From positions 4,030,001 through 4,094,000 of the forward strand of contig NZ_CP072852.1 of NCBI RefSeq assembly GCF_017948265.1: 64,000 bases of DNA, given 5' to 3'. Within the stretch, counting starts at the first letter, position 1. The number at the start of each line of letters is the position of its first letter. The notes beneath the pieces are model-generated. The model saw nothing but the letters and a program-made list of their open reading frames with translations. It was not told the DNA's origin and did no database searches. The stretch comes from Rhodoferax sp. PAMC 29310 (GTDB taxonomy: Bacteria > Pseudomonadota > Gammaproteobacteria > Burkholderiales > Burkholderiaceae_C). The position numbers and the translations under genes are program-made. Shown here piece after piece: positions 1 through 64,000 of the stretch.

Positions 1-1
1 C

Positions 2-1156
2 CACGGTCTGAAGACCCGGTGGCCCATGGAAGAAATGCTGGGCACCGACTTGTTGCTGGCCGCACAGCGTCGCATGGAGCTGCACTGCGAGCGCACCGTG
101 TCGCTGGACAGCGTGGATGCCTCGGTCTGGCTGCGGGTAGATAGCTTCACGCTCATTCAGGCCTTGAGTTATTTGGCCAAACGCTTGGTTGACGAATTCG
201 CGATCAAGTTCATGCGCTTGCGGCTGCAGTCGGTACAGGGGCGGGCCCAGTTGGACCTGATCTGGACCGGACAAGCCATGAGCACAGAGACAGTCATGAG
301 CTGGGAGATGGAGTCCATGCGGTTTGGTGCGGAGAGCACGCCGCTGACGGTGCGCGACGTGGTGGCGCGTCATGGCGGAGAGATGTGGTTCGAGCGCGAG
401 CGCACTCGCCACGAGGCCTTCTTTCGTTTCTTGTTGCCACTGGCTGACGCACAAGAGCAGTTGGAGGCGGCTCAGCAAGTGCGCCACAACGACAGTCGCC
501 CCGAGTTTTATGATTTTGATCTCTTCCAGGTTTCTGAGGCCGGCCACGCCTTGGACGACCGGCCGCTGTCATCGCTGTCTTACACGGTGTTTGACACGGA
601 GACCACCGGTTTGAATCCGTCGGGTGGTGATGAAATCATTCAAATCGGTGCGGCACGCATCGTCAATGGCAAGCTGCTGCGCCGGGAAAGTTTTGAGCAA
701 TTGGTCGACCCGCAGCGGGTGATTCCGGCAGTGACCATTCCCATTCATGGCATCACCCAGGAAATGGTGAAAGGTCAACCCCGCATTGGTGAGGTGTTGC
801 CAGCCTTCCATGTGTTTGCTCACGATACGGTTCTGGTGGCACACAACGCCGCCTTTGACATGAAGTTTTTGCAGCTCAAAGAGGCTGAGACCGGCTTGGT
901 CTTTGACCACCCTGTGCTGGATACTTTGTTACTCTCCGCCGTGGTGCACCCTAATCAGGAGTCGCACCGCCTGGATGTCATTGCCGAGCGCTTCAACATC
1001 ACGGTGTTGGGGCGTCACACGGCACTGGGTGATGCCATGGTCACGGCTGAGGTCTGGTTGCGCCTGATTCCGCTGCTGCAGGAAATGGGCATTCACACCA
1101 TGCGCGAAGCGCGCGAGGCGGCGCAAAAAACCTATTACGCGCGACTCAAATACTGA
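2..1156 (+). CDS. DnaQ-type 3'-5' exonuclease with kinase-like N-terminal part (5' partial)
   Basis: The reading frame is open to the window edge, so the 5' end is missing; the first in-window ATG is at 26. The C-terminal half is a DEDDh exonuclease: ExoI motif DTETTG near residue 190, ExoII HNAAFD and ExoIII HTALGD, as in DNA polymerase III epsilon. The preceding 150 residues resemble the ATP-binding end of a histidine kinase (phrases such as VVARHGGEMWFE and FRFLLPL) but show no clear N or G box, so they may be non-catalytic. The role in DNA repair or signalling is inferred. The gene converges on the DUF294 gene, an association I recall from related genomes. Confidence 0.8.
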   Translation, partial: HGLKTRWPMEEMLGTDLLLAAQRRMELHCERTVSLDSVDASVWLRVDSFTLIQALSYLAKRLVDEFAIKFMRLRLQSVQGRAQLDLIWTGQAMSTETVMSWEMESMRFGAESTPLTVRDVVARHGGEMWFERERTRHEAFFRFLLPLADAQEQLEAAQQVRHNDSRPEFYDFDLFQVSEAGHALDDRPLSSLSYTVFDTETTGLNPSGGDEIIQIGAARIVNGKLLRRESFEQLVDPQRVIPAVTIPIHGITQEMVKGQPRIGEVLPAFHVFAHDTVLVAHNAAFDMKFLQLKEAETGLVFDHPVLDTLLLSAVVHPNQESHRLDVIAERFNITVLGRHTALGDAMVTAEVWLRLIPLLQEMGIHTMREAREAAQKTYYARLKY

Positions 1157-1171
1157 GTTTGTGTCGGGGCG

Positions 1172-3046
1172 CTAGAAACGTCCGGACTGGTAGCGTTGTT
1201 CCAGGACTTCTTGCAAGGTTTGCACCACTGAGAAAGCATTTTTCAGGTGGCTGCGTTCAAAGTTGGACAACTCGTTCAATGAGAGGTGGTTGTCAGGTGG
1301 CTGGCCCGTCTGTATCTGGCGGGCCTGATGGGCAATTCTCAGCTTGGCCAAAAATTCCAGCGCACCCTGCAAGTCGCGCGCGCTTTGAGCGCTGACCTCG
1401 CCCGCCTGGGCCGCCGCTTCCAGGCGGTCACTGGTGTTCACTGCAGCCAGGCCATCCGCCAAGGCATACACCCTGGCCAGGTCGACGATGGGCACAATGC
1501 CCGAATGCTTGAGGTCAATGGTGCCGGGGTGTTCGCCGCCGCGAATGAGGGAAATCGAGCCAAACATGCCCAGCGGCGGGCGATGCTTGAGCGCATTGCC
1601 AACCATGTACGCCAAAAACAGGCTGTTTCCCTTGGTCCGCTGCAGCACGTCCCGGCGCAAACCATCCAGCAGATCGGACTGGCCGTGGATGGCGCGAAGG
1701 TCAAAGAACACACAGGTCAGCATTAGCGCCTTGGGTTCTGGCTGGTTGACCCACTTGTGAAAGTACTGGGCCCAGCGCTGGCGCGGCTGACGCCAAGTGT
1801 CAGTCATGGCCATCATTTCGCCGGGGCAGTGAATGTAGCCGCAGGCTGCCAGGCCGTCACACACAAACTTTGAGAAAGTCTTGAAGTACTCGCCGTGTAT
1901 GGTTTCGTCGTAAGTGTCGTCCAGAATCAGACAGTTGTCCTGGTCGGACTTGGCCGATTGTTCGTTTCGCGCCTGTGAACCGGCGGCCACCCACACATAG
2001 TCGATGGGGGCAGGGCCGAATTGGGTCTCAGCCAACTGGATCAGCCGCACGGTCAATGCATCAGTGATGGCAGTCACGATGTGGCCGGTGCTGTAGGCGC
2101 TGGCATCCGCCGCCGCCAGGTGCTGTTGCAAATGCTTGACCTTGGTGCTGATGTGGGCCAGACCGTCGAGCGTGGTTTTTTTGTAGATGTCGCCAGCCAG
2201 ATAGACAGCAGAAGTGCTGTGCTGTTCTGTCAAATCGGTGGCAGTGATCATGCCTGCAATTCGCGCGCCATCCATCACAGGCACGTGGTGAATGTTGTGG
2301 CGTGCCATGAGCAGCAGGGCATCAAACGCGGGGCTGCTGGCGCTGACGGTCAACGGGGCCAATGTGGCAATGTCTGCCACGGGGCGCTGACTGTCCAGAC
2401 CCTGGGCCACCACCCGGTTGCGCAAGTCACGGTCGGTGATCAGGCCAAACAACTGACCTTGCTCCACCAGCAAGATCGAGGAGACCCGCAAATCCCGCAT
2501 CATCTCGGCGGCCGCACGGATGGTGACATTCGGGGCCAGTGTGATGGGCTCCCGTTTGATCAGTGTGCGAATCGGGGTGCTCAGCAGGTTGAGTGGCGCG
2601 CCGGATTCGGCCTCGTCGCTCGATGATTCCAGGGATGTTTTTCGGGGCGGCACCGACGGGAAGAAAACCAGCAATTCAGGCTGGCGTTCGCACAGGTCGA
2701 TGAGCACTTCGGGTGCTAACCAGGCCACTTGGCAGTCGGTCACCGCCACGGCCTGCCAGTTGCTCAATTGATGGTTGGGCGTAGCACCAAACCCCAGCAA
2801 CTCACCGCTTTGCAAGCCAAGCGACAGGCCCAAGTCGGGGTCTTTGAGCGAAACGTCGCCACGAATCAGCCAACCGACGCGGTTGACGAGGCCCCCTTGG
2901 ACCAGCAGCGTGGCGCCGACCGCGAAACTCTCAATGGTGAAGCGACTGGCCAGCCCCTTCAGGCTGGAGGGCTCGACGTGTCTCCAAACGCGATGCTGGG
3001 CGAGGCTGTCGGCAAACGAGGCCGGTGTGGGAGCGGGTGTCGGCAT
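1172..3046 (-). CDS. DUF294 nucleotidyltransferase with cNMP-binding and CBS domains
   Basis: This 624-residue protein has the order cyclic-nucleotide-binding-like domain (about 15-130), a CBS pair (about 160-280, with LITDRDLRNRVV and ITATDLT), then a DUF294 putative nucleotidyltransferase domain with GSQARNEQ and a following SDQDN near residue 360, and a DUF294 C-terminal domain. These proteins are thought to be signalling or protein-modifying nucleotidyltransferases of the GlnD type; the substrate is unknown. The start ATG has GGAGA about eight bases upstream. It lies downstream of a same-strand DUF2721 gene with a 75-base gap and could be the last gene of that run. Confidence 0.88.
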   Translation of the reverse strand: MPTPAPTPASFADSLAQHRVWRHVEPSSLKGLASRFTIESFAVGATLLVQGGLVNRVGWLIRGDVSLKDPDLGLSLGLQSGELLGFGATPNHQLSNWQAVAVTDCQVAWLAPEVLIDLCERQPELLVFFPSVPPRKTSLESSSDEAESGAPLNLLSTPIRTLIKREPITLAPNVTIRAAAEMMRDLRVSSILLVEQGQLFGLITDRDLRNRVVAQGLDSQRPVADIATLAPLTVSASSPAFDALLLMARHNIHHVPVMDGARIAGMITATDLTEQHSTSAVYLAGDIYKKTTLDGLAHISTKVKHLQQHLAAADASAYSTGHIVTAITDALTVRLIQLAETQFGPAPIDYVWVAAGSQARNEQSAKSDQDNCLILDDTYDETIHGEYFKTFSKFVCDGLAACGYIHCPGEMMAMTDTWRQPRQRWAQYFHKWVNQPEPKALMLTCVFFDLRAIHGQSDLLDGLRRDVLQRTKGNSLFLAYMVGNALKHRPPLGMFGSISLIRGGEHPGTIDLKHSGIVPIVDLARVYALADGLAAVNTSDRLEAAAQAGEVSAQSARDLQGALEFLAKLRIAHQARQIQTGQPPDNHLSLNELSNFERSHLKNAFSVVQTLQEVLEQRYQSGRF

Positions 3047-3121
3047 GGGTCAGGTCTCCAGGGTGAATGGGCAACTTGACGACCATTGTTACAGAGCCAG
3101 CCGGAAGACGGGCTTCGCGAT

Positions 3122-3580
3122 TTAACGCGGCACTGTGGGGCGAGCGAACTTGAGCAAGCGGGTGGCAAGCAGGGTCTCTGCCAGAAAGCACACCAGCGCG
3201 AGCAGAAAACAACTGACGCCCGCCAGAAAGGAGACGGTCGCAAAACGCAACATGTTCATCTGGGTGGTCTCACCCAGAAAGAGCATCACGATGGTCAGGC
3301 CAATCAGCATGGCACACAGGGTGAGCAAGGCAATGCAACCGTTGACCAACCAGCCGCGCCGGCGCAGACTGCGCAACTCGTCATAGGCGGGGGCCATCGC
3401 AGGGTCGGACTCAGCCGCGCTGAGCACACGGGCTTCCAGCACCCTGGCCCGGTCAATGATTCTGGCCAGGCGGCCGGCCACGGTGCCAATCATGCCGGAG
3501 ACGGCGGTCAGCAAGAACACCGGGGCCACAGCGAGTTGGATGCCGTGGGTGACGGCGGATAAGTCTTCGGCGAAAAACAT
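3122..3580 (-). CDS. DUF2721 membrane protein
   Basis: This 152-residue protein has about three hydrophobic segments: one near the N-terminus (VAPVFLLTAVSGMIGTVA) and two in the C-terminal half. A basic stretch rich in Arg (RLARIIDRARVLEARV) and a helical linker lie between them. The pattern matches the DUF2721 family of small integral membrane proteins of unknown function. The start follows the MFS transporter stop by nine bases, so it is probably cotranscribed with the MFS and HAD genes. Confidence 0.82.
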   Translation of the reverse strand: MFFAEDLSAVTHGIQLAVAPVFLLTAVSGMIGTVAGRLARIIDRARVLEARVLSAAESDPAMAPAYDELRSLRRRGWLVNGCIALLTLCAMLIGLTIVMLFLGETTQMNMLRFATVSFLAGVSCFLLALVCFLAETLLATRLLKFARPTVPR

Positions 3581-3589
3581 GAAAAATCC

Positions 3590-4828
3590 TCAGCGGGGTA
3601 GCGGGCGTGTTGGGTGATTGTCAACCGATAGGCGAGTTTTGCGCTGGGTTTTGACCAGCGTGGCGACACCCAGTCCGGCGATGCCGATCAATGCAATGGG
3701 AAACGCCAGCGCAGGTGACCATTGGATGAGCGCGCCTGAAGCGGCGGACGCCACCAGACCGCCCAAGGTATAGGTGAGCACCAGCACGGCCGTGCTATTC
3801 ACCAGCGTGATGCCTTTTTCCCGGGCGCCGATGTCGATCATGGCCAGGGTGTAGAGCGCGCCACCGGCGGCACCCCAGGCAAATACCACCGGCCAAACCA
3901 ATGATGTCAGGTAAGGCACCGCCAGCACTGCAATACAGGCCAGAAAGATGAGGGCCGTAAACCCGGCCATCATGGTGCGCCGCCCCTGTGTCGGTGACGC
4001 AAACCGATCTGCCACCATGCCGGCAGGCAATGCCGTCAAGGCGCCCCCCAGGCCGCTGGCGGACACCAGCAGCGCAGCGGTACTGTCGCTGTGGCCCAAA
4101 GCCAGGCCGTAAAGCGGCAGGATGGAGGCCAGACCGAGTTCAAAGAAACCACCCAGAAAACCGGCCAGCATGATGATGGGATGGGCCAGCACGGCGTGCC
4201 ACAGTCCCTGCAGGCCCACCTGGGCGGTGTGGGTGTCGTGATCAGGTGGCAGTTGGGGAATCACGGCGGTCCAGGCCAGGCCAATGGCCAGCAGCGCAAT
4301 CACCACCCACAAGGCGTAGGGGCTGCTGGCGCCTACCCAGGCCAGCGCTGCGGGGCCGATGACAAAAGTCAGCCCGACCATGGTGGCGTAGGTGCCAATG
4401 TATTTTCCAATCTGCGCAGGCGGGGCGAACTCCGCAATGAAGGCTTCGGCCAGTACCCACCGCAATCCGCCGGCGATACCGGCCAGCAATTGCAGAACGA
4501 ACCAGATCCAGAGGACGTCCGTCACGAGGAACCCAACCGCTGCCAGCACCGGTGCCACTGAGGCCAGCCACATGGCGGGCCGGCGGCCCAGTTGTTGGGT
4601 CAGTGCCGATGCAAATGGCGTGATCACAAACACGCCAAGCCAGGTGGTGGCCGCGAAAAAACCAGCAACAGTGGTTGAAACGTTCGCTGATTTCAGGATC
4701 AGCAACAGCCAAGGAGCGAGCATAAAAATGCCCGACAACTGAAACAGGGTGGAGCCAAAGACGCTGATCAAACCCCAGTTGAAGCGCCCAGGGGCGCCGC
4801 TGGGTGACGAGGGTTGTGCCAAGCTCAC
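3590..4828 (-). CDS. MFS transporter
   Basis: This 412-residue, highly hydrophobic protein has about 12 predicted membrane segments. It carries the family loop between TM2 and TM3 (ALTQQLGRRPAMW) and a similar loop in the second half (MVADRFASPTQGRRT), as expected for a major facilitator sugar/drug porter. The substrate cannot be read from the sequence. The GTG start overlaps the TGA of the upstream HAD phosphatase gene (GTGA), indicating translational coupling. The pairing with a HAD-IIB sugar-phosphatase-like enzyme hints at a sugar or osmolyte substrate, which is inference only. Confidence 0.88.
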   Translation of the reverse strand: MSLAQPSSPSGAPGRFNWGLISVFGSTLFQLSGIFMLAPWLLLILKSANVSTTVAGFFAATTWLGVFVITPFASALTQQLGRRPAMWLASVAPVLAAVGFLVTDVLWIWFVLQLLAGIAGGLRWVLAEAFIAEFAPPAQIGKYIGTYATMVGLTFVIGPAALAWVGASSPYALWVVIALLAIGLAWTAVIPQLPPDHDTHTAQVGLQGLWHAVLAHPIIMLAGFLGGFFELGLASILPLYGLALGHSDSTAALLVSASGLGGALTALPAGMVADRFASPTQGRRTMMAGFTALIFLACIAVLAVPYLTSLVWPVVFAWGAAGGALYTLAMIDIGAREKGITLVNSTAVLVLTYTLGGLVASAASGALIQWSPALAFPIALIGIAGLGVATLVKTQRKTRLSVDNHPTRPLPR

Positions 4829-5679
4829 AGACCGCGTCCAGCCAAAAGGCGTTGTGCCACTTCGGCAAAGCCGGCACCGCGCTCGCTGGGGGTGATGAAG
4901 CGCGGCTTATGGCTCAGGTCAGCTTCGAACCGGCGAATATTGGCGACGCCAATGCTGTTCTCGAAGTGTTGAAACATCAGTTGGTCATTGGTGGAGTCAC
5001 CCACATAGACCCAGCGGCTCAACTCGGCGTCCAGATCGCGCCCGAACAACTCGCTCACAATCCAGCGCGCCCCGCTGAGCTTGTTGTGCTCGCCAAACCA
5101 GGCGTTGATGTGGATGCTGCTCACGGTGGCGTTCATACCGGCTGCGTGCATGATCCGCACGGCGTGGGCGATCTGCTCAGGGGCCAGGTGAACAAACTCA
5201 CTGTGGTCAATGGCAATGTCGGTTTCGCGCCCCGGCGAATCCTGCGACAAGGCCGCACCGGGCACGGCCGCCAAGACTTGCTGCGCCACGGCCTGCATGC
5301 GGGTGTAATTCAGCCGCCGGGTGGCTTCATCTTGTTGATATAGTTTTAATAGCGGCTCCCGCAGGTTAAACGGGGGCTGCAGGCCAATTCCCTGTAAATC
5401 CTCACCCCGAAAAGCAACCGCACCGTTTTCCGCCACGATGGCATCCACTGGCCAAGGCGCCACGCCAGCGGCGGCATCACCGCGCGCAAAAGGCTCGCTC
5501 CAGCCAATCGGGCGACCTGTGATGGGAATCACATGCAAACCGGCCGCCTTCAAAGCGGCCAGCGCCTTCAGCGCGTCGGGCGTGATCGCACCGTCAGTGG
5601 TGAGCGTGTCGTCAATGTCGGTGAACACACCTGTGATCTGGCCCCAGTCTGCGGGTGACCAGTCGGATAGCGGACGCAT
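4825..5679 (-). CDS. HAD-IIB family sugar-phosphatase-like hydrolase
   Basis: This 284-residue HAD-superfamily protein has motif I FTDIDDTLTTDG near residue 20, motif II threonine in VIPITGRPIG, and motif III/IV YVGDSTNDQLMF near residue 230. The cap region between II and III fits the IIB class (sucrose-phosphate and mannosyl-3-phosphoglycerate phosphatase-like). It starts five bases after the prfC stop and overlaps the MFS gene by four bases. A dispersed repeat copy (about 5336-5398) lies inside the coding sequence, encoding part of the cap in antisense. Confidence 0.87.
   Translation of the reverse strand: MRPLSDWSPADWGQITGVFTDIDDTLTTDGAITPDALKALAALKAAGLHVIPITGRPIGWSEPFARGDAAAGVAPWPVDAIVAENGAVAFRGEDLQGIGLQPPFNLREPLLKLYQQDEATRRLNYTRMQAVAQQVLAAVPGAALSQDSPGRETDIAIDHSEFVHLAPEQIAHAVRIMHAAGMNATVSSIHINAWFGEHNKLSGARWIVSELFGRDLDAELSRWVYVGDSTNDQLMFQHFENSIGVANIRRFEADLSHKPRFITPSERGAGFAEVAQRLLAGRGL
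5336..5398 (+). repeat. Dispersed repeat, copy 1 (in HAD gene)
   Basis: The core reads AATAGCGGCTCCCGCAGGT followed by CGGGGGCTGCAGGCCAAT. It aligns with the copies at 9622, 42338, 44825 and 62096, sharing ATAGC-x2-CT, a CGCA block, a GGG-x-GC block and GGCC. It lies antisense within the HAD gene and keeps its frame open. Confidence 0.6.
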
Positions 5680-5684
5680 GTGAC

Positions 5685-7316
5685 TTAGCCTGCCGCCTGC
5701 AAGGCCAATCCAGCATGCTCGCGCAGCGGGTGGAAGTGGATTTTGGGGAAGCGCTCTTGGGCCAGGCGCACGTCATAGGGTGAGGTGCACAGGTAGGCCA
5801 ATGTGTTGGCCGCGTCGCGGGCCATGCGCATGGGGTAAGCATCGCAAAAGGCTTTCAGTTCGGCCGGGGTGTCGGCGGTGATCCAGCGGGCGCCGGTGTA
5901 CTGGCAGCCTTCCAGTCGAATGTCGGCGTCGTACTCGCCCTTGAGGCGGTGCTGCACCACTTCAAACTGCAACTGACCCACGGCACCCAGCAACATGTTG
6001 CCGCCGACTTCCGGGCGGAACACCTGAATCGCGCCTTCTTCGCCCAACTGGGCCAAGCCCTGCTGCAACTGCTTGGTGCGCAAGGGGTTGCGCAGCACCA
6101 CGGTCATGAACAGCTCGGGGGCAAAGAAGGGCAGGCCGGTGAACTGTAGGTTCACGCTGCCGTCGGTGATGGTGTCGCCCAATTGCACGCCGCCGTGGGT
6201 GGTAAAGCCCACGATGTCGCCTGCGTAAGCCTCTTCCACCGCTTCACGGCGCTGGCTCATGAAGGTCACCACGCTGGTGGGGCGCAGTTCTTTGCTGGTA
6301 CGCATCACTTTGAGCTTCATGCCCGGCGTGTACTTGCCCGAGGCCATGCGCACAAAGGCAATGCGGTCGCGGTGGTTGGCGTCCATATTGGCCTGCACCT
6401 TGAACACCACGCCAGAAAACGCTGTGTCGTCGGGCTGGATTTCCTTGATCACCGGCTGGCGGTTGACCAGTGCCGAGCTGGTGCGAGAGCGCGGCGAGGG
6501 CGACAGGTCCACCAGCGCGTCCAGCACTTCCATCACACCGAAGTTGTTCACACCGGAGCCAAAAAACACAGGGGTCTGTTTGCCGGCCAGGAAGGCGTCG
6601 TGGTCCCAGGTTGGTGACGCACCGGTGGCCAGCTCCATGCTCTCCAGCGCCGACTCGTACTCGCTGCCAAAGCGCTTGAGCAAAGTCGCATGCTCGGTCA
6701 AGGGGATGGTTGTGAAGTCTTTCGGGCCCCGGTCGCTACCCGGCTCGAACACCGTCATCGCGTTGGTGCGCAAGTTGATGATGCCGCCAAAGGTTTTGCC
6801 TTGGCCTACGGGCCAGGTCATCGGCACGCAAGGCATGCCCAGTTCGCGCTCGATCTCGTCCATGATGTCCAGCGGCTCGCGCACCTCGCGGTCCATCTTA
6901 TTCACAAACGTGATGATGGGTGTGTCGCGCTGGCGGCAGACCTCAATCAGGCGGCGGGTTTGCGCCTCCACGCCGTTGGCGGCGTCAATCACCATCAGGG
7001 CCGAATCCACGGCGGTGAGCACGCGGTAGGTATCTTCGGAGAAGTCTTTGTGGCCGGGCGTGTCTAGCAGGTTGATCACATGCTCGCGGTAAACCATCTG
7101 CATGACCGAGCTGGCCACGGAAATGCCACGCTGCTTCTCAATTTCCATCCAGTCGCTGGTGGCGTGGCGGGTGGCTTTGCGAGCTTTGACGGAGCCGGCG
7201 ATCTGGATCGCACCTGAAAACAGCAATAATTTTTCAGTCAGCGTGGTCTTACCCGCGTCGGGGTGAGAAATGATCGCAAAAGTGCGGCGGCGGCGAGTTT
7301 CGGCGGTATAGGACAC
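5685..7316 (-). CDS. prfC: Peptide chain release factor 3
   Basis: This 543-residue translational GTPase recycles release factors RF1/RF2 from the ribosome. It has G1 SHPDAGKTTLTEKLL at about 18-32, G3 DTPGHKDFSEDTYR near 86, and G4 NKMD near 140. The domain after the GTPase carries the RF3 signature regions (LPFFAPELFMTV and GAVGQLQFEVVQHRLKGEY). Length matches the usual 525-545 residues. It is the first gene of the minus-strand run into the HAD phosphatase. The ahcY regulatory region lies divergently upstream. Confidence 0.97.
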   Translation of the reverse strand: MSYTAETRRRRTFAIISHPDAGKTTLTEKLLLFSGAIQIAGSVKARKATRHATSDWMEIEKQRGISVASSVMQMVYREHVINLLDTPGHKDFSEDTYRVLTAVDSALMVIDAANGVEAQTRRLIEVCRQRDTPIITFVNKMDREVREPLDIMDEIERELGMPCVPMTWPVGQGKTFGGIINLRTNAMTVFEPGSDRGPKDFTTIPLTEHATLLKRFGSEYESALESMELATGASPTWDHDAFLAGKQTPVFFGSGVNNFGVMEVLDALVDLSPSPRSRTSSALVNRQPVIKEIQPDDTAFSGVVFKVQANMDANHRDRIAFVRMASGKYTPGMKLKVMRTSKELRPTSVVTFMSQRREAVEEAYAGDIVGFTTHGGVQLGDTITDGSVNLQFTGLPFFAPELFMTVVLRNPLRTKQLQQGLAQLGEEGAIQVFRPEVGGNMLLGAVGQLQFEVVQHRLKGEYDADIRLEGCQYTGARWITADTPAELKAFCDAYPMRMARDAANTLAYLCTSPYDVRLAQERFPKIHFHPLREHAGLALQAAG

Positions 7317-7542
7317 AGGAATTCCAGAAGAGTGCAGAGCGCGAACACGCCAGCGGTGTCACGCATGCGGGCGAGCGCCCGGGTTGACAGATTTTACCGG
7401 AGGGCGCCAGTCGAGCGACTTTGACGGTGGGGTCGCAGCCAACGCGTGCATGTTTTGAGGGAGGCCACTGAAATTTGGACTCAACCAGGGGCGAGGTGCG
7501 GGTACGCCGGCTTGACCCGTGCCCAGAAACGCCTGACCAGCC

Positions 7543-7548
7543 TATAAT
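7543..7548 (+). promoter_or_regulatory. Probable -10 element of the ahcY operon
   Basis: A perfect TATAAT lies about 12 bases before the first paired base of the SAH riboswitch, placing transcription start right at the aptamer. No good -35 is at standard spacing; the TTGACC at 7512-7517 is 25 bases away. Either a weak -35 (around 7519-7524) is used or an activator helps. Confidence 0.6.
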
Positions 7549-7557
7549 GGCAGCCGT

Positions 7558-7646
7558 ATCCGAGGAGCGTTGCAGTTCACCTAGCGTGAATGAGGCTCGG
7601 AGCACACCCAGGCAACCAGCTAGGGATGTATCAACGGCGCTCACCC
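7558..7646 (+). promoter_or_regulatory. S-adenosylhomocysteine (SAH) riboswitch
   Basis: The conserved opening CCGAGGAGCGTTGCAG (7560-7575) and closing AACGGCGCTCACC (7633-7645) match the SAH-riboswitch consensus as I know it. Two helices can be paired by eye: CCGAG (7560-7564) with CTCGG (7596-7600), and GAGCG plus GTTG (7565-7572) with CAAC plus CGCTC (7632-7642). Downstream, CCACTGG (7645-7651) is the exact reverse complement of CCAGTGG (7694-7700), a candidate expression platform. Known members turn on SAH hydrolase when SAH accumulates; ahcY follows here. Confidence 0.92.
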
Positions 7647-7728
7647 ACTGGTCTTTTGGGTGAGTTCATCCCCCTGGAAGTTGGGCTCAAGAGCCAGTGG
7701 TTGTACAAAACTCAATTTGGAGTCAACC

Positions 7729-9189
7729 GTGGCTAAAACATCACCGTCCGTCAAGAATACCGATTACATCATCGCCGACATCGGCCTCGCTGCCTGGGGA
7801 CGCAAGGAACTGAACATTGCCCAGACCGAAATGCCCGGTCTGATGGCGATTCGCGAAGAGTTCGCAAAAGAGCAGCCCTTGAAGGGCGCTCGCATCACGG
7901 GGTCACTGCATATGACCATTCAGACTGGCGTGCTGGTTGAAACCCTGCAGGCCCTGGGTGCTGAAGTGCGTTGGGCATCTTGCAATATCTACTCCACCCA
8001 AGACCACGCGGCAGCCGCCTTGGTTGAGGCCGGCACCCCCGTGTTTGCCTACAAAGGCGAGTCGCTGGATGACTACTGGGATTACACCCATCGCATTTTT
8101 GAGTTCACCGGTAAAAAGGGCACCAAGGCCGAAGGCCCGAACATGATTCTGGACGACGGCGGCGACGCAACTTTGCTGATGCACCTGGGCGCCAAGGCCG
8201 AGACCGACTTGTCGCTGCTGGACAAGCCTGGTAGCGAAGAGGAAATTTGCCTGTTCAACGCAATCAAAGCCAAATTGAAGCTGGACCCGACCTGGTACAG
8301 CCGCCGCCTGAAAAACATCATCGGCGTCACGGAAGAAACCACCACAGGCGTATTGCGTTTGAACGAGATGTCGGCCAAGGGTGAGCTGGTGTTGCGCGCG
8401 ATCAATGTCAATGATTCGGTCACCAAGAGCAAGTTCGACAACCTGTACGGTTGCCGCGAATCGTTGGTAGATGCGATCAAGCGCGCCACCGATGTCATGA
8501 TCGCTGGCAAGGTGGCGCTGGTCGCCGGCTACGGCGACGTGGGCAAAGGCTCCGCTCAAGCCCTTCGCGCCCTGAGCGCGCAGGTCTGGGTGACTGAGAT
8601 CGATCCCATCAACGCCCTGCAAGCCGCCATGGAAGGCTACAAAGTGGTCACCATGGAATACGCCGCCGACAAGTGCGATATTTTTGTCACCTGCACGGGC
8701 AACAAGAACGTCATCACCTACAAGCACATGGACGCCATGAAAGACCAGGCAATTGTCTGCAACATCGGTCACTTTGACAACGAGATTGACGTCACTTCGC
8801 TGGACAAGTGCAAGTGGGACGAGATCAAGCCCCAGGTGGATCATGTGATTTTCCCGGCGACCAAAGGCAAAAACGCCAAGCCGTCCAAGCGCATCATCTT
8901 GCTGGCCAAAGGCCGCTTGGTGAATCTGGGTTGTGGCACCGGTCACCCCAGCTTCGTCATGTCATCCAGCTTTGCCAATCAGACCATTGCGCAAATCGAA
9001 CTGTTTACCAAGCCCAAAGAATACAAAGTGGGCAAGGTTTATGTGTTGCCCAAGCATCTGGATGAGAAAGTGGCTCGCCTGCACCTCTCCAAAGTGGGCG
9101 CCATGTTGAGCGAGCTCACCGACGAGCAAGCCGCCTATATTGGCGTTTCCAAAGCCGGCCCCTACAAGGCCGACACCTACCGTTATTGA
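7729..9189 (+). CDS. ahcY: Adenosylhomocysteinase (SAH hydrolase)
   Basis: This enzyme splits S-adenosylhomocysteine into homocysteine and adenosine using bound NAD. The GTG at 7729 ([13 protein letters not shown]) is chosen over an upstream in-frame ATG at 7660, because GGAG sits about seven bases before it and because 7660 lies just after the riboswitch aptamer. The 486 residues show the substrate domain ([17 protein letters not shown]), the NAD-binding segment [15 protein letters not shown] in the middle, and the conserved C-terminus ending KADTYRY. It is followed within nine bases by tlyA and then metF, a methyl-cycle operon controlled by the SAH riboswitch. Confidence 0.97.
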
Positions 9190-9198
9190 TTGGAAAGA

Positions 9199-10062
9199 AT
9201 GCGCATTGACCAACTACTGGTGCAGCGTCAGCTCGCCACCACCCGCTCACAAGCCCAGCGTCTGATTGCGGATGGCGTGGAGTGGATGCAACACGACGCC
9301 TGGCGGCGTGTTGCCAAAAATGGCGACGACGTGCCCTTGGATGCGCCCATCCGCTTGCTCGACGACTCCGAGGCGCGTTACGTGTCTCGGGGTGGGCTCA
9401 AGCTCGAAGCCGCGCTCAAGCAAGTGGGGCTGGATGTCTCGAACCTCGCTTGCCTCGATGTCGGTCAATCCACGGGCGGTTTTACCGACTGTCTGTTGCA
9501 GCACGGTGCGGCATCGGTGGTGGGGGTGGATGTGGGCAGTGCCCAGTTGCACCCGAGCCTTCGGGCGGATCCCCGCGTCTTGTGCGTCGAGAAAGTCAAT
9601 GCGCGGTCTTTGTCTGCTTCTGATTTAATAGCTGCTTACGCATACAGCACGGGCGATGAAGGCCAGTTTGAATCAGAAATTTCGGATGAGGATGACGGGG
9701 ACGATGATTCAGAAGAAGAAGTCGCGGTCTCGGAGTTCAATCCTGAGTTTGATCTGGTCGTGGGCGACCTGTCGTTCATCTCTCAAACCCTGGTGCTGCC
9801 GGCCGTGGTGCCATTTCTCAAGCCCGGAGGCACTTTGTTGACGCTGGTGAAGCCTCAGTTTGAGCTTCAACCGGGTCAAGTCGGCAAGGGCGGCATCGTG
9901 AAAGATGCCTCGTTTTACCCTCTGATCGAGCAACGTTTGCGCGATGCCTGTGCAGAGTTGGGCTTGACGGTCACGGCCTGGTTTGACTCGCCCATTGACG
10001 GCGGTGACGGCAACCGGGAATTTTTCATCTGTGCGCGCAAACCGGACGCAGTGAGTTCCTGA
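9199..10062 (+). CDS. tlyA: TlyA-family S4/FtsJ-like RNA methyltransferase
   Basis: This protein is of the TlyA 'hemolysin' / rRNA 2'-O-methyltransferase type. An N-terminal S4 RNA-binding domain begins MRIDQLLVQRQLATTRSQ, and an FtsJ-like Rossmann domain has the SAM motif CLDVGQSTGGFTDCLL. DLVVGDLSFIS and LVKPQFE carry catalytic-tetrad candidates. ATG 9199 matches the family N-terminus; an upstream TTG at 9190 is in frame. The protein carries an unusual insertion of about 40 residues between the motif-II region and DLSFIS, with a run of Asp/Glu, beginning at a dispersed repeat (9622-9677). As a SAM user it fits the methyl-cycle operon. Confidence 0.9.
   Translation: MRIDQLLVQRQLATTRSQAQRLIADGVEWMQHDAWRRVAKNGDDVPLDAPIRLLDDSEARYVSRGGLKLEAALKQVGLDVSNLACLDVGQSTGGFTDCLLQHGAASVVGVDVGSAQLHPSLRADPRVLCVEKVNARSLSASDLIAAYAYSTGDEGQFESEISDEDDGDDDSEEEVAVSEFNPEFDLVVGDLSFISQTLVLPAVVPFLKPGGTLLTLVKPQFELQPGQVGKGGIVKDASFYPLIEQRLRDACAELGLTVTAWFDSPIDGGDGNREFFICARKPDAVSS
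9622..9677 (+). repeat. Dispersed repeat, copy 2 (in tlyA)
   Basis: The core TTTAATAGCTGCTTACGCA is followed by CACGGGCGATGAAGGCCAGT. It is in frame and in sense inside tlyA, at the start of the acidic insertion, and aligns with the copies at 5336, 42338, 44825 and 62096. Confidence 0.65.
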
Positions 10063-10096
10063 TCTTTGGGAGGTTGATTCTCGTGACCTTGTCGCG

Positions 10097-10118
10097 GGGG
10101 CAATCTCCGCCCCTTTTT
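10097..10118 (+). terminator. Weak hairpin plus T5 in the tlyA-metF spacer
   Basis: GGGGC (10097-10101) can pair with GCCCC (10109-10113) around a seven-base loop, followed by five Ts. The stem is short, so this may be only an attenuator between tlyA and metF or chance. Confidence 0.25.
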
Positions 10119-10133
10119 CAAATAAGTACGGCC

Positions 10134-10979
10134 ATGACATTGACCACCCGACCTCCGCTCAGTATTGAGTTTTTCCCACCCAAAACACCCGAAGGCGTTG
10201 AGAAGCTGCGCGGCGTACGCCAGCAGTTGTATGCCTTGAAGCCCGAGTTTTGCTCCGTCACCTTTGGTGCGGGTGGCTCGACGCAAGAGGGCACTTTTAA
10301 TACCGTGCGCGATATTCTGGGCGAGGGCGTGAGCGCCGCGTCGCACTTCTCATGTATCGGGGCAACCCGGGCCACTGTGCGTGAGCAACTGGCCACTTTG
10401 AAGGCCATAGGCGTCAAACGACTGGTGGCTTTGCGCGGCGACATGCCCAGTGGCTACGGTGCGGGGGGCGAATTTCATTACGCCAGTGATTTGGTCGCGT
10501 TTATCCGCGCTGAAACCGGTCGTGACTTTCACATTGAAGTGGCCGCGTACCCCGAGGTCCACCCGCAGGCCAAGTCGCCGACTTCCGATCTTCACGCCTT
10601 TGCGGCCAAGGTCAACGCAGGGGCTGATTCGGCTATTACCCAATATTTTTACAACGCTGATGCTTATTTCCGATTTGTGGAAGAGGTCGATGCGCTCGGG
10701 CTCACTATTCCGGTGGTTCCTGGCATCATGCCCATCACCAGTTCGACCCAACTCATGCGTTTCAGCGATGCATCCGGCGCCGAGATTCCCCGCTGGATTC
10801 GTTTGCGCCTGCAAAGTTTTGGCGATGACACCGCGTCGATCAAGGCGTTCGGTCTGGATGTGGTCACCGCCCTTTGTGAGCAGTTGCTCGCTGGCGGCTC
10901 GCCGGGGCTTCACTTCTACGCGATGAACCAAAGTGCCGCAACACTGGAAATCTGCAGAAGACTGGACTTGGCAGACTGA
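10134..10979 (+). CDS. metF: Methylenetetrahydrofolate reductase
   Basis: This FAD-dependent enzyme reduces 5,10-methylene-THF to 5-methyl-THF, the methyl donor for methionine. The 281 residues show the MetF barrel: SIEFFPPKTPEG near the start, CSVTFGAGGST, LVALRGDMP, ITQYFYNADAYFRF and PVVPGIMPI. ATG 10134 is chosen over an upstream in-frame start at 10074, since the family begins just before the IEFFPPKT strand. It is the third gene of the SAH-riboswitch operon and completes homocysteine remethylation. Confidence 0.96.
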   Translation: MTLTTRPPLSIEFFPPKTPEGVEKLRGVRQQLYALKPEFCSVTFGAGGSTQEGTFNTVRDILGEGVSAASHFSCIGATRATVREQLATLKAIGVKRLVALRGDMPSGYGAGGEFHYASDLVAFIRAETGRDFHIEVAAYPEVHPQAKSPTSDLHAFAAKVNAGADSAITQYFYNADAYFRFVEEVDALGLTIPVVPGIMPITSSTQLMRFSDASGAEIPRWIRLRLQSFGDDTASIKAFGLDVVTALCEQLLAGGSPGLHFYAMNQSAATLEICRRLDLAD

Positions 10980-11039
10980 TCTTAAGTTCGGTCGAGCGGG
11001 TTAGTATCGGATCCACAAAATGCAAACGGAAACCAGGCG

Positions 11040-12047
11040 ATGAAAATTCTTTTGACGGGAGCCGCAGGCTTCATAGGCATGACTACCGCACTGCGCCTGC
11101 TGGCGCGTGGCGACGAGGTAGTGGGGCTGGACAACCTCAATGACTATTACGACGTCACCTTAAAAGAAAGCCGCCTGGCCCGACTCACACCGCACAGTAG
11201 TTTCCGCTTCGTCAAGATCGATGTGGCTGATACGCCGGGTATTGCCAAGTTGTTTGCGGCAGAACAATTTGATCGCGTCATCCACCTCGCCGCCCAGGCC
11301 GGCGTACGCTACTCGTTGCAAAACCCGCACGCGTACATTGAAAGCAACATCCTGGGCTTCACTAACATTTTAGAAGGCTGCCGCCACACCAAAGTGCAGC
11401 ACTTGGTGTACGCGTCCAGCTCCAGTGTGTACGGCGGCAACACCAAAATGCCGTTCTCCGAGCATGACAGCGTGGACCACCCGGTGAGCCTGTACGCCGC
11501 CACCAAAAAGGCCAATGAGTTGATGGCGCACACTTACAGCCATCTATACGGGTTACCCACGACCGGCCTGCGGTTTTTCACGGTGTACGGCCCGTGGGGT
11601 CGACCAGACATGGCGCTTTTCCTGTTCACCAAAGCCATTTTGGAAGGCCGATCGATCGACGTCTTCAACCATGGCGACATGCAACGTGATTTCACCTATG
11701 TCGATGACATTGTTGAAGGCGTGATTCGCGTGCTGGATCGGGTGGCAAGCGCAGACCCAAGCTACGACGCCGTTCGGGCCGACCCGGCCACCAGCAATGC
11801 GCCCTACCGCGTGTTCAACATCGGCAACAACAATCCTGTCAATTTGCTCGACTTCATCGGGTGCATCGAAAACGCATTGGGAATGAAAGCTGAGAAACGT
11901 CTGCTGCCGCTGCAAGACGGTGATGTGCCCGCTACCTATGCCAATACGGACGCCCTAAACGATTGGGTCGGTTTTGTGCCGGGCACGGGTGTGCAAGACG
12001 GCATCAATCGATTCGTCACCTGGTATCGCGACTATCACAAAGTCTGA
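11040..12047 (+). CDS. NAD-dependent epimerase, UDP-glucuronate 4-epimerase-like
   Basis: This 335-residue extended short-chain dehydrogenase has the NAD motif GAAGFIG at residues 7-13, catalytic serine region [10 protein letters not shown] and the YAATKK Tyr/Lys pair. [16 protein letters not shown] after the first strands is characteristic of UDP-glucuronate epimerases (LpsL/Cap1J type). It probably makes UDP-galacturonate for the polysaccharide. It marks the left border of the exopolysaccharide region. Its 3' end overlaps the convergent tyrosine phosphatase gene by 13 bases. Confidence 0.9.
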
Positions 12048-12508
12048 GGCCGATGAGCCTTTAGCAAGCCTTTCACGCCGGCCTCACACAAAGTCAGCAC
12101 ACGTTCAAAGCCTTCCTGGTTGCCGAAGTAGGGGTCGGGTACTTCGTCCTGGCCGACCTCTGGAGAAAATGTCAGCAGCAGGTGTAGCTTGGAAAGATGT
12201 TGCTCTGGGCAAATCTTGTGCAGCGCAGCCAGGTTGGACCGATCCATGGCAATGATCAAATCGAATTGTTCAAAGTCATCGAGACCGATTCGCCGCGTTC
12301 GCCCTTTCCCGATTGAGTAGTGATGACCAAGCAGAACAGATTCCACCCTGGTATCCGAACGTTTCCGACCCTTTTCCGCATGAATTCCGGCAGAGTCAAA
12401 CTTAAAGTTCGCAGACAGTCCAGCCTCTTTTGACAGCTTTGTAGCAACCACTAGCGCCATGGGCGACCGGCAGATGTTGGCCATGCAAACGAATAGAATC
12501 TTTGTCAT
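12035..12508 (-). CDS. Low-molecular-weight protein tyrosine phosphatase
   Basis: This 157-residue protein has the N-terminal P-loop [10 protein letters not shown] (C-x5-R, Cys at about position 8) and the C-terminal general-acid loop VPDPYFG. Such Wzb-like phosphatases remove phosphate from tyrosine kinases of the Wzc type. The likely partner here is the tyrosine kinase encoded at 22467-23405, about 10 kb away. The gene is antisense to the polysaccharide genes and overlaps the epimerase 3' end. Confidence 0.92.
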
Positions 12509-12546
12509 GCTTCGAATTTTAGGGTGTCGTAGTTCTGACTAGTGGC

Positions 12547-12576
12547 TTGACGACACGCCCTTTGGATGCGTTAATA
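12547..12576 (+). promoter_or_regulatory. Candidate sigma-70 promoter of the ABC operon
   Basis: TTGACG (12547-12552) and TTAATA (12571-12576) are separated by 18 bases, about 40 bases before the ABC ATPase ATG. The -10 match is moderate. Confidence 0.35.
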
Positions 12577-12616
12577 ATTGGCTAAGCGAACTAACTTTAT
12601 CCAAATAGGGAAAACG

Positions 12617-13357
12617 ATGGCCGATCAGGCAGCAGGACAAGCCAAGAGTCAGGGCGTTGCAGTGGCGGTTCTCTCCCACGTTGAAAAAACCTATCATCTA
12701 GATTCCATCAGCGTCCCGGTCATCAAGGGCGTGGACATTCTTGTGCGCCCTGCATGCTTTACAGTGCTTCTCGGCCCCTCCGGCAGTGGCAAGACCACGC
12801 TTCTCAACATGATTGGCTGCATAGACAAGCCCGACAAAGGCGAAATCATCGTGGCCGATTGCAAGGTTGGCGAGCTTTCGGACGATCAACTCTCAGACTT
12901 CCGTGCAAAAAACATTGGTTTTATATTTCAAAACTTTAATCTGTTACCGGTCCTGAGTGCCTACGAAAACATTGAATACCCATTGCTGTTAGCGGGTGTT
13001 TCGGCAAAAACCCGTGGGGAACGGGTGCCCAAGCTGCTCGAAGCCGTGGGCTTGGGTGACAGGGCCAAAAATCTGCCCGGCCAGTTGTCTGGCGGGCAGC
13101 GCCAGCGTGTTGCCATTGCCCGCGCCTTGGCGCGCAAACCCAAGCTGGTCATCGCCGACGAACCCACCGCCAATCTGGATAGCCACACCGGCGCCGCCAT
13201 TTTGGCTCTGATGCGACGCATGGTGGAGCGCTATCACATTTCATTCATCTTCTCCTCACACGATCCGGACGTCATCAAGGCCGCGGATGACACCATCTTT
13301 TTGAAAGACGGCATGATTCGTGGCGTCCACCGCAAGGGCCAAGAGGAGGTGCCGTAA
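12617..13357 (+). CDS. LolD-like ABC transporter ATP-binding protein
   Basis: This 246-residue ATPase has Walker A GPSGSGKTT, the Q-loop FQNFNLLPVLSAYEN typical of the LolD/MacB group, signature LSGGQRQRVAIARAL, Walker B LVIADEPTANLD and a switch histidine in SSHDPD. ATG 12617 has AGGG eight bases upstream and is preferred to an in-frame TTG at 12578. It overlaps the permease gene (TAATG), giving a two-subunit transporter that acts on an envelope substrate rather than importing solutes. Confidence 0.93.
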   Translation: MADQAAGQAKSQGVAVAVLSHVEKTYHLDSISVPVIKGVDILVRPACFTVLLGPSGSGKTTLLNMIGCIDKPDKGEIIVADCKVGELSDDQLSDFRAKNIGFIFQNFNLLPVLSAYENIEYPLLLAGVSAKTRGERVPKLLEAVGLGDRAKNLPGQLSGGQRQRVAIARALARKPKLVIADEPTANLDSHTGAAILALMRRMVERYHISFIFSSHDPDVIKAADDTIFLKDGMIRGVHRKGQEEVP

Positions 13358-14754
13358 TGATGACGCTCAACCTAGCCATCCGCAACCTGTTGCGCAACCG
13401 TCGTCGATCGCTGGCTACATTGCTGGCCATGGCCATCGGGTCAACTTCTATTCTGCTGTTTGGTGGGTTCAGCACCAACGTCAACTATGAGTTGCATACC
13501 CGGCACGTGCAAAAGGGTGGCCATCTGCAAATTCAGCACCGGGATTTTTATCTTTACGGCAGCGGTAACCCAACGGCCTATGGAATCAACGATTACCCCA
13601 AAATTCTTGCTGCCATCAATGATGACGAGGTGCTGAAAGGCATGGTGCTTGTGGCCACGCCATCGCTCCAGTTCGGCGGTATCGCAGGCAACTATGCCGC
13701 CAGTGTGTCGCGAACCATCATTGGCCACGGCTTTGTTGCGTCAGACATCAACCGCATGCGTACCTGGAACGACTTTGGCTTGCGGACAAGAGCGCAGTTG
13801 TCGGCGCTTGAAGGTGCAGCACCTGACGCAGCAGTGGTGGGAACGGGTTTGGCTCGCGTACTGCAGTTGTGCGCACCGCTTAAGATTGAACGTTGCCCCA
13901 CGCCTGAAACCGGGCGACCGACTGATGGCAAGGCATTGCCAGACGATCTTGTCCAGCTGAGTCTGCAGGAAACACCTGCTGGCACCAGTGGATCAGGCGC
14001 CGATGCGGGGCGTGTTGAGGTGTTAGTCGTGAATACACGTGGCGCGCCCAATGTCACGTCGCTGAGCGTGATCAGGGCGGAAGATCAGGGCGTTAAGGAG
14101 CTTGATGAAGTAACCCTGCTCATGCAGCTCGGGTATCTGCAAAAGTTGATCTACGGTAATTCGGCGCCACGGGCTACCTCCCTCATGCTGCAGTTGCGCC
14201 ACTCGGACCAGATTTCTGTAGCGCGGGCGCGCCTGATACCCATACTGGCCAATTTTTCTGCCAATCAACCCCTGGCGGTGCTGGATTTTCGGGTTTTGAA
14301 CCCGTTTTATGTGCAAACCATGCAAATGTTCGACACCATTTTTGGCTTTGTTTTTGTGCTGATTGGCGGCATTGTTCTCTTCACGGTCAGTAACACCATG
14401 AACACCACAGTCGTCGAACGCACGGTAGAGATCGGTACGCTGCGTGCCATTGGCCTGCGCCGCGCAGGCATCATGCGCCTGTTTGTTACAGAGGGCGCAT
14501 TGCTCGGGCTGTGCGGCGCGGTTCTGGGGGTCTTGCTGGCCTTGTTGCTGTCGGTCATCATCAATAAGGTGGGAATGCCGTGGTTGCCGCCTGGTAACGT
14601 CGAGTTGGTGCCTTTCACGGTCAACGTTTGGGGCGAAAACCGTATGATTCTTGGCACCACCATTGGCCTCATTTGTATTGCAACCCTGTCTGCGTGGTGG
14701 CCGGCATGGCGCGCTGCGCGGATGGATGTTGTTGAGGCCCTGCGCCACGTTTAA
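13357..14754 (+). CDS. FtsX/LolCE-like ABC permease
   Basis: This 465-residue permease has one N-terminal membrane segment after a basic cytoplasmic start (NLLRNRRRSLATLLAMAIG), a large periplasmic domain (about 45-310) and three C-terminal membrane segments in the FtsX/MacB fold, with the conserved VERTVEIGTLRAIGLRRAGI coupling region. It is translationally coupled to the ATPase. With the downstream LolA-like and barrel genes it forms an apparent envelope-trafficking unit. Confidence 0.92.
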   Translation: MMTLNLAIRNLLRNRRRSLATLLAMAIGSTSILLFGGFSTNVNYELHTRHVQKGGHLQIQHRDFYLYGSGNPTAYGINDYPKILAAINDDEVLKGMVLVATPSLQFGGIAGNYAASVSRTIIGHGFVASDINRMRTWNDFGLRTRAQLSALEGAAPDAAVVGTGLARVLQLCAPLKIERCPTPETGRPTDGKALPDDLVQLSLQETPAGTSGSGADAGRVEVLVVNTRGAPNVTSLSVIRAEDQGVKELDEVTLLMQLGYLQKLIYGNSAPRATSLMLQLRHSDQISVARARLIPILANFSANQPLAVLDFRVLNPFYVQTMQMFDTIFGFVFVLIGGIVLFTVSNTMNTTVVERTVEIGTLRAIGLRRAGIMRLFVTEGALLGLCGAVLGVLLALLLSVIINKVGMPWLPPGNVELVPFTVNVWGENRMILGTTIGLICIATLSAWWPAWRAARMDVVEALRHV

Positions 14755-14770
14755 TGGAAGGCCATATGCA

Positions 14771-15544
14771 ATGAAAACAAGATTTTTTTTACTGTTTTTT
14801 TTCTGCCTGTTCGGGGCAGGCAACGGTTGGGCTGCTCAGAGTGCGGACGACATCCTGGCCGCCAGCGATGCCATTCGTAACCCCGGGCGTCCGTTTAGCG
14901 TCACGGTTACGCTGACCGAATTTCAGTCTGGCAAGCAGGTGGATGCCAGCACGTTGGTCAGCTATGCGCGCACCGAGCAACGTGGCGGCCAGTTCTCCAA
15001 CTTGTTGCAGTTTGTGTTGCCAGCGCGCGACGCGGGAAAATTGATGTTGAAGAACGGCAATGACATCTGGTTTTATGACCCAACAAACAAGGCCAGCGTG
15101 CGTTTGTCCCCGCAACAGCGGCTTTTGGGTCAGGCATCAAATGGTGACGTGGTTACCGTTAACCTGGCCCAAGACTACAAAGCCACATTGGCCGGAGACG
15201 AAGAAATCCTGGATGGCGAACGCAAACAGCGTCAGGCTCATAAGCTCATCCTCACCGCTGTCAGCCCTGATGTAACTTACGCCAGCATTGAAATGTGGGT
15301 TGATGCTGACAACAACCGCCCGCTCAAAGCGCGCTTCTACGCAGAGTCTTCCCGCCTGCTAAAAACCGCATATTACCGGAAGTTCCAGCCCCAACTGGGC
15401 GCTGAACGTCCGACCGAAACGGTAATTATTGACGGGCTGAACCCTCAATCGGTTACGCTCATACGTCTTTCAGATTACAAGGCCCGCGCCATTCCGGCCA
15501 CCTGGATGCAGCGGGATTATCTGCCTCGTTTCCAGCCGGAGTAG
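14771..15544 (+). CDS. LolA-like outer-membrane lipoprotein-sorting protein
   Basis: The ATG at 14771 gives 257 residues with a clear signal peptide (MKTRFFLLFFFCLFGAG, cleavage after GWAA). An upstream in-frame start at 14651 would sit inside the permease gene and is rejected. The mature protein resembles the LolA-like half-barrel family encoded beside FtsX-type ABC transporters (GNDIWFYDPTNKASVRLSPQQRL). It is probably a periplasmic carrier for the transporter's hydrophobic cargo. Confidence 0.85.
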   Translation: MKTRFFLLFFFCLFGAGNGWAAQSADDILAASDAIRNPGRPFSVTVTLTEFQSGKQVDASTLVSYARTEQRGGQFSNLLQFVLPARDAGKLMLKNGNDIWFYDPTNKASVRLSPQQRLLGQASNGDVVTVNLAQDYKATLAGDEEILDGERKQRQAHKLILTAVSPDVTYASIEMWVDADNNRPLKARFYAESSRLLKTAYYRKFQPQLGAERPTETVIIDGLNPQSVTLIRLSDYKARAIPATWMQRDYLPRFQPE

Positions 15545-15548
15545 GTGA

Positions 15549-16850
15549 ATGTCTTTTTTCCTCAAGCGCCCCTCTTTTCAACTCTGTTCGCTTGGTGCCG
15601 CACTGGCGATGGCACTTGGTTATGCCGGGCCCACGTTGGGTGCCACCTCCGCAGAGGAACTCGATGCGCTGAACTTGGAAAGCGCGCCAGCCGAATCTGT
15701 AGCGACCCAGACAATCGCAAATACCCGGTTTTTCATAGAGGGAGCCATTGGTACCGTCGGCCAACGCTATGTATCAGGCAGCCGTGACTTGGGCCGCGCG
15801 TCGCTGGACTTTTCCCATACGGCAAATTTGAGCTCTGGTCTGAAAGCGGTTGTCTCGGATCGTTTTGATTACATTCACCCGGGTGGCTTTGGGCTTGACG
15901 GCCCGGTGAACAGTTTGAGAGAGGCCTATTTGAGCTGGCAGCCAGAGAGCGGCGACAACGTGTTTGAATTTGGCCGTGTCAACCTGCGTTACGGGCCAGC
16001 CTATGGCTACAACCCGACCGACTTCTTTCGCGACGGGGCCTTGCGTACGCTGACAACCGCTGATCCAATTGCCCTGCGCTTGAACCGGATGGGTGTGGTG
16101 ATGCTGCGCGGGCAACATCTGTGGTTAGGCGGTTCGCTATCCGTTGCATGGGCGCCAAAGTTGGCCAACCGTTCCAGTTCCAATGGTTTAAGCCTTGATT
16201 TGGGGTCCACCAACAATAGTGATCGCGCGCTGGTGGCGTTGAGCAGTCAATTGGCGTCAGGCATCAGCGGCCAATTGCTGGCTTATAAAAAATCGGGCGC
16301 CTCCACCACGCTAGGGGTCAACCTGACGGCTTTATTGTCAGAGGCGGCGGTGGGGCACCTGGAATGGACGCGTGGCCGCGAACCCGATTTGCTAAGCCGC
16401 ATCTTGGTGTTGCCGGGTACTAAAGCAATGCGCAATCGTTTCTCTGGTGGTTTAACCTACACCACCCGTAGCAAGTTATCAGTAACAGCTGAGTACGAAT
16501 ACAACGGCTTTGCGCTGAGTCAGTCGGACTTTACTGCCCTTAGCGCTACACCTTCCCTGCAGCAAGCATATTTAACCGGTGCGCTGCAGCAACAAGAACT
16601 GGCGCCTCGCAAAGCCTACCTGATTTATGTAACGCAAAAAGGCTGGGGCCTCAAAGACCTGGACTTGAGCGCTTACCTTCGTTACAACCCGGGAGATGGG
16701 AGCCGCCTAGGCTGGATGGAGCTTCGCCACCACTGGCCAAAGTTTGACATGAGTCTTCAATACCAGCGGAACTTGGGGCGCATTGCCAGCGAGTTCGGTT
16801 CCTTACCAGACAGTCGAATTACGCAGGTCATCGGCACATACTATTTTTGA
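15549..16850 (+). CDS. Putative outer-membrane beta-barrel protein
   Basis: This 433-residue protein has a signal peptide (positive start SFFLKRP, hydrophobic core, cleavage near TLGA), alternating beta-strand patterns throughout, and a C-terminal strand ending in aromatic residues (QVIGTYYF), the usual Bam recognition signature. It starts four bases after the LolA-like gene. I do not recognise a named family; it is probably the outer-membrane component of the ABC/LolA-like unit. Confidence 0.75.
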   Translation: MSFFLKRPSFQLCSLGAALAMALGYAGPTLGATSAEELDALNLESAPAESVATQTIANTRFFIEGAIGTVGQRYVSGSRDLGRASLDFSHTANLSSGLKAVVSDRFDYIHPGGFGLDGPVNSLREAYLSWQPESGDNVFEFGRVNLRYGPAYGYNPTDFFRDGALRTLTTADPIALRLNRMGVVMLRGQHLWLGGSLSVAWAPKLANRSSSNGLSLDLGSTNNSDRALVALSSQLASGISGQLLAYKKSGASTTLGVNLTALLSEAAVGHLEWTRGREPDLLSRILVLPGTKAMRNRFSGGLTYTTRSKLSVTAEYEYNGFALSQSDFTALSATPSLQQAYLTGALQQQELAPRKAYLIYVTQKGWGLKDLDLSAYLRYNPGDGSRLGWMELRHHWPKFDMSLQYQRNLGRIASEFGSLPDSRITQVIGTYYF

Positions 16851-16993
16851 CTGTGAAACAGGGCTCGTGAGCATCAATGCGTACCTCGAAGACGTCGAAA
16901 ATTTTTACAGTCAATAACTTTATCAATTGATGAAGCCAGTGGATGCCTATTTTTACCTATATAAATCAATGGGTTATGGAATTAAATGCAATA

Positions 16994-17009
16994 TGGCACG
17001 GTACATGCT
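16994..17009 (+). promoter_or_regulatory. Sigma-54 (RpoN) -24/-12 promoter
   Basis: TGGCACG-GTAC-ATGCT matches the consensus TGGCACG-N4-TTGCW with one mismatch; GG and GC are ten bases apart as required. It lies 55 bases before the PEP-CTERM gene ATG, so transcription would start near 17020. Exosortase systems of this type commonly use the PrsK/PrsR pair, in which PrsR is an RpoN activator. Confidence 0.75.
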
Positions 17010-17063
17010 TCTATTCCTGTATCCAGTGAATGTCACTGTCCTTGTAACTAGTGGAGAAACATC

Positions 17064-17873
17064 ATGATTAAGAAAGTAAAGAAAACCCTTCTTGGCGCTG
17101 CACTCGCCTTGGGCCTGAGCGTCGCAGCGTTGCCTGCTTCTGCAACTCTGACCAATTGGTATATTGACACCGACGGGGCGGGAGTGGTTTCGGACAAAGT
17201 TTTGGTTAAGGATTACCTCGATTTGATCGGCACTGCATTTGTTCACAATACCTTTACCGGTGGTGGCAAATTTAACTTTAACGAGGTCGGTAACTTCGGC
17301 GTAGTATCCACTGACGGCGGCCCCTTCGGTGGAAATGGTGGGGTTAATCTGGCTCCTCAATTGAGTTCCACCTTCGTAGGTACCGGTTCTGGTGCAATCG
17401 GCGGTGCTTTGAGCTTCAATACTGACGGCATTCTTGAGGTGTTTTCTGGCGCAACAAACATTGCATCTTTCAAGTTGCTAAACGGAAGCGCCATTTTGAA
17501 TACTGGTGGAGTGTTGCCGAATGGAACTATTTCCTTCATCTTCGAAGCGACGAACATACTGAATGGTTATTTCTTTGACTCGGCAATGGTCGATCTCTCG
17601 GCAGGAGTAGCGAACGGATTAACGTTTGGTTTTGCGACGACCAATGCGATTCTTCAAAATGTAGCTAACGTTCCTGGTTCGCTTGTGACTGATTACAACG
17701 CTGCATTTAACACTGCTCTTGGGACGGTGGTCAATGATGGCACCAACAATTTGTACGTCAGTAATAACGGTCAGTTCCGGTTGGCAGTTCCAGAGCCATC
17801 TATGTTGAGCCTGATGGGCCTTGCATTGGTAGGTATTGCTGCTGTGCGCCGCCGCAAGTCAAAGCAAGCCTGA
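17064..17873 (+). CDS. PEP-CTERM sorting domain protein
   Basis: This 269-residue secreted protein has a signal peptide (MIKKVKKTLLGAALALGL, cleavage after ASA) and a C-terminal sorting tail: VPEP at 242-245, a hydrophobic helix, then RRRKSKQA. XrtA would recognise PEP and cleave or transfer the protein after export. The middle is rich in Gly, Asn, Thr and Phe with no cysteines. Base composition looks more AT-rich than its neighbours. It stands alone behind a sigma-54-like promoter and ahead of a strong terminator. Confidence 0.95.
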   Translation: MIKKVKKTLLGAALALGLSVAALPASATLTNWYIDTDGAGVVSDKVLVKDYLDLIGTAFVHNTFTGGGKFNFNEVGNFGVVSTDGGPFGGNGGVNLAPQLSSTFVGTGSGAIGGALSFNTDGILEVFSGATNIASFKLLNGSAILNTGGVLPNGTISFIFEATNILNGYFFDSAMVDLSAGVANGLTFGFATTNAILQNVANVPGSLVTDYNAAFNTALGTVVNDGTNNLYVSNNGQFRLAVPEPSMLSLMGLALVGIAAVRRRKSKQA

Positions 17874-17898
17874 TAAACGCTCGCACTGCGTAACAAAC

Positions 17899-17937
17899 AA
17901 AAAGCCTTGCTGGGGTAACCCAGCAAGGCTTTTTTTA
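17899..17937. terminator. Bidirectional intrinsic terminator
   Basis: An 11-bp perfect stem, GCCTTGCTGGG (17904-17914) with CCCAGCAAGGC (17919-17929), encloses a GTAA loop. Seven Ts follow and five As precede, so it can stop both the PEP-CTERM transcript and the convergent nitroreductase transcript. Confidence 0.95.
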
Positions 17938-19005
17938 TTGCTTGTCGAGTTCTGGTAAAGCTAGGCGGACAGATCGACTTTGCGGCACGGGTGAATGCCC
18001 AACTCGGGCGAAAAATCCGAAAGCTGAGGTTGGCAAAGCGCCGACCACCGATTCAAACTCGCTTGCTACCTTCTGTGCTTGGTCAAACAGCACTGGATCG
18101 GCGGAGAAGTGCCGCCCCGCTCGTGCGTACCATCTAAAAATAACCGGGGTCATTTGAGGTTGCAACTGCAAACCGTGGAGCGTTGCGGTCAGCCAGATCC
18201 TTTGCAGAGACTCGCCAAGGCGAACCCAGTCTTCAATTCTTTGGGGTTCAGTTTTGGGGTGCAGTAGCAAATGCGCAGCGCAGCGCAGTCCGGGCAGTAG
18301 ATCAAGCTGAACGCGCGGCACGATAGTTCCCATCAGGTAGCGGTTCATAAAAGCCACGCGCTCCCAACTGTGCATCGCCCACTCCATCAGGCGCGCTGTG
18401 GCCCAGTCCACGCCCACAGCTTCCTCTGGGATTCGATCTTTGCTGAAGCGTGCCCGCCATTCGATCACGGCTTTATGGACCGGAAAGGCTTCCGGGCACG
18501 TCAGGCGGATTTTTGCACTAGCCCACAGCAAGTTGGCGACGCGCCGTCGGTCATGCCATGAATCCAACACTTGTAAGGTAAATCCTTCGCCCGCTGCGTC
18601 CTGAAGTGCCTGGCGTTGCCCATCTGTAAGCGCTGTCGTTTTCATAGGGCGGCGCTGAACCGTACGTAGCGTGATGCAGTCAAACAGCGGGTCTTGCTTG
18701 ATGCTGTCGTCTGGCGCCAGAATCACCTCATAAATCGGGTGACGGTGATCGCCTTCAGAATGCGCCGTCCATGTTGCCTTCAAACCAAAACCAGTTGCGG
18801 CAACTCGCAGCGTCTCAAGTAACGCGCCGTGGGCCATGTGGCTTGGGTGGCCGTCAAAGTCGTAAAGCACATGATCGCGGGTGTCATGTCCATGCACTCG
18901 GATCATATGGTCGTTGACCAATTCAAAACGCCATGGCTGCGTGTTGTCACCACTGGGCGCCCAGCGTGCAAGGTCAAGAATCTGTTTCAGTGTGTCGTTG
19001 CTCAC
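17935..19005 (-). CDS. Nitroreductase-family protein
   Basis: This 356-residue protein starts at a GTG. The N-terminal motif LDLARWAPSGDNTQPWRFEL matches the FMN-binding start of nitroreductases (S-x-x-N-x-Q-P-W). A second half-domain has LRTVQRRPMKTTAL, so it resembles the long Acg-like/Rv1355c-type proteins rather than NfsB. It is divergent from a ThiF-type gene 132 bases away; that pairing mirrors the fused ThiF-nitroreductase proteins I know from mycobacteria (MoeY/Rv1355c type). Substrate unknown. Confidence 0.85.
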   Translation of the reverse strand: MSNDTLKQILDLARWAPSGDNTQPWRFELVNDHMIRVHGHDTRDHVLYDFDGHPSHMAHGALLETLRVAATGFGLKATWTAHSEGDHRHPIYEVILAPDDSIKQDPLFDCITLRTVQRRPMKTTALTDGQRQALQDAAGEGFTLQVLDSWHDRRRVANLLWASAKIRLTCPEAFPVHKAVIEWRARFSKDRIPEEAVGVDWATARLMEWAMHSWERVAFMNRYLMGTIVPRVQLDLLPGLRCAAHLLLHPKTEPQRIEDWVRLGESLQRIWLTATLHGLQLQPQMTPVIFRWYARAGRHFSADPVLFDQAQKVASEFESVVGALPTSAFGFFARVGHSPVPQSRSVRLALPELDKQ

Positions 19006-19137
19006 GGGCTTGCCCAGCTTGGGGTTAGTGGTTCTTCAATGATATCCTTCTCTGGGCCAGGGGTGCAGGTTGGGGCCCCTCCAAAGCAGGTCGACGTGAA
19101 AACGAATCTAAGTCACTTATGGAAAGCGGAAAGCACC

Positions 19138-20016
19138 ATGGCAACACCCAATACCTTTGCCTACGATCACGCCTTTTCGCGCAATATTGGCTGGGTCACC
19201 CAAGCTGAACAGGCCAAATTAAAGAAATCTCGCATTGCCATTGCTGGTCTGGGCGGAGTGGGAGGTGCGCATTTGCTTACGCTCGCTCGGCTTGGGGTTG
19301 AATGTTTCAATATCGCTGACTTCGACGACTTTGATATTCACAACATGAATCGGCAAGCTGGTGCTTTCATGCCATTTATGGGGCAATCGAAAATCGACAC
19401 CATGGCGCACATGGCGCAAGACATCAATCCTGAAATGGATTTGCGTTTGTTCTCTCAGGGCGTTCTGCCTGACAACGTGGACGAATTTTTGCGTGATGTG
19501 GATGTCTATGTGGATGGGCTGGATTTTTTTGCACTGCCTGCGCGGCGTATGGTTTTTGCCAAATGTCGGGAAAAAGGAATTCCGGCGCTGACTGCTGCAC
19601 CTTTGGGTATGGGGGTCGCTTTTCTTTACTTCAGTCCAGTCGGTATGAGCTTCGAGGAGTACTTCAAAGTGGAGGGTGTTGAGTCCCAGGAGCAATACGC
19701 ACGGTTTATTGCGGGTTTGTCGCCAGCAATGATTCAGCGCGACTACTTGGTGGCCCCCGAGGCTGTTAATTTTCAAGAGAAGCGGGGACCCTCGACCATC
19801 ATGGCGTGTGACCTCTGTGCTGGCGTCATGGGAACCTCGGTTTTAAAGATTTTGTTAGGGCGTGGCACCCTCAAGGCCGCCCCTTGGGGCATGCACTTCG
19901 ATGCGTATCACCAAAGGCTCAAGTCGACTTGGCGTCCATTTGGCAATGCCAACCCATTGCAGCAGCTACTTTTGAAATTTATTAGGCCCGTGTTGCGAGG
20001 CCAATCCACTCGATGA
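19138..20016 (+). CDS. ThiF/E1-like adenylyltransferase
   Basis: This 292-residue protein has the nucleotide-binding motif IAGLGGVGG near 37-45, the acidic strand DFDDFDIHNMNRQAG corresponding to the E1 D-x-D...N-x-x-R-Q signature, and a late CDLC pair that may bind a metal. E1-like enzymes adenylate a protein or peptide C-terminus. ATG 19138 with GGAAAG upstream is used; a longer in-frame ORF from 18829 would run antisense through the nitroreductase start. No small ubiquitin-like partner was found nearby. Confidence 0.88.
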   Translation: MATPNTFAYDHAFSRNIGWVTQAEQAKLKKSRIAIAGLGGVGGAHLLTLARLGVECFNIADFDDFDIHNMNRQAGAFMPFMGQSKIDTMAHMAQDINPEMDLRLFSQGVLPDNVDEFLRDVDVYVDGLDFFALPARRMVFAKCREKGIPALTAAPLGMGVAFLYFSPVGMSFEEYFKVEGVESQEQYARFIAGLSPAMIQRDYLVAPEAVNFQEKRGPSTIMACDLCAGVMGTSVLKILLGRGTLKAAPWGMHFDAYHQRLKSTWRPFGNANPLQQLLLKFIRPVLRGQSTR

Positions 20017-20163
20017 CATTGCGTCAGTGTGGTGAAACACAAAGAATGTGCTGATTCCGCAACTCATTCTCAATCCGAAGTAGATTCAGTTGTAGAGAAG
20101 TCATTTAAATGCGTTACATTGAGAACGACTGAGACCCGGGTGTCGACTAGGAGGAAATACATA

Positions 20164-20805
20164 ATGAACAAATTGACATTTATATCTTTCATTACTAAGG
20201 CGCTTAAGCCGATAGCCTGCGTTGGTATATTCGCCTTAATACTGACCGGGTGCTCAACAAAACCAGCGATCCCTGAGGCTCCCCAATTGGCGGCAACGCC
20301 AGACTACAACTATATAGTTGGCCCGGGTGACAATCTCAATATTAGTGTCTGGCGCAATCCTGAACTGTCCATGTCGGTTCCAGTGCGTCCCGATGGAAAA
20401 ATTGCAACCCCTTTGGTTGACGACTTAGTTGCCCAAGGAAAGACCTCGACTGAAATAGCTCGAGACATTGAAAAATTACTGAGCAAGTTAGTCCGCGATC
20501 CTGTGGTTACAGTGATCGTTACCGGATTCGTGGGCCCTTATAGCGAACAAATTCGAGTGGTTGGTGAGGCAGCGAAGCCACAGGCCTTGCCCTACAAACA
20601 AAAAATGACTCTGCTCGACGTGATGATCGCTGTCGGTGGCTTGACGGACTTTGCAGACGGCAATGGTGCATCCATAGTTCGCGCGTCAGAAGGCGGGGCG
20701 CAATACTCGGTTCGAATCAAAGACCTTGTCAAGCGCGGAGACATTGCTGCCAATGTCGAAATGAAGCCAGGCGACATCCTGATCATTCCGCAGGGCTGGT
20801 TCTAG
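20164..20805 (+). CDS. XrtA-system polysaccharide export lipoprotein (Wza-like)
   Basis: This 213-residue protein has a lipoprotein signal peptide with lipobox LTGC. It then has a poly-export domain beginning YNYIVGPGDNLNISVWRNPEL and an SLBB-like domain (IRVVGEAAKPQALPYKQKMTLLD, split here for brevity). It would be the outer-membrane/periplasmic translocon for the polymer. ATG 20164 is preceded by a strong AGGAGG; an earlier in-frame start at 20029 has no such site. It opens the plus-strand XrtA core, 148 bases after the ThiF gene. Confidence 0.93.
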   Translation: MNKLTFISFITKALKPIACVGIFALILTGCSTKPAIPEAPQLAATPDYNYIVGPGDNLNISVWRNPELSMSVPVRPDGKIATPLVDDLVAQGKTSTEIARDIEKLLSKLVRDPVVTVIVTGFVGPYSEQIRVVGEAAKPQALPYKQKMTLLDVMIAVGGLTDFADGNGASIVRASEGGAQYSVRIKDLVKRGDIAANVEMKPGDILIIPQGWF

Positions 20806-20884
20806 TTTTGTCATCCAAGCCTCATGGGTTGACTTGCTGGACGACGGCGGGTACGTGTTTGATTTTGACAAAAAAGAGTAACCG

Positions 20885-22459
20885 ATGGACGAATTGATTA
20901 GCCAGGTGGCCACCCTTCTTCGGGGCATGTGGCGCCACCGGTGGTGGGGTTTGCTCATGGCTTGGGGGGTGACTGCAGTTGGGTCTGTTGTAGTGATGTC
21001 TGCCCCAGACAAATATGAAGCGACTGCGAGAATCTATGTGGATACTCAATCGATTTTGAAGCCTTTGATGTCTGGTTTAGCGGTCCAGCCAAATATCGAG
21101 CAACAGGTTGTGATGCTCAGTCGTACGCTCATCACTCGCCCCAATGTTGAAAAGTTAATCCGAATGGCGGATCTGGATCTGAAAAGTCAAACCAAGGCTT
21201 CTCAAGATGCGCTGATCGATGGATTGATGAAGTCACTGCAAATTCAAAACGCCGGACGAGACAATATCTATTCGTTGGCCTACCGTGACTCGAGCCCAGA
21301 TCAGGCCAAGAAAGTCATGCAGTCTCTCGTGTCCATTTTTGTCGAGTCGAGCCTTGGCAATACACGGCAAGATTCGGACACGGCCAAGAAGTTCATTGAT
21401 GAGCAAATCAAAGGCTATGTTGCGAAACTTGAAGAGGCTGAGGCCCGGCTTAAACAGTTCAGAGTTCGAAACATCGAGCTGCAGAATCCTGAGGGGCAGG
21501 ATATGGTGGGGCAACTGGGTGTCGTGAGTAGTCAGTTGAGTCAGGCTCGGTTGGAGCTGCATGAGGCGGAAAACGCACGCGATTCCGCCAAACGCCAGAT
21601 CGAAGCTGAAAAATCACAAAGCGCAGATACCACGACCCGCAGTCTTTTACAGGAATCGGCATTGTCGGTGTCGACGCCAGAAATAGACGCTCGTATAGAC
21701 GTTCAAAAACGCAATCTCGACACTTTGTTACAGCGTTTTACCGAGCTGCACCCTGATGTTTCCAACACTCGACGTCTCATTAAGGAGCTTGAAGCCCTCA
21801 AGCGCAAAGAGGTGGCAGAGTTACGCAAGGTGGCCATGGCGAATCCGATGAGGTCGTCTTCCAATAGCCTGGTGTTCCAAGAACTCAATCGAATGCTTGC
21901 GGTCTCCGAGGTGCAGGTTGCCTCCTTGAGGGCAAGGGTTAGTGAATACGAGGCGCGCGTCAACCGAGCTCGGTCGATGATGAAAACTGCGCCTCAAGTG
22001 GAAGCCGAGTACGCGCAATTGAATCGAGACTATGAGATCAACAAGAAGAACTATAACGATTTGGTTAGCCGCCGCGAGTCTGCCTCTATGTCGGGGGAGC
22101 TGGAAAGCGCGGCAGGCGTCGCTGATTTTCGCCTGATCGAGCCCCCTCGTGTCTCTCCAAAACCGGTCGCTCCCAACCGATTGTTGCTCATGCCGTTGGC
22201 CTTGTTGGCTGGACTGGCCGCGGGCTTGGGAGTTGCATTTGTTTTGAGCCAGTTGAGGGTGGTCTACTATGATGCGCGCGCCCTCGGAGACGCTGTGCGT
22301 CTGCCAATGCTAGGGACGGTGTCCATGGTGATGGGTGATGGCGCTACCCAGCGACGCAGGACTGAACTGTGGAAGTTTTTTGCTGCATTTGGGGGTTTGT
22401 TGATCGTTTTCGTTGCCGCAATGATTGCGATGTCTCTTTTGTCTGGTCGAGCAGGATGA
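20885..22459 (+). CDS. XrtA-system chain-length determinant protein (Wzz/GNVR type)
   Basis: This 524-residue inner-membrane protein has an N-terminal membrane segment (about 20-40), a long periplasmic part with coiled-coil helices (about 165-370) and two further hydrophobic segments near the C-terminus (about 430-450 and 500-520). The Pro-rich stretch RLIEPPRVSPKPVAPNR before the second segment is typical of Wzz/Wzc co-polymerases. It lacks a kinase domain, which is encoded by the next gene. Confidence 0.93.
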   Translation: MDELISQVATLLRGMWRHRWWGLLMAWGVTAVGSVVVMSAPDKYEATARIYVDTQSILKPLMSGLAVQPNIEQQVVMLSRTLITRPNVEKLIRMADLDLKSQTKASQDALIDGLMKSLQIQNAGRDNIYSLAYRDSSPDQAKKVMQSLVSIFVESSLGNTRQDSDTAKKFIDEQIKGYVAKLEEAEARLKQFRVRNIELQNPEGQDMVGQLGVVSSQLSQARLELHEAENARDSAKRQIEAEKSQSADTTTRSLLQESALSVSTPEIDARIDVQKRNLDTLLQRFTELHPDVSNTRRLIKELEALKRKEVAELRKVAMANPMRSSSNSLVFQELNRMLAVSEVQVASLRARVSEYEARVNRARSMMKTAPQVEAEYAQLNRDYEINKKNYNDLVSRRESASMSGELESAAGVADFRLIEPPRVSPKPVAPNRLLLMPLALLAGLAAGLGVAFVLSQLRVVYYDARALGDAVRLPMLGTVSMVMGDGATQRRRTELWKFFAAFGGLLIVFVAAMIAMSLLSGRAG

Positions 22460-22466
22460 TTCAATC

Positions 22467-23405
22467 ATGAGTAGTTTGATAGAGCAGGCGGCGCAACGCC
22501 TAGCCCAGCTTCGGCAGGCGGGTGTTGATGTGCCTGGCGGCACTATAGAGGCGAGTGTTGGCAATGGCGCCAAGCCCCCACAAGGTGTGTCGCCAATTGC
22601 CAAGCCCGAGACATCGCAGCCTGTCGCTCAGTCGCGACTTGTCGAAATTAACTTTGATGCGCTCGCTTTTGCCGGCATTGTTTCGCCACTGGCACCCAGA
22701 ACTCAAATTGCCGACCAGTACCGAGTAATCAAGCGCCCATTGATTGAAAACGCCATGGGCAAGGGTGCGTCGATAGTCGCCAACGGCAATTTGATCATGG
22801 TTACGAGTGCCGTAGCAGGAGAGGGAAAGAGTTTTACAGCAATCAATCTCGCCATGAGCATGGCAACAGAGCTTGATACGACTGTCATGTTGGTTGACGC
22901 TGATGTGGCGCGGCCTTCTGTCATGCGAGTTTTAGGGCTCCCGGAGGGGCCAGGGTTGCTGGATTTGGTGCTCGATGAGACCATTGATTTGTCGAGCGTA
23001 TTGCTTAGAACCAATGTAGATAAATTGACCATTCTTCCCAGTGGTACGCCGCATGAGCGCGCCACCGAGCTGTTGGCCAGTGATGCCATGATTCGTTTAC
23101 TTGATGACATGTCTCAGCGCTATGCGGACAGGATAATCATATTTGACTCGCCCCCACTTTTGCTGACAACAGAGGCAAGGGTTTTGGCTACACATATGGG
23201 ACAAATTGTGGTGGTCGTGAGAGCTGGCAGCACCCTTCAGTCGGAGGTCAAGCACGCACTGTCGACAATTGATGCCTGCCCAGTCAAGTTGATGCTGCTC
23301 AATCAGGCGACTGGTCTTTTCAGGGCGCAGGAGGGTTACGGTTACGGTTACGGTTACGGTTACGGTTACAGGCATCAGAATGAACAAGCAACTCAAAAAA
23401 CCTAG
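22467..23405 (+). CDS. XrtA-associated tyrosine autokinase (BY-kinase)
   Basis: This 312-residue BY-kinase has Walker A TSAVAGEGKS (113-122), Walker A' VMLVDADVARPS (140-151) and Walker B IIIFDSPP. ATG 22467, seven bases after the preceding stop, is preferred to an in-frame start inside the previous gene. Its C-terminal tail contains six Gly-Tyr pairs encoded by a perfect hexanucleotide repeat, the likely autophosphorylation cluster. The chain-length protein is the expected membrane partner, and the LMW phosphatase at 12035 the likely antagonist. It overlaps the next gene by 26 bases. Confidence 0.95.
   Translation: MSSLIEQAAQRLAQLRQAGVDVPGGTIEASVGNGAKPPQGVSPIAKPETSQPVAQSRLVEINFDALAFAGIVSPLAPRTQIADQYRVIKRPLIENAMGKGASIVANGNLIMVTSAVAGEGKSFTAINLAMSMATELDTTVMLVDADVARPSVMRVLGLPEGPGLLDLVLDETIDLSSVLLRTNVDKLTILPSGTPHERATELLASDAMIRLLDDMSQRYADRIIIFDSPPLLLTTEARVLATHMGQIVVVVRAGSTLQSEVKHALSTIDACPVKLMLLNQATGLFRAQEGYGYGYGYGYGYRHQNEQATQKT
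23334..23369 (+). repeat. Hexanucleotide tandem repeat (GGTTAC)6
   Basis: There are six perfect, uninterrupted GGTTAC units, encoding six Gly-Tyr pairs of the kinase tail. Unit gain or loss would keep the frame and change the number of tyrosines. Confidence 0.97.
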
Positions 23406-24888
23406 GTTTTTGATTGCGCTGTGCATCGGCGCATCAGGCGCGGGTCATGCGGAAGTCACCGTTGTTCCGCGGGTTTCCGTCGCTGAAACCATTACCGACA
23501 ATGTCAGGCTATCAAGCACCGACCGGCAGTCCGAGCAGATCACTCAGCTCAGTCCAGGCATTCGCATTGATATCAAAGGTTCGCGAGTTCGAAGCTATTT
23601 TGACTACGCGTTAACCCAGTCTTTTTACGCGCAGAACACATCCCCCAGTCGCGCTCAAAATACGCTGAGTACCTTTGGCACGCTAGAAGCGGTGGACAAC
23701 CGGGTGTTCCTGGATTTCAATGGATCCATTTCACAGCAGTCAGTTTCTGCCTTCGGGACCCAATCACTCAATAGTTCGTCGATAAACGCCAACCAAGCGG
23801 AGGTATCTACTTATCGCTTGTCCCCCTATGTTCGCGGTCAGCTGGGCTCCACGGCAAGCTACGAGGCGCGATACAGCCGCGCAGTGACGTCCTCAGACTC
23901 AGCCTCAGCCTCAGCATCAAACACGACCAACTCCGATGCGACCGTCAAAGTCGCGGGTGGCAGCGCTTTTCGGCGCCTGGGCTGGTCGGCAGATGCCAGT
24001 CGCCAAGAATCAAGTTACAGCGTGGGGCGCACCACAGAGGTTGACCGGTTCAATCTTGGTCTGAACTACGCACTGACACCTCAGCTCAACGTCTCGGTCA
24101 ATGGCGGGCAAGAATCCAATAACTACACCAGTCTGGATAAGCAGACATATGGCACCAGCAGCGTTGGGTTCAATTGGGTGCCATCGAATACAACAAAGTT
24201 ATCGGCCAATGTTGGGCGTCGATCGTTTGGCAATACACATAGCTTAAGCTTTGAGCACCGCACAGCGCGAACAGTTTGGCGGTTTGTCGACTCCAAAGAC
24301 GCGTCCACCACGCCAAGTCAATCAGGTCGCGTGGGTCTGGGAAACTTGTATGACCTGCTATACAGTCAGCTTGAATCAACCTACCCGGCTGATCCGGTCG
24401 CACGCGCTCAAGCCGTTAATGATTTTTTGGCGGCCTATGGCCTAAATGGGAGCTCTTTAGTAGCCGCTGGTTTTTTGAGTTCAGCAGCCTCGCTGCAGCG
24501 CAACCAGAGTTTGTCTTTGGCCTTACTCGGCGCGCGCGACACCATTACCTTCTTCGCCACCAGCACTGAAAGCTCCCGCATTGACGCGCTCTCTATCGCT
24601 TCCGACGACCTCAGCACATCGTCCCGGGTCCGGCAACGCGGGTTTAGCGTTAGCTACTCTCATCGGTTGACTCCGGACTACTCTTTGGGTGTTCTTCTTT
24701 CGCAGCAAAAAACGTCTGGAGACTTGGCCTCTCAGGACTCAACGTTGCGTTCCATCAATGCGAACATCACAGGAAGGGTTGGCAAGAAGGCCACAGTTTC
24801 TGTCGCAGCGCGTCATGTCGTTTCAAGCGGAAACGCCGCACCCTATGTCGAAAACGCCATCACTGGCAATTTGAATGTTCAGTTTTAG
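23380..24888 (+). CDS. TIGR03016-like PEP-CTERM-associated outer-membrane protein
   Basis: This 502-residue protein has a signal peptide (cleavage near GHA), then VPRVSVAETITDNVRL, the usual N-terminus of the exosortase-linked outer-membrane beta-barrel family. Strand-like alternation continues to a C-terminal NLNVQF. A short Ser/Ala repeat (SDSASASASN) is encoded by repeated GCCTCA units near 23900. It probably helps polymer passage through the outer membrane. Its start lies inside the kinase gene. Confidence 0.9.
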   Translation: MNKQLKKPRFLIALCIGASGAGHAEVTVVPRVSVAETITDNVRLSSTDRQSEQITQLSPGIRIDIKGSRVRSYFDYALTQSFYAQNTSPSRAQNTLSTFGTLEAVDNRVFLDFNGSISQQSVSAFGTQSLNSSSINANQAEVSTYRLSPYVRGQLGSTASYEARYSRAVTSSDSASASASNTTNSDATVKVAGGSAFRRLGWSADASRQESSYSVGRTTEVDRFNLGLNYALTPQLNVSVNGGQESNNYTSLDKQTYGTSSVGFNWVPSNTTKLSANVGRRSFGNTHSLSFEHRTARTVWRFVDSKDASTTPSQSGRVGLGNLYDLLYSQLESTYPADPVARAQAVNDFLAAYGLNGSSLVAAGFLSSAASLQRNQSLSLALLGARDTITFFATSTESSRIDALSIASDDLSTSSRVRQRGFSVSYSHRLTPDYSLGVLLSQQKTSGDLASQDSTLRSINANITGRVGKKATVSVAARHVVSSGNAAPYVENAITGNLNVQF

Positions 24889-24891
24889 TTC

Positions 24892-25983
24892 ATGTACGAA
24901 GCTTTTTACGGTTTAACAGGAAAGCCCTTTCAGCTCAATCCAGATCCGAGCTTTTATTTCGGCAGCAAGCAGCACCGTCGCGCCAAGGCCTATCTGGAAT
25001 ATGGCGTTCAGCGCAATGAAGGGTTCATTGTTATCACGGGTGAAGTTGGGGCCGGAAAAACTACGGTAGTGCGTGGTCTACTTGCAAGCTTGGATGCGGA
25101 CAAGGTCGTCAGCGCCAATTTGGTTACTACCCAGCTGGACGCGGAAGACACGTTGAGAATGGTCGGAGCAGCCTTTGGTGTTCGAGTCAAAGACCTCTCC
25201 AAAGCTGACCTGCTCATGTCCTTGGAGGCGTTTTTGGTGACCCAGACAAGCCAAGGCAAGCGCTGTCTGTTGATTGTCGATGAAGCGCAGAACCTGACAC
25301 CTCGCGCAGTCGAGGAGCTACGCATGCTGTCCAATTTCCAATTTGGTCAGCAAGCACTGCTTCAAACCTTTCTGGTTGGGCAGCCGGAGTTTAGGGCTAT
25401 TTTGCAGAGTCCATCGATGCAGCAGTTGCGGCAACGAGTGACTGCAACCTGTCATATCGGACCTCTGGACCAAGCTGAGACACAAGGCTATATCGAACAT
25501 CGACTCGAGTGCGTGGGTGCTTCGGGTCGACCCTCATTTGACGCTGCCGCCTTTGAAGCGATCTTCAAAGCGTCCGGTGGCATCCCGCGTCGTATCAACC
25601 TCATCGCTGATCGCTTGTTGTTGCTTGGCTTTTTGAGCGAGAAAGATGCCTTCGGACTCAATGATGTCAACGAGGTTGCGGGAGAAATTCAAGATGAGTT
25701 GTCCGCAAATACAAGTCAATCGAGCGCCGTGTCATCCAGGTGGGGCGACTCCGGCGTCGCTGGACTCAGCGTGCCCGTTGACGTCGATATCGACCTTTCG
25801 AAGCTGGATATTTCTGCAGATTTGTCGACCTCGGTGCGGGCGCATATTCAAGGTCAGGAAATTGAGCAGCTTGATGGCCGACTTCGCCGTTTGGAGCACA
25901 GTATGTTGCGGTTGGAGCGCATTAATCTGAAGACGCTCAGTGCGCTGCAAAGGTTGGTTTCTGCCGCCACAAAATCGGTCTAA
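24892..25983 (+). CDS. XrtA/PEP-CTERM-associated AAA ATPase (ExeA/GspA-like)
   Basis: This 363-residue protein starts MYEAFYGLTGKPFQLNPDP, the usual opening of the ExeA-like ATPases. Walker A GEVGAGKTT is at 50-58 and Walker B CLLIVDEAQN at 125-134. The C-terminal 100 residues (after an Asp/Ser-rich linker) end in a helix with heptad-like leucines. A conserved exosortase-cluster gene, it probably powers assembly or regulation of the export machine. Three bases separate it from the previous stop. Confidence 0.94.
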   Translation: MYEAFYGLTGKPFQLNPDPSFYFGSKQHRRAKAYLEYGVQRNEGFIVITGEVGAGKTTVVRGLLASLDADKVVSANLVTTQLDAEDTLRMVGAAFGVRVKDLSKADLLMSLEAFLVTQTSQGKRCLLIVDEAQNLTPRAVEELRMLSNFQFGQQALLQTFLVGQPEFRAILQSPSMQQLRQRVTATCHIGPLDQAETQGYIEHRLECVGASGRPSFDAAAFEAIFKASGGIPRRINLIADRLLLLGFLSEKDAFGLNDVNEVAGEIQDELSANTSQSSAVSSRWGDSGVAGLSVPVDVDIDLSKLDISADLSTSVRAHIQGQEIEQLDGRLRRLEHSMLRLERINLKTLSALQRLVSAATKSV

Positions 25984-25994
25984 TGGAGCAAACC

Positions 25995-27161
25995 ATGAAT
26001 AGCTTGGCCCCAGTCATCTGTGTCGTTGGCGCGCGTCCCAACTTCATGAAAATGGCACCCATTTTGCGGGCATTGGCAGCTCATAATCCGCCACTTCCCG
26101 TGCTGCTGGTTCATACGGGTCAGCACTATGACAAAGACATGAGTGACCGTCTGTTTGAAGACCTTCGCCTGCCCCGTCCCGACGTCAACCTTGAAGTTGG
26201 CTCTGGAACACACGCGGTTCAGACTTCCGAAGTAATGCGCCGGTTTGAACCCCTGCTTGATGCTCACAAGCCTTCTTGTGTTGTCGTCGTGGGTGATGTC
26301 AACTCAACGCTTGCCTGCTCCCTCGTTGCGGTTAAAAAAGGCATTCCGGTAGTCCATGTTGAGGCCGGTCTGCGCAGCTACGATCGCGCCATGCCCGAGG
26401 AAATCAATCGCATCCTCACAGATCAAATCTCGGACCGCCTGTACACCACTGAGCGCACGGCCGAAGAAAACCTGCGGCTCGAGGGCATACCGGCGAGCCG
26501 GGTTTGCTTCACGGGTAACGTCATGATCGATTCGGTGGTCTTTGGTCGGTCCAGCGCGCGCAGTCCGGCTGAAACGCTGCGAGCCTGCAATGCTGACGTC
26601 GCAGTCCTGGAGCATCCACAAGGCTATGGCGTGGTCACCTTGCACAGGCCGTCCAATGTGGATCATCCTCAAACTCTGCACGCACTGTTGGCTGTATTGG
26701 CTGAGGTGTCCAACAGTTTGCCCTTGGTGTTTGCATTGCACCCTCGCACTCGCAGCAATATTGAACGCTTCGAATTGATGGACATGATTGATCCGACTCG
26801 AATGGTATTGTTGCCACCTCAGGGTTACCTTGAAATGCTCGGACTCATGGCCGGTGCTGCCGTGGTACTCACCGACTCCGGTGGCCTGCAGGAAGAAACC
26901 ACGGCCTTGGGCGTGCCGTGTCTGACCCTGCGTGAAAACACGGAGCGCCCCATCACGGTTGAGCAAGGCACGAATATTCTGGTTGGGCGTGATCGGACCT
27001 CTATTCTGGCCGGTGTGCAAGACGTCCTGGCCGGCAAAGGCAAGCGAGGCCGTGTGCCCGAGTATTGGGACGGTCATGCTGCCGAGCGCATCGCGGCAGA
27101 TCTTTATCAGTGGTTGAGGCAGCGTCAGGCTGAGTCAACCCCCAATACGGTTGCCCGGTAG
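25995..27161 (+). CDS. wecB: UDP-N-acetylglucosamine 2-epimerase (non-hydrolysing)
   Basis: This 388-residue enzyme interconverts UDP-GlcNAc and UDP-ManNAc. Motifs: VVGARPNFMKMAPI at the start, HTGQHYDKDMS, VVGDVNSTLA, HVEAGLRSYDRAMPEEINR, VTLHRPSNVD, and the C-terminal DSGGLQEETTALGVP. ATG 25995 has GGAG six bases upstream; an in-frame ATG at 25983 overlaps the previous stop but lacks a site. With tviB it suggests an N-acetylhexosaminuronate building block. Confidence 0.95.
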   Translation: MNSLAPVICVVGARPNFMKMAPILRALAAHNPPLPVLLVHTGQHYDKDMSDRLFEDLRLPRPDVNLEVGSGTHAVQTSEVMRRFEPLLDAHKPSCVVVVGDVNSTLACSLVAVKKGIPVVHVEAGLRSYDRAMPEEINRILTDQISDRLYTTERTAEENLRLEGIPASRVCFTGNVMIDSVVFGRSSARSPAETLRACNADVAVLEHPQGYGVVTLHRPSNVDHPQTLHALLAVLAEVSNSLPLVFALHPRTRSNIERFELMDMIDPTRMVLLPPQGYLEMLGLMAGAAVVLTDSGGLQEETTALGVPCLTLRENTERPITVEQGTNILVGRDRTSILAGVQDVLAGKGKRGRVPEYWDGHAAERIAADLYQWLRQRQAESTPNTVAR

Positions 27162-27172
27162 GAAGCGTTGGC

Positions 27173-28042
27173 ATGGCAGCATCCTCAATTACCAATGCAC
27201 TGACCATTGATGTGGAAGATTACTTTCAGGTCTCCGCGTTCGCGCCTCATATCAAACGGCGCGACTGGAACATGCAGGAATGCCGTGTGGAACGAAACAT
27301 CGACTGTATTTTGGCCATGCTGGCAGATCACAATACCAAGGCGACATTTTTCACGTTGGGCTGGATCGCCGAGCGCTATCCGGAAATGGTGCGCCAAATT
27401 GTCCAGCAGGGGCACGAGCTCGCCAGCCACGGCTATGGCCACGAGCGTGCGAGCGACCAAACCGAAGCCAATTTTTTTTCAGACATCAATCTGGCCAAGC
27501 TAATCCTTGAAGATTTGTCTGGCACCCCCGTGCTCGGCTACCGGGCGCCCAGCTTCTCCATTGGCGCTGACAACCTCTGGGCGTTTGACTGCCTGGTCCG
27601 CGCCGGGTACAGCTACAGCTCCAGTATCTATCCCATCCGGCACGACCATTACGGCATGCCAGACTCGCCCCGGTTTGCCTACGAGGTGCGTCCAGGCCTA
27701 TTGGAGATCCCAATCACGACGCTACGGGCCTTTGGCCGCAACTTTCCCTCCAGCGGTGGCGGCTATTTCAGGCTGCTGCCCTACGCGCTGTCGCGCTGGA
27801 TGCTGGGTCGTGTCAACGGTGGCGATCGCGAGCCGGGCATTTTTTACTGTCATCCATGGGAAATCGACACCGAGCAACCTCGCGTTGCCGGTATCAGCCA
27901 CAAGACCCGGTTTCGACACTACGTAAACATTGACCGCATGGAAGGCCGCTTGAATCAGCTCCTGTGCGACTTCAAGTGGGGCCGCATGGATCATATTTTT
28001 CTGGAGCGCTTCACCAAGTCGGGTGCGGTGGCGGTTACCTGA
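27173..28042 (+). CDS. XrtA-system polysaccharide deacetylase
   Basis: This 289-residue NodB-type deacetylase opens with LTIDVEDYFQVSAFAP (catalytic Asp-Asp/Glu region), then HELASHGYGHERASD (metal histidines) and GYRAPSFSIG. The DVEDYFQV N-terminus is characteristic of the TIGR03006-type family in exosortase loci. No signal peptide is visible, so it may act on lipid-linked or cytoplasmic intermediates. Eleven bases separate it from wecB. Confidence 0.93.
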   Translation: MAASSITNALTIDVEDYFQVSAFAPHIKRRDWNMQECRVERNIDCILAMLADHNTKATFFTLGWIAERYPEMVRQIVQQGHELASHGYGHERASDQTEANFFSDINLAKLILEDLSGTPVLGYRAPSFSIGADNLWAFDCLVRAGYSYSSSIYPIRHDHYGMPDSPRFAYEVRPGLLEIPITTLRAFGRNFPSSGGGYFRLLPYALSRWMLGRVNGGDREPGIFYCHPWEIDTEQPRVAGISHKTRFRHYVNIDRMEGRLNQLLCDFKWGRMDHIFLERFTKSGAVAVT

Positions 28043-28049
28043 GTTGTCC

Positions 28050-29087
28050 ATGGTGAGCGTCAAGTATCTCCAGCCTCAAGATACAGCCACTGCCGCGCAA
28101 TGGGACGCTTTCGTCTTCGCTTGCCCGCAGGCCACGTTCTTTCATCGTTCTGGGTGGCAAAGAATCGTGCGCGACATCTATCGTCACGACACCTATTTTT
28201 TGTATGCAGAGGAGAGCGGTCAAATATTGGGAGTGTTGCCTCTGGGGCACGTCAATAGTTGGTTGTTTGGCAACTCGCTCACGAGCTTGCCATTTGCTGT
28301 CTATGGCGGTGTAGCCGCAGTCAGCCCGCATGTGGCAGACGCGTTGGAGCTGGAGGCGCAGGAACTTGCCAAACGCCTGGGGGTCGCCCACCTTGAGTTG
28401 CGTAACGTCAACCCGCGTCACCCTGAATGGCCTACCCAAGATCTGTATGTCACATTCCGCAAGGAAATCTTGCCAGAAGAAGAATCCAACATGCTGGCGA
28501 TCCCGCGCAAGCAGCGTGCCATGGTTCGAAAAGGCATCAAAAACGGCCTGGTCAGTGAGATTGATCACACGGTCGATCGATTCTTTGCCCTTTTTTCCGA
28601 CAATGTTCACCGTCATGGCACGCCAGCCATGCCAAAAAAATACTTCAAGGCCTTGCAGGCCGAGTTCGGCGCGGACTGTGAGGTGCTCACCGTCGTGGCG
28701 CCCGACGGTCGCCCGTTAAGCAGCGTCCTCAGCTTTTATTTCAGGGACGAGGTTCTGCCCTACTACGCGGGCGACGATGAATCCGCACGCGACTTTGCAG
28801 CAAACGACTTCAAGTACTGGGAGCTCATGCGCCGGGCCTGCGCACGCGGCATCAAAGTGTTTGACTACGGCCGCAGCAAACAGGGAACGGGCCCTTACGC
28901 CTTCAAGAAAAACTGGGGGTTCGAGCCCACGCCCTTGCATTACGAGTACTGCTTGTACAAGCGCGATGCCATTCCTCAGAACAATCCCAACAACGCAAAG
29001 TACAAGTTGATGATCAACACTTGGCGACGCATGCCGATAAGTCTTGCCAATTGGTTAGGCCCGTTCGTTGTGCGTAACCTGGGTTGA
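28050..29087 (+). CDS. FemAB-related XrtA-system protein (GNAT-like)
   Basis: This 345-residue FemAB/BioF2-type acyltransferase has ATFFHRSGWQRIV, then LPFAVYGGVAA, and near the C-terminus KVFDYGRSKQGTGPYAFKK. Such proteins usually transfer aminoacyl or acyl groups; in exosortase loci the substrate is unknown. ATG 28050 lies seven bases after the deacetylase stop; an earlier in-frame start at 28023 would overlap it. The next gene overlaps its end or begins just after. Confidence 0.9.
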   Translation: MVSVKYLQPQDTATAAQWDAFVFACPQATFFHRSGWQRIVRDIYRHDTYFLYAEESGQILGVLPLGHVNSWLFGNSLTSLPFAVYGGVAAVSPHVADALELEAQELAKRLGVAHLELRNVNPRHPEWPTQDLYVTFRKEILPEEESNMLAIPRKQRAMVRKGIKNGLVSEIDHTVDRFFALFSDNVHRHGTPAMPKKYFKALQAEFGADCEVLTVVAPDGRPLSSVLSFYFRDEVLPYYAGDDESARDFAANDFKYWELMRRACARGIKVFDYGRSKQGTGPYAFKKNWGFEPTPLHYEYCLYKRDAIPQNNPNNAKYKLMINTWRRMPISLANWLGPFVVRNLG

Positions 29088-29095
29088 CCTGGGTC

Positions 29096-30337
29096 ATGAG
29101 CAACCTTCTTTTTCTGGTCCATCGACTGCCCTATCCGCCCAACAAAGGCGACAAGGTGCGCTCCTTCAACTTGCTCAAGCATTTGACCTCTCGTCATCGC
29201 GTTTTTTTGGGCACTTTTGTAGACGACCCAGACGACGTTCCCCATATTGAAACCGTGCGGGCGATGTGCCTCGACCTGCACGTCGCTCGAATTCACCCAC
29301 GTGCAGCCAAATTGCGCAGCCTGACTGGCCTGATCACCAATGAGGCGCTGGGGCTAAGCTATTACCACAACGCAGACCTCCAAGCTTGGGTCAAGCAAAC
29401 GCTAGCTCAGAACAAGATCGATGCCGTGGTTGTGTTTTCATCCGTAATGGCTCAGTACTTCACCTCTTCGCCCGGCAACAAATCGATTCCCATGTTGGTT
29501 GATTTTGTCGATGTGGATTCGGCCAAATGGACCCAGTACGCCGACAACCATCAGTGGCCCCTATCGTGGCTGTACCGGCGGGAAGGACGCCAACTCTTGG
29601 CCTATGAGCGTGCGGTTGCGGCGCGTGCAATGCATTCATTTTTCGTCACTGAAAATGAAGTGGCCCTGTTTCTAGCTCAAGCCCCTGAATGTGCGGACAA
29701 GGTCGATTCCTTGAGCAACGGCGTTGATGGCGATTATTTTTCTCCCGATCCGGCAAGAGCCTCTCCTTTTGAAGGTGAGGGAGCGCAATCCGGAGAAATT
29801 CCTCTCGTGTTCACCGGTGCCATGGATTACTGGCCCAATATCGACGCAGTCTCGTGGTTCGCGAATGACATCTTTCCTACTTTGCTAAAGGCTCGCCCCA
29901 AGCTACGCTTTTATATTGTGGGGCGCAGTCCATCGGTGTCTGTTTTGGCTTTAGCCTCCGAATCAGTGGTCGTCACCGGCACTGTTCCTGATGTTCGGCC
30001 CTATTTGCAGCATGCTGCCGTCGTCGTTGCGCCCTTGCGCGTTGCTCGGGGTATTCAAAACAAAATTCTGGAAGCCATGGCCATGGGGCGGCCCGTCGTG
30101 GCCTCCCAGTCGTGTGTTGAGGCCATTGATGGGCGGGGCGGCGAAGACCTTGTTGCCGCAGCCGATGTCGCTCAATTCGTTTCCGAGATTGAGGCGTTGT
30201 TGAAGTCGCCCGCTCGCGCGTTGGCAGTGGGGCAGGCCGGCCGCAAGAGGGTGCTTGCCAACTACAGTTGGGACGCTCACTTGGCCGGCATTGATCGGTA
30301 TTTGGGTGGCAAATTACCTGAGCAGAAAGAAATATGA
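29096..30337 (+). CDS. XrtA-system glycosyltransferase (TIGR03087-like)
   Basis: This 413-residue GT4-type enzyme opens FLVHRLPYPPNKGDKVRSFN, the hallmark of this exosortase-linked family. The C-terminal donor domain has FTGAMDYWPNIDAV, VVAPLRVARGIQNKILEAMA and the E-x7-E-like pattern. It adds a sugar to the lipid-linked repeat unit at the cytoplasmic face. ATG 29096 is used; an upstream in-frame start at 29084 sits inside the previous gene. It overlaps xrtA by four bases. Confidence 0.93.
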   Translation: MSNLLFLVHRLPYPPNKGDKVRSFNLLKHLTSRHRVFLGTFVDDPDDVPHIETVRAMCLDLHVARIHPRAAKLRSLTGLITNEALGLSYYHNADLQAWVKQTLAQNKIDAVVVFSSVMAQYFTSSPGNKSIPMLVDFVDVDSAKWTQYADNHQWPLSWLYRREGRQLLAYERAVAARAMHSFFVTENEVALFLAQAPECADKVDSLSNGVDGDYFSPDPARASPFEGEGAQSGEIPLVFTGAMDYWPNIDAVSWFANDIFPTLLKARPKLRFYIVGRSPSVSVLALASESVVVTGTVPDVRPYLQHAAVVVAPLRVARGIQNKILEAMAMGRPVVASQSCVEAIDGRGGEDLVAAADVAQFVSEIEALLKSPARALAVGQAGRKRVLANYSWDAHLAGIDRYLGGKLPEQKEI

Positions 30338-31926
30338 CCTCACTTTTACACAATCCAGGTAATCCAGGTATCCCGGTTCATGCCAGCTCCACCCCGTCAT
30401 GGCGACCAGCCATGTTGGTCATGGGGCTGTTGCTCGCATGGGTATTTTTTCTCTACCGCGACACCGGCATTTCCATGGTGACCATTTGGGAGCGGTCTGA
30501 AACCTTCACCCATGGTTTTCTGGTGCCACCAATCGCTATGTGGCTGATTTGGAGGCAGCGCCAAGCCATTGCGGCCCACTCGCCTCAATCGGCGTTCTGG
30601 GTCCTGCTGCCGGTGGCGGCCGTCGCCTTTTTATGGATGCTAGGCGAACTGGTGTCCGTCAATGCCGTCACGCAACTGGGCCTGGTGGCGCTGGTGGTGC
30701 TCAGTGTGCCGGCCATCTTTGGCCTGTCGGTTTCACGCCAAATTCTCTTCCCGTTGGGGTTCCTGTTTTTCGCAGTTCCCATTGGGGAATTTGTCATGCC
30801 TCAACTCATGGAATGGACGGCCGATTTCACGGTCTTTGCCGTGCGCCTGAGTGGCGTCCCGGTTTATCGCGAGGGTCTGGAGTTTGTTATCCCATCCGGA
30901 AGCTGGTCCGTTGTTGAGGCTTGCAGCGGCGTACGCTACCTCATTGCCTCCATCACCGTGGGTACGCTGTTTGCCTACTTGAACTACCAGTCCACCAAGC
31001 GCCGCCTTCTGTTCATCCTGGTGTCAATTTTGGTTCCAATTGTCGCCAACTGGCTACGTGCCTACATGATCGTCATGCTCGGGCATTTGTCCGGAAATAC
31101 GCTCGCCACGGGCGTTGACCATTTGATTTACGGCTGGGTTTTTTTCGGCGTCGTCATCATGTTGATGTTCCTGGTTGGTTCTCGCTGGTCCGAGCCAGAG
31201 AGGGTTGTCGATCCGACCATGTCTCGCGCCATGACCCAACAGGGTGACAAAGGGACCGCACGGCTTTGGTTCGCCTCGGCCTGCTTCGCAGCCATAGTCG
31301 CTGTGCCCCATGTTGCGCTGTGGGCAATCAATCAAGGGCAGAGCACGGCACCCGTGTCGCTCGCCTCGCCCTCAACGTTGTCGCAAGGCTGGCAAGTCAG
31401 CGCGTCGGCCACCAAGGCCTTTGAGCCGTCCTTCAAGAACCCCTCAGCCGCAATCAACAACACTTACTCCAATCAGCGCGCCGCCGTCGGAATGTATCTG
31501 GGCTACTACCGTCACCAGGGCGACGACCGAAAATTGGTCAGTTCCAGCAATGTGCTGGTAAAAAGCAACGACACCCACCGGGCGCAAGTGGCCACGGGGC
31601 AAAAAATGGTCGTCATGGGCGAAAAGTCAGTCGCACTGCGCACCGCAGTGTTGCGCGGTGCCGCATTGTCAGGGGGTGCCAACGCTGATCGTCTTGCTGT
31701 CTGGCAGGTCTATTGGATCAATGGCACATTGACCTCCAACGACTACATTGCCAAAGCTTATAGTGCCTTCTATCAGTTGATGGGTCGCGGTGACGATTCT
31801 GCGGTCATTGTTGTTTACACGCCAGAAGCGCCAGGCGGCGCGGCCGAGGCCACACTCGAGTCGTTCTTGACCGAGAATTATGCCGCCATCAATGACCTGT
31901 TGTTGAAGGTGCGCAGTGCCAGGTAA
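30334..31926 (+). CDS. xrtA: Exosortase A fused to an EpsI domain
   Basis: This 530-residue polytopic protein has about eight membrane segments in residues 25-290, with the predicted catalytic triad Cys197 (VVEACSGVRYL), Arg242 (NWLRAYMI) and His263 (GVDHLIYGW). XrtA processes PEP-CTERM proteins. Residues from about 310 form an EpsI-type periplasmic domain (GWQVS...YLGYYRHQGDDRKLVS) that is a separate gene in some species. The start overlaps the preceding glycosyltransferase stop (ATGA). A nine-base duplication (AATCCAGGT twice) lies near the start. Confidence 0.97.
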   Translation: MTSLLHNPGNPGIPVHASSTPSWRPAMLVMGLLLAWVFFLYRDTGISMVTIWERSETFTHGFLVPPIAMWLIWRQRQAIAAHSPQSAFWVLLPVAAVAFLWMLGELVSVNAVTQLGLVALVVLSVPAIFGLSVSRQILFPLGFLFFAVPIGEFVMPQLMEWTADFTVFAVRLSGVPVYREGLEFVIPSGSWSVVEACSGVRYLIASITVGTLFAYLNYQSTKRRLLFILVSILVPIVANWLRAYMIVMLGHLSGNTLATGVDHLIYGWVFFGVVIMLMFLVGSRWSEPERVVDPTMSRAMTQQGDKGTARLWFASACFAAIVAVPHVALWAINQGQSTAPVSLASPSTLSQGWQVSASATKAFEPSFKNPSAAINNTYSNQRAAVGMYLGYYRHQGDDRKLVSSSNVLVKSNDTHRAQVATGQKMVVMGEKSVALRTAVLRGAALSGGANADRLAVWQVYWINGTLTSNDYIAKAYSAFYQLMGRGDDSAVIVVYTPEAPGGAAEATLESFLTENYAAINDLLLKVRSAR

Positions 31927-31931
31927 AAAAA

Positions 31932-31965
31932 AGCTTTTCGCGAATGCGAAGCTGGGTAATTTTTT
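31932..31965 (+). terminator. Possible hairpin/attenuator between xrtA and tviB
   Basis: AGC plus TTCGC (31932-31941, two bulged Ts) can pair with GCGAAGCT (31946-31953) around GAAT; a run of six Ts follows about six bases later. The stem is imperfect and the spacing loose, so partial termination is only possible. Confidence 0.3.
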
Positions 31966-31986
31966 GAAAAATAAAGGGAGTGAGCG

Positions 31987-33267
31987 ATGACCGTGGTTGC
32001 TGTGATTGGTTTGGGTTATGTGGGTCTGCCGCTGGTGATTGAGTTTGGCAAGCACCTGCGCACCATCGGCTTTGACATCGCCGTCTCCAAAGTCGAGTCC
32101 TGCCTCAAAGGGGTTGACCCTTCGCGTGAGTTATCTGACGAAGAGATGAGTGCGTCGCCTCATGCTGTGTACACGGCCGACCCCACCCTGCTGGCAGAAG
32201 CAGACATCATCGTGGTCGCCGTGCCAACTCCCGTAGACAGCGCGCATATCCCAGACTTCCGGCCCCTCATTGGCTCGAGTACCAGTGTGGGGCGCCACAT
32301 GAAAAAAGGCGCCATCGTGGTCTATGAGTCCACGGTTTACCCTGGGGCGACGGAAGAAGTGTGTATTCCCGTGCTGGAGCGGGAATCGGGCCTGAAGTGG
32401 AAGCAGGACTTTTTTGTGGGCTACTCCCCTGAACGCATCAACCCCGGTGACAAAGAGCACACCCTCACCAAAATTCTCAAAATAGTCGCAGGCGACACGC
32501 CCGAAACGCTGGACAAGGTCGCCAAGCTGTACGAAACCATCATCCTGCCCGGTGTACACCGTGCGTCCAGCATCAAAACCGCTGAGGCCGCCAAGGTCAT
32601 TGAAAACACCCAACGCGACCTGAACATTTCGCTCATGAACGAGCTGGCCATCATCTTTGACAAGCTTGGCATTGACACCTCCGAAGTGCTTGAAGCCGCG
32701 GGCACCAAATGGAACTTCCTCAAGTTCACGCCAGGTCTGGTGGGGGGGCATTGCATCGGCGTAGACCCCTATTACCTAACCCATAAGGCCGAGATGCTGG
32801 GCTATACGCCTCAAGTCATTTTGGCGGGTCGTCGCATCAATGACGGCATGGGCAAGTTCATCGCAGAGCAAACCATCAAGCACATGATTGCAGGTGGCAG
32901 TTATGTCAAGGGCGCCAAGGTTAATGTTCTGGGACTCACCTTCAAGGAAAATTGTGGCGACCTGCGCAACTCCAAGGTCATCGACATCATCAATGAGCTC
33001 AAAACCTACGGCGTGGAGGTCTTCGTCACTGATCCCCAAGCCGAGTCGGAACAAGCCATTCACGAGTATGGCGTGCCGCTGTTGCCTTGGGCTGATCTGC
33101 CTCGGGCCGATGCCATTGTGGCCGCCGTCGCCCACAAGGAGTTTGCGTCGCTGAGCATGGACGACTTCGCCAAAAAGCTCGTCAAAGGAGGGGCCTTCAT
33201 CGATGTCAAGGCCGCCTTTGACCGCCAGGCCATCGAAGGTGCTGGTTACAAACTCTGGCGCCTGTAA
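31987..33267 (+). CDS. tviB: Nucleotide-sugar dehydrogenase, TviB/WbpA-like
   Basis: This 426-residue UDP-sugar 6-dehydrogenase has the NAD motif IGLGYVGLP at 7-15, the linking region ESTVYPGATEEV, and the catalytic cysteine in GGHCIGVDPYY (Cys256). Substrate is probably UDP-GlcNAc or UDP-GalNAc as for Vi antigen TviB; with wecB it could yield UDP-ManNAcA. An AAAGGGAG site precedes the ATG. Confidence 0.92.
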   Translation: MTVVAVIGLGYVGLPLVIEFGKHLRTIGFDIAVSKVESCLKGVDPSRELSDEEMSASPHAVYTADPTLLAEADIIVVAVPTPVDSAHIPDFRPLIGSSTSVGRHMKKGAIVVYESTVYPGATEEVCIPVLERESGLKWKQDFFVGYSPERINPGDKEHTLTKILKIVAGDTPETLDKVAKLYETIILPGVHRASSIKTAEAAKVIENTQRDLNISLMNELAIIFDKLGIDTSEVLEAAGTKWNFLKFTPGLVGGHCIGVDPYYLTHKAEMLGYTPQVILAGRRINDGMGKFIAEQTIKHMIAGGSYVKGAKVNVLGLTFKENCGDLRNSKVIDIINELKTYGVEVFVTDPQAESEQAIHEYGVPLLPWADLPRADAIVAAVAHKEFASLSMDDFAKKLVKGGAFIDVKAAFDRQAIEGAGYKLWRL

Positions 33268-33303
33268 GGTAAGTGCACGTTGTCCAACCTCAAGGCTCAG
33301 CCC

Positions 33304-34470
33304 ATGCAAGCTGACCCGCGTCCCCTTGTGCTCCATGTCGTGTACCGCTTTGACACGGGTGGCCTTGAGAACGGTATCGTCAACCTCATCAATCATATGC
33401 CCTCTACAGCCTATCGCCATGCGGTGTTGGCGCTAACTGAGGTGACAGATTTTCGTGAGCGCATTCAGCGCCGCGATGTCGAATTCATCTCGCTGCACAA
33501 GCCCCCTGGGCACGGTGTGTGGCAGTACCCGAAACTGTTCAAACTGTTTCGCCAGTTGCGCCCGGCCATTGTTCACAGCCGCAATCTTGCCGCGCTTGAG
33601 GCGCAAGTCCCCGCGTGGGCCGCCGGTGTGCCGGTGCGCATTCACGGCGAGCATGGCCGCGATGTCAGCGACATTGACGGCAGCAAAGTCACCTATCAAC
33701 GCGTGCGCCGCCTTTACAAGCCCTTTGTCCATCACTACGTGGCTTTGTCGCGTGATTTGAATGACTATTTAGTCCAGAAAACGGGCGTCCCGCAAAAGAA
33801 GATTGCACAGGTCTACAACGGGGTCGACACCATGCGGTTCTCTCCAGCCGCAGACGGTCCCCAGTCCATTGCCGGTTGTCCGTTCAGTCCGGCTCAACAC
33901 TGGTTGGTGGGTACCGTCGGTCGCATGCAGCCCATCAAAGACCAGCTCATGCTGGCGCAGGCTTTTCTGCAAACGCTGGCGATGGCGCCGCATCTCAAAG
34001 CCCGACTGAGGTTGGTCATGGTGGGGGAGGGGCCCTTACGTGCTCAGGCACAAGCCATGCTGGATCAAGCGGGCGTTGGTGACTTGGCCTGGTTGCCGGG
34101 AGAGCGCAGCGACGTGGCCGACATCATGCGTGGCTTGCACGCATTTACGTTGCCCTCATTGGCCGAGGGCATCTCCAACACTATTCTGGAAGCCATGGCC
34201 AGCGCCTTGCCCGTGGTTGCCACAGCCGTCGGGGGCAATGCCGATTTGGTCATTCACGGCCAAACAGGCTTCATCACACCACCATCCGATCCGCAGGCCA
34301 TGGCGCAGCAGCTGATGACATTGGCAGACAATCCATGGCGAGCAAAAGCCATGGGCCAAGCAGGCCGTGAGCGTGTGCTGGCCCAATTCAGTTTGCAGTC
34401 AATGGTGTCGGCCTATCAGGCTGTGTACGATCAACAATTGGCGCGAAAAAACCTTTCACCCATCAGGTAA
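33304..34470 (+). CDS. XrtA-system glycosyltransferase (TIGR03088-like)
   Basis: This 388-residue GT4 enzyme has HVVYRFDTGGLENGIVNLIN at the acceptor domain start, and later VGTVGRMQPIKDQLMLAQAF, LPSLAEGISNTILEAMA and VATAVGGNADLV. The start is uncertain: a TTG at 33280 is in frame, while ATG 33304 has AAGG about nine bases upstream and begins just before the first strand. Twelve to 36 bases separate it from tviB. Confidence 0.92.
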   Translation: MQADPRPLVLHVVYRFDTGGLENGIVNLINHMPSTAYRHAVLALTEVTDFRERIQRRDVEFISLHKPPGHGVWQYPKLFKLFRQLRPAIVHSRNLAALEAQVPAWAAGVPVRIHGEHGRDVSDIDGSKVTYQRVRRLYKPFVHHYVALSRDLNDYLVQKTGVPQKKIAQVYNGVDTMRFSPAADGPQSIAGCPFSPAQHWLVGTVGRMQPIKDQLMLAQAFLQTLAMAPHLKARLRLVMVGEGPLRAQAQAMLDQAGVGDLAWLPGERSDVADIMRGLHAFTLPSLAEGISNTILEAMASALPVVATAVGGNADLVIHGQTGFITPPSDPQAMAQQLMTLADNPWRAKAMGQAGRERVLAQFSLQSMVSAYQAVYDQQLARKNLSPIR

Positions 34471-34478
34471 CTAAATAG

Positions 34479-36395
34479 ATGTGCGGCATTACTGGAATAT
34501 TTGACACCCGCGGTAGCAGCGAGATCACCCGTGCCGTGCTCCAGCGCATGAACGACTCACAACTTCACCGCGGCCCCGATGAAGGCAGTTTGCACATCGA
34601 GCCGGGCGTCGGCTTGGGTCACCGACGCCTCTCCATTATTGACATCGCCACCGGCCAGCAGCCACTCTTTAACGAAGACGGCTCTGTGGTGGTGGTCTTC
34701 AATGGCGAAATCTACAACTACCAGCAACTCATCCCCGAGCTGCAGGCACTGGGCCACGTGTTTCACACCAAGAGCGACACCGAGGTCATCGTGCACGCCT
34801 GGGAGTCTTGGGGGCCTGACTGCGTCAAGCGCTTTCGTGGCATGTTTGCTTTTGCGCTGTGGGACCGCAATCAGCAAACCTTCTTCATGGCGCGCGACCG
34901 TCTGGGCGTCAAGCCCATGTACTACGCCCTGCTGGACGACGGCACCTTGCTGTTTGGCTCAGAACTAAAGTCCATCCTGGCGCATGGCGAGCTTCGCCGC
35001 GACATCGATCCCCTGGCTGTGGAAGAGTACTTTGCACTGGGCTATGTGGCCGAGCCACGTACCATCTTCAAGCAAGCCAAAAAACTCTCCCCCGCCCACA
35101 GCGTAACCATTCAGCGCGGGCAACCCATCCCTGAGCCGGTGGCCTATTGGGACGTCAAGTTCAGCTTGGATAACCCCATTTCTGAAGCCGACGCCCAAGC
35201 CGAACTCGTGCTGCGCCTGAAAGAGTCCGTGCGCCTGCGCATGATCGCCGAAGTCCCGCTCGGTGCCTTTCTCTCAGGCGGGGTGGACAGCAGCGCCGTC
35301 GTGGCCGTCATGGCCGGCTTGTCCTCCGAGCCGGTCAATACCTGTTCCATTGGTTTTGACGACCCGGCCTTCAATGAGTCTGCCTTTGCCCAAACAGTGG
35401 CTGACCGATACCAAACAAATCACAGGTTGGAAGTTGTCAAAAGCGACGACTTTGACCTCATCGACACCTTGGCCCGTCTTTATGACGAACCCTACGCAGA
35501 CAGTTCTGCCATCCCTACCTATCGTGTTTGCCAGTTGGCTCGCAAGCACGTCACTGTCGCACTCTCGGGTGATGGGGGTGATGAATCTTTTGGGGGCTAC
35601 CGCCGCTACCGTATGCACCTGATGGAAGAGCGCATGCGCAGCGCTTTGCCCATGGGAGTGCGCCGCCCCTTGTTCGGTGCGCTCGGCCGGCTCTACCCCA
35701 AGGCAGATTGGGCCCCGCGCATGTTTCGCGCCAAAACCACCTTCGAGGGGCTGGCCCGCAACTCGGTAGAGGCTTACTTTCACACCGTGTCCATACTGCG
35801 CGGCCCCATGCGTGACGCGCTGTTCAGCCCAAGCTTCAAAACCGAACTGGCGGGCTACAACGCGCAACAGGTCTTTGACCACCATGCCGGCAAGGCCGGC
35901 ACCGATGACCCCCTGGCGCTAATTCAGTACCTTGACCTGAAAACCTACCTGGTCGGCGACATCAACACCAAGGTAGACCGCGCCAGCATGGCCCATTCGC
36001 TGGAGGTGCGTGACCCGCTCATGGACCATGAGTTGGTCGACTGGCTTGCCACGCTGCCATCGCGCCACAAAATCAACGGGCAAGAAGGCAAGTACATTTT
36101 CAAAAAATCAATGGAGCCCTACCTGCCCAACGATGTGTTGTATCGGCCAAAAATGGGCTTTTCGGTGCCGTTGGCTCGCTGGTTTCGGGGTCCGTTAAAG
36201 CAGCGTGTGCGCGATGCCGTGTTGGGCGAGCGACTAGCCAGCACCGGTTGGTTCAATAAAACCTATCTGCAACACTTGGTGGAAAGCCATCAGTCTGGTG
36301 CCTACGATTACAGCGCGCCACTCTGGACACTGCTGATGTTTGAAGCTTTTTTGCGCCAAGTGGTTGACGCACCTTCTTCGGCAACCGCCCCATGA
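34479..36395 (+). CDS. XrtA-system amidotransferase (asparagine-synthase-like)
   Basis: This 638-residue class-II glutamine amidotransferase has the N-terminal nucleophile Cys2 (MCGITGIFDTRG), HRGPDEG, and the C-terminal synthase ATP-pyrophosphatase motif FLSGGVDSSAVVAVMA followed by LSGDGGDESFGGYRRY. In exosortase loci it probably amidates a uronic acid or other carboxylate of the polymer. It overlaps the following double glycosyltransferase gene by four bases. Confidence 0.95.
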   Translation: MCGITGIFDTRGSSEITRAVLQRMNDSQLHRGPDEGSLHIEPGVGLGHRRLSIIDIATGQQPLFNEDGSVVVVFNGEIYNYQQLIPELQALGHVFHTKSDTEVIVHAWESWGPDCVKRFRGMFAFALWDRNQQTFFMARDRLGVKPMYYALLDDGTLLFGSELKSILAHGELRRDIDPLAVEEYFALGYVAEPRTIFKQAKKLSPAHSVTIQRGQPIPEPVAYWDVKFSLDNPISEADAQAELVLRLKESVRLRMIAEVPLGAFLSGGVDSSAVVAVMAGLSSEPVNTCSIGFDDPAFNESAFAQTVADRYQTNHRLEVVKSDDFDLIDTLARLYDEPYADSSAIPTYRVCQLARKHVTVALSGDGGDESFGGYRRYRMHLMEERMRSALPMGVRRPLFGALGRLYPKADWAPRMFRAKTTFEGLARNSVEAYFHTVSILRGPMRDALFSPSFKTELAGYNAQQVFDHHAGKAGTDDPLALIQYLDLKTYLVGDINTKVDRASMAHSLEVRDPLMDHELVDWLATLPSRHKINGQEGKYIFKKSMEPYLPNDVLYRPKMGFSVPLARWFRGPLKQRVRDAVLGERLASTGWFNKTYLQHLVESHQSGAYDYSAPLWTLLMFEAFLRQVVDAPSSATAP

Positions 36396-38740
36396 CATTG
36401 CGCGTCCTCCACGTTCTTGATCACTCCATTCCGCTGCACAGCGGCTATACCTTTCGCACGGCTGCTTTGTTGCGTGAGCAACGCGCTTTGGGCTGGCAAA
36501 CCTTTCACGTCACCTCCCCCAAACAGGGGCAGATCAAAGCGGCCGAAGAAGATGTGGATGGACTGCATTTTTACCGCACCCCAAGCGGCACCGGGTTGCT
36601 GGCCAATGTGCCGGTGGGTCGTGAAGTCGCCTTGATGAAAGCCTTGGGCCATCGGCTTGAAGAAGTCGCCCGCCAGGTCAAACCCCACATCATTCACGCC
36701 CACTCGCCCGTGCTCAATGCACTGCCGGCCCTCAAGGTGGGGCGCAAGCTGGGCATACCGGTGGTCTATGAAATACGCGCCTTTTGGGAAGATGCTGCGG
36801 TCGACCATGGCTCCACCGATCAAGGCAGTCTGCGCTACCGCGCCACCCGCAGTCTGGAAACTCGCGCCATCCGGCGCGCCGACCACGTGTTCACCATTTG
36901 CGAAGGCCTGCGTGCCGACATCGTGGCCCGTGGCGTACCCAGTGCCAAAGTTACGGTCATCCCCAACGCAGTCAACGTTGATGCGTTCAACCTGGCCAGC
37001 CCGCCAGACCCTGCGCTGCAAGCGCAGCTCAACTTGGGTGGTTGTACCGTTATTGGTTTTATCGGATCCTTCTACGCCTATGAGGGGCTCGATTTGTTGC
37101 TGGACGCCCTGCCTGCGCTGCTCAAAGCCCGCCCTGATGTCAAAGTATTGCTCGTAGGCGGCGGGGTGCAAGAAGCCAACTTGCGCCAGCAGGCGCAGCA
37201 GCTGGGTGTGGCCGACAAAGTGGTGTTTGCCGGCCGTGTGCCGCACCAAGACGTCAATCGCTACTACGACCTCATTAACGTGTTGGCCTACCCGCGCCAC
37301 CCCATGCGCCTGACAGAGTTGGTCACCCCGCTCAAGCCGCTTGAGGCCATGGCCCAGGGCCAACTCTTTGTCGCCTCCGATGTGGGGGGGCACAAAGAAC
37401 TCATTGAGCACAATAAAACAGGTGTGCTGTTCAAGGCTGGCAGTGCAGAGGCCCTCTCACAGGCTCTGTTAGACCTGCTCAGCAACCCGGCTCTGTGGCC
37501 CGTGCTCAAAACCAATGGCCGTGAGTTTGTGGAAAACGTACGCAACTGGAAAAACAGCGTTGCCAACTATGTCGAGCCTTATGAAAGACTCACTTTGGGA
37601 AAAAATCAGACTGCCAACACGCCAACACGCCAACACGCCACCATGATCGCTAAAGAGTTGCCCGGGCTGCATGTTGGCCTCATTGGGCCGTTGCCGCCGC
37701 CCTCAGGTGGCATGGCTAACCAGACGCGCCAGTTGGCTGAGTTGTTAGTCGCCGCAGGTGCCAAAGTAACCACCGTTCAGGTCAATGCGCCTTACCGCCC
37801 CAACTGGGTGGGCCGCGTACCCGTGTTGCGCTCCGTGTTTCGGCTATTGCCCTATCTGGCCAACCTTTGGCGCACGGCAGGCCAAGTCGACATTTTTCAC
37901 ATCATGGCCAACTCCGGCTGGTCTTGGCATTTGTTTGCTGCACCAGCCGTATGGGTGGCACGCAGCCGTGGCGTGCCGGTGGTCGTCAATTACCGGGGAG
38001 GTGAGGCCGCTGAATTTCTGCGGCGCGCAGGCGATCTCGTGCGCTTCACCATGGGTCAAACACGGGCCTTGGTTGTGCCATCAGGATTTTTACAGACCGT
38101 GTTTGCCCAGTTTGGCATGCAAGCCGGCATTGTTCCCAACATCATTGACCTTAGCCGGTTTCATGCGCGTGATCCAGTTCGCACAGGCTCGCCGCACCTG
38201 TTTGTGGCCCGCAATCTTGAACCGCTATACGACAACATGACGGCCATCCGCGCGTTTCAGCTTGTGCAGGCCAAGTTTCCAGAAGCCCGCCTGACCATCG
38301 CCGGCAGCGGCCCAGAAGAGCAACGCCTGCGCCAATCGGTGCAAGAAATGGGGCTGACAAGTGCCGTGCAATTCGCGGGCCGCCTGGAGCGCGACGCCAT
38401 GGCCTCCCTCTATCGCAGTGCAGACATCATGATCAACCCTAGTTTGGCCGACAACATGCCCAACTCAGTGCTGGAGGCTTGGGCCAGCGGCGTACCCGTG
38501 GTCAGCACCAACGTCGGGGGTATTCCATATCTGGCGCAGCATGGCGTCACTGCCGATCTGGTACCTCCCGCTGACCCCTCCGCCATGGCCGGTGCGTGCA
38601 TCACTTTGTTATCAGACGCTGCACTATGGCAACAGCGTGCACAAGCCGGCCTGCAGGAGGCACAACGCTACACTTGGAATCGCGTGCAGCCCGTGTTGTG
38701 CGATGTTTATCGACGCGCAATGGCGCAGCCAGCACGCTGA
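36392..38740 (+). CDS. Double glycosyltransferase (two GT4 enzymes in one frame)
   Basis: This 782-residue product joins two complete GT4 enzymes. Residues 1-405 match the exosortase-linked family opening VLHVLDHSIPLHSGYTFR (TIGR04063-like), with a C-terminal domain ending near NVRNWKNSVANYVEPYERL. Residues 418-782 start at an internal ATG (37643), MIAKELPGLHVGLIGPLPPPSGG (a normal N-terminus), and end in a second donor domain (VVSTNVGGIPYLAQ). The linker is encoded by the octamer repeat at 37613-37636. Removing one copy puts TAA at 37651-37653 in frame, and adding one puts TGA at 37644-37646 in frame. The fusion therefore depends on the present copy number. Confidence 0.9.
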   Translation: MTLRVLHVLDHSIPLHSGYTFRTAALLREQRALGWQTFHVTSPKQGQIKAAEEDVDGLHFYRTPSGTGLLANVPVGREVALMKALGHRLEEVARQVKPHIIHAHSPVLNALPALKVGRKLGIPVVYEIRAFWEDAAVDHGSTDQGSLRYRATRSLETRAIRRADHVFTICEGLRADIVARGVPSAKVTVIPNAVNVDAFNLASPPDPALQAQLNLGGCTVIGFIGSFYAYEGLDLLLDALPALLKARPDVKVLLVGGGVQEANLRQQAQQLGVADKVVFAGRVPHQDVNRYYDLINVLAYPRHPMRLTELVTPLKPLEAMAQGQLFVASDVGGHKELIEHNKTGVLFKAGSAEALSQALLDLLSNPALWPVLKTNGREFVENVRNWKNSVANYVEPYERLTLGKNQTANTPTRQHATMIAKELPGLHVGLIGPLPPPSGGMANQTRQLAELLVAAGAKVTTVQVNAPYRPNWVGRVPVLRSVFRLLPYLANLWRTAGQVDIFHIMANSGWSWHLFAAPAVWVARSRGVPVVVNYRGGEAAEFLRRAGDLVRFTMGQTRALVVPSGFLQTVFAQFGMQAGIVPNIIDLSRFHARDPVRTGSPHLFVARNLEPLYDNMTAIRAFQLVQAKFPEARLTIAGSGPEEQRLRQSVQEMGLTSAVQFAGRLERDAMASLYRSADIMINPSLADNMPNSVLEAWASGVPVVSTNVGGIPYLAQHGVTADLVPPADPSAMAGACITLLSDAALWQQRAQAGLQEAQRYTWNRVQPVLCDVYRRAMAQPAR
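37613..37636 (+). repeat. Octamer tandem repeat (GCCAACAC)3 at the glycosyltransferase junction
   Basis: Three perfect eight-base units are followed by GCCACC and the internal ATG at 37643. Eight is not a multiple of three, so unit gain or loss shifts the frame of everything upstream relative to the second enzyme. Confidence 0.97.
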
Positions 38741-38755
38741 CCAATCGGAGTTGAT

Positions 38756-40099
38756 GTGGGTTTCTATACGTCTTTTGTTTCCAGGCTATTGTTTCCGCTG
38801 CATGAGCAACTCAAGCACCATGACTCGGTTGCCGTGCGCCGCCAAATGGAAGACGTGCAGTGGTGGCCGGCGCAGCGCATCGCGGCCTTTCAACTGCAGC
38901 GCCTGCGAGATCTATTGCAGGATGTAGCCGTTAACGTCCCGTATTACCGTGACCTGTTTGCGCAGTTGGCGTTTGACCCCACCAGTGTGCAAAGCACGGC
39001 TGACCTGCAACACCTGCCGTTTCTCACCAAAACCATCATTCGCACCAACACCGACGAGCTCAAACACATTCATGCGCAGGGTCTGGCGCGTTTCAATACC
39101 GGCGGTTCATCTGGCGAGCCGCTTATTTTTTACATCGGCAACAAGCGCGTCAGCCACGACGTAGCCGCCAAGTGGCGCGCCACTCGCTGGTGGGGCGTTG
39201 ACATTGGCGACCCCGAAATTGTGGTTTGGGGCTCGCCCATTGAGCTTGGCAAGCAAGACCGCATCAAGGCGGTGCGCGACAAACTCTTGCGCACTCAGTT
39301 GCTGCCCGCGTTTGAAATGTCTGAGGCCAAGTTGGATCAATTCGTTGCCACCATTCGCGGGGTCAAGCCCCGCATGTTGTTTGGCTACCCATCTGCCTTG
39401 ACGCACATTGCCAAACATGCTCAAAAACGCGGCGTGGACATGACTGATTTGGGCATCAAAGTGGCTTTCGTGACCTCAGAGCGACTGTATGACGAGCAGC
39501 GCAGCACCATCTCACAGGCGTTTGGCTGCAAGGTCGCCAACGGCTATGGTGGGCGTGACGCTGGCTTTATTGCCCATGACTGCCCAGCCGGCAATATGCA
39601 CCTCACCGCAGATGACATCGTGGTTGAAATCGTCAACGAAGCGGGGCAAGTTCAACCTGAAGGTGTGGCCGGCGAAATCGTGGTGACCCACCTGTCAACC
39701 AACGACTTTCCCTTCATCCGTTACCGTACCGGTGACATCGGCGTGCTGGGCGCCACACCGTGCAGCTGTGGGCGGGGTTTGCCGCTGCTGCAAGACATTC
39801 AGGGCCGCAGCACCGACTTTGTGGTGGCCGCAAACGGCACGGTCATGCATGGCCTGTCGCTGATCTACATCTTGCGTGACTTGCCAGGTGTAAGGTTCTT
39901 TAAAGTCGTTCAGGAATCCCGCACGCTTACCCGTGTGCAGCTGGTCATTGATGATGCGTTTCCGCCAGACGCAATTGCCAAAATCATCTCCGGTTTCAAG
40001 CAACGCCTGGGCGCCGAGGTGCAGGTGGTCGTCGACCTAGTCGACAACATTCCCGCCGAAGCATCCGGAAAATTCAGGTACATCATCAGCCATGCGTGA
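38756..40099 (+). CDS. CapK/PaaK-like adenylate-forming ligase
   Basis: This 447-residue protein is of the phenylacetate-CoA-ligase fold used in capsule loci. It has FNTGGSSGEPLIFYIG (Ser/Gly-rich nucleotide loop), VANGYGGRDAGFIAH, and FPFIRYRTGDIGVLG near 320. The acyl substrate is unknown. The GTG at 38756 has GGAG five bases upstream; an ATG at 38754 is in another frame. It overlaps the next gene by eight bases. Confidence 0.88.
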   Translation: MGFYTSFVSRLLFPLHEQLKHHDSVAVRRQMEDVQWWPAQRIAAFQLQRLRDLLQDVAVNVPYYRDLFAQLAFDPTSVQSTADLQHLPFLTKTIIRTNTDELKHIHAQGLARFNTGGSSGEPLIFYIGNKRVSHDVAAKWRATRWWGVDIGDPEIVVWGSPIELGKQDRIKAVRDKLLRTQLLPAFEMSEAKLDQFVATIRGVKPRMLFGYPSALTHIAKHAQKRGVDMTDLGIKVAFVTSERLYDEQRSTISQAFGCKVANGYGGRDAGFIAHDCPAGNMHLTADDIVVEIVNEAGQVQPEGVAGEIVVTHLSTNDFPFIRYRTGDIGVLGATPCSCGRGLPLLQDIQGRSTDFVVAANGTVMHGLSLIYILRDLPGVRFFKVVQESRTLTRVQLVIDDAFPPDAIAKIISGFKQRLGAEVQVVVDLVDNIPAEASGKFRYIISHA

Positions 40100-41396
40100 C
40101 ATTATTGTGATTGCCATAGTAATGGCCGGATGCCTCGCCGCTTTGCGTCGCCCGTGGATTGGCATCATGCTGTGGACATGGTTGAGCATCATGAACCCGC
40201 ATCGCTACACATGGGGTATCGCTTACAGCGCACCGCTCGCGGCCATGGCCGCAGCCAGCGTGTTGCTCGGTCTGCTGATGACCAAAGACCGGGAGTCACC
40301 TTTCAAAGCCAGCCCCGTTACCTGGCTTGTGGTGTTCATGGTCTGGATGACGATTTCATGGCTGGCTGGCATTGATCCGTCTGGCGACTACGAGCAGTGG
40401 AAGAAGGTGATGAAGATCGACTTTTTCATCATCCTTTCCTTGATGTTGTTGCATAGCAAGCAGCACATCTTTGCGTTGATGTGGGTTTGTGCAGGTTCAC
40501 TCGCCTTACTGGGAGTAAAGGGGGGTATTTTTACCCTCACCTCAGGCGGTAATTTCCGTGTTTGGGGTCCACCTGGCTCGTTCATTGGAGACAACAATGA
40601 ATTTGCTCTTGCCTTGGTGATTGCGATACCCTTGCTCAGGTTTATGCAACTTCAGCTTCAAAATAGATGGGCACGTCATGGAATGACCATGGCTATGGCG
40701 TTGTGTGCGGCAGCGGCCTTGGGGTCACAGTCTCGCGGGGCGCTTTTGGCAATTTCTGCCATGACGCTGTACTTTTGGTGGCACGGTAAGAACAAGATTA
40801 CGGTTGGCATAGTGTTGTTGTCGGTTGCAGTGCCACTCATTATGTTCATGCCTGAAAGTTGGACTGCCAGGATGTCTACCATTGGGACCTATCAGGAAGA
40901 CGCCTCTGCAATGGGAAGAATTAGCGCTTGGTGGAGTGCTTGGAATAGCGCTTTTCACTATCCATTTGGGGTTGGGTTTGACGGAGCACGCCCCGAGTTG
41001 TTTGCTTTGTACTCCCCATACGGTGCCAATCCGCTTGCAGCGCACAGCATTTATTTCCAAGTATTGGGTAACCACGGGTTTGGTGGTTTGTTTCTATTTT
41101 TGGGCACCTTCATCGCCACTTGGCGGTCTGCAGGTTGGTTGCGCCGTTGCGAGCCACTGACCCCAGAAGCGCAGTGGTGCCGCGACCTTGGAACCTTTTG
41201 CCAGGTTTCCATAGCCGGTTTCGCGGTGGGGGGGGCTTTTTTAAGCCTTTCTTACTTTGACTTGCCATACAACATCTTGGTCATGGTGGTCTTGACGCGC
41301 GTGTGGGTTGAAAAGAAAAGCTGGCTCACCGAGCCAATCTATCCCCTTGGCTGGAAGACAATTCCTGGCCTTGCCGCGCGCACCAAAGAGGGTTGA
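40092..41396 (+). CDS. Exosortase-A-associated O-glycosylation ligase / Wzy-like protein
   Basis: This 434-residue protein has about ten membrane segments and the family feature RRPWIGIMLWTWLSIMNPHR near its start (TIGR03097-like). A WaaL/Wzy-type loop contains AHSIYFQVLGNHGFGGLFLF in the second half. It would ligate or polymerise repeat units at the periplasmic face. It shares eight bases with the CapK-like gene and ends three bases before the deacetylase ATG. Confidence 0.92.
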   Translation: MRDIIVIAIVMAGCLAALRRPWIGIMLWTWLSIMNPHRYTWGIAYSAPLAAMAAASVLLGLLMTKDRESPFKASPVTWLVVFMVWMTISWLAGIDPSGDYEQWKKVMKIDFFIILSLMLLHSKQHIFALMWVCAGSLALLGVKGGIFTLTSGGNFRVWGPPGSFIGDNNEFALALVIAIPLLRFMQLQLQNRWARHGMTMAMALCAAAALGSQSRGALLAISAMTLYFWWHGKNKITVGIVLLSVAVPLIMFMPESWTARMSTIGTYQEDASAMGRISAWWSAWNSAFHYPFGVGFDGARPELFALYSPYGANPLAAHSIYFQVLGNHGFGGLFLFLGTFIATWRSAGWLRRCEPLTPEAQWCRDLGTFCQVSIAGFAVGGAFLSLSYFDLPYNILVMVVLTRVWVEKKSWLTEPIYPLGWKTIPGLAARTKEG

Positions 41397-41399
41397 TTG

Positions 41400-42335
41400 A
41401 TGTTCAAACAGCTTCTTGGCTGGGCCTCCCCAGCCGGCCCCAAAGCCCGTCTGTCCGTGCTCATCTTTCACCGCGTACTGCCCGAGCCAGACGCCTTATT
41501 CCCCCAGGAAATACACGCCCGCCGCTTTGATGAACTCTGCGGCTGGGTGGCCGCCTGGTTCAACGTGCTGCCGCTTGACCAAGCTGTGGTCCGCTTGCAG
41601 GCGGGCACCTTGCCAGCCCGCGCCGCCTGCATCACATTTGACGATGGTTATGCCGACAACCTCCATGTGGCCATGCCCATCCTGCAGCGCCATGGCTTAA
41701 CAGCCACCTTTTTCATCGCCACCGGCTTTCTGGACGGCGGCCGCATGTGGAACGACACCATCATTGAGACGGTCCGTGCCTGCCAAGGGGCTGTGCTTGA
41801 CTTGTCAGCTATGGGTTTAGGTACTCATGTTCTGGGAACGGTGGCCGCGCAGCGGGCTGCCATCGCGTCGCTTATTGGCCAAATCAAATACCGCCCCGTT
41901 GCGGAACGCCTCAAGCTCACTGAACAGATCGCCCGCATCGCCAAAGTGCAGCCGCCCCAAAACCTGATGATGACCTCCAAGGAGGTCAAAGCCATGCGCC
42001 AAGCCGGTATGCAAATCGGCGCACACACCGTATCGCATCCCATTTTGGTCAGGCTCACCGATGATCAGGCCAGGCAAGAAATTGGCAACAGCAAGCGCTT
42101 TCTGGAGGAATTGCTTGGCGAGCGTATTGCCGTCTTTGCCTACCCCAATGGCAAGCCGGACGAAGACTACTCACCACAAAGTGTCGAAGTAGTGCGTCGC
42201 ATGGGCTTCGATGCCGCCGTAAGCACCCAATGGGGCGCTTCATGCATGGGTGATGACACGTTCCAAATAAAGCGATTCACTCCTTGGGATAAAACCCGGT
42301 TGAAGTTTGGATTGAGGTTGCTAAGAAATTTATAG
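41400..42335 (+). CDS. Polysaccharide deacetylase (NodB-like)
   Basis: This 311-residue protein has LIFHRVLPEPD near the N-terminus, the catalytic CITFDDGYADN, GAHTVSHPIL (metal histidines) and FAYPNGKPDEDYS. It is a different subfamily from the deacetylase at 27173 and is common beside exosortase-linked ligases. ATG 41400 overlaps a TTG two codons... one codon upstream; either gives nearly the same protein. Last gene of the plus-strand core. Confidence 0.92.
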   Translation: MFKQLLGWASPAGPKARLSVLIFHRVLPEPDALFPQEIHARRFDELCGWVAAWFNVLPLDQAVVRLQAGTLPARAACITFDDGYADNLHVAMPILQRHGLTATFFIATGFLDGGRMWNDTIIETVRACQGAVLDLSAMGLGTHVLGTVAAQRAAIASLIGQIKYRPVAERLKLTEQIARIAKVQPPQNLMMTSKEVKAMRQAGMQIGAHTVSHPILVRLTDDQARQEIGNSKRFLEELLGERIAVFAYPNGKPDEDYSPQSVEVVRRMGFDAAVSTQWGASCMGDDTFQIKRFTPWDKTRLKFGLRLLRNL

Positions 42336-42337
42336 GA

Positions 42338-42390
42338 AATAAGCTTCTAGCCCCCGTATTACCTGCTCAAGATGCTATAAAAAAAAGCAG
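42338..42390 (-). repeat. Dispersed repeat, copy 5 (intergenic)
   Basis: Read on the minus strand: TTTTTATAGCATCTTGAGCA, then GGTAATACGGGGGCTAGAAGC. This is the only intergenic copy of the five, and it sits between the convergent deacetylase and AsnB-like genes. Confidence 0.65.
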
Positions 42391-42414
42391 AGACTGAATT
42401 GTCATTCAGCGTCT
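42379..42414 (-). terminator. Intrinsic terminator of the minus-strand block
   Basis: On the minus strand AGACGCTGAAT pairs with ATTCAGTCT (two bulged bases) around GACA; four bases later comes a run of eight Ts. It lies ten bases past the AsnB-like stop. Confidence 0.7.
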
Positions 42415-42424
42415 AATTAACGAT

Positions 42425-43954
42425 TCACGCCATTTTGAAATTCGGCGCCTTGGCGGCCAGCCACTGCTCCAACATCATCAAAATCCAGACCATTTCACCA
42501 AAGTAGCCGGGGTGTTCAGGCAAGCGTTTGGTCAACAGGGTCTCAATGAAGTCCGTGCGGACTACGCCGCGTTTGGCTAGGCTGTGCAATGACTCCGTAG
42601 CCAGTGCTTTCAGCTCAGGGTGGGAGTTGGCCCAGACGCCAAAGGGCAGGCCAAAGCCCTGCTTCCTCTTGGTCAAAATCTCATCCGGCAAAAAGCCGCG
42701 CAGCGCTTCCTTGAAAAACCAACGCAGCTTCATGCCCTTCAACTTGTAGGCAGAGGGGAGCTTTAGCGAGAAATCAACCATCCGGTCATCCAGCATGGGG
42801 AACCCAACCTCAACGCCGGCGCAGTGGGTGGCGCCCATGACCTTAGGTAAATCAATCTCGGCCAAGGTATAGCGCCAGTCATAGGCAAGCTCCTTGTTCA
42901 GTTCGCTGCAGTTTGTTGCACCCTTCCATACTTCGCTCTGAAAGTGAAGCGGTGCTGCAACGTCAATTTGCCCCATAAATTCGGGCGTGAGCACTTCTGC
43001 GGGGCCCAAATGCATGATTAGGTTGTACATCTGCAGGCGGTCCGGCATCGGCTCGCGAGCCTGCTCCACATAGCTACCTGCTTTTCTGGTTAAGGCGAAG
43101 CGTGATGCCAGACCTGTGTTTAACAGCGGTTCCAGCACTGATTTTTGCAGCAACTCAGGCACGTTTTGGTACCAGCCAAAAACCCGCTGCTTTGCGTAGC
43201 GTGTATTGCCGCCAAACAGCTCGTCACCGCCGTCGCCGCCCAGTATTTTTGTCACGCCATCTTCTCGCGCCATCTTGGCGCAATAGTAAGAGGGTAGGGC
43301 AGACGAGTTACCAAACGGCTGGTCGTAGTGCGCTGCCACCTTGGCAATGCCTTGCACCAGGTCGTCTGGGGTCACGTAGTACTCGTGGTGCTCGGTTTTG
43401 AAGTGTTTGGCAGCTAGGCGTGCGTACTCCATCTCGTCGTAGCCTTGGGCGTCGAAGCCAATGGAGTAGGTGGCAGCAGTCTTGCCACTGGCCAGCCCGA
43501 TCATGCCAGCCAAGGTCGAGCTGTCGGTTCCCCCGCTTAAAAAGCAGGCGGGCTTGCTCCCGTCCAATTGCGTGGCCACAGCGTCTTGCAGCAATTGGAG
43601 GAATTCGCCCTTGAGCGCATCAAACGATGGCTTAGGCAGCTCGTCAAACTGGGGCACCCAATTGCGCTCAACCTTGACTTGGCCGTTGTGCAGGGTGGCA
43701 GTGTGGCCAGGTGGCAGGCGGTAAATGCCTTTATAGATGGTGCGTGGCGAGGGAATGACGTGAAAGTACAGGTAGTCAAAAATAGCCTGTGGGTCAATCG
43801 GTGTATTTGCATCGGCCAGTTCATCAGCCCGGTGCGCAAAGCGCAGTTGGCCGTTGTCCACGCGGTAACATAGCGAGTGGAGGGCAAAGCGGTCTACGCT
43901 TATTTCTCCCCGCGCAAGGGTGCCAAGGGCTGAGAATGTTTGAGTCAATGGCAT
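42425..43954 (-). CDS. Asparagine-synthase-like protein lacking the Cys2 nucleophile
   Basis: This 509-residue protein has the synthetase domain with FLSGGTDSSTLAGMIG (PP-loop) and LGGDGGDELFGGNTRYA. The N-terminal glutaminase domain is shortened: it begins MPLTQTFSALG rather than MCG, and only its later strands (FDYLYFHVIPSPRTIYKGIYRL) remain. It therefore probably uses ammonia or another nucleophile, or catalyses a different adenylation. It is the last gene of a minus-strand block and is separated from the beta-helix gene by 84 bases. Confidence 0.88.
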   Translation of the reverse strand: MPLTQTFSALGTLARGEISVDRFALHSLCYRVDNGQLRFAHRADELADANTPIDPQAIFDYLYFHVIPSPRTIYKGIYRLPPGHTATLHNGQVKVERNWVPQFDELPKPSFDALKGEFLQLLQDAVATQLDGSKPACFLSGGTDSSTLAGMIGLASGKTAATYSIGFDAQGYDEMEYARLAAKHFKTEHHEYYVTPDDLVQGIAKVAAHYDQPFGNSSALPSYYCAKMAREDGVTKILGGDGGDELFGGNTRYAKQRVFGWYQNVPELLQKSVLEPLLNTGLASRFALTRKAGSYVEQAREPMPDRLQMYNLIMHLGPAEVLTPEFMGQIDVAAPLHFQSEVWKGATNCSELNKELAYDWRYTLAEIDLPKVMGATHCAGVEVGFPMLDDRMVDFSLKLPSAYKLKGMKLRWFFKEALRGFLPDEILTKRKQGFGLPFGVWANSHPELKALATESLHSLAKRGVVRTDFIETLLTKRLPEHPGYFGEMVWILMMLEQWLAAKAPNFKMA

Positions 43955-44038
43955 AAGAGAGGGGGTGCAGTAAAGGCAAAGTGATGTTGGGCACGACTTG
44001 ATTGGCCAATTATCACGGGTGTTGCGTTTGCACTTGTT

Positions 44039-44929
44039 TCAGTAGTTGCCTGAGCCAGACTCCAGCGAACCGTAGCCGATCAGTATGTTGTTGCGGGCTT
44101 GCACCGAACCTGCGCCTGGAAAAACCTTTAGGAACTGGCCACCATGCAGTGGGTTTTCCAGTTGGTTGTTGAGCAGATAAAGCGAGTTGTCCTGCCACTT
44201 ATAGCCCTCTGCGCCGAATGAGATCAAGTACGGGTTCTCGGTCAGCGTGCTCTGCGCAATGGTGTTGCTCACCACAAAGGCCATGCCGCCATTGGGAAAC
44301 TCCAGCTCGTAGCTCGCCGTGCCGTCGGCTCCGTCAATGAGCCTGCTGTTCACAACATGGCTCACTGCCGCCCGGCTCTTCAGCAGGTGGCCAATGTGCG
44401 CGTGGTGGAAGTAGCTGTCAACCACTGTCAGTCGGGCAATCTGCCCGGCGTACAGGTTGTGGTTGTGTCCGTCGGGCCGCTGGTTGTAGGCAAATTCGCA
44501 GTGGTAAACCTCCAGCACGGTGTTGGGGTCGTTGTTGGTCAGCAGCCCCATTTCGTTGTACCTGAAACGGCAGTTGTCCACCCGCAGTGAGCCCGTCTCC
44601 AGTCGAATACCCGCGCCATTTCGGCTTGAGACCGCCGCGCCTTCAAAGTCAAAGCCTTCCACTCGCATACGGTTGGCGCGCACCACCCAAATGCCCTTTC
44701 CCTCAGCGGCCGCGCCCTGCGCCAGCAGACGCACCCGGCCACCCACCGCGCGGAGGGTAATGTCGTCCTGGCTCCACACGGCCACGTCGGCCACATAGTC
44801 ACCGGAATCTACAAGAATAATGGTTCCAGACTTTGCGCTAATTGCGCAAGCAGCTATTGTTTTAATAGCCCGTAGGGGGCCAACATGGAGGGCCATTGCA
44901 ATCATGGTTTGGTAGATTTCCCTCGCCAT
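44039..44929 (-). CDS. Right-handed beta-helix (pectate-lyase-like) protein
   Basis: This 296-residue protein shows coil-repeat patterns such as MRVEGFDFEGAAV, LRVDNCRFRYNEMG and LEVYHCEFAYNQ, typical of parallel beta-helix carbohydrate-active proteins. No obvious signal peptide is present. It overlaps the O-antigen-ligase-like gene start region by 28 bases, implying coupling. A dispersed repeat copy at 44825-44872 encodes residues about 20-35 (AIKTIAACAISAKSG), so the N-terminus may have been remodelled by insertion. It may bind or cleave the polymer, an inference. Confidence 0.82.
   Translation of the reverse strand: MAREIYQTMIAMALHVGPLRAIKTIAACAISAKSGTIILVDSGDYVADVAVWSQDDITLRAVGGRVRLLAQGAAAEGKGIWVVRANRMRVEGFDFEGAAVSSRNGAGIRLETGSLRVDNCRFRYNEMGLLTNNDPNTVLEVYHCEFAYNQRPDGHNHNLYAGQIARLTVVDSYFHHAHIGHLLKSRAAVSHVVNSRLIDGADGTASYELEFPNGGMAFVVSNTIAQSTLTENPYLISFGAEGYKWQDNSLYLLNNQLENPLHGGQFLKVFPGAGSVQARNNILIGYGSLESGSGNY
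44825..44872 (-). repeat. Dispersed repeat, copy 3 (in beta-helix gene)
   Basis: Read on the minus strand: CTATTAAAACAATAGCTGCT, then TGCGCAATTAGCGCAAAGTC. It is in frame and in sense near the start of the beta-helix gene. It has only the left half of the consensus. Confidence 0.6.
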
Positions 44930-47349
44930 GACGGCAATGTCAGGGCCACCAGCACCAACATGTAATAGAGCCAGGCCACTCGCGGCACATCCAGCAGGCT
45001 GTCAAACAAACCCACTACAAAGAATCCAGCCAAGCCTGCTGCCAAGGCCGGTGCCAAAGGGTTTTGGCGAGCCCTGCCAAAACTGGTGCGCCATATGGCG
45101 CCTACAAGCAACAAGCCCCAAAGTGTCAGCCCCACAATGCCCTGGTCAAAAAGCACATTCATCACCATGCTCTTGATGTGCCAAGGCATGTGATACCTGT
45201 CACTTGAAAAAAACCAGTGTGCCATGCCCTCTGAAAAGCCGCCGTTGGCGAGCTGCTGCTCCCCGTCAGCCCCGGTTAAAGCGACATCGTCAATTTGAGC
45301 TATGCCGCCGCGTGATTCCACCGCCATCGAGAAGGCCACCAGCTTGGGCGCATACCAAGCACCACGACTTACGCCCTTGCCATTGAGCGGCACCTCGATG
45401 TTTTGCCAAGCACCGGCAGAGCCCTTCACATTTGCCTGCGAGATCAGGCAGTCTTGGTTGTAGAGGAGATGCTTCTCACAAATTTCAAAGTGCAGTTTTA
45501 CATCTTTTTCGGTGCGAACCCGTGCGGTCACAAGTGTTGACCCACTTGGCGGCGACACGCGTTGTGTCACGCGGAAGATCTCGCCCCAACCGTTAATAAG
45601 CGAACCACCCGCAAGGGTAATGAAGGTGTTTTTGCCTTCCTGCACTAGGCGATAGTCACCAGGAATTTGCATGGGGCTGCCATTCAAAAAATAGTTGCCT
45701 GGGAAGCGCCCTGTGCCTTTGCCCAGCCACCAGTCTGCGGGCGTGCTCAGCATATCTCGTCCCAGCTGCCAGTGGCCAAGCCGACCGCCAAAGTCTTGAC
45801 TGCCTGTTGAAAACCGCTCGCTCATGTAAGCTCCGCCGCCCATCACGCCAATCACGGCCGCTACGAGGCCCATGGCCCCTGCTGTCGTCGCTTGCCAGCG
45901 CAAGGCTTCTGGCCACAGTGGATTGCGCCGAACACCTGCGGCCATACAAAAAGCGAAAAGGGCCAGCACCGCAGGTAAGGCGTGCTGCAACCCAGGCGAC
46001 AGCCCCCAATGGCGGGCAACCAGCGCCGTGCTTGCCAAAGTAGCCAAAAAACCGCCAACCGCCATTGGCCCGGCAAATGAGGTGGCGTGGCCCGCACGCC
46101 AATCAACCGCCATCATGGCTGCGGTAAAAATAGCCGCCAAGCCCCAGGCCCAATAAGCCCCCTTAGGCACCAGCCAGTCAACGGCAACCATCACCAAAAT
46201 CAACAACATGCCTATGACAAAACCTAGCAACCACTGCTTGATGTTGAACCGGCGCAACACATGCACCAGCGGCAACATCAGCGCCACTGCGCCCAACAAC
46301 GCGGCCATGCCCCGATAACCACTGCTTTGAAACATCCAGGCGGCCCCAACGCCATATCCCGCGACTAGCAGCACCCCTACCATCATGGCTTGCCATGGCC
46401 GTTGGTCGTGTAATGAGGATGACTTCTGTTCATGGCGAGCAAAGTCTGGCAAACCTTGCCTCGCCGTCAGTCCAAAAAATACGAGCATCCCCACCGGCAC
46501 CGCCAAATAAACCCCGCGTGAAAACGTCGTCAAGCACGCATATGCGGCCAGCGCCAATACTGACGCAGCCAACCCCCATCGGGAAGAGTCACGCGCCACC
46601 ACAAACTCACGGACTGCAAACGGCACCGTCAACGCCAAAAAACCATCCAGCGCCGCACCGCCCACATGCATTTCCCAAAACATACCCGTGGTGCGATAGT
46701 CGGTAGAAAAATTTAACAAATCAGTGAAAGCAGCTCGCTCCCAAAGGGTCGTGAGCGCTGCCGCCGCCAAACCTATCATCAAGCCCACCGATAGCAAGTC
46801 CTGCGTCTGCTCTGGGTTTTGTCGCGATGCACGTTGCCACAGCGGCACCAGAAGTATTGCCAAAAAGATGCTCTTCCCCACGCGCACGCTGTTCATGGGC
46901 TCGTGATAGCCCTGGTACCAGCCAAAGCTGAACCCGCCTGCATCGGTAATGCCGCGATAGATTGCAATTGCTGTGGCAATTGCAAACAAGCTTGCAAGCA
47001 ACCACACCCCCCAAAAAGGACGCGATGATTGGAGCTGCGTGGCTTGTCTGGCCGGCAGTCTGGCCTGCACAGGCCATGCCAGCCGTGCATAGCCGCCAGC
47101 GGTCACCGCCAAAACCAAAATATCCAGTTCTTCAAAGGTGATCCAGCCTGACCACGGGGCCAAGCCAATGACCGGCAACAAGGCCGGCAAAACAATCAAC
47201 CATAGGCTTGGGCGTGAAAAAACTGCAGCCGACCATGCCAACACTAAAAACGGCATGGCATTCTGAGCCAACGGGAATCGCACGGCTAAAGCCATGCTTG
47301 CAGCGAATGAAACTGCAGCTAAAAATGTTGGCAGTGGCTTTGGTTGCAT
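44902..47349 (-). CDS. O-antigen ligase/polymerase-like membrane protein
   Basis: This 815-residue protein has about 12 or more membrane segments in residues 1-540 and a periplasmic beta-rich segment (about 590-720, SPPSGSTLVTARVRTEKDVKLHF split here) before the last helices. The motif PWSGWITFEELDILVLAVTAGGYA near residue 70 recurs in the partial gene at the window end (PWSGWIIFEEFD), so the two are paralogues. It is probably a Wzy/WaaL-like polymerase with an added carbohydrate-binding-like domain. It is the first gene of the minus-strand block. Confidence 0.85.
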   Translation of the reverse strand: MQPKPLPTFLAAVSFAASMALAVRFPLAQNAMPFLVLAWSAAVFSRPSLWLIVLPALLPVIGLAPWSGWITFEELDILVLAVTAGGYARLAWPVQARLPARQATQLQSSRPFWGVWLLASLFAIATAIAIYRGITDAGGFSFGWYQGYHEPMNSVRVGKSIFLAILLVPLWQRASRQNPEQTQDLLSVGLMIGLAAAALTTLWERAAFTDLLNFSTDYRTTGMFWEMHVGGAALDGFLALTVPFAVREFVVARDSSRWGLAASVLALAAYACLTTFSRGVYLAVPVGMLVFFGLTARQGLPDFARHEQKSSSLHDQRPWQAMMVGVLLVAGYGVGAAWMFQSSGYRGMAALLGAVALMLPLVHVLRRFNIKQWLLGFVIGMLLILVMVAVDWLVPKGAYWAWGLAAIFTAAMMAVDWRAGHATSFAGPMAVGGFLATLASTALVARHWGLSPGLQHALPAVLALFAFCMAAGVRRNPLWPEALRWQATTAGAMGLVAAVIGVMGGGAYMSERFSTGSQDFGGRLGHWQLGRDMLSTPADWWLGKGTGRFPGNYFLNGSPMQIPGDYRLVQEGKNTFITLAGGSLINGWGEIFRVTQRVSPPSGSTLVTARVRTEKDVKLHFEICEKHLLYNQDCLISQANVKGSAGAWQNIEVPLNGKGVSRGAWYAPKLVAFSMAVESRGGIAQIDDVALTGADGEQQLANGGFSEGMAHWFFSSDRYHMPWHIKSMVMNVLFDQGIVGLTLWGLLLVGAIWRTSFGRARQNPLAPALAAGLAGFFVVGLFDSLLDVPRVAWLYYMLVLVALTLPSWRGKSTKP

Positions 47350-47482
47350 GAAATATTGTGACGCTAAGCAAGCTCGGACTTACTGGTACTCTGCCACAGA
47401 ATCGCTTTTTTATTTCTCCGGCAACGCCCGCAACTGCCCGACAACACACTTTGTATGGCTATCCCAGTATTACTGGTCCAGC

Positions 47483-47590
47483 ATTTACGAGGTTCAGGAC
47501 TTCGCAACGCGTTGGATGTTGTCCTATAACCACGACCGCTCCAACAATGTCCCGGGCGGGCTTCACCCCAAAGCAGCATTTGGCCAGAGC
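47483..47590 (+). pseudogene. IS3-type transposase C-terminal remnant 1
   Basis: The frame encodes VQDFATRWMLSYNHDRSNN followed by GGLHPKAAFGQS, which resembles the conserved C-terminus of IS3-family OrfB proteins (Y-N-x-D/E-R-x-N...GG-x-x-P). No intact transposase or clear inverted repeats remain. It lies in the 828-base gap between the O-antigen-ligase-like and TPR genes. Confidence 0.65.
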
Positions 47591-47689
47591 TGCATAACCG
47601 TTCTATTTCTGGCGTCGATGAAAAGGGGGGTACCTCTCAGCCAAGGGATTTAAGACGCTAGGGATGCGCGCCGTAAGTGGTGGGGCCCT

Positions 47690-47860
47690 TCATTTTTGCA
47701 CCGGTACAACCAGGAGCACAAGAACAGCGGCATCGGCTATGTCTCGACACAGTAGCGCCACCTCGGTGAGAATCATGTCAATCTTGCCACCCATGAGGCT
47801 CTGTGCACCGCGGCGCGCCAACGCGATCCGGCACGCTGGCATTCAAGCAGCTTCGAACTG
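47690..47860 (+). pseudogene. IS3-type transposase C-terminal remnant 2
   Basis: Reading from 47693: FLHRYNQEHKNSGIGYVS, a stop codon (TAG at 47753-47755), then RHLGENHVNLATHEALC and later ARQRDPARW. This matches another IS3-type OrfB C-terminus (WYN-x-EH-x-HS...P-x-QRH...). An internal stop shows it is dead. It belongs to a different subgroup from remnant 1. Confidence 0.7.
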
Positions 47861-48177
47861 GAAGTTGAAATATGTCGACAAAGCCGTGTGAAGTCCATGA
47901 ATTAACTTGAAGCGCGCCGACATTGCCAACGTTAAGCTGGCAGTCAACGACATTAGTGCCACAAAAGGACTTGACAGGTTAACGAGCACGGGAAGTTGTT
48001 GATCTATTCGTAGTTTTGGTATTAACTAATAGGCAAAAAATGTGCGTCATGGTCACTTTGAGGCTCAGCGAAAATGTGGAACGAGGTAATCGTGCTCAAA
48101 TTAGCCTTTTGGAGTGGCTTTGCAGTGTAGAGTACAAGGTTTATAAGTCACCATACTTGTCGTTGGAGAATGTAAAG
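47861..48177. other. Intergenic stretch after IS remnants
   Basis: No supportable gene was found here. A TTGACA lies near 47970 without a good -10 at normal spacing; a TATAAG at 48142-48147 lies 31 bases before the TPR gene ATG with only a weak -35 (TTGCAG, 48120-48125). This is a possible promoter of the following genes. Confidence 0.4.
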
Positions 48178-48849
48178 ATGCTACGCCTAATGTATTCATC
48201 TAATCAATTGCGCCGATTGTTTGCTTGCGCCGTCGCCTTATTCAGCTTGGCCCTGACTGGCCAGCGGTTGCATGCCCAGGAGAATTCAAGCAACTGCGGG
48301 TCCATCCAAAATCATTACGGTCCTTTTGACTATAGGACGCAGCGGGATCAACTAGAAGTTGTCGAGCGCTACCATTTCACGCCCGTAATCGCGGCCCTAA
48401 TTCAAATCAGAGGAAATACCAACCTTAGTCAGGATATTGCCTACACATTGCATACCTCACCTAATCACCATCGTGCTCTGATGGCGTTGGTGCGTTTGGG
48501 TGAAAGAATGAAAACGCCGCAGCCTGTTGGGCTGGTTCGTCCCATTGAGTGTTATTTCGACCGCGCTATTCGTTTTGCGCCCGACGACACGTTGGTGCGT
48601 GTGTTGTACTCGCAGTTTTTGACTAAACAAAGTCGCAAAGTCGAAGCGATAGGGCAGCTTGATACTGCCGTTGTCGTTGCCAAAGACAATGGCTTTTCAC
48701 ACTTCAACATAGGGTTGGCCTTTTTCGATATGGGTGAGTATGAAAAGGCATTGAAGCAGGCGCATAAAGCGGCGGAGCTTGGGTTTAATCGAGAGGAACT
48801 TGCTGACCAATTAAGGGGCGCAAACAAGTGGCAGGACCCGGTGAAATAA
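48178..48849 (+). CDS. Secreted TPR-like protein
   Basis: This 223-residue protein has a signal peptide (basic NQLRRLFACAVALFSLALTG, cleavage near LHA) and C-terminal TPR-like helices (FSHFNIGLAFFDMGEYEKA and LKQAHKAAELGF). ATG 48178 with GGAG ten bases upstream is preferred; an in-frame start at 48016 would put 54 unlikely residues before the signal. Function unknown; likely periplasmic support for polymer assembly, comparable to TPR genes in exosortase loci. Confidence 0.8.
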   Translation: MLRLMYSSNQLRRLFACAVALFSLALTGQRLHAQENSSNCGSIQNHYGPFDYRTQRDQLEVVERYHFTPVIAALIQIRGNTNLSQDIAYTLHTSPNHHRALMALVRLGERMKTPQPVGLVRPIECYFDRAIRFAPDDTLVRVLYSQFLTKQSRKVEAIGQLDTAVVVAKDNGFSHFNIGLAFFDMGEYEKALKQAHKAAELGFNREELADQLRGANKWQDPVK

Positions 48850-48879
48850 GCTTTCAAAACGACCAAAAAAGACAATACA

Positions 48880-49824
48880 TTGTTTCCTAAAATCTCAGTT
48901 GTTATACCCTGCTATAACGCCAACCGCTACATTGCAGCGACCATCCAATCTGCGCTCGCACAAGAATGGCCTGATCTTGAAATTCTGGTTGTGGATGATG
49001 GTTCGTCAGATGGATCCGCCGCGCTGGTAAATGACAACTTTCCGAGTGTCCGGCTAATTAGGCAGGTCAATCAAGGGGTAGCTGCAGCGAGGAACAACGG
49101 CATTGGCCAAGCTAAAGGTGAATGGATCGCATTTTTGGATGCTGACGATATTTGGCTTCCCGGCAAGTTGCATGCGCAATGGGCCAAGCTTCAGCAATCG
49201 CCCGGAGCGCGTATGACCTATACGGCTTGGCAAGTGTGGGCCAGCACCGAGCCCGAGCCCGCCTCTGAGTACCTTGCCAAACTGACTGCCGACGCCGGTA
49301 ACACGGCGCGCTGGGCGGGCGCCTCTGGCTGGGTTTACCCACACCTGCTACTTGACTGTGTAGTTTGGACATCCACCGTGCTGGTGCATAAATCCGTTTT
49401 TTTGGAAGCGGGTGTGTTTGATCCCACGCTTCGAATAGGCGAAGACTACGATTTATGGCTACGCGCTTCGCGCATCACGCCAATATTGCGGGTTCCCCGG
49501 CCTTTGGCCTTATACCGCATGCACCCGGCAAGCATTACTCAATCGGTTCCCGAGAAAAACTTTCGCGCCCTGGTGGTTGGGCGGGCCATTCGCCAATGGG
49601 GCTACGCATCGCCTGATGGAAGTGTGGCTGATCAGCGGGTGGTAAGCAACGCGCTGGCTAAAAGCTGGAGCGATTATGCGGGAGCGCACCTGGATGCGGG
49701 TAATCTGCCAGCGGCCCGCCAAGCAGGCGTGGAGGCCTTACGAAAAGATTGGCGCCACACCAGTGGCCTGAAAGTCTGGGTTAAAGCCGCGCTTAAGTCA
49801 CTCGCCTCGCCTTCCAAGTGGTGA
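48880..49824 (+). CDS. Family 2 glycosyltransferase
   Basis: This 314-residue GT-A enzyme has ISVVIPCYNANRYIAATIQS at the start, EILVVDDGSSDGSAALV, the metal-binding-type IAFLDADDIWLPGKL, and GEDYDLWLRASR. No ATG is in frame upstream; a TTG at 48880 immediately precedes the first strand. It adds a sugar to the repeat unit at the cytoplasmic side. It overlaps the next ORF region only through an alternative GTG start. Confidence 0.9.
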   Translation: MFPKISVVIPCYNANRYIAATIQSALAQEWPDLEILVVDDGSSDGSAALVNDNFPSVRLIRQVNQGVAAARNNGIGQAKGEWIAFLDADDIWLPGKLHAQWAKLQQSPGARMTYTAWQVWASTEPEPASEYLAKLTADAGNTARWAGASGWVYPHLLLDCVVWTSTVLVHKSVFLEAGVFDPTLRIGEDYDLWLRASRITPILRVPRPLALYRMHPASITQSVPEKNFRALVVGRAIRQWGYASPDGSVADQRVVSNALAKSWSDYAGAHLDAGNLPAARQAGVEALRKDWRHTSGLKVWVKAALKSLASPSKW

Positions 49825-49829
49825 AAAAT

Positions 49830-51023
49830 ATGAAAATCGCTCTTTTATGCTCCGGTCTTGGCAACGTCTATCGTGGGCATGAGGTGTTTGCCAGCGACCT
49901 GTTTGCCCTGCTGGGTGACGCCATTGATATTACTTTGTTCAAAGGCGGCGGAGAGCCTGCTGCCAAACAACTGGTGATTGGCAATATTCCCCGAAATGCG
50001 GACTGCCTGAAACACATTCATTTAGCGGTGTCTCCCAAGTGGGCCGAGTCGGTTAAAGAGAGTGAGCGTGGCCGCATAGAGGGCGAAACCTTTGCCTACG
50101 CAGCCCTCAGACCTTTGCTGGAAGGCGACTTTGATGTGATTCACTGCCTGGAGCGCGAGGTATGCGAGATCTTATTTAGCCAGCGCCACCTGTTCCAGAA
50201 AGCACCCAAAATCCTCTTTTCTAACGGCGGTGCCATACCCGCCAGGGACCTGCCGCAATGTGACTTTGTGCAAGAACACACCGACCTGAACTTGGCCTAC
50301 AGCGCCAAAGGCAAGTCTTTCATGATCCCGCATGGTGTGGACTTGCAGCGGTTCAGCCCAGACACCGAGACGGACTTTCGGGCGCAGCATGGCATTCCAG
50401 CTGAAGCTTTCGTGGTGATTAGCGTGGGGGCTGTTTCTTATGGCCACAAGCGCATGGACTATGTGGTGAAAGAAGTTGCTGCGGTCAAGGACGCCTACCT
50501 TCTGGTGCTGGGCCAGGAGACACCAGACACCCCTGAAATTAAGGCGCTGGCCCGGCGCTTGATGGGTGACCGGGCGGTGTTCACCAAGCTCCCCCACAAT
50601 GAATTGCCCAAGGCCTATGCGGCCGCCAATGTGTTTGCCCTCGGCTCGGTATTTGAAACCTTTGGCATTGTTTATGTAGAAGCCATGGCCATGGGCTTGC
50701 CCGTAATCTGCAGCAATCACAAAAACCAGCGCGCCATAGTCAAAGAAGGCGTCTTCATTGACGTGGAAGAAGTTGGTGCTTTAACTCGGGCTTTGTGTGA
50801 TACCAGCCGAGAAAGCTTTGCCGCCCTTGGCCAGCGCGGGAAAGAAATTGTGGCGGCACATTACGACCTGAAGGTGCTGAAAGGCCAGTACCTTGAACGC
50901 TACCAAGCTGTTGCTGCTGCCCCGGTGTCCTTGCCTTCGTATTCCTTGCGCAAGAAGCTCACAGCCAATGCAAAAAATGCAGTACGGCGTGCTGCCCAAC
51001 TTGTGCTTGGTCGCGCGGAATAA
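49830..51023 (+). CDS. Family 4 glycosyltransferase
   Basis: This 397-residue GT4 enzyme opens MKIALLCSGLGNVYRGHEVF, with VISVGAVSYGHKRMDYVVKE starting the donor domain and ETFGIVYVEAMAMGLPVICS near its end (E-x7-E). ATG 49830 is preferred over in-frame GTGs at 49818/49821 because it begins directly at the first strand. It is five bases past the family 2 enzyme stop, so probably cotranscribed. Confidence 0.9.
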   Translation: MKIALLCSGLGNVYRGHEVFASDLFALLGDAIDITLFKGGGEPAAKQLVIGNIPRNADCLKHIHLAVSPKWAESVKESERGRIEGETFAYAALRPLLEGDFDVIHCLEREVCEILFSQRHLFQKAPKILFSNGGAIPARDLPQCDFVQEHTDLNLAYSAKGKSFMIPHGVDLQRFSPDTETDFRAQHGIPAEAFVVISVGAVSYGHKRMDYVVKEVAAVKDAYLLVLGQETPDTPEIKALARRLMGDRAVFTKLPHNELPKAYAAANVFALGSVFETFGIVYVEAMAMGLPVICSNHKNQRAIVKEGVFIDVEEVGALTRALCDTSRESFAALGQRGKEIVAAHYDLKVLKGQYLERYQAVAAAPVSLPSYSLRKKLTANAKNAVRRAAQLVLGRAE

Positions 51024-51034
51024 CCCCTCCTTTA

Positions 51035-52552
51035 ATGAATCATTCGCCAAGTTTTCTTTCCCGTCGCTCCAGCATGGTTCGGCAGTCCCTGTTGCTTAAT
51101 TCAGATAATCTCGGGCGACGGGTGGCCACCGGCGCTGGCTATAAGTTTTTGGGCATTGCCTTGCGCACAGCCATCACCATTGGATCAACGGCTGTATTGG
51201 CTAGACTTCTGTCGCCTGCAGAATTTGGCTACATTGCCATGGCCACGGTTATTACCGAGTTCGCGGGCTTGTTTGGTGCTTTTGGGTTTACCAATGTGCT
51301 GATCCAGCGCCGCGTTATTAACCGGCTTCAGCTTGACACTGTTTTCTGGGCAACACTGGCGATAGGCTTTTTGTCAGCCTTGGTTGTCTTTGTGTTGTCA
51401 TTTTTTGCCGAGTGGCTGTTTTCCGACCCGCAGGTGGGGCCCCTGTTGCAAGTACTTAGTCTGACCTTTGTGCTGAATAGTTTGGTAGCCGTGCCTTGGG
51501 TGGTGCTGTCGCGGCTCATGCATTTTGGTGCTGAGTTTTGGTTGCAGCTTAGTATTGTGGTGGTTCGGACGGCGGCTGCTGTTGCCAGCGCCTATGCAGG
51601 TTTTGGTGTTTGGAGCTTAGTCGTTGGTGCGTTGGTGGGGGGGCTCGCTGGTGTGGTGGTTAACTTTGCCCGCGTGCCTTTTTTGCCACGATTTCGTTTT
51701 CATCTGCCACTGCTAACCACGACCTGGCGTACCAGTGGCAGTTACTTTGGCAGCAGCGTCCTGTATTACATCAACATGAATCTTGATTTGTTGTTGATAG
51801 GTCGCCAGTTGGGCGCAACTTCTTTGGGTTTTTATCAAAATGCTCGTTCATTGACTGATGAAATTCGGGCCCGAATTGCCATGCCAATCCAACACGTTCT
51901 GTTCCCCGCTTTTTCAGCGGTTCAGGGGGAGCGTGAGCGTTTTCAGCAGCTAGTCCTTCGCACGGGCAGGCTATTAGCCGCCATTGTGATCCCCGTGGGG
52001 GTTGGTGTGTCGGCCAATGCCAGTGAGTTGGTTCAGGTGCTGTATGGCGAAAAATGGCTGGCCATGATCCCCGTCATGTCTATGTTCGGGCTCAGTGCGG
52101 CGCTTCGAGCTTCAACCGCCATTTCATCACCGTTGTTTAACGCCAGCAATCGCGTAGGACTGGCACTTCGATACAACGTTGTTGGAACCATTCTTTCGGT
52201 AGTTGGCGTGGTTTTGGCTATTCCTTACGGCGTAAACGTTGTAGCGATGACGGTTGCGGCCACGTCGGTTTATGCGCTGGTGGGCTTTCGTGCCGGGTTT
52301 GCCCTGATTGGCCTGGGTGCCCGCGATATGGCACAAGTGCTTGGCTTGCCAGCATTTTCCGCTTTGGTTATGTGGCTGGCAACATTTGCTTTGCGACAGG
52401 TGAGCGTTGCTTGGAGTTCGCATCCCGGTGTTTTGTTGATGCTTCATGTGGCAGCCGGCGGCGTCGTTTATTTGGTGGCACTTCATTGTTTGTCGCGCCA
52501 ATACTTCCAAGACGTCAGACACGCCGTCAAGACCTTTCGGAGCCGTTCGTGA
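51035..52552 (+). CDS. Lipid-linked oligosaccharide flippase (Wzx/RfbX-like)
   Basis: This 505-residue protein has about 12-14 membrane segments. GRRVATGAGYKFLGIALRT near the start and AVLARLLSPAEFGYIAMA are typical of the polysaccharide-transporter family of lipopolysaccharide/O-unit flippases. It would move undecaprenyl-linked repeat units across the inner membrane. No good ribosome site marks the start; ATG 51074 is an alternative. Confidence 0.9.
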   Translation: MNHSPSFLSRRSSMVRQSLLLNSDNLGRRVATGAGYKFLGIALRTAITIGSTAVLARLLSPAEFGYIAMATVITEFAGLFGAFGFTNVLIQRRVINRLQLDTVFWATLAIGFLSALVVFVLSFFAEWLFSDPQVGPLLQVLSLTFVLNSLVAVPWVVLSRLMHFGAEFWLQLSIVVVRTAAAVASAYAGFGVWSLVVGALVGGLAGVVVNFARVPFLPRFRFHLPLLTTTWRTSGSYFGSSVLYYINMNLDLLLIGRQLGATSLGFYQNARSLTDEIRARIAMPIQHVLFPAFSAVQGERERFQQLVLRTGRLLAAIVIPVGVGVSANASELVQVLYGEKWLAMIPVMSMFGLSAALRASTAISSPLFNASNRVGLALRYNVVGTILSVVGVVLAIPYGVNVVAMTVAATSVYALVGFRAGFALIGLGARDMAQVLGLPAFSALVMWLATFALRQVSVAWSSHPGVLLMLHVAAGGVVYLVALHCLSRQYFQDVRHAVKTFRSRS

Positions 52553-52574
52553 ATCTATTTGTCCTAGGGGGACC

Positions 52575-54527
52575 ATGATGGATAGCCCTAAATTTGACGG
52601 CATTAACGAGCCCAAAGTCGCATTCTGGCGTGATCCAGCGGCTTACGCGGACGTTCTGAAAAGCCGCTTCATTGATCCGCTTGCTGAAGCCGTCAAACAG
52701 CATGGACGGGCACCACGCGCACTGCAGTTAACCGTGTTGCAGCAATTGCACTGGTACTTCACCGTTGACTTGCGCGAGCGCGCGCCGACGGTAGCGCTTA
52801 CCCCGTCAAAGGCCCCGATGTTTCATGACCGGGTGCGACAAGTCATGCAGCATATTGATGCCGAAGTATTGACGGACAAAGCCTTGGATCGGGTCAGTGT
52901 GGAAGTGCGGCACGCACTGATGTCCTACCAGAACCCTTTGATGTATTCAACCGTGGTCCTCGATGCGTATGACCACGACCAGTGGTTGGTGCGCTTGAGT
53001 TACTACGTGCATGGCGATCCGCCCACTGAGAGTTTTCTTATCGACGGCGTGCCCACCAAGCCCGCCTATGCCAAGTACCGCGGTTGCCGTTATTTCCACA
53101 CCGTTCTGTTGCGCCAACGCATCGTTTGGCTTCCGGTGGCCGAAGCTGTCGAACTGTCGGTTCTCTTGAACGGTGTGGCGGTATTGGTCGCCGTAGGGCC
53201 ACAACCATTTAGCGTGGCCCAAGTTGTTGGAGGGGTAGGGGCACAGCGGGATACTTTCACGCAACTCAAGGAGGTGCGTAGCGCGTTCCCGCCGGGTAAA
53301 GGTGGGCAGCAACCCTTGCCGTCAGGCTGGACAGGCTTGAAGGTGCGGCTGCTGCTTGCATTGGCGCGCATGCCATGGGTGCGTCACCGGTTTGCGAAGG
53401 CATGGGTGTTTGTTGATCGCAATGAGGAGGCCGACGACAACGCTGAGCATCTCTACCGCTGGGTGCGCCAGCATCACCCCAAGATCAATGCCTGGTTTTT
53501 GCTCAATCGTTCCTCTAATGACTGGGGCAGACTGGCCGCCGAGGGGTTCCGGTTGATTCCAGCGGAGGGGGTAAGCATAAAGTTATTGATGCTGAACGCA
53601 TCTGAGATAGTGTCCTCACACCCTGAGTATTCTTTAGCGGGTTTTGATCGTGCACTGTATGGTCAGGCGATGCGGTGGCGGTTTACCTACTTGCGACATG
53701 GACCGCAGTTTAACGATCAGTCCCATTGGCTCAACACGCAGCTATTTGACAGGCTAATTTCAGTTACCCCCGAAGGGTTTTCTGCCGTAGTCTCGGATGA
53801 CTCTCCTTACATATTCACGTGCAAGGAAACGCGTCTCACGGGATTTCCGCGTCATGATCAGTTGGGCATACTCTCTCGTCTTGGGTCGGATGCATTGGCG
53901 GATTCAATTGTGATATTCCCGACTTGGCGTGGCAGCCTTGTGGATCAGCGAGCCAGCGGTTCAAGTGCAGCGGACCAGGTTGCAAACTTTGCATCTTCAA
54001 AGTTTGCGCGGCACTGGTCTGGTTTGTTAAACAATACTACGTTGCAATCCATGGCTGCGCGTGATGGCAAGCGCTTGGTGTTCGTGCCTCACACAAATTT
54101 GGTACCGTACCTGAGTGCCTTGCGCGTGCCAGCCCATGTCGAAGTCCTCACCAAGGCCGATATTCGTATTCAACCCTTGCTAAGCCGTGCTGCTTTGTTG
54201 ATCAGCGACTATTCATCTATTGTTTTTGAAATGGCGTATTTGAGGCGCGCGGTTTGCTATTACCAGTTTGATCGAGGAGATTTTTTCAGCGGGGGGCACA
54301 ACTGGCGCCAAGGTTACTTCGATGTTGACCGCGATGGATTTGGCCCCGTAGCGCTCACAGAGAGTGCGCTTGTGCAGCACATCGAGCGCATATTGACGAA
54401 TGGAACGCAGCCCGATGCCGATTACCTCAAGCGAATGGAGCGGGCGATACCGAATCCCGATGGAATGGCCTGTCAACGTGTATTTGACAGCATTCTTGAA
54501 CTTCGTAAACCATACTCGACCCATTGA
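52575..54527 (+). CDS. TagF/TagB-like glycerophosphotransferase 1
   Basis: The 650-residue product has a 285-residue N-terminal part of unknown fold and a C-terminal CDP-glycerol:glycerophosphate transferase domain. The latter shows NAWFLLNRSSNDW, the HG site in YLRHGPQFND, IFPTWRGSL and ISDYSSIVFEMAYLRRAV. These enzymes make poly(glycerol phosphate) chains in Gram-positives. AGGGGG precedes the ATG at 52575. Bases 52626-53420 are identical to the next gene; after that the two diverge to clear homologues. Confidence 0.9.
   Translation: MMDSPKFDGINEPKVAFWRDPAAYADVLKSRFIDPLAEAVKQHGRAPRALQLTVLQQLHWYFTVDLRERAPTVALTPSKAPMFHDRVRQVMQHIDAEVLTDKALDRVSVEVRHALMSYQNPLMYSTVVLDAYDHDQWLVRLSYYVHGDPPTESFLIDGVPTKPAYAKYRGCRYFHTVLLRQRIVWLPVAEAVELSVLLNGVAVLVAVGPQPFSVAQVVGGVGAQRDTFTQLKEVRSAFPPGKGGQQPLPSGWTGLKVRLLLALARMPWVRHRFAKAWVFVDRNEEADDNAEHLYRWVRQHHPKINAWFLLNRSSNDWGRLAAEGFRLIPAEGVSIKLLMLNASEIVSSHPEYSLAGFDRALYGQAMRWRFTYLRHGPQFNDQSHWLNTQLFDRLISVTPEGFSAVVSDDSPYIFTCKETRLTGFPRHDQLGILSRLGSDALADSIVIFPTWRGSLVDQRASGSSAADQVANFASSKFARHWSGLLNNTTLQSMAARDGKRLVFVPHTNLVPYLSALRVPAHVEVLTKADIRIQPLLSRAALLISDYSSIVFEMAYLRRAVCYYQFDRGDFFSGGHNWRQGYFDVDRDGFGPVALTESALVQHIERILTNGTQPDADYLKRMERAIPNPDGMACQRVFDSILELRKPYSTH
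52626..53420 (+). repeat. 795-bp direct repeat, copy A
   Basis: By eye this is identical to 54612-55406, an offset of exactly 1986 bases. It ends sharply at VFVDR; the next codons differ (AAT versus GCT). It encodes the N-terminal part of both TagF-like proteins. Confidence 0.93.
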
Positions 54528-54560
54528 GCTGTCGATGACTTCATTTAGCTGCAGATGACC

Positions 54561-56531
54561 ATGATGGATAGCCCTAAACTTGGCGGTGTTGACGAGCCCA
54601 AAGTCGCATTTTGGCGTGATCCAGCGGCTTACGCGGACGTTCTGAAAAGCCGCTTCATTGATCCGCTTGCTGAAGCCGTCAAACAGCATGGACGGGCACC
54701 ACGCGCACTGCAGTTAACCGTGTTGCAGCAATTGCACTGGTACTTCACCGTTGACTTGCGCGAGCGCGCGCCGACGGTAGCGCTTACCCCGTCAAAGGCC
54801 CCGATGTTTCATGACCGGGTGCGACAAGTCATGCAGCATATTGATGCCGAAGTATTGACGGACAAAGCCTTGGATCGGGTCAGTGTGGAAGTGCGGCACG
54901 CACTGATGTCCTACCAGAACCCTTTGATGTATTCAACCGTGGTCCTCGATGCGTATGACCACGACCAGTGGTTGGTGCGCTTGAGTTACTACGTGCATGG
55001 CGATCCGCCCACTGAGAGTTTTCTTATCGACGGCGTGCCCACCAAGCCCGCCTATGCCAAGTACCGCGGTTGCCGTTATTTCCACACCGTTCTGTTGCGC
55101 CAACGCATCGTTTGGCTTCCGGTGGCCGAAGCTGTCGAACTGTCGGTTCTCTTGAACGGTGTGGCGGTATTGGTCGCCGTAGGGCCACAACCATTTAGCG
55201 TGGCCCAAGTTGTTGGAGGGGTAGGGGCACAGCGGGATACTTTCACGCAACTCAAGGAGGTGCGTAGCGCGTTCCCGCCGGGTAAAGGTGGGCAGCAACC
55301 CTTGCCGTCAGGCTGGACAGGCTTGAAGGTGCGGCTGCTGCTTGCATTGGCGCGCATGCCATGGGTGCGTCACCGGTTTGCGAAGGCATGGGTGTTTGTT
55401 GATCGCGCTGAAGACGCTGACGACAATGCTGAGCACATGTACCGATGGGTACGCCAGAACCATCCTGAGATCAATGCTTGGTTCCTGCTTCATCGCGATT
55501 CATCGGATTGGGCTCGGTTGGCATCAGAGGGATTTCGGCTGGTGCCACCTGGCTTGATGGGCAAACTAACTATCTTGAATAGTGAGCACATCGTTTCATC
55601 GCATACCGAATACGCCTTAGGCGGTTTTGACCGCAAGATGTATGGCGACAAGATGCGCTGGCGCTTTACCTTTATTCCTCACGGCATTACCAAGGATGAT
55701 GTCTCTCATTGGTTGAATCAACAGCCTTTTGATCTGTTTATTACAAGTAGTCCGGCTGAACAAGCTTCGATTGTGGACGACGATACACCGTACCGCTATA
55801 CCGCACACGACGCGACTTATGCAGGTCTGGCGCGGCGCGATAGACTCTTATCAATGGCACGATCTACGCCGCTCCAAGAAGTGAATTACTTATTATTGAT
55901 GCCAACTTGGCGCGCAAGTTTGTTGGATGACAGAGCTGAGACGGCCAGTCCGGAGGAGCGAATTGAGATCGTCCGTGCGACAGTCTTCTGTCAAGCATGG
56001 AGCGCACTGCTCAATAGTCGGATTCTTCATGACAGTGCCAAGCGCCACAACCTTCAGATTGTCATCATGGTGCATGTTAATTTGTCGCCGGTCATTGCTG
56101 CGTTTGATGTGCCGTCATGTGTCAAGGTTCTTCATGCTGCCACAGCCGACTTTCAATCAGTTCTGTGCAAAAGCATTGCGCTTGTTACTGACTACACTTC
56201 GGTCGCTTTTGAAATGGCATTCTTGCGTCGAATGACTTTTTACTATCAGTTTGACCGTGAGCGGTTTTACGGTGGCGATCACAACTGGCGGCCAGGTTAT
56301 TTTGATTACGACTTAGATGGGTTTGGCCCAGTAGCTTTTACCGAAGTCGAACTTTTAGCAAAAATCAATCATTTTCTGGGTAATGCTTGTCAGCTGGAGC
56401 CTCAGTATTTGGAAAGAATGAAAGAAGCGATGCCTGAGGTTGACGATCAGGCGTGCAGACGGATATTTGAAAGCATTGTTCGTTTGCGTCAACCAGTTGG
56501 GCTAACGTTTGCAACTATCGTATCCCAATAA
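54561..56531 (+). CDS. TagF/TagB-like glycerophosphotransferase 2
   Basis: The 656-residue product is a tandem paralogue of the preceding gene: same N-terminal 285 residues, then a diverged C-terminal domain with NAWFLLHRDSSDW, FIPHGITKDDVSHW, LMPTWRASL and TDYTSVAFEMAFLRRM. ATG 54561 corresponds to the first copy's start; an in-frame ATG at 54555 is also possible. Neither has a strong ribosome site. The 3' unique parts look lower in GC than the shared 5' part. Confidence 0.9.
   Translation: MMDSPKLGGVDEPKVAFWRDPAAYADVLKSRFIDPLAEAVKQHGRAPRALQLTVLQQLHWYFTVDLRERAPTVALTPSKAPMFHDRVRQVMQHIDAEVLTDKALDRVSVEVRHALMSYQNPLMYSTVVLDAYDHDQWLVRLSYYVHGDPPTESFLIDGVPTKPAYAKYRGCRYFHTVLLRQRIVWLPVAEAVELSVLLNGVAVLVAVGPQPFSVAQVVGGVGAQRDTFTQLKEVRSAFPPGKGGQQPLPSGWTGLKVRLLLALARMPWVRHRFAKAWVFVDRAEDADDNAEHMYRWVRQNHPEINAWFLLHRDSSDWARLASEGFRLVPPGLMGKLTILNSEHIVSSHTEYALGGFDRKMYGDKMRWRFTFIPHGITKDDVSHWLNQQPFDLFITSSPAEQASIVDDDTPYRYTAHDATYAGLARRDRLLSMARSTPLQEVNYLLLMPTWRASLLDDRAETASPEERIEIVRATVFCQAWSALLNSRILHDSAKRHNLQIVIMVHVNLSPVIAAFDVPSCVKVLHAATADFQSVLCKSIALVTDYTSVAFEMAFLRRMTFYYQFDRERFYGGDHNWRPGYFDYDLDGFGPVAFTEVELLAKINHFLGNACQLEPQYLERMKEAMPEVDDQACRRIFESIVRLRQPVGLTFATIVSQ
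54612..55406 (+). repeat. 795-bp direct repeat, copy B
   Basis: Second copy of the repeat at 52626-53420. Recombination between copies would delete 1986 bases and leave one chimeric gene. Confidence 0.93.
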
Positions 56532-56721
56532 ACCTTACTTTGATTCAATACGATTGAACCGCGCTGGCAAGGAAATGTTCTCCGTTGAAAAACGGAATGA
56601 TGACCGACATGAGTGGAATGCAGGGTTTTCGAAGACAGTGACATAGCCTTTTGATGACAAGGTGCTGCACCACGACGCATAAGCTTTGCGCAGCCGTTGT
56701 GTTGATTTGCCGGCTCAGTGT

Positions 56722-57384
56722 TTAGAGGGGTATTGCCATCACCGCATATTGGACGTACTTTGTCTCTTCCAGTTGCTTGCCGAAGACCCTGTAGGCCAGC
56801 CTGTTGAGAATCGATTCAGACCACCAGCGCTCGTTGATGCCGGTAATTTTTTGAACAGAATAGCCGCTCTCCTCAAAAAGTCGGCGCATACTTTTTTGAG
56901 TGAAAAAGCGCAGATGCGTGCGGTCTCTTATGCCAAGATTTTCGTATTTGAAGTCACGCTCAAAGAGCATGTGCATCAGGTTTTCCCGGTTGAGGATATT
57001 GGGCAGGGAAGCCACCACGCAGCCGTCTGGTCTAAGCTTTTTCTGTGCAATGCGCAGCGCATCCCACGGATCAACCAAATGCTCCAACACATCGTTGAAT
57101 ACAACCACATCAAAGAAGTTGTTTGGTATCGCAGTGGCTGCACCAAAGAGGTCATTGACAACGTTGTCCAAAATTTTTGCAGCCTGCCTTGCTGCAGCCT
57201 CATTTGGTTCAACACCCCAAACCACAATATCTCGCTGTGCTTTTAGCCCTTCTCCAAAAGCCCCTGTGTTGCAGCCTACGTCAAGGATTCTTTCCGCACT
57301 TACAGGTATGAATGGATGAACTTCTTGGCGGCTGTTGTGCGTGTATTGGTTGGTCGCTGCGGTCTTGGTTTCTGTGTCGTTCAT
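56722..57384 (-). CDS. Class I SAM-dependent methyltransferase
   Basis: This 220-residue protein has motif I ILDVGCNTGAFGEGL near residue 35 and FDVVVFNDVLEHLVDPWDAL (post-motif, split here), typical of sugar or ubiquinone-type methyltransferases. The ATG at 57384 has GGAG about eight bases upstream and is preferred to the ORF's first start at 57558, whose extra 58 residues are not family-like. It is oriented against the surrounding glycosyltransferases; a 190-base gap separates it from the TagF-like gene. Confidence 0.88.
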   Translation of the reverse strand: MNDTETKTAATNQYTHNSRQEVHPFIPVSAERILDVGCNTGAFGEGLKAQRDIVVWGVEPNEAAARQAAKILDNVVNDLFGAATAIPNNFFDVVVFNDVLEHLVDPWDALRIAQKKLRPDGCVVASLPNILNRENLMHMLFERDFKYENLGIRDRTHLRFFTQKSMRRLFEESGYSVQKITGINERWWSESILNRLAYRVFGKQLEETKYVQYAVMAIPL

Positions 57385-57806
57385 CTGTAATCTCCGTTTC
57401 CTGAAATCCTCTTTGGTGCTTTTGGCGAGGTAAGCACGGGCCTGTAGGCCATGCGCATCAAGCCGGCAGCGACCACTTTCCTGCCACTTTGCCACGACGC
57501 CTTTCATTATCGGTGCCATGCTTCGCCCCAACTCTTCTTTAACCCAACCCACAACCACACCCGGGCGCTTCCGGCGCGCGTCAAGGTGGGTGCCGCAGAG
57601 CAGTGTTAGCCAGCGGTGTTGCGGCGACGAATCCGCTAGCGAAAATAGACGAGTGAGCCGCAGAACTGCGTCGTTTGGTCTAGCTAACTCACAGATCTTT
57701 TTACAATTTTGTTGTGCAATGATGGCCGCTTTTTTTTGCGTTGCAGCAGATCGTGCTGGTTAGGCTTGCCTAGCCTGAGATAATTTTTGCTTTTTAATCG
57801 AGAAAT
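57385..57806. other. Gap without a supported gene
   Basis: These 422 bases lie between the methyltransferase and the acetyltransferase-like gene, which diverge. Short ORFs occur on both strands but none shows a ribosome site with a recognisable protein. A T-rich tract at 57725-57740 precedes the next gene; promoters for both are presumably here. Confidence 0.5.
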
Positions 57807-58520
57807 ATGGTATCACTCAGGCGTCGCATTTGTTCATTGATTCGCGAATTGGGTGCCGCAACCGCGTTTTTGTATTCGTTCGATCGTTTGATACGGCGAT
57901 TCAATAGTAAATGTGGTTTTTACTATTACCTTTTTGTTGCACAACCTTTGGCTGATAAGCCGCGCTTACCTCCAACTCGGGGCAAATCGTTCACGTTCCG
58001 ATTGCTCCAAGACTATGAGCCAAGTTTGGATGGCTTGGATCGTCCGTTAGCTGTTATACGGCAGCGCTTTGTCCAAGGTGCCCAATGTCTTCTTGCAACC
58101 AAAAATGAGGCGCTGGTGGGTTGCATTTGGTTTGTGCGAGACGTGTACGGGGAGGATGAGGTGCGTGTAGATTATTTGCTGCCGCAGGACGGCCAATGCG
58201 TATGGGACTTTGATGTTTTTGTGACTGAGTCAGAGCGGCTTGGGTTCCTATTTGCCAAGCAGTGGGATGCTTTTGACGCGCTGCTAAAACCCCAAGGCAT
58301 TCGCTATACCGTGAGCCGGATTAATGCGTTTAACCAGCGCTCCATCGCATCGCATCGTGCGCTCGGGGCTCAAGATTGTGGGCGTGCTCTATTCTTGCGA
58401 CTTGGATGGTTTCAATTGATGTTATCCAGTCGACGGCCGTTTTTTGCTTTCGGGGGCCGTCCAAAGCTACACGTTGGCCCGAATGTGGCGCAAGAGCTAG
58501 GGCCGAATACTCCCCCTTGA
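57807..58520 (+). CDS. GNAT-like N-acetyltransferase
   Basis: This 237-residue protein has a GNAT-like order: AQCLLATKNEALVGCIWFVR, then WDFDVFVTESERLGFLF and a late helix NAFNQRSIASHRALGAQDCG (Asn/Arg before the final strand, split here). The N-terminal 50 residues are basic, with an FYYYLFVAQPL patch. It probably acetylates a polysaccharide precursor, given its place beside the exosortase module. Confidence 0.75.
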   Translation: MVSLRRRICSLIRELGAATAFLYSFDRLIRRFNSKCGFYYYLFVAQPLADKPRLPPTRGKSFTFRLLQDYEPSLDGLDRPLAVIRQRFVQGAQCLLATKNEALVGCIWFVRDVYGEDEVRVDYLLPQDGQCVWDFDVFVTESERLGFLFAKQWDAFDALLKPQGIRYTVSRINAFNQRSIASHRALGAQDCGRALFLRLGWFQLMLSSRRPFFAFGGRPKLHVGPNVAQELGPNTPP

Positions 58521-58548
58521 CTTGGTTTTTTCAGGGTGGATCGACTCA

Positions 58549-59439
58549 CTAACACATTGTTGTGATCCAACCAAGGGTTATTTTTTCGACTTTTTGGCGT
58601 GAATCGGCAGTCGAGAAGGTGTGATCAACGCCGGAAACGTCGTGTCGGGTCAGGTGGGCATGGGTTGAGTAGCTTTTCCAGGCCGGGTCGGTACTGGCGA
58701 ATTCCAGAAACTCTTTGGCGGTGTAGTCGTCACCACTTAGGATCAGCAAAACCTGCCCAGGAAACTGGTGCCAGGCCATGGCCATGCGTTGCTGAAAAGG
58801 CCTTAGCGATGATTGTGATGGGTTAGACCCTGAAGCACCAGCACCAGCACCAGCACTTGAACCACCCGAACCCCCGAATGCCGCTCGAAGGTTTTGCAGC
58901 AGTCCTCGCAAGGCTTGGGTGGCCACTCCACCACGCACCAGCTTCAGCCAGAATTCTTTTTGCTGCATCCGCTGGACGTAATAGTGTTTGACTTGAGTGC
59001 GCGCCAGACTGGCTTCAGATCGAACCCATGGGTTCAACAGACATAAACCCGTCACCCTCGAGTCTTGAGTTTCATGGCAATAGAGCAGGGCGGCGGCGGC
59101 GGCGTCGCACAGGCCCCAAAGCGCCACCTGTTTGACGCAGGGTAGGCGCTCTTGCAGGGCGTCAATGGCAGCGGCAATGTCCATGCTCACCCCCTCAAAA
59201 TCGCCCTGCGTGCCACTGCTGTCGCCCATGCCGCGGTAGTCAAATCGCAGCACGGCATAGCCCGCAGCAGCAAGCGCACGGGACAGCAGCACAAATTGCC
59301 GGTGGCTACCCGCCCGGTATTGCGGGCCGCCCACGATGATGAGCACGCCAATTTGCGCAGGCGATTCTGGTTGGGCCAAAATGCCCGTCAATGTCTCACC
59401 CTCGCAGTCAAACTGCGCGGTCTCTTCGGTAAAGTTCAT
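58549..59439 (-). CDS. Exosortase-A-associated alpha/beta hydrolase 1
   Basis: This 296-residue alpha/beta hydrolase has IIVGGPQYRAGSHRQFV, then FDYRGMGDSSG and the nucleophile elbow GLCDAAAA, where cysteine replaces the usual serine (as I recall for the TIGR03100-type family). A Gly/Ala/Ser linker near 195-215 is encoded partly by GCACCA repeats at 58835-58852. It overlaps hydrolase 2 by four bases, so the two are coupled. It may be a thioesterase acting on the ACP-bound intermediate, an inference. Confidence 0.9.
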   Translation of the reverse strand: MNFTEETAQFDCEGETLTGILAQPESPAQIGVLIIVGGPQYRAGSHRQFVLLSRALAAAGYAVLRFDYRGMGDSSGTQGDFEGVSMDIAAAIDALQERLPCVKQVALWGLCDAAAAALLYCHETQDSRVTGLCLLNPWVRSEASLARTQVKHYYVQRMQQKEFWLKLVRGGVATQALRGLLQNLRAAFGGSGGSSAGAGAGASGSNPSQSSLRPFQQRMAMAWHQFPGQVLLILSGDDYTAKEFLEFASTDPAWKSYSTHAHLTRHDVSGVDHTFSTADSRQKVEKITLGWITTMC

Positions 59440-60296
59440 GCGGCCGCCTTCATCAGCGCCGCCGTGGTGGCCTCAATCAGCGCCGGGGCGTCTTCAATCT
59501 CGGTGGTTTGCCAAAACGAAGGGCCTTTGACGACGTGACTGTTTACGGCGATGCCCGCAGTCTGCCAACTGGCAACCGTTTGCGTTGAGACGGGGCTCAA
59601 GCTGGCGTCGTCCCGCGTGGATACTTCAAACCATTCCACCTGACTCGCCTGGCTGCCCGGTGGCGCCACGGGAAAGGCGAGTTTTGCGCGGTCCAGTCCC
59701 GTAGCGAGGCTGGCTGAAAGCATATAGCCAGCCACTTCTACCGGTGACCCATTCGCCAGTTCTTGGCGCATGGCTTCCATCACCCCTTTGGACTGGCCAC
59801 CCAGCATGTCGGCCGCCACTTTAAGGCGCAAGAACTGTTGCAGCAGCGGTTTGCCCGCCGCAGGAGGTTGCCAGAACAGAAAGTGACACGGTTCATTCAG
59901 CTGCTTGGCAGCGTCAACTGCCACCAGGCAGCCTGCACGCAGGCCCCACAACCACAGGGGAAGGGCGTCTTTCTTGTCGCCGGGCTGGGTTTGACTGCGA
60001 AGCCACTGGCAAGCGTGCACCGCGTCATTCACCCAGCTTTGCCAGGTGGCGTCGCCAAAGTCGCCAGAACTGTCGCCACAGCCCAGCAGATCAATTTGCA
60101 ACACGGAGAAACCGGCCTGTGCCAGCGCGCGGGCTTGAAGCGCCGCCATGCGGCGGGCTTTGTTCATCTCCTCGGCGAACGGATGAATATAGAGGACTTG
60201 CCCGCGGTGGACATCACCTTCGGCGGGATAGTGCAGACAAAATCGCTGACCGGTTGCAGGTGACTTGGCCGGTAGAAAAAAGGCTTGTGACTGCAC
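59436..60296 (-). CDS. Exosortase-A-associated alpha/beta hydrolase 2
   Basis: This 286-residue protein has VLYIHPFAEEMNKARRM, then IDLLGCGDSSGDFGDATW and the elbow WGLRAGCLVA, in which the nucleophile position is arginine. That matches the TIGR03101-type companion family and raises the question whether it is catalytic. It follows the ACP gene by 12 bases and overlaps hydrolase 1 by four. Confidence 0.9.
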   Translation of the reverse strand: MQSQAFFLPAKSPATGQRFCLHYPAEGDVHRGQVLYIHPFAEEMNKARRMAALQARALAQAGFSVLQIDLLGCGDSSGDFGDATWQSWVNDAVHACQWLRSQTQPGDKKDALPLWLWGLRAGCLVAVDAAKQLNEPCHFLFWQPPAAGKPLLQQFLRLKVAADMLGGQSKGVMEAMRQELANGSPVEVAGYMLSASLATGLDRAKLAFPVAPPGSQASQVEWFEVSTRDDASLSPVSTQTVASWQTAGIAVNSHVVKGPSFWQTTEIEDAPALIEATTAALMKAAA

Positions 60297-60308
60297 CGAT
60301 TTGACCCG

Positions 60309-60599
60309 TCAGCCGCTCAGCTTGCTGCTGACAAAATCAGCCAGAGAGCCCACCGAGGCAAAAGTGCTGCCATCAATGTCGTCGTCATCCACCACTAAGC
60401 CAAATTGATCTTCCAGCGTTGTAATGAGAGTGACCACCGCCATCGAATCCAGTTCGGGGATGGCGCCGAGCAATGGTGTGTCTCGGGTGAAGGTGGTCGA
60501 TCGGCCATTGAGGCTCAATACCTCGTCAAGAACGCGAAGAACTTCTTGTGTAATATCCAATTTAAACTCCCAGATTGATTCGTGCCGGTTTGCGGTCAT
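60309..60599 (-). CDS. Acyl carrier protein
   Basis: This 96-residue ACP has the phosphopantetheine-attachment serine in PELDSMAVVTL near residue 55. The ATG at 60599 has GGGAGA eight bases upstream; an in-frame start at 60665 is longer and lacks support. It is divergent from the acyl-CoA ligase, with an 83-base gap, and is the first gene of the minus-strand trio. Confidence 0.92.
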   Translation of the reverse strand: MTANRHESIWEFKLDITQEVLRVLDEVLSLNGRSTTFTRDTPLLGAIPELDSMAVVTLITTLEDQFGLVVDDDDIDGSTFASVGSLADFVSSKLSG

Positions 60600-60682
60600 T
60601 CTAGAGTCTCCCTTTTGGGTGAGATGAGCGGGTTTGTAAATCAGGGAGCACATCGTTTTGACCATATTTTTTTTGGATCGCC

Positions 60683-62299
60683 ATGGTTGAGTCCAATCTT
60701 CTCCATGAGTTGATAGTTGTCAATGCCGCGCGCGATTCCGGGGCAATCGCCTTGTCGAGCGGCGCTGAGTCATGTAGCTACGGGGTAATCAGTACACAGG
60801 TCGGTCAATTTGCATCTGGCTTGATGGCTTTGGGCTTGGAGCGGGGCGAGCGAGTCGCGATTTACCTCGAAAAACGCCTTGAGACGGTCATAGCTAGTTT
60901 TGGTGCGCCCGCGGCGGGCGGCGTCTTTGTGCCGGTGAATCCATTGCTCAAGCCGGATCAGGTCGGATTCATCCTGCGCGATTGCAATGTGCGGGTGCTG
61001 GTGACGTCACCCGAACGTCTGGCCTTGATGAAGGATGTTTTGCCTGATTGCCACGACCTGCGACACGTCGTGGTGACCCGGGGCAGCGGCACGGTGGATT
61101 CAGCCGAGGCGGGCAGGGCGGGACCCTTGGTGCAGGTGTCCTGGCTTGACCTGCTGGCCAGTCCGCGCCGCGCCGGCCACCGGGTGATCGATACCGACAT
61201 GGCCGCCATTCTTTACACGTCTGGCAGCACCGGCAAGCCCAAGGGGGTGGTGCTTTCTCACCGCAATATGGTTGCCGGGGCCAAGAGCGTCGCCTCTTAC
61301 CTTGAAAACAACGAGCGCGACACACTGCTGGCCGCGCTGCCCTTGTCGTTTGATGCCGGCTTCAGCCAGCTGACCACCGCGTTCCACACCGGCGCACGCG
61401 TGGTGTTGCTGAACTATCTGATGCCGAAAGACGTGTTGAAAGCGATGGCGCGCGAAGGCGTCACGGGTCTCACAGCCGTCCCGCCCTTGTATATCCAGCT
61501 CACGCAGCTGGAGTGGCCCGCGGCGATCAATGACACCTTGCGCTACTTTGCCAACACCGGCGGGCGCATGCCGGGTGAGACACTGGCGGCACTGCGTCAG
61601 CGGGTGCCCAAGGCCAAGCCGTTTCTCATGTATGGGTTGACCGAGGCTTTTCGCTCAACCTATCTTCCCCCGGAGGAGGTGGACCGGCGTCCCGACTCCA
61701 TTGGCAAGGCCATTCCCAATGCTGACATTTTGGTATTGCGCGACGACGGATCCGCTTGTTCGCCCGAGGAACCCGGCGAGTTGGTGCACCGGGGTGCTTT
61801 GGTGGGTATGGGGTACTGGAACGATACGGCCAAAACGGCAGAGCGCTATAAATTACTGCCGCCAGACGCGCCCGGCCGACAGCCAGGGCTGCCGCTGCCT
61901 GAGTACGCCGTTTATTCGGGTGATACGGTGCGCCAAGATGCCGAAGGTTTTCTGTATTTCATTGGCCGGCGCGACGAAATGATGAAGACCTCGGGTTACC
62001 GGGTGAGCCCCACCGAGGTGGAGGAGGTCCTGTATTCGACCCAGATGGTGGGTGAGTGCGTCGCCTTTGGTGTGGCGCATCCAGTTTTGGGGCACGCTAT
62101 ACATGTGATAGCTACTCCCGCAGGTGGTATGGGTGCAATTGACCTAAATGCCTTAAATTCAGAATGCCGAGCGAGAATGCCAGCTTACATGGTGCCCGCT
62201 GGCATTGAGGTGGTTTCTGGCCCACTGCCGCGCAACGCCAATGGCAAGATTGACCGCAAATTGCTGTCCACCGAGTTTCTGACGCGACACGCGCCTTAA
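60683..62299 (+). CDS. Exosortase-A-associated acyl-CoA ligase (AMP-forming)
   Basis: This 538-residue ANL-superfamily enzyme has the P-loop YTSGSTGKPKGVVLSH near residue 180, YGLTEAFRSTYLP, YSGDTVRQDAEGFLYFIGR and the late lysine motif NANGKIDRK. It activates a carboxylate as an adenylate for the ACP. A dispersed repeat copy (62096-62160) lies in sense near the 3' end. It corresponds to the TIGR03098-type family. Confidence 0.94.
   Translation: MVESNLLHELIVVNAARDSGAIALSSGAESCSYGVISTQVGQFASGLMALGLERGERVAIYLEKRLETVIASFGAPAAGGVFVPVNPLLKPDQVGFILRDCNVRVLVTSPERLALMKDVLPDCHDLRHVVVTRGSGTVDSAEAGRAGPLVQVSWLDLLASPRRAGHRVIDTDMAAILYTSGSTGKPKGVVLSHRNMVAGAKSVASYLENNERDTLLAALPLSFDAGFSQLTTAFHTGARVVLLNYLMPKDVLKAMAREGVTGLTAVPPLYIQLTQLEWPAAINDTLRYFANTGGRMPGETLAALRQRVPKAKPFLMYGLTEAFRSTYLPPEEVDRRPDSIGKAIPNADILVLRDDGSACSPEEPGELVHRGALVGMGYWNDTAKTAERYKLLPPDAPGRQPGLPLPEYAVYSGDTVRQDAEGFLYFIGRRDEMMKTSGYRVSPTEVEEVLYSTQMVGECVAFGVAHPVLGHAIHVIATPAGGMGAIDLNALNSECRARMPAYMVPAGIEVVSGPLPRNANGKIDRKLLSTEFLTRHAP
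62096..62160 (+). repeat. Dispersed repeat, copy 4 (in acyl-CoA ligase)
   Basis: The core GATAGCTACTCCCGCAGGTG is followed by TATGGGTGCAATTGACCTAA. It is in frame inside the ligase gene and is the most degenerate of the five copies. Confidence 0.5.
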
Positions 62300-62338
62300 G
62301 CTCACTTCGCTTTCTGATCCAACGAATGAAATTGAACG

Positions 62339-63583
62339 ATGTCCATCCCTGAACGATCCCTCCCCGTGCACGCCCCCATGAATCAGTTTGCCGTGGAGGA
62401 CGGGCAATTGGTCGTGGGTGGCGAGCGCTTGGCGATGCTGGCTGAGCGCGTTGGGCAGACGCCGTTTTACGCCTACGACCGCGCGCTGTTGAAAGCCCGA
62501 GTCGCCGAGTTGCGGCTTGCGTTGCCTGAAGGCATCAAGCTTCACTACGCCATGAAGGCCAACCCCATGCCCGCCGTGGTCGGGCTGATGGCGGGCCTGG
62601 TCGATGGCATTGACGTGGCCTCGGCGGGGGAGTTGAAGGTGGCGCTGGACGTGGGCGCCCACCCGCAGGAGATCAGCTTTGCCGGGCCTGGCAAGCGCGA
62701 TGTGGAGCTGCGCCAGGCGGTGGCCTCCCGTGTCCTCATTAACATCGAGTCGTTTCGTGAAGTGAGTGTGCTGGCGTCAATTTCCAGCGATTTGGGGCTG
62801 CCTGCCCGCGTGGCCGTTCGGGTCAACCCCGACTTTGAACTCAAGGGCTCCGGCATGAAGATGGGCGGCGGCCCCAAGCAGTTTGGCGTGGATGTCGAGC
62901 AAATCCCGGACTTGTTGGCGAAGGTGGCAAGTGCTGGGCTGGCTTTCGAAGGCTTTCATTTGTTCGCCGGGTCGCAAAACCTGCGTGCGGAATCCATTTG
63001 CGAAGCGCAGCAAAAATCCTATGAGTTGGCACTGCGGCTCGCGGATGGCGCGCCGTCGCCGGTGCGGTTTTTGAATTTGGGTGGGGGGTTCGGTATTCCC
63101 TATTTCCCCGGCGAGAAAAGACTCGACCTGGCGCCCATTGGTGACAACTTGGCCCAATTGGTTCAGCGTGCCAAAACTGAACTGCCTGAGACGTCCCTCG
63201 TGATTGAGTTGGGTCGCTATTTTGTGGGTGAAGCGGGCGTCTACGTGACTCGCATTCTGGACCGCAAGGTGTCTCGCGGTCAGGTGTATTTGGTGGCCGA
63301 CGGCGGTCTGCACCACCATTTGGCGGCTTCGGGCAACTTTGGACAAGTGGTGCGCAAGAACTACCCTGTCACGATTGGGACCCGGGCAGATGCGCCAGAG
63401 AAAGAGGTGGTCTCTGTGGTCGGCCCGTTATGCACCCCCTTGGATTTGCTGGCTGACCGAATGACTTTGCCGGTGGCCGATGTCGGCGATTTGGCGGTGG
63501 TGTTTCAGTCCGGTGCTTACGGCCCCACCGCCAGCCCTCAAGGATTTTTAGGGCATCCCGCGTGTGTTGAGGTCCTTGTTTAG
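62339..63583 (+). CDS. Exosortase-A-associated PLP-dependent decarboxylase
   Basis: This 414-residue fold-type III decarboxylase (LysA/ornithine-decarboxylase-like) has the PLP lysine in LHYAMKANPMPAVV, the phosphate-binding LNLGGGFGIPY and a C-terminal GPLCTPLD (catalytic cysteine) followed by FQSGAYGPTAS. It corresponds to the TIGR03099-type family and probably makes the amine component for the ligase/ACP module. Its end overlaps the next gene start by about 20 bases. Confidence 0.94.
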   Translation: MSIPERSLPVHAPMNQFAVEDGQLVVGGERLAMLAERVGQTPFYAYDRALLKARVAELRLALPEGIKLHYAMKANPMPAVVGLMAGLVDGIDVASAGELKVALDVGAHPQEISFAGPGKRDVELRQAVASRVLINIESFREVSVLASISSDLGLPARVAVRVNPDFELKGSGMKMGGGPKQFGVDVEQIPDLLAKVASAGLAFEGFHLFAGSQNLRAESICEAQQKSYELALRLADGAPSPVRFLNLGGGFGIPYFPGEKRLDLAPIGDNLAQLVQRAKTELPETSLVIELGRYFVGEAGVYVTRILDRKVSRGQVYLVADGGLHHHLAASGNFGQVVRKNYPVTIGTRADAPEKEVVSVVGPLCTPLDLLADRMTLPVADVGDLAVVFQSGAYGPTASPQGFLGHPACVEVLV

Positions 63584-64000
63584 GCACCTACCGATTCAAT
63601 CCCCGGCCTCGCTGCTGCTGGCCCTTGGCAGTCTGTTCGCTGGTGCCGTGTTGGCCGTGCACCACCCGCTTTGGCCGATGGCGGCGATGGCCGCGTTTTG
63701 GCTAACTTGCATTTCTCTGGCTTGGCGCCCCGGTATTTGGCTCTTTCTGGTCCCGGCGCTCCTGCCTGTTCTGAATTTTTCCCCTTGGTCTGGGTGGATC
63801 ATTTTTGAAGAATTCGACCTGTTGCTTCTGGCCGTCCTGGCTGGTGGCTACGCTCACCGGGCCACATCGGGTGTCCCCCGGACTAGTGCGGTGCGCCGTA
63901 GCGCGGCGTTTTGGCTGATCCCGGTTCTGTTGGGTGTTTCTGGTGTTTCTGCGCTTTTGCGGGGGTTCGCAGATGCAGGAGGCTTTCGGTTCAACTGGTT
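63564..64000 (+). CDS. O-antigen ligase/polymerase-like protein (3' partial)
   Basis: This frame runs open to the window end with no stop. It encodes LLLALGSLFAGAVLAVHHPL, then VPALLPVLNFSPWSGWIIFE and DLLLLAVLAGGYAH, which aligns with residues 50-95 of the protein at 44902-47349. The start is uncertain: GTG 63564 has AGGG ten bases upstream; TTG 63567 and TTG 63576 are alternatives. It is translationally coupled to the decarboxylase. Confidence 0.85.
   Translation, partial: MLRSLFRHLPIQSPASLLLALGSLFAGAVLAVHHPLWPMAAMAAFWLTCISLAWRPGIWLFLVPALLPVLNFSPWSGWIIFEEFDLLLLAVLAGGYAHRATSGVPRTSAVRRSAAFWLIPVLLGVSGVSALLRGFADAGGFRFNW

Follow-up and report, generated by a model that had tools for sequence, protein, structure and literature searches.

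A single open reading frame in the DNA analyzed here, a stretch of 64,000 nucleotides from Rhodoferax sp. PAMC 29310 (referred to as the window), encodes two glycosyltransferases joined at a tandem octamer repeat. Does this repeat serve as a switch between one bifunctional protein and two separate ones, or did it arise by an accident that fused two neighboring genes?

Structure of the Fused Protein and Its Operon

The original prediction held that three octamer units join two complete GT4 enzymes. This description was accurate: the array is perfect, the open reading frame (positions 36392-38740, + strand) specifies 782 amino acids, and both halves match glycosyltransferase families. The first part, GT1 (residues 1-400; 36392-37591, + strand), belongs by profile match to the TIGR04063 (stp3) family of PEP-CTERM/XrtA system glycosyltransferases, with a whole-protein score of 735 bits against a curated cut-off of 442 and a best stretch covering residues 4-400. 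The second part, GT2 (37643-38740, + strand), was recognized by family and domain matches and as the neighboring gene in 51 distinct junctions; Pfam placed GT4-type domains in the second half of the fused protein. Besides TIGR04063, PelF (NF038011, 118.5 against 100) was the sole family to pass its cut-off among the 25 listed for the fused protein, and the PelF score sums two stretches of the protein. By these matches GT2 is of the GT4 type, with no equivalog name securely assigned.

Judged by the family matches, both halves are intact and look functional, and the fused protein would be bifunctional. Comparison of GT1 with its counterparts in three relatives (loci L024, L026, and L030) yielded dN values of 0.07-0.10 and dS values of 0.99-1.29, and that of GT2 with L042, L043, and L058 yielded 0.11-0.17 and 1.37-1.88, respectively; by these values, both halves are under purifying selection against their relatives. 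The linker region between the enzymes (37592-37666, + strand) is short and hydrophilic. Relatives vary at the end of GT1 and over the opening residues of GT2, so that neither fold is likely to be disturbed by the linker.

According to its profile matches, the locus is an exosortase-A (XrtA/PEP-CTERM) exopolysaccharide operon. TIGR03109, TIGR03108, TIGR03097, TIGR03007, TIGR03027, and TIGR03018 all scored above cut-off; exosortase A, amidotransferase, and ligase genes stand in the operon region together with those for a chain-length determinant, an export protein, a tyrosine autokinase, and a deacetylase. The type of locus is marked by exosortase A (TIGR03109; 30334-31926), which carries an EpsI-like C-terminal domain. 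The upstream neighbor of the fused gene, assigned by profile match and comparison with relatives, is the XrtA/PEP-CTERM system amidotransferase (TIGR03108; 34479-36395), whose gene overlaps the start of GT1 at 36392 by 4 nt. Downstream follow an AMP-ligase-like protein (38756-40099; family and domain matches), which is kept as a neighbor in relatives, a putative O-glycosylation ligase (TIGR03097; 40092-41396; profile match), and a polysaccharide-deacetylase-like protein (41397-42335), which was recognized by comparison with relatives and by profile matches below the curated cut-offs. All of these genes lie on the + strand.

The Octamer Array

Tandem Repeats Finder identified (GCCAACAC)3.5 at 37613-37640 (+ strand), a 28-bp array of period 8 with 100% match that consists of three full GCCAACAC units and a partial GCCA. 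The unit is not a multiple of three, and the array is located near the 3' end of the gene for the first enzyme. A pattern search found two consecutive GCCAACAC units at a single place in the whole 4.59 Mb genome; a dispersed repeat family was ruled out on this basis.

The background for array counts, 464 kb in all, combined the window with 400 kb sampled from its genome. It contained nine period-8 arrays of at least 2 copies, two of at least 2.5 copies, and one of at least 3 copies, namely that at 37613-37640. Perfect arrays of at least three copies and at least 20 bp (periods 4-24) accounted for eight rows in the real sequence (seven places, two rows overlapping) and did not appear in any of ten third-order Markov simulations of 464 kb each. 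As the simulations gave none against eight real rows, and as no other period-8 array reached three copies, the octamer array is beyond chance.

Dependence of the Reading Frame on Unit Number

Reading frames were recomputed over the number of units. With 0, 3, or 6 units the two enzymes are fused. With 1, 4, or 7 units GT1 stops at a TGA (37644-37646) that overlaps an ATG (37643-37645), and with 2, 5, or 8 units it stops at a TAA (37651-37653, + strand). A one-unit tract gives a GT1 of 412 residues that ends in the ATGA retained in the window. The recomputation agreed with the original prediction, in which two units would end GT1 at the TAA, four would end it at the TGA overlapping the internal ATG, and both of these phases would produce an overlapping two-gene layout. 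The unit number thus sets the C terminus of GT1, or fusion, by frame arithmetic only; fusion is the outcome for one unit count in three and is by itself nothing special.

The ATGA (37643-37646, + strand), whose TGA is now out of the GT1 frame, recurs as a motif in relatives and is likely a relic of an ancestral stop-start overlap. Direct reading of the sequence detected no purine-rich ribosome-binding site immediately before the ATG at 37643. Because of this, GT2 is probably made only within the fusion in the fused phase, and in the split phases it would be made via coupling. RNA structure at the junction was considered separately and rejected, as the 131-nt RNA folds worse than its shuffles (z 1.97).

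Arrangement of the Two Genes in Relatives

The loci examined comprised the best 80 of 577 confirmed loci and those from further searches, a selection rather than a full census; the nearest matches came from loci named Rhodoferax and Polaromonas. A junction pair was defined as a GT1 homologue of at least 50% identity followed by a GT2 homologue of at least 42% identity within 300 nt of the GT1 stop. Loci from the window itself and from the genome sample were left out, as were those whose GT1 fell below 50% identity or lacked a stop before the end of the locus, GT2 matches below 42% or beyond 300 nt from the stop of GT1, and duplicate junctions; 51 distinct junctions were retained. By the same identity and distance limits, 65 loci (not deduplicated) carried GT1 without an adjacent GT2. 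GT2 without GT1 upstream occurred in 11 of the loci inspected.

In each of the 51 junctions, GT1 and GT2 were neighbors and were not fused. An exact 4-nt NTGA overlap was seen in 28 and some overlap in 31; these counts depend on the rule by which GT2 starts were assigned, namely to the in-frame start codon closest to the position expected. L042, L043, L100, and L058, the four relatives with the closest GT2 (76-84% identity), are among the 28 and all read ATGAC at the junction. Neither an octamer array nor any array of period 5-12 with at least 2.5 copies occurred in these 51 junctions, and one 4-mer array of 2.5 copies was present in L057. The comparison of gene structure that had been proposed with the original prediction therefore revealed split genes, often with the ATGA-type overlap of the 3k+1 states, and a fusion common to all relatives is out for those examined.

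From their long open frames (823 and 872 codons), L118 and L132 had the appearance of fusions, but GT1 and GT2 are read in separate frames there. The open frames of G200 and G312 (414 and 592 codons) are too short for both enzymes.

Since none of the 51 relative junctions is fused or holds the octamer array and 28 show the NTGA overlap, the fused state is, by this comparison, derived, and it is known from one genome among those examined. The ancestor was likely in a 3k+1 state, because the nearest GT2 relatives read ATGAC, the window keeps ATGA, and a single unit would restore the TGA within it as the stop of GT1.

Ancestry of the Two Halves

As evident from identity values, the two enzymes have different closest relatives. 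GT1 was 82-88% identical to seven copies (L024-L028, L030, and L031, mostly named Rhodoferax), none of which has GT2 behind it, and 90-92% identical to two pieces from genome G021 (L138, 239 aa; L139, 132 aa). Its identity fell to 66-70% with the first enzymes located ahead of the six closest GT2 relatives. The flanking genes did not follow this pattern: against L042, L043, L058, and L133, identities were 91-92% for the amidotransferase, 76-84% for GT2, 82-85% for the AMP-ligase-like protein, and 72-80% for the O-ligase. L036 represented a mixed case (GT1 79%, GT2 56%).

The DNA alignments to the Rhodoferax-type GT1 stop at 37583-37594, and the alignment to L058 resumes at 37674. Sliding identity, the alignment ends, and a junction DNA query together placed the change of ancestry within about 37584-37674, in the linker region. 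That query, 220 bp long, matched in 11 of the 89 genus genomes searched: in full in the genome of origin, at the end of GT1 only in eight, and at the start of GT2 only in two. None of the other genomes among the 89 matched across the whole junction. In the GT1 tree, which was restricted to rows covering at least 85% of the query and thus omitted the two G021 pieces, the window grouped with the Rhodoferax set (8 rows, support 100/99, among the rows listed). The GT2 tree placed it with Polaromonas C04 (98/81) inside a 6-row set supported at 100/100. Tree placement and alignment ends together show a mosaic in which the octamer sits where ancestry changes, from a Rhodoferax-type GT1 to a Polaromonas-type GT2.

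In G021, the amidotransferase gene is followed directly by the window's type of GT1 (L139). A C-terminal piece of GT1 is located on another contig (L138), where it is followed by unrelated genes and not by GT2; the two pieces do not meet. Because the window's GT1 type follows the amidotransferase in one place and the other piece has unrelated genes behind it, either side of the mosaic may be the one that was replaced.

Proposed Origin of the Fusion

We consider it somewhat probable that a tandem duplication at the mosaic junction fused two intact enzymes and that the result is a tolerated accident, with rare reversion possible, rather than an evolved switch. To judge from the relatives, the ancestral exosortase-A exopolysaccharide operon would have contained two adjacent GT4 genes, coupled because the stop of one and the start of the next overlapped in ATGA. 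Recombination would have joined the Rhodoferax-type first gene to the Polaromonas-type second gene at their boundary; the mosaic itself is apparent from the comparisons, and the order of events is what we infer. An 8-bp stretch would have been duplicated in tandem, from one unit to three, either by two duplications of 8 bp or by one of 16 bp. As read from the sequence, this duplication would have moved the TGA out of the GT1 frame and so produced one protein of 782 amino acids with a short hydrophilic linker. If a unit were gained or lost, the two coupled genes could return, with low frequency. Speaking against the one-unit ancestor, no genome with one unit at the exact junction was found, and it would be a modest coincidence for one octamer to be duplicated twice with no earlier slippage.

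The original prediction had named a recent accident as the alternative to a slipping tract, and this alternative fits better. The accident is preferred because there are only three units, no array is present in the 51 relative junctions, and the junction is unmatched across its length in the other genomes of the 89 searched. The locus would then be a clean example of how operon neighbors coupled by ATGA can become one protein when a few bases are duplicated in tandem where two ancestries meet.

Slippage and Published Repeat-mediated Fusions

Gene fusions made by repeats have already been published, as the accessible parts of the following reports attest. In Neisseria, a repeat near the 3' end of NGK_1211 sets one of three frames, one of which fuses the gene to its neighbor NGK_1212 (PMC5320596), and a 3' repeat in kdtA (NMB0014/NMB0013) likewise fuses the gene to its neighbor in one of three frames (PMC5953494). 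As in the window, a repeat at the 3' end decides fusion with the neighboring gene, but these tracts are poly-G, with strain-to-strain variation reported for NGK_1211 (PMC5320596), whereas the window has an octamer in one genome. According to a passage of the same report, pglB2 of Neisseria meningitidis is fused to a downstream phosphoglycosyltransferase gene, apparently via a repeat tract (PMC5320596), so that two sugar-pathway enzymes are joined as they are here; however, that tract is poly-A in a protein-glycosylation locus, and ours is an octamer in an exosortase-type exopolysaccharide operon. The available portion of PMC11130364 makes no mention of the pglB2 fusion. HP0326 of Helicobacter pylori 26695 is, in the excerpt available, also a one-strain fusion, of two genes that share a 7-nt overlap in the remaining strains tested, but it arose from a single inserted C and not from a tandem unit (PMC3046158). 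The same repeat class as the window's was surveyed in Haemophilus influenzae with a threshold of 3 units, and the tract ATTATTTG spans 1 to 6 units among strains; in the part of that survey consulted, the octamer tracts lie between or upstream of genes, in contrast to the coding junction of the window (PMC2651432). The authors of GeneTack, in the text available, include both translational coupling and phase variation in the classes that underlie such frame transitions (PMC3711429).

These precedents bear on the reading as a contingency locus, in which slipped-strand mispairing of the octamer would reversibly toggle the operon: with 3k units it would make a single bifunctional enzyme, with 3k+1 or 3k+2 units two enzymes coupled in translation, and enzyme ratio, channeling, or product would change accordingly. 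A perfect frame-shifting tract lies exactly at the gene boundary, the products of all three phases are plausible, and surface polysaccharides are a usual target of phase variation; the Neisseria fusions (PMC5320596, PMC5953494) and the range of the H. influenzae octamer tract (PMC2651432), as far as the available sections describe them, agree with such a mechanism. Yet the tract has only 3.5 copies, its three full units standing at the threshold for octamers and at the lowest length counted, as given in the sections of two surveys (PMC2651432, PMC5953494). The array is also unique in the genome and absent from the 51 relative junctions, and the change in phenotype may be small, as both enzymes are kept in all three phases. 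We therefore regard a contingency locus as unlikely. A narrower version is that of a nascent switch. In the exosortase-type exopolysaccharide operon of an environmental bacterium, a minimal octamer tract would let two neighboring glycosyltransferases alternate between a single bifunctional product and a stop-start-coupled pair, and the recombination junction would carry a contingency locus at the moment of its origin. This version appears decidedly unlikely. The window is a candidate of repeat-mediated C-terminal or read-through phase variation; because the tract is not kept in relatives, membership in this class is not claimed. The locus was absent from the titles and abstract openings of the papers found on exosortase or Rhodoferax with phase variation. 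If several unit numbers do exist, fusion-type phase variation would extend to environmental exopolysaccharide loci, and the locus would offer a simple system for asking whether fusing neighboring glycosyltransferases changes the polymer.

A Second Frame-changing Array in the Genome

A perfect 17-bp tandem array of 3.3 copies was observed where the HDOD domain encoded by a kinase-HDOD gene ends (L144 5380-5435; G000:C1:1025380-1025435). This gene is in three pieces with two frame changes, one of them within the array. In 31 of the 39 other genus genomes with a match its open frame extends over 804-886 codons, and in the other eight over 185-588 codons. The gene is the mirror image of the octamer case, a normally whole gene that has been split. 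Either through a real event or through mis-assembly, this genome thus has another frame-changing tandem array, one with no evident role in switching, and this favors an accident or an assembly artefact for the octamer as well.

An assembly artefact would mean that the real unit number differs and that the two genes are in fact separate. The broken kinase-HDOD gene, open in most other genus genomes with a match, lends this reading some weight. On the other hand, 28 bp is a short tract whatever the read type, the genome is a single contig with 100% completeness, and family matches show the operon genes on either side to be open and of full length. We consider an artefact improbable. That the fusion is stable and selected, with two consecutive glycosyltransferases joined for fixed stoichiometry or channeling and the repeat left only as a birth scar, is quite unlikely, because even though the conserved neighborhood suggests one pathway for GT1 and GT2 and both halves are intact and under purifying selection against relatives, no other junction of the 51 is fused, and the repeat copies are still identical, which points to youth. 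The accident at the mosaic junction is retained as the preferred explanation.

Additional Features of the Operon Region

A second asparagine-synthase-like protein is encoded at 42425-43954 on the - strand. It matches only positions 139-626 of TIGR03108 and, to judge from this partial match, is without most of the N-terminal amidotransferase part. A perfect (GGTTAC)6 array at 23334-23369 lies in the gene for the XrtA-associated tyrosine autokinase (TIGR03018; open reading frame 22425-23405) and specifies six Gly-Tyr pairs of the enzyme's C-terminal tail. The repeat unit is a multiple of three, so that a change in copy number would alter the number of tyrosines in the tail and cause no frameshift.
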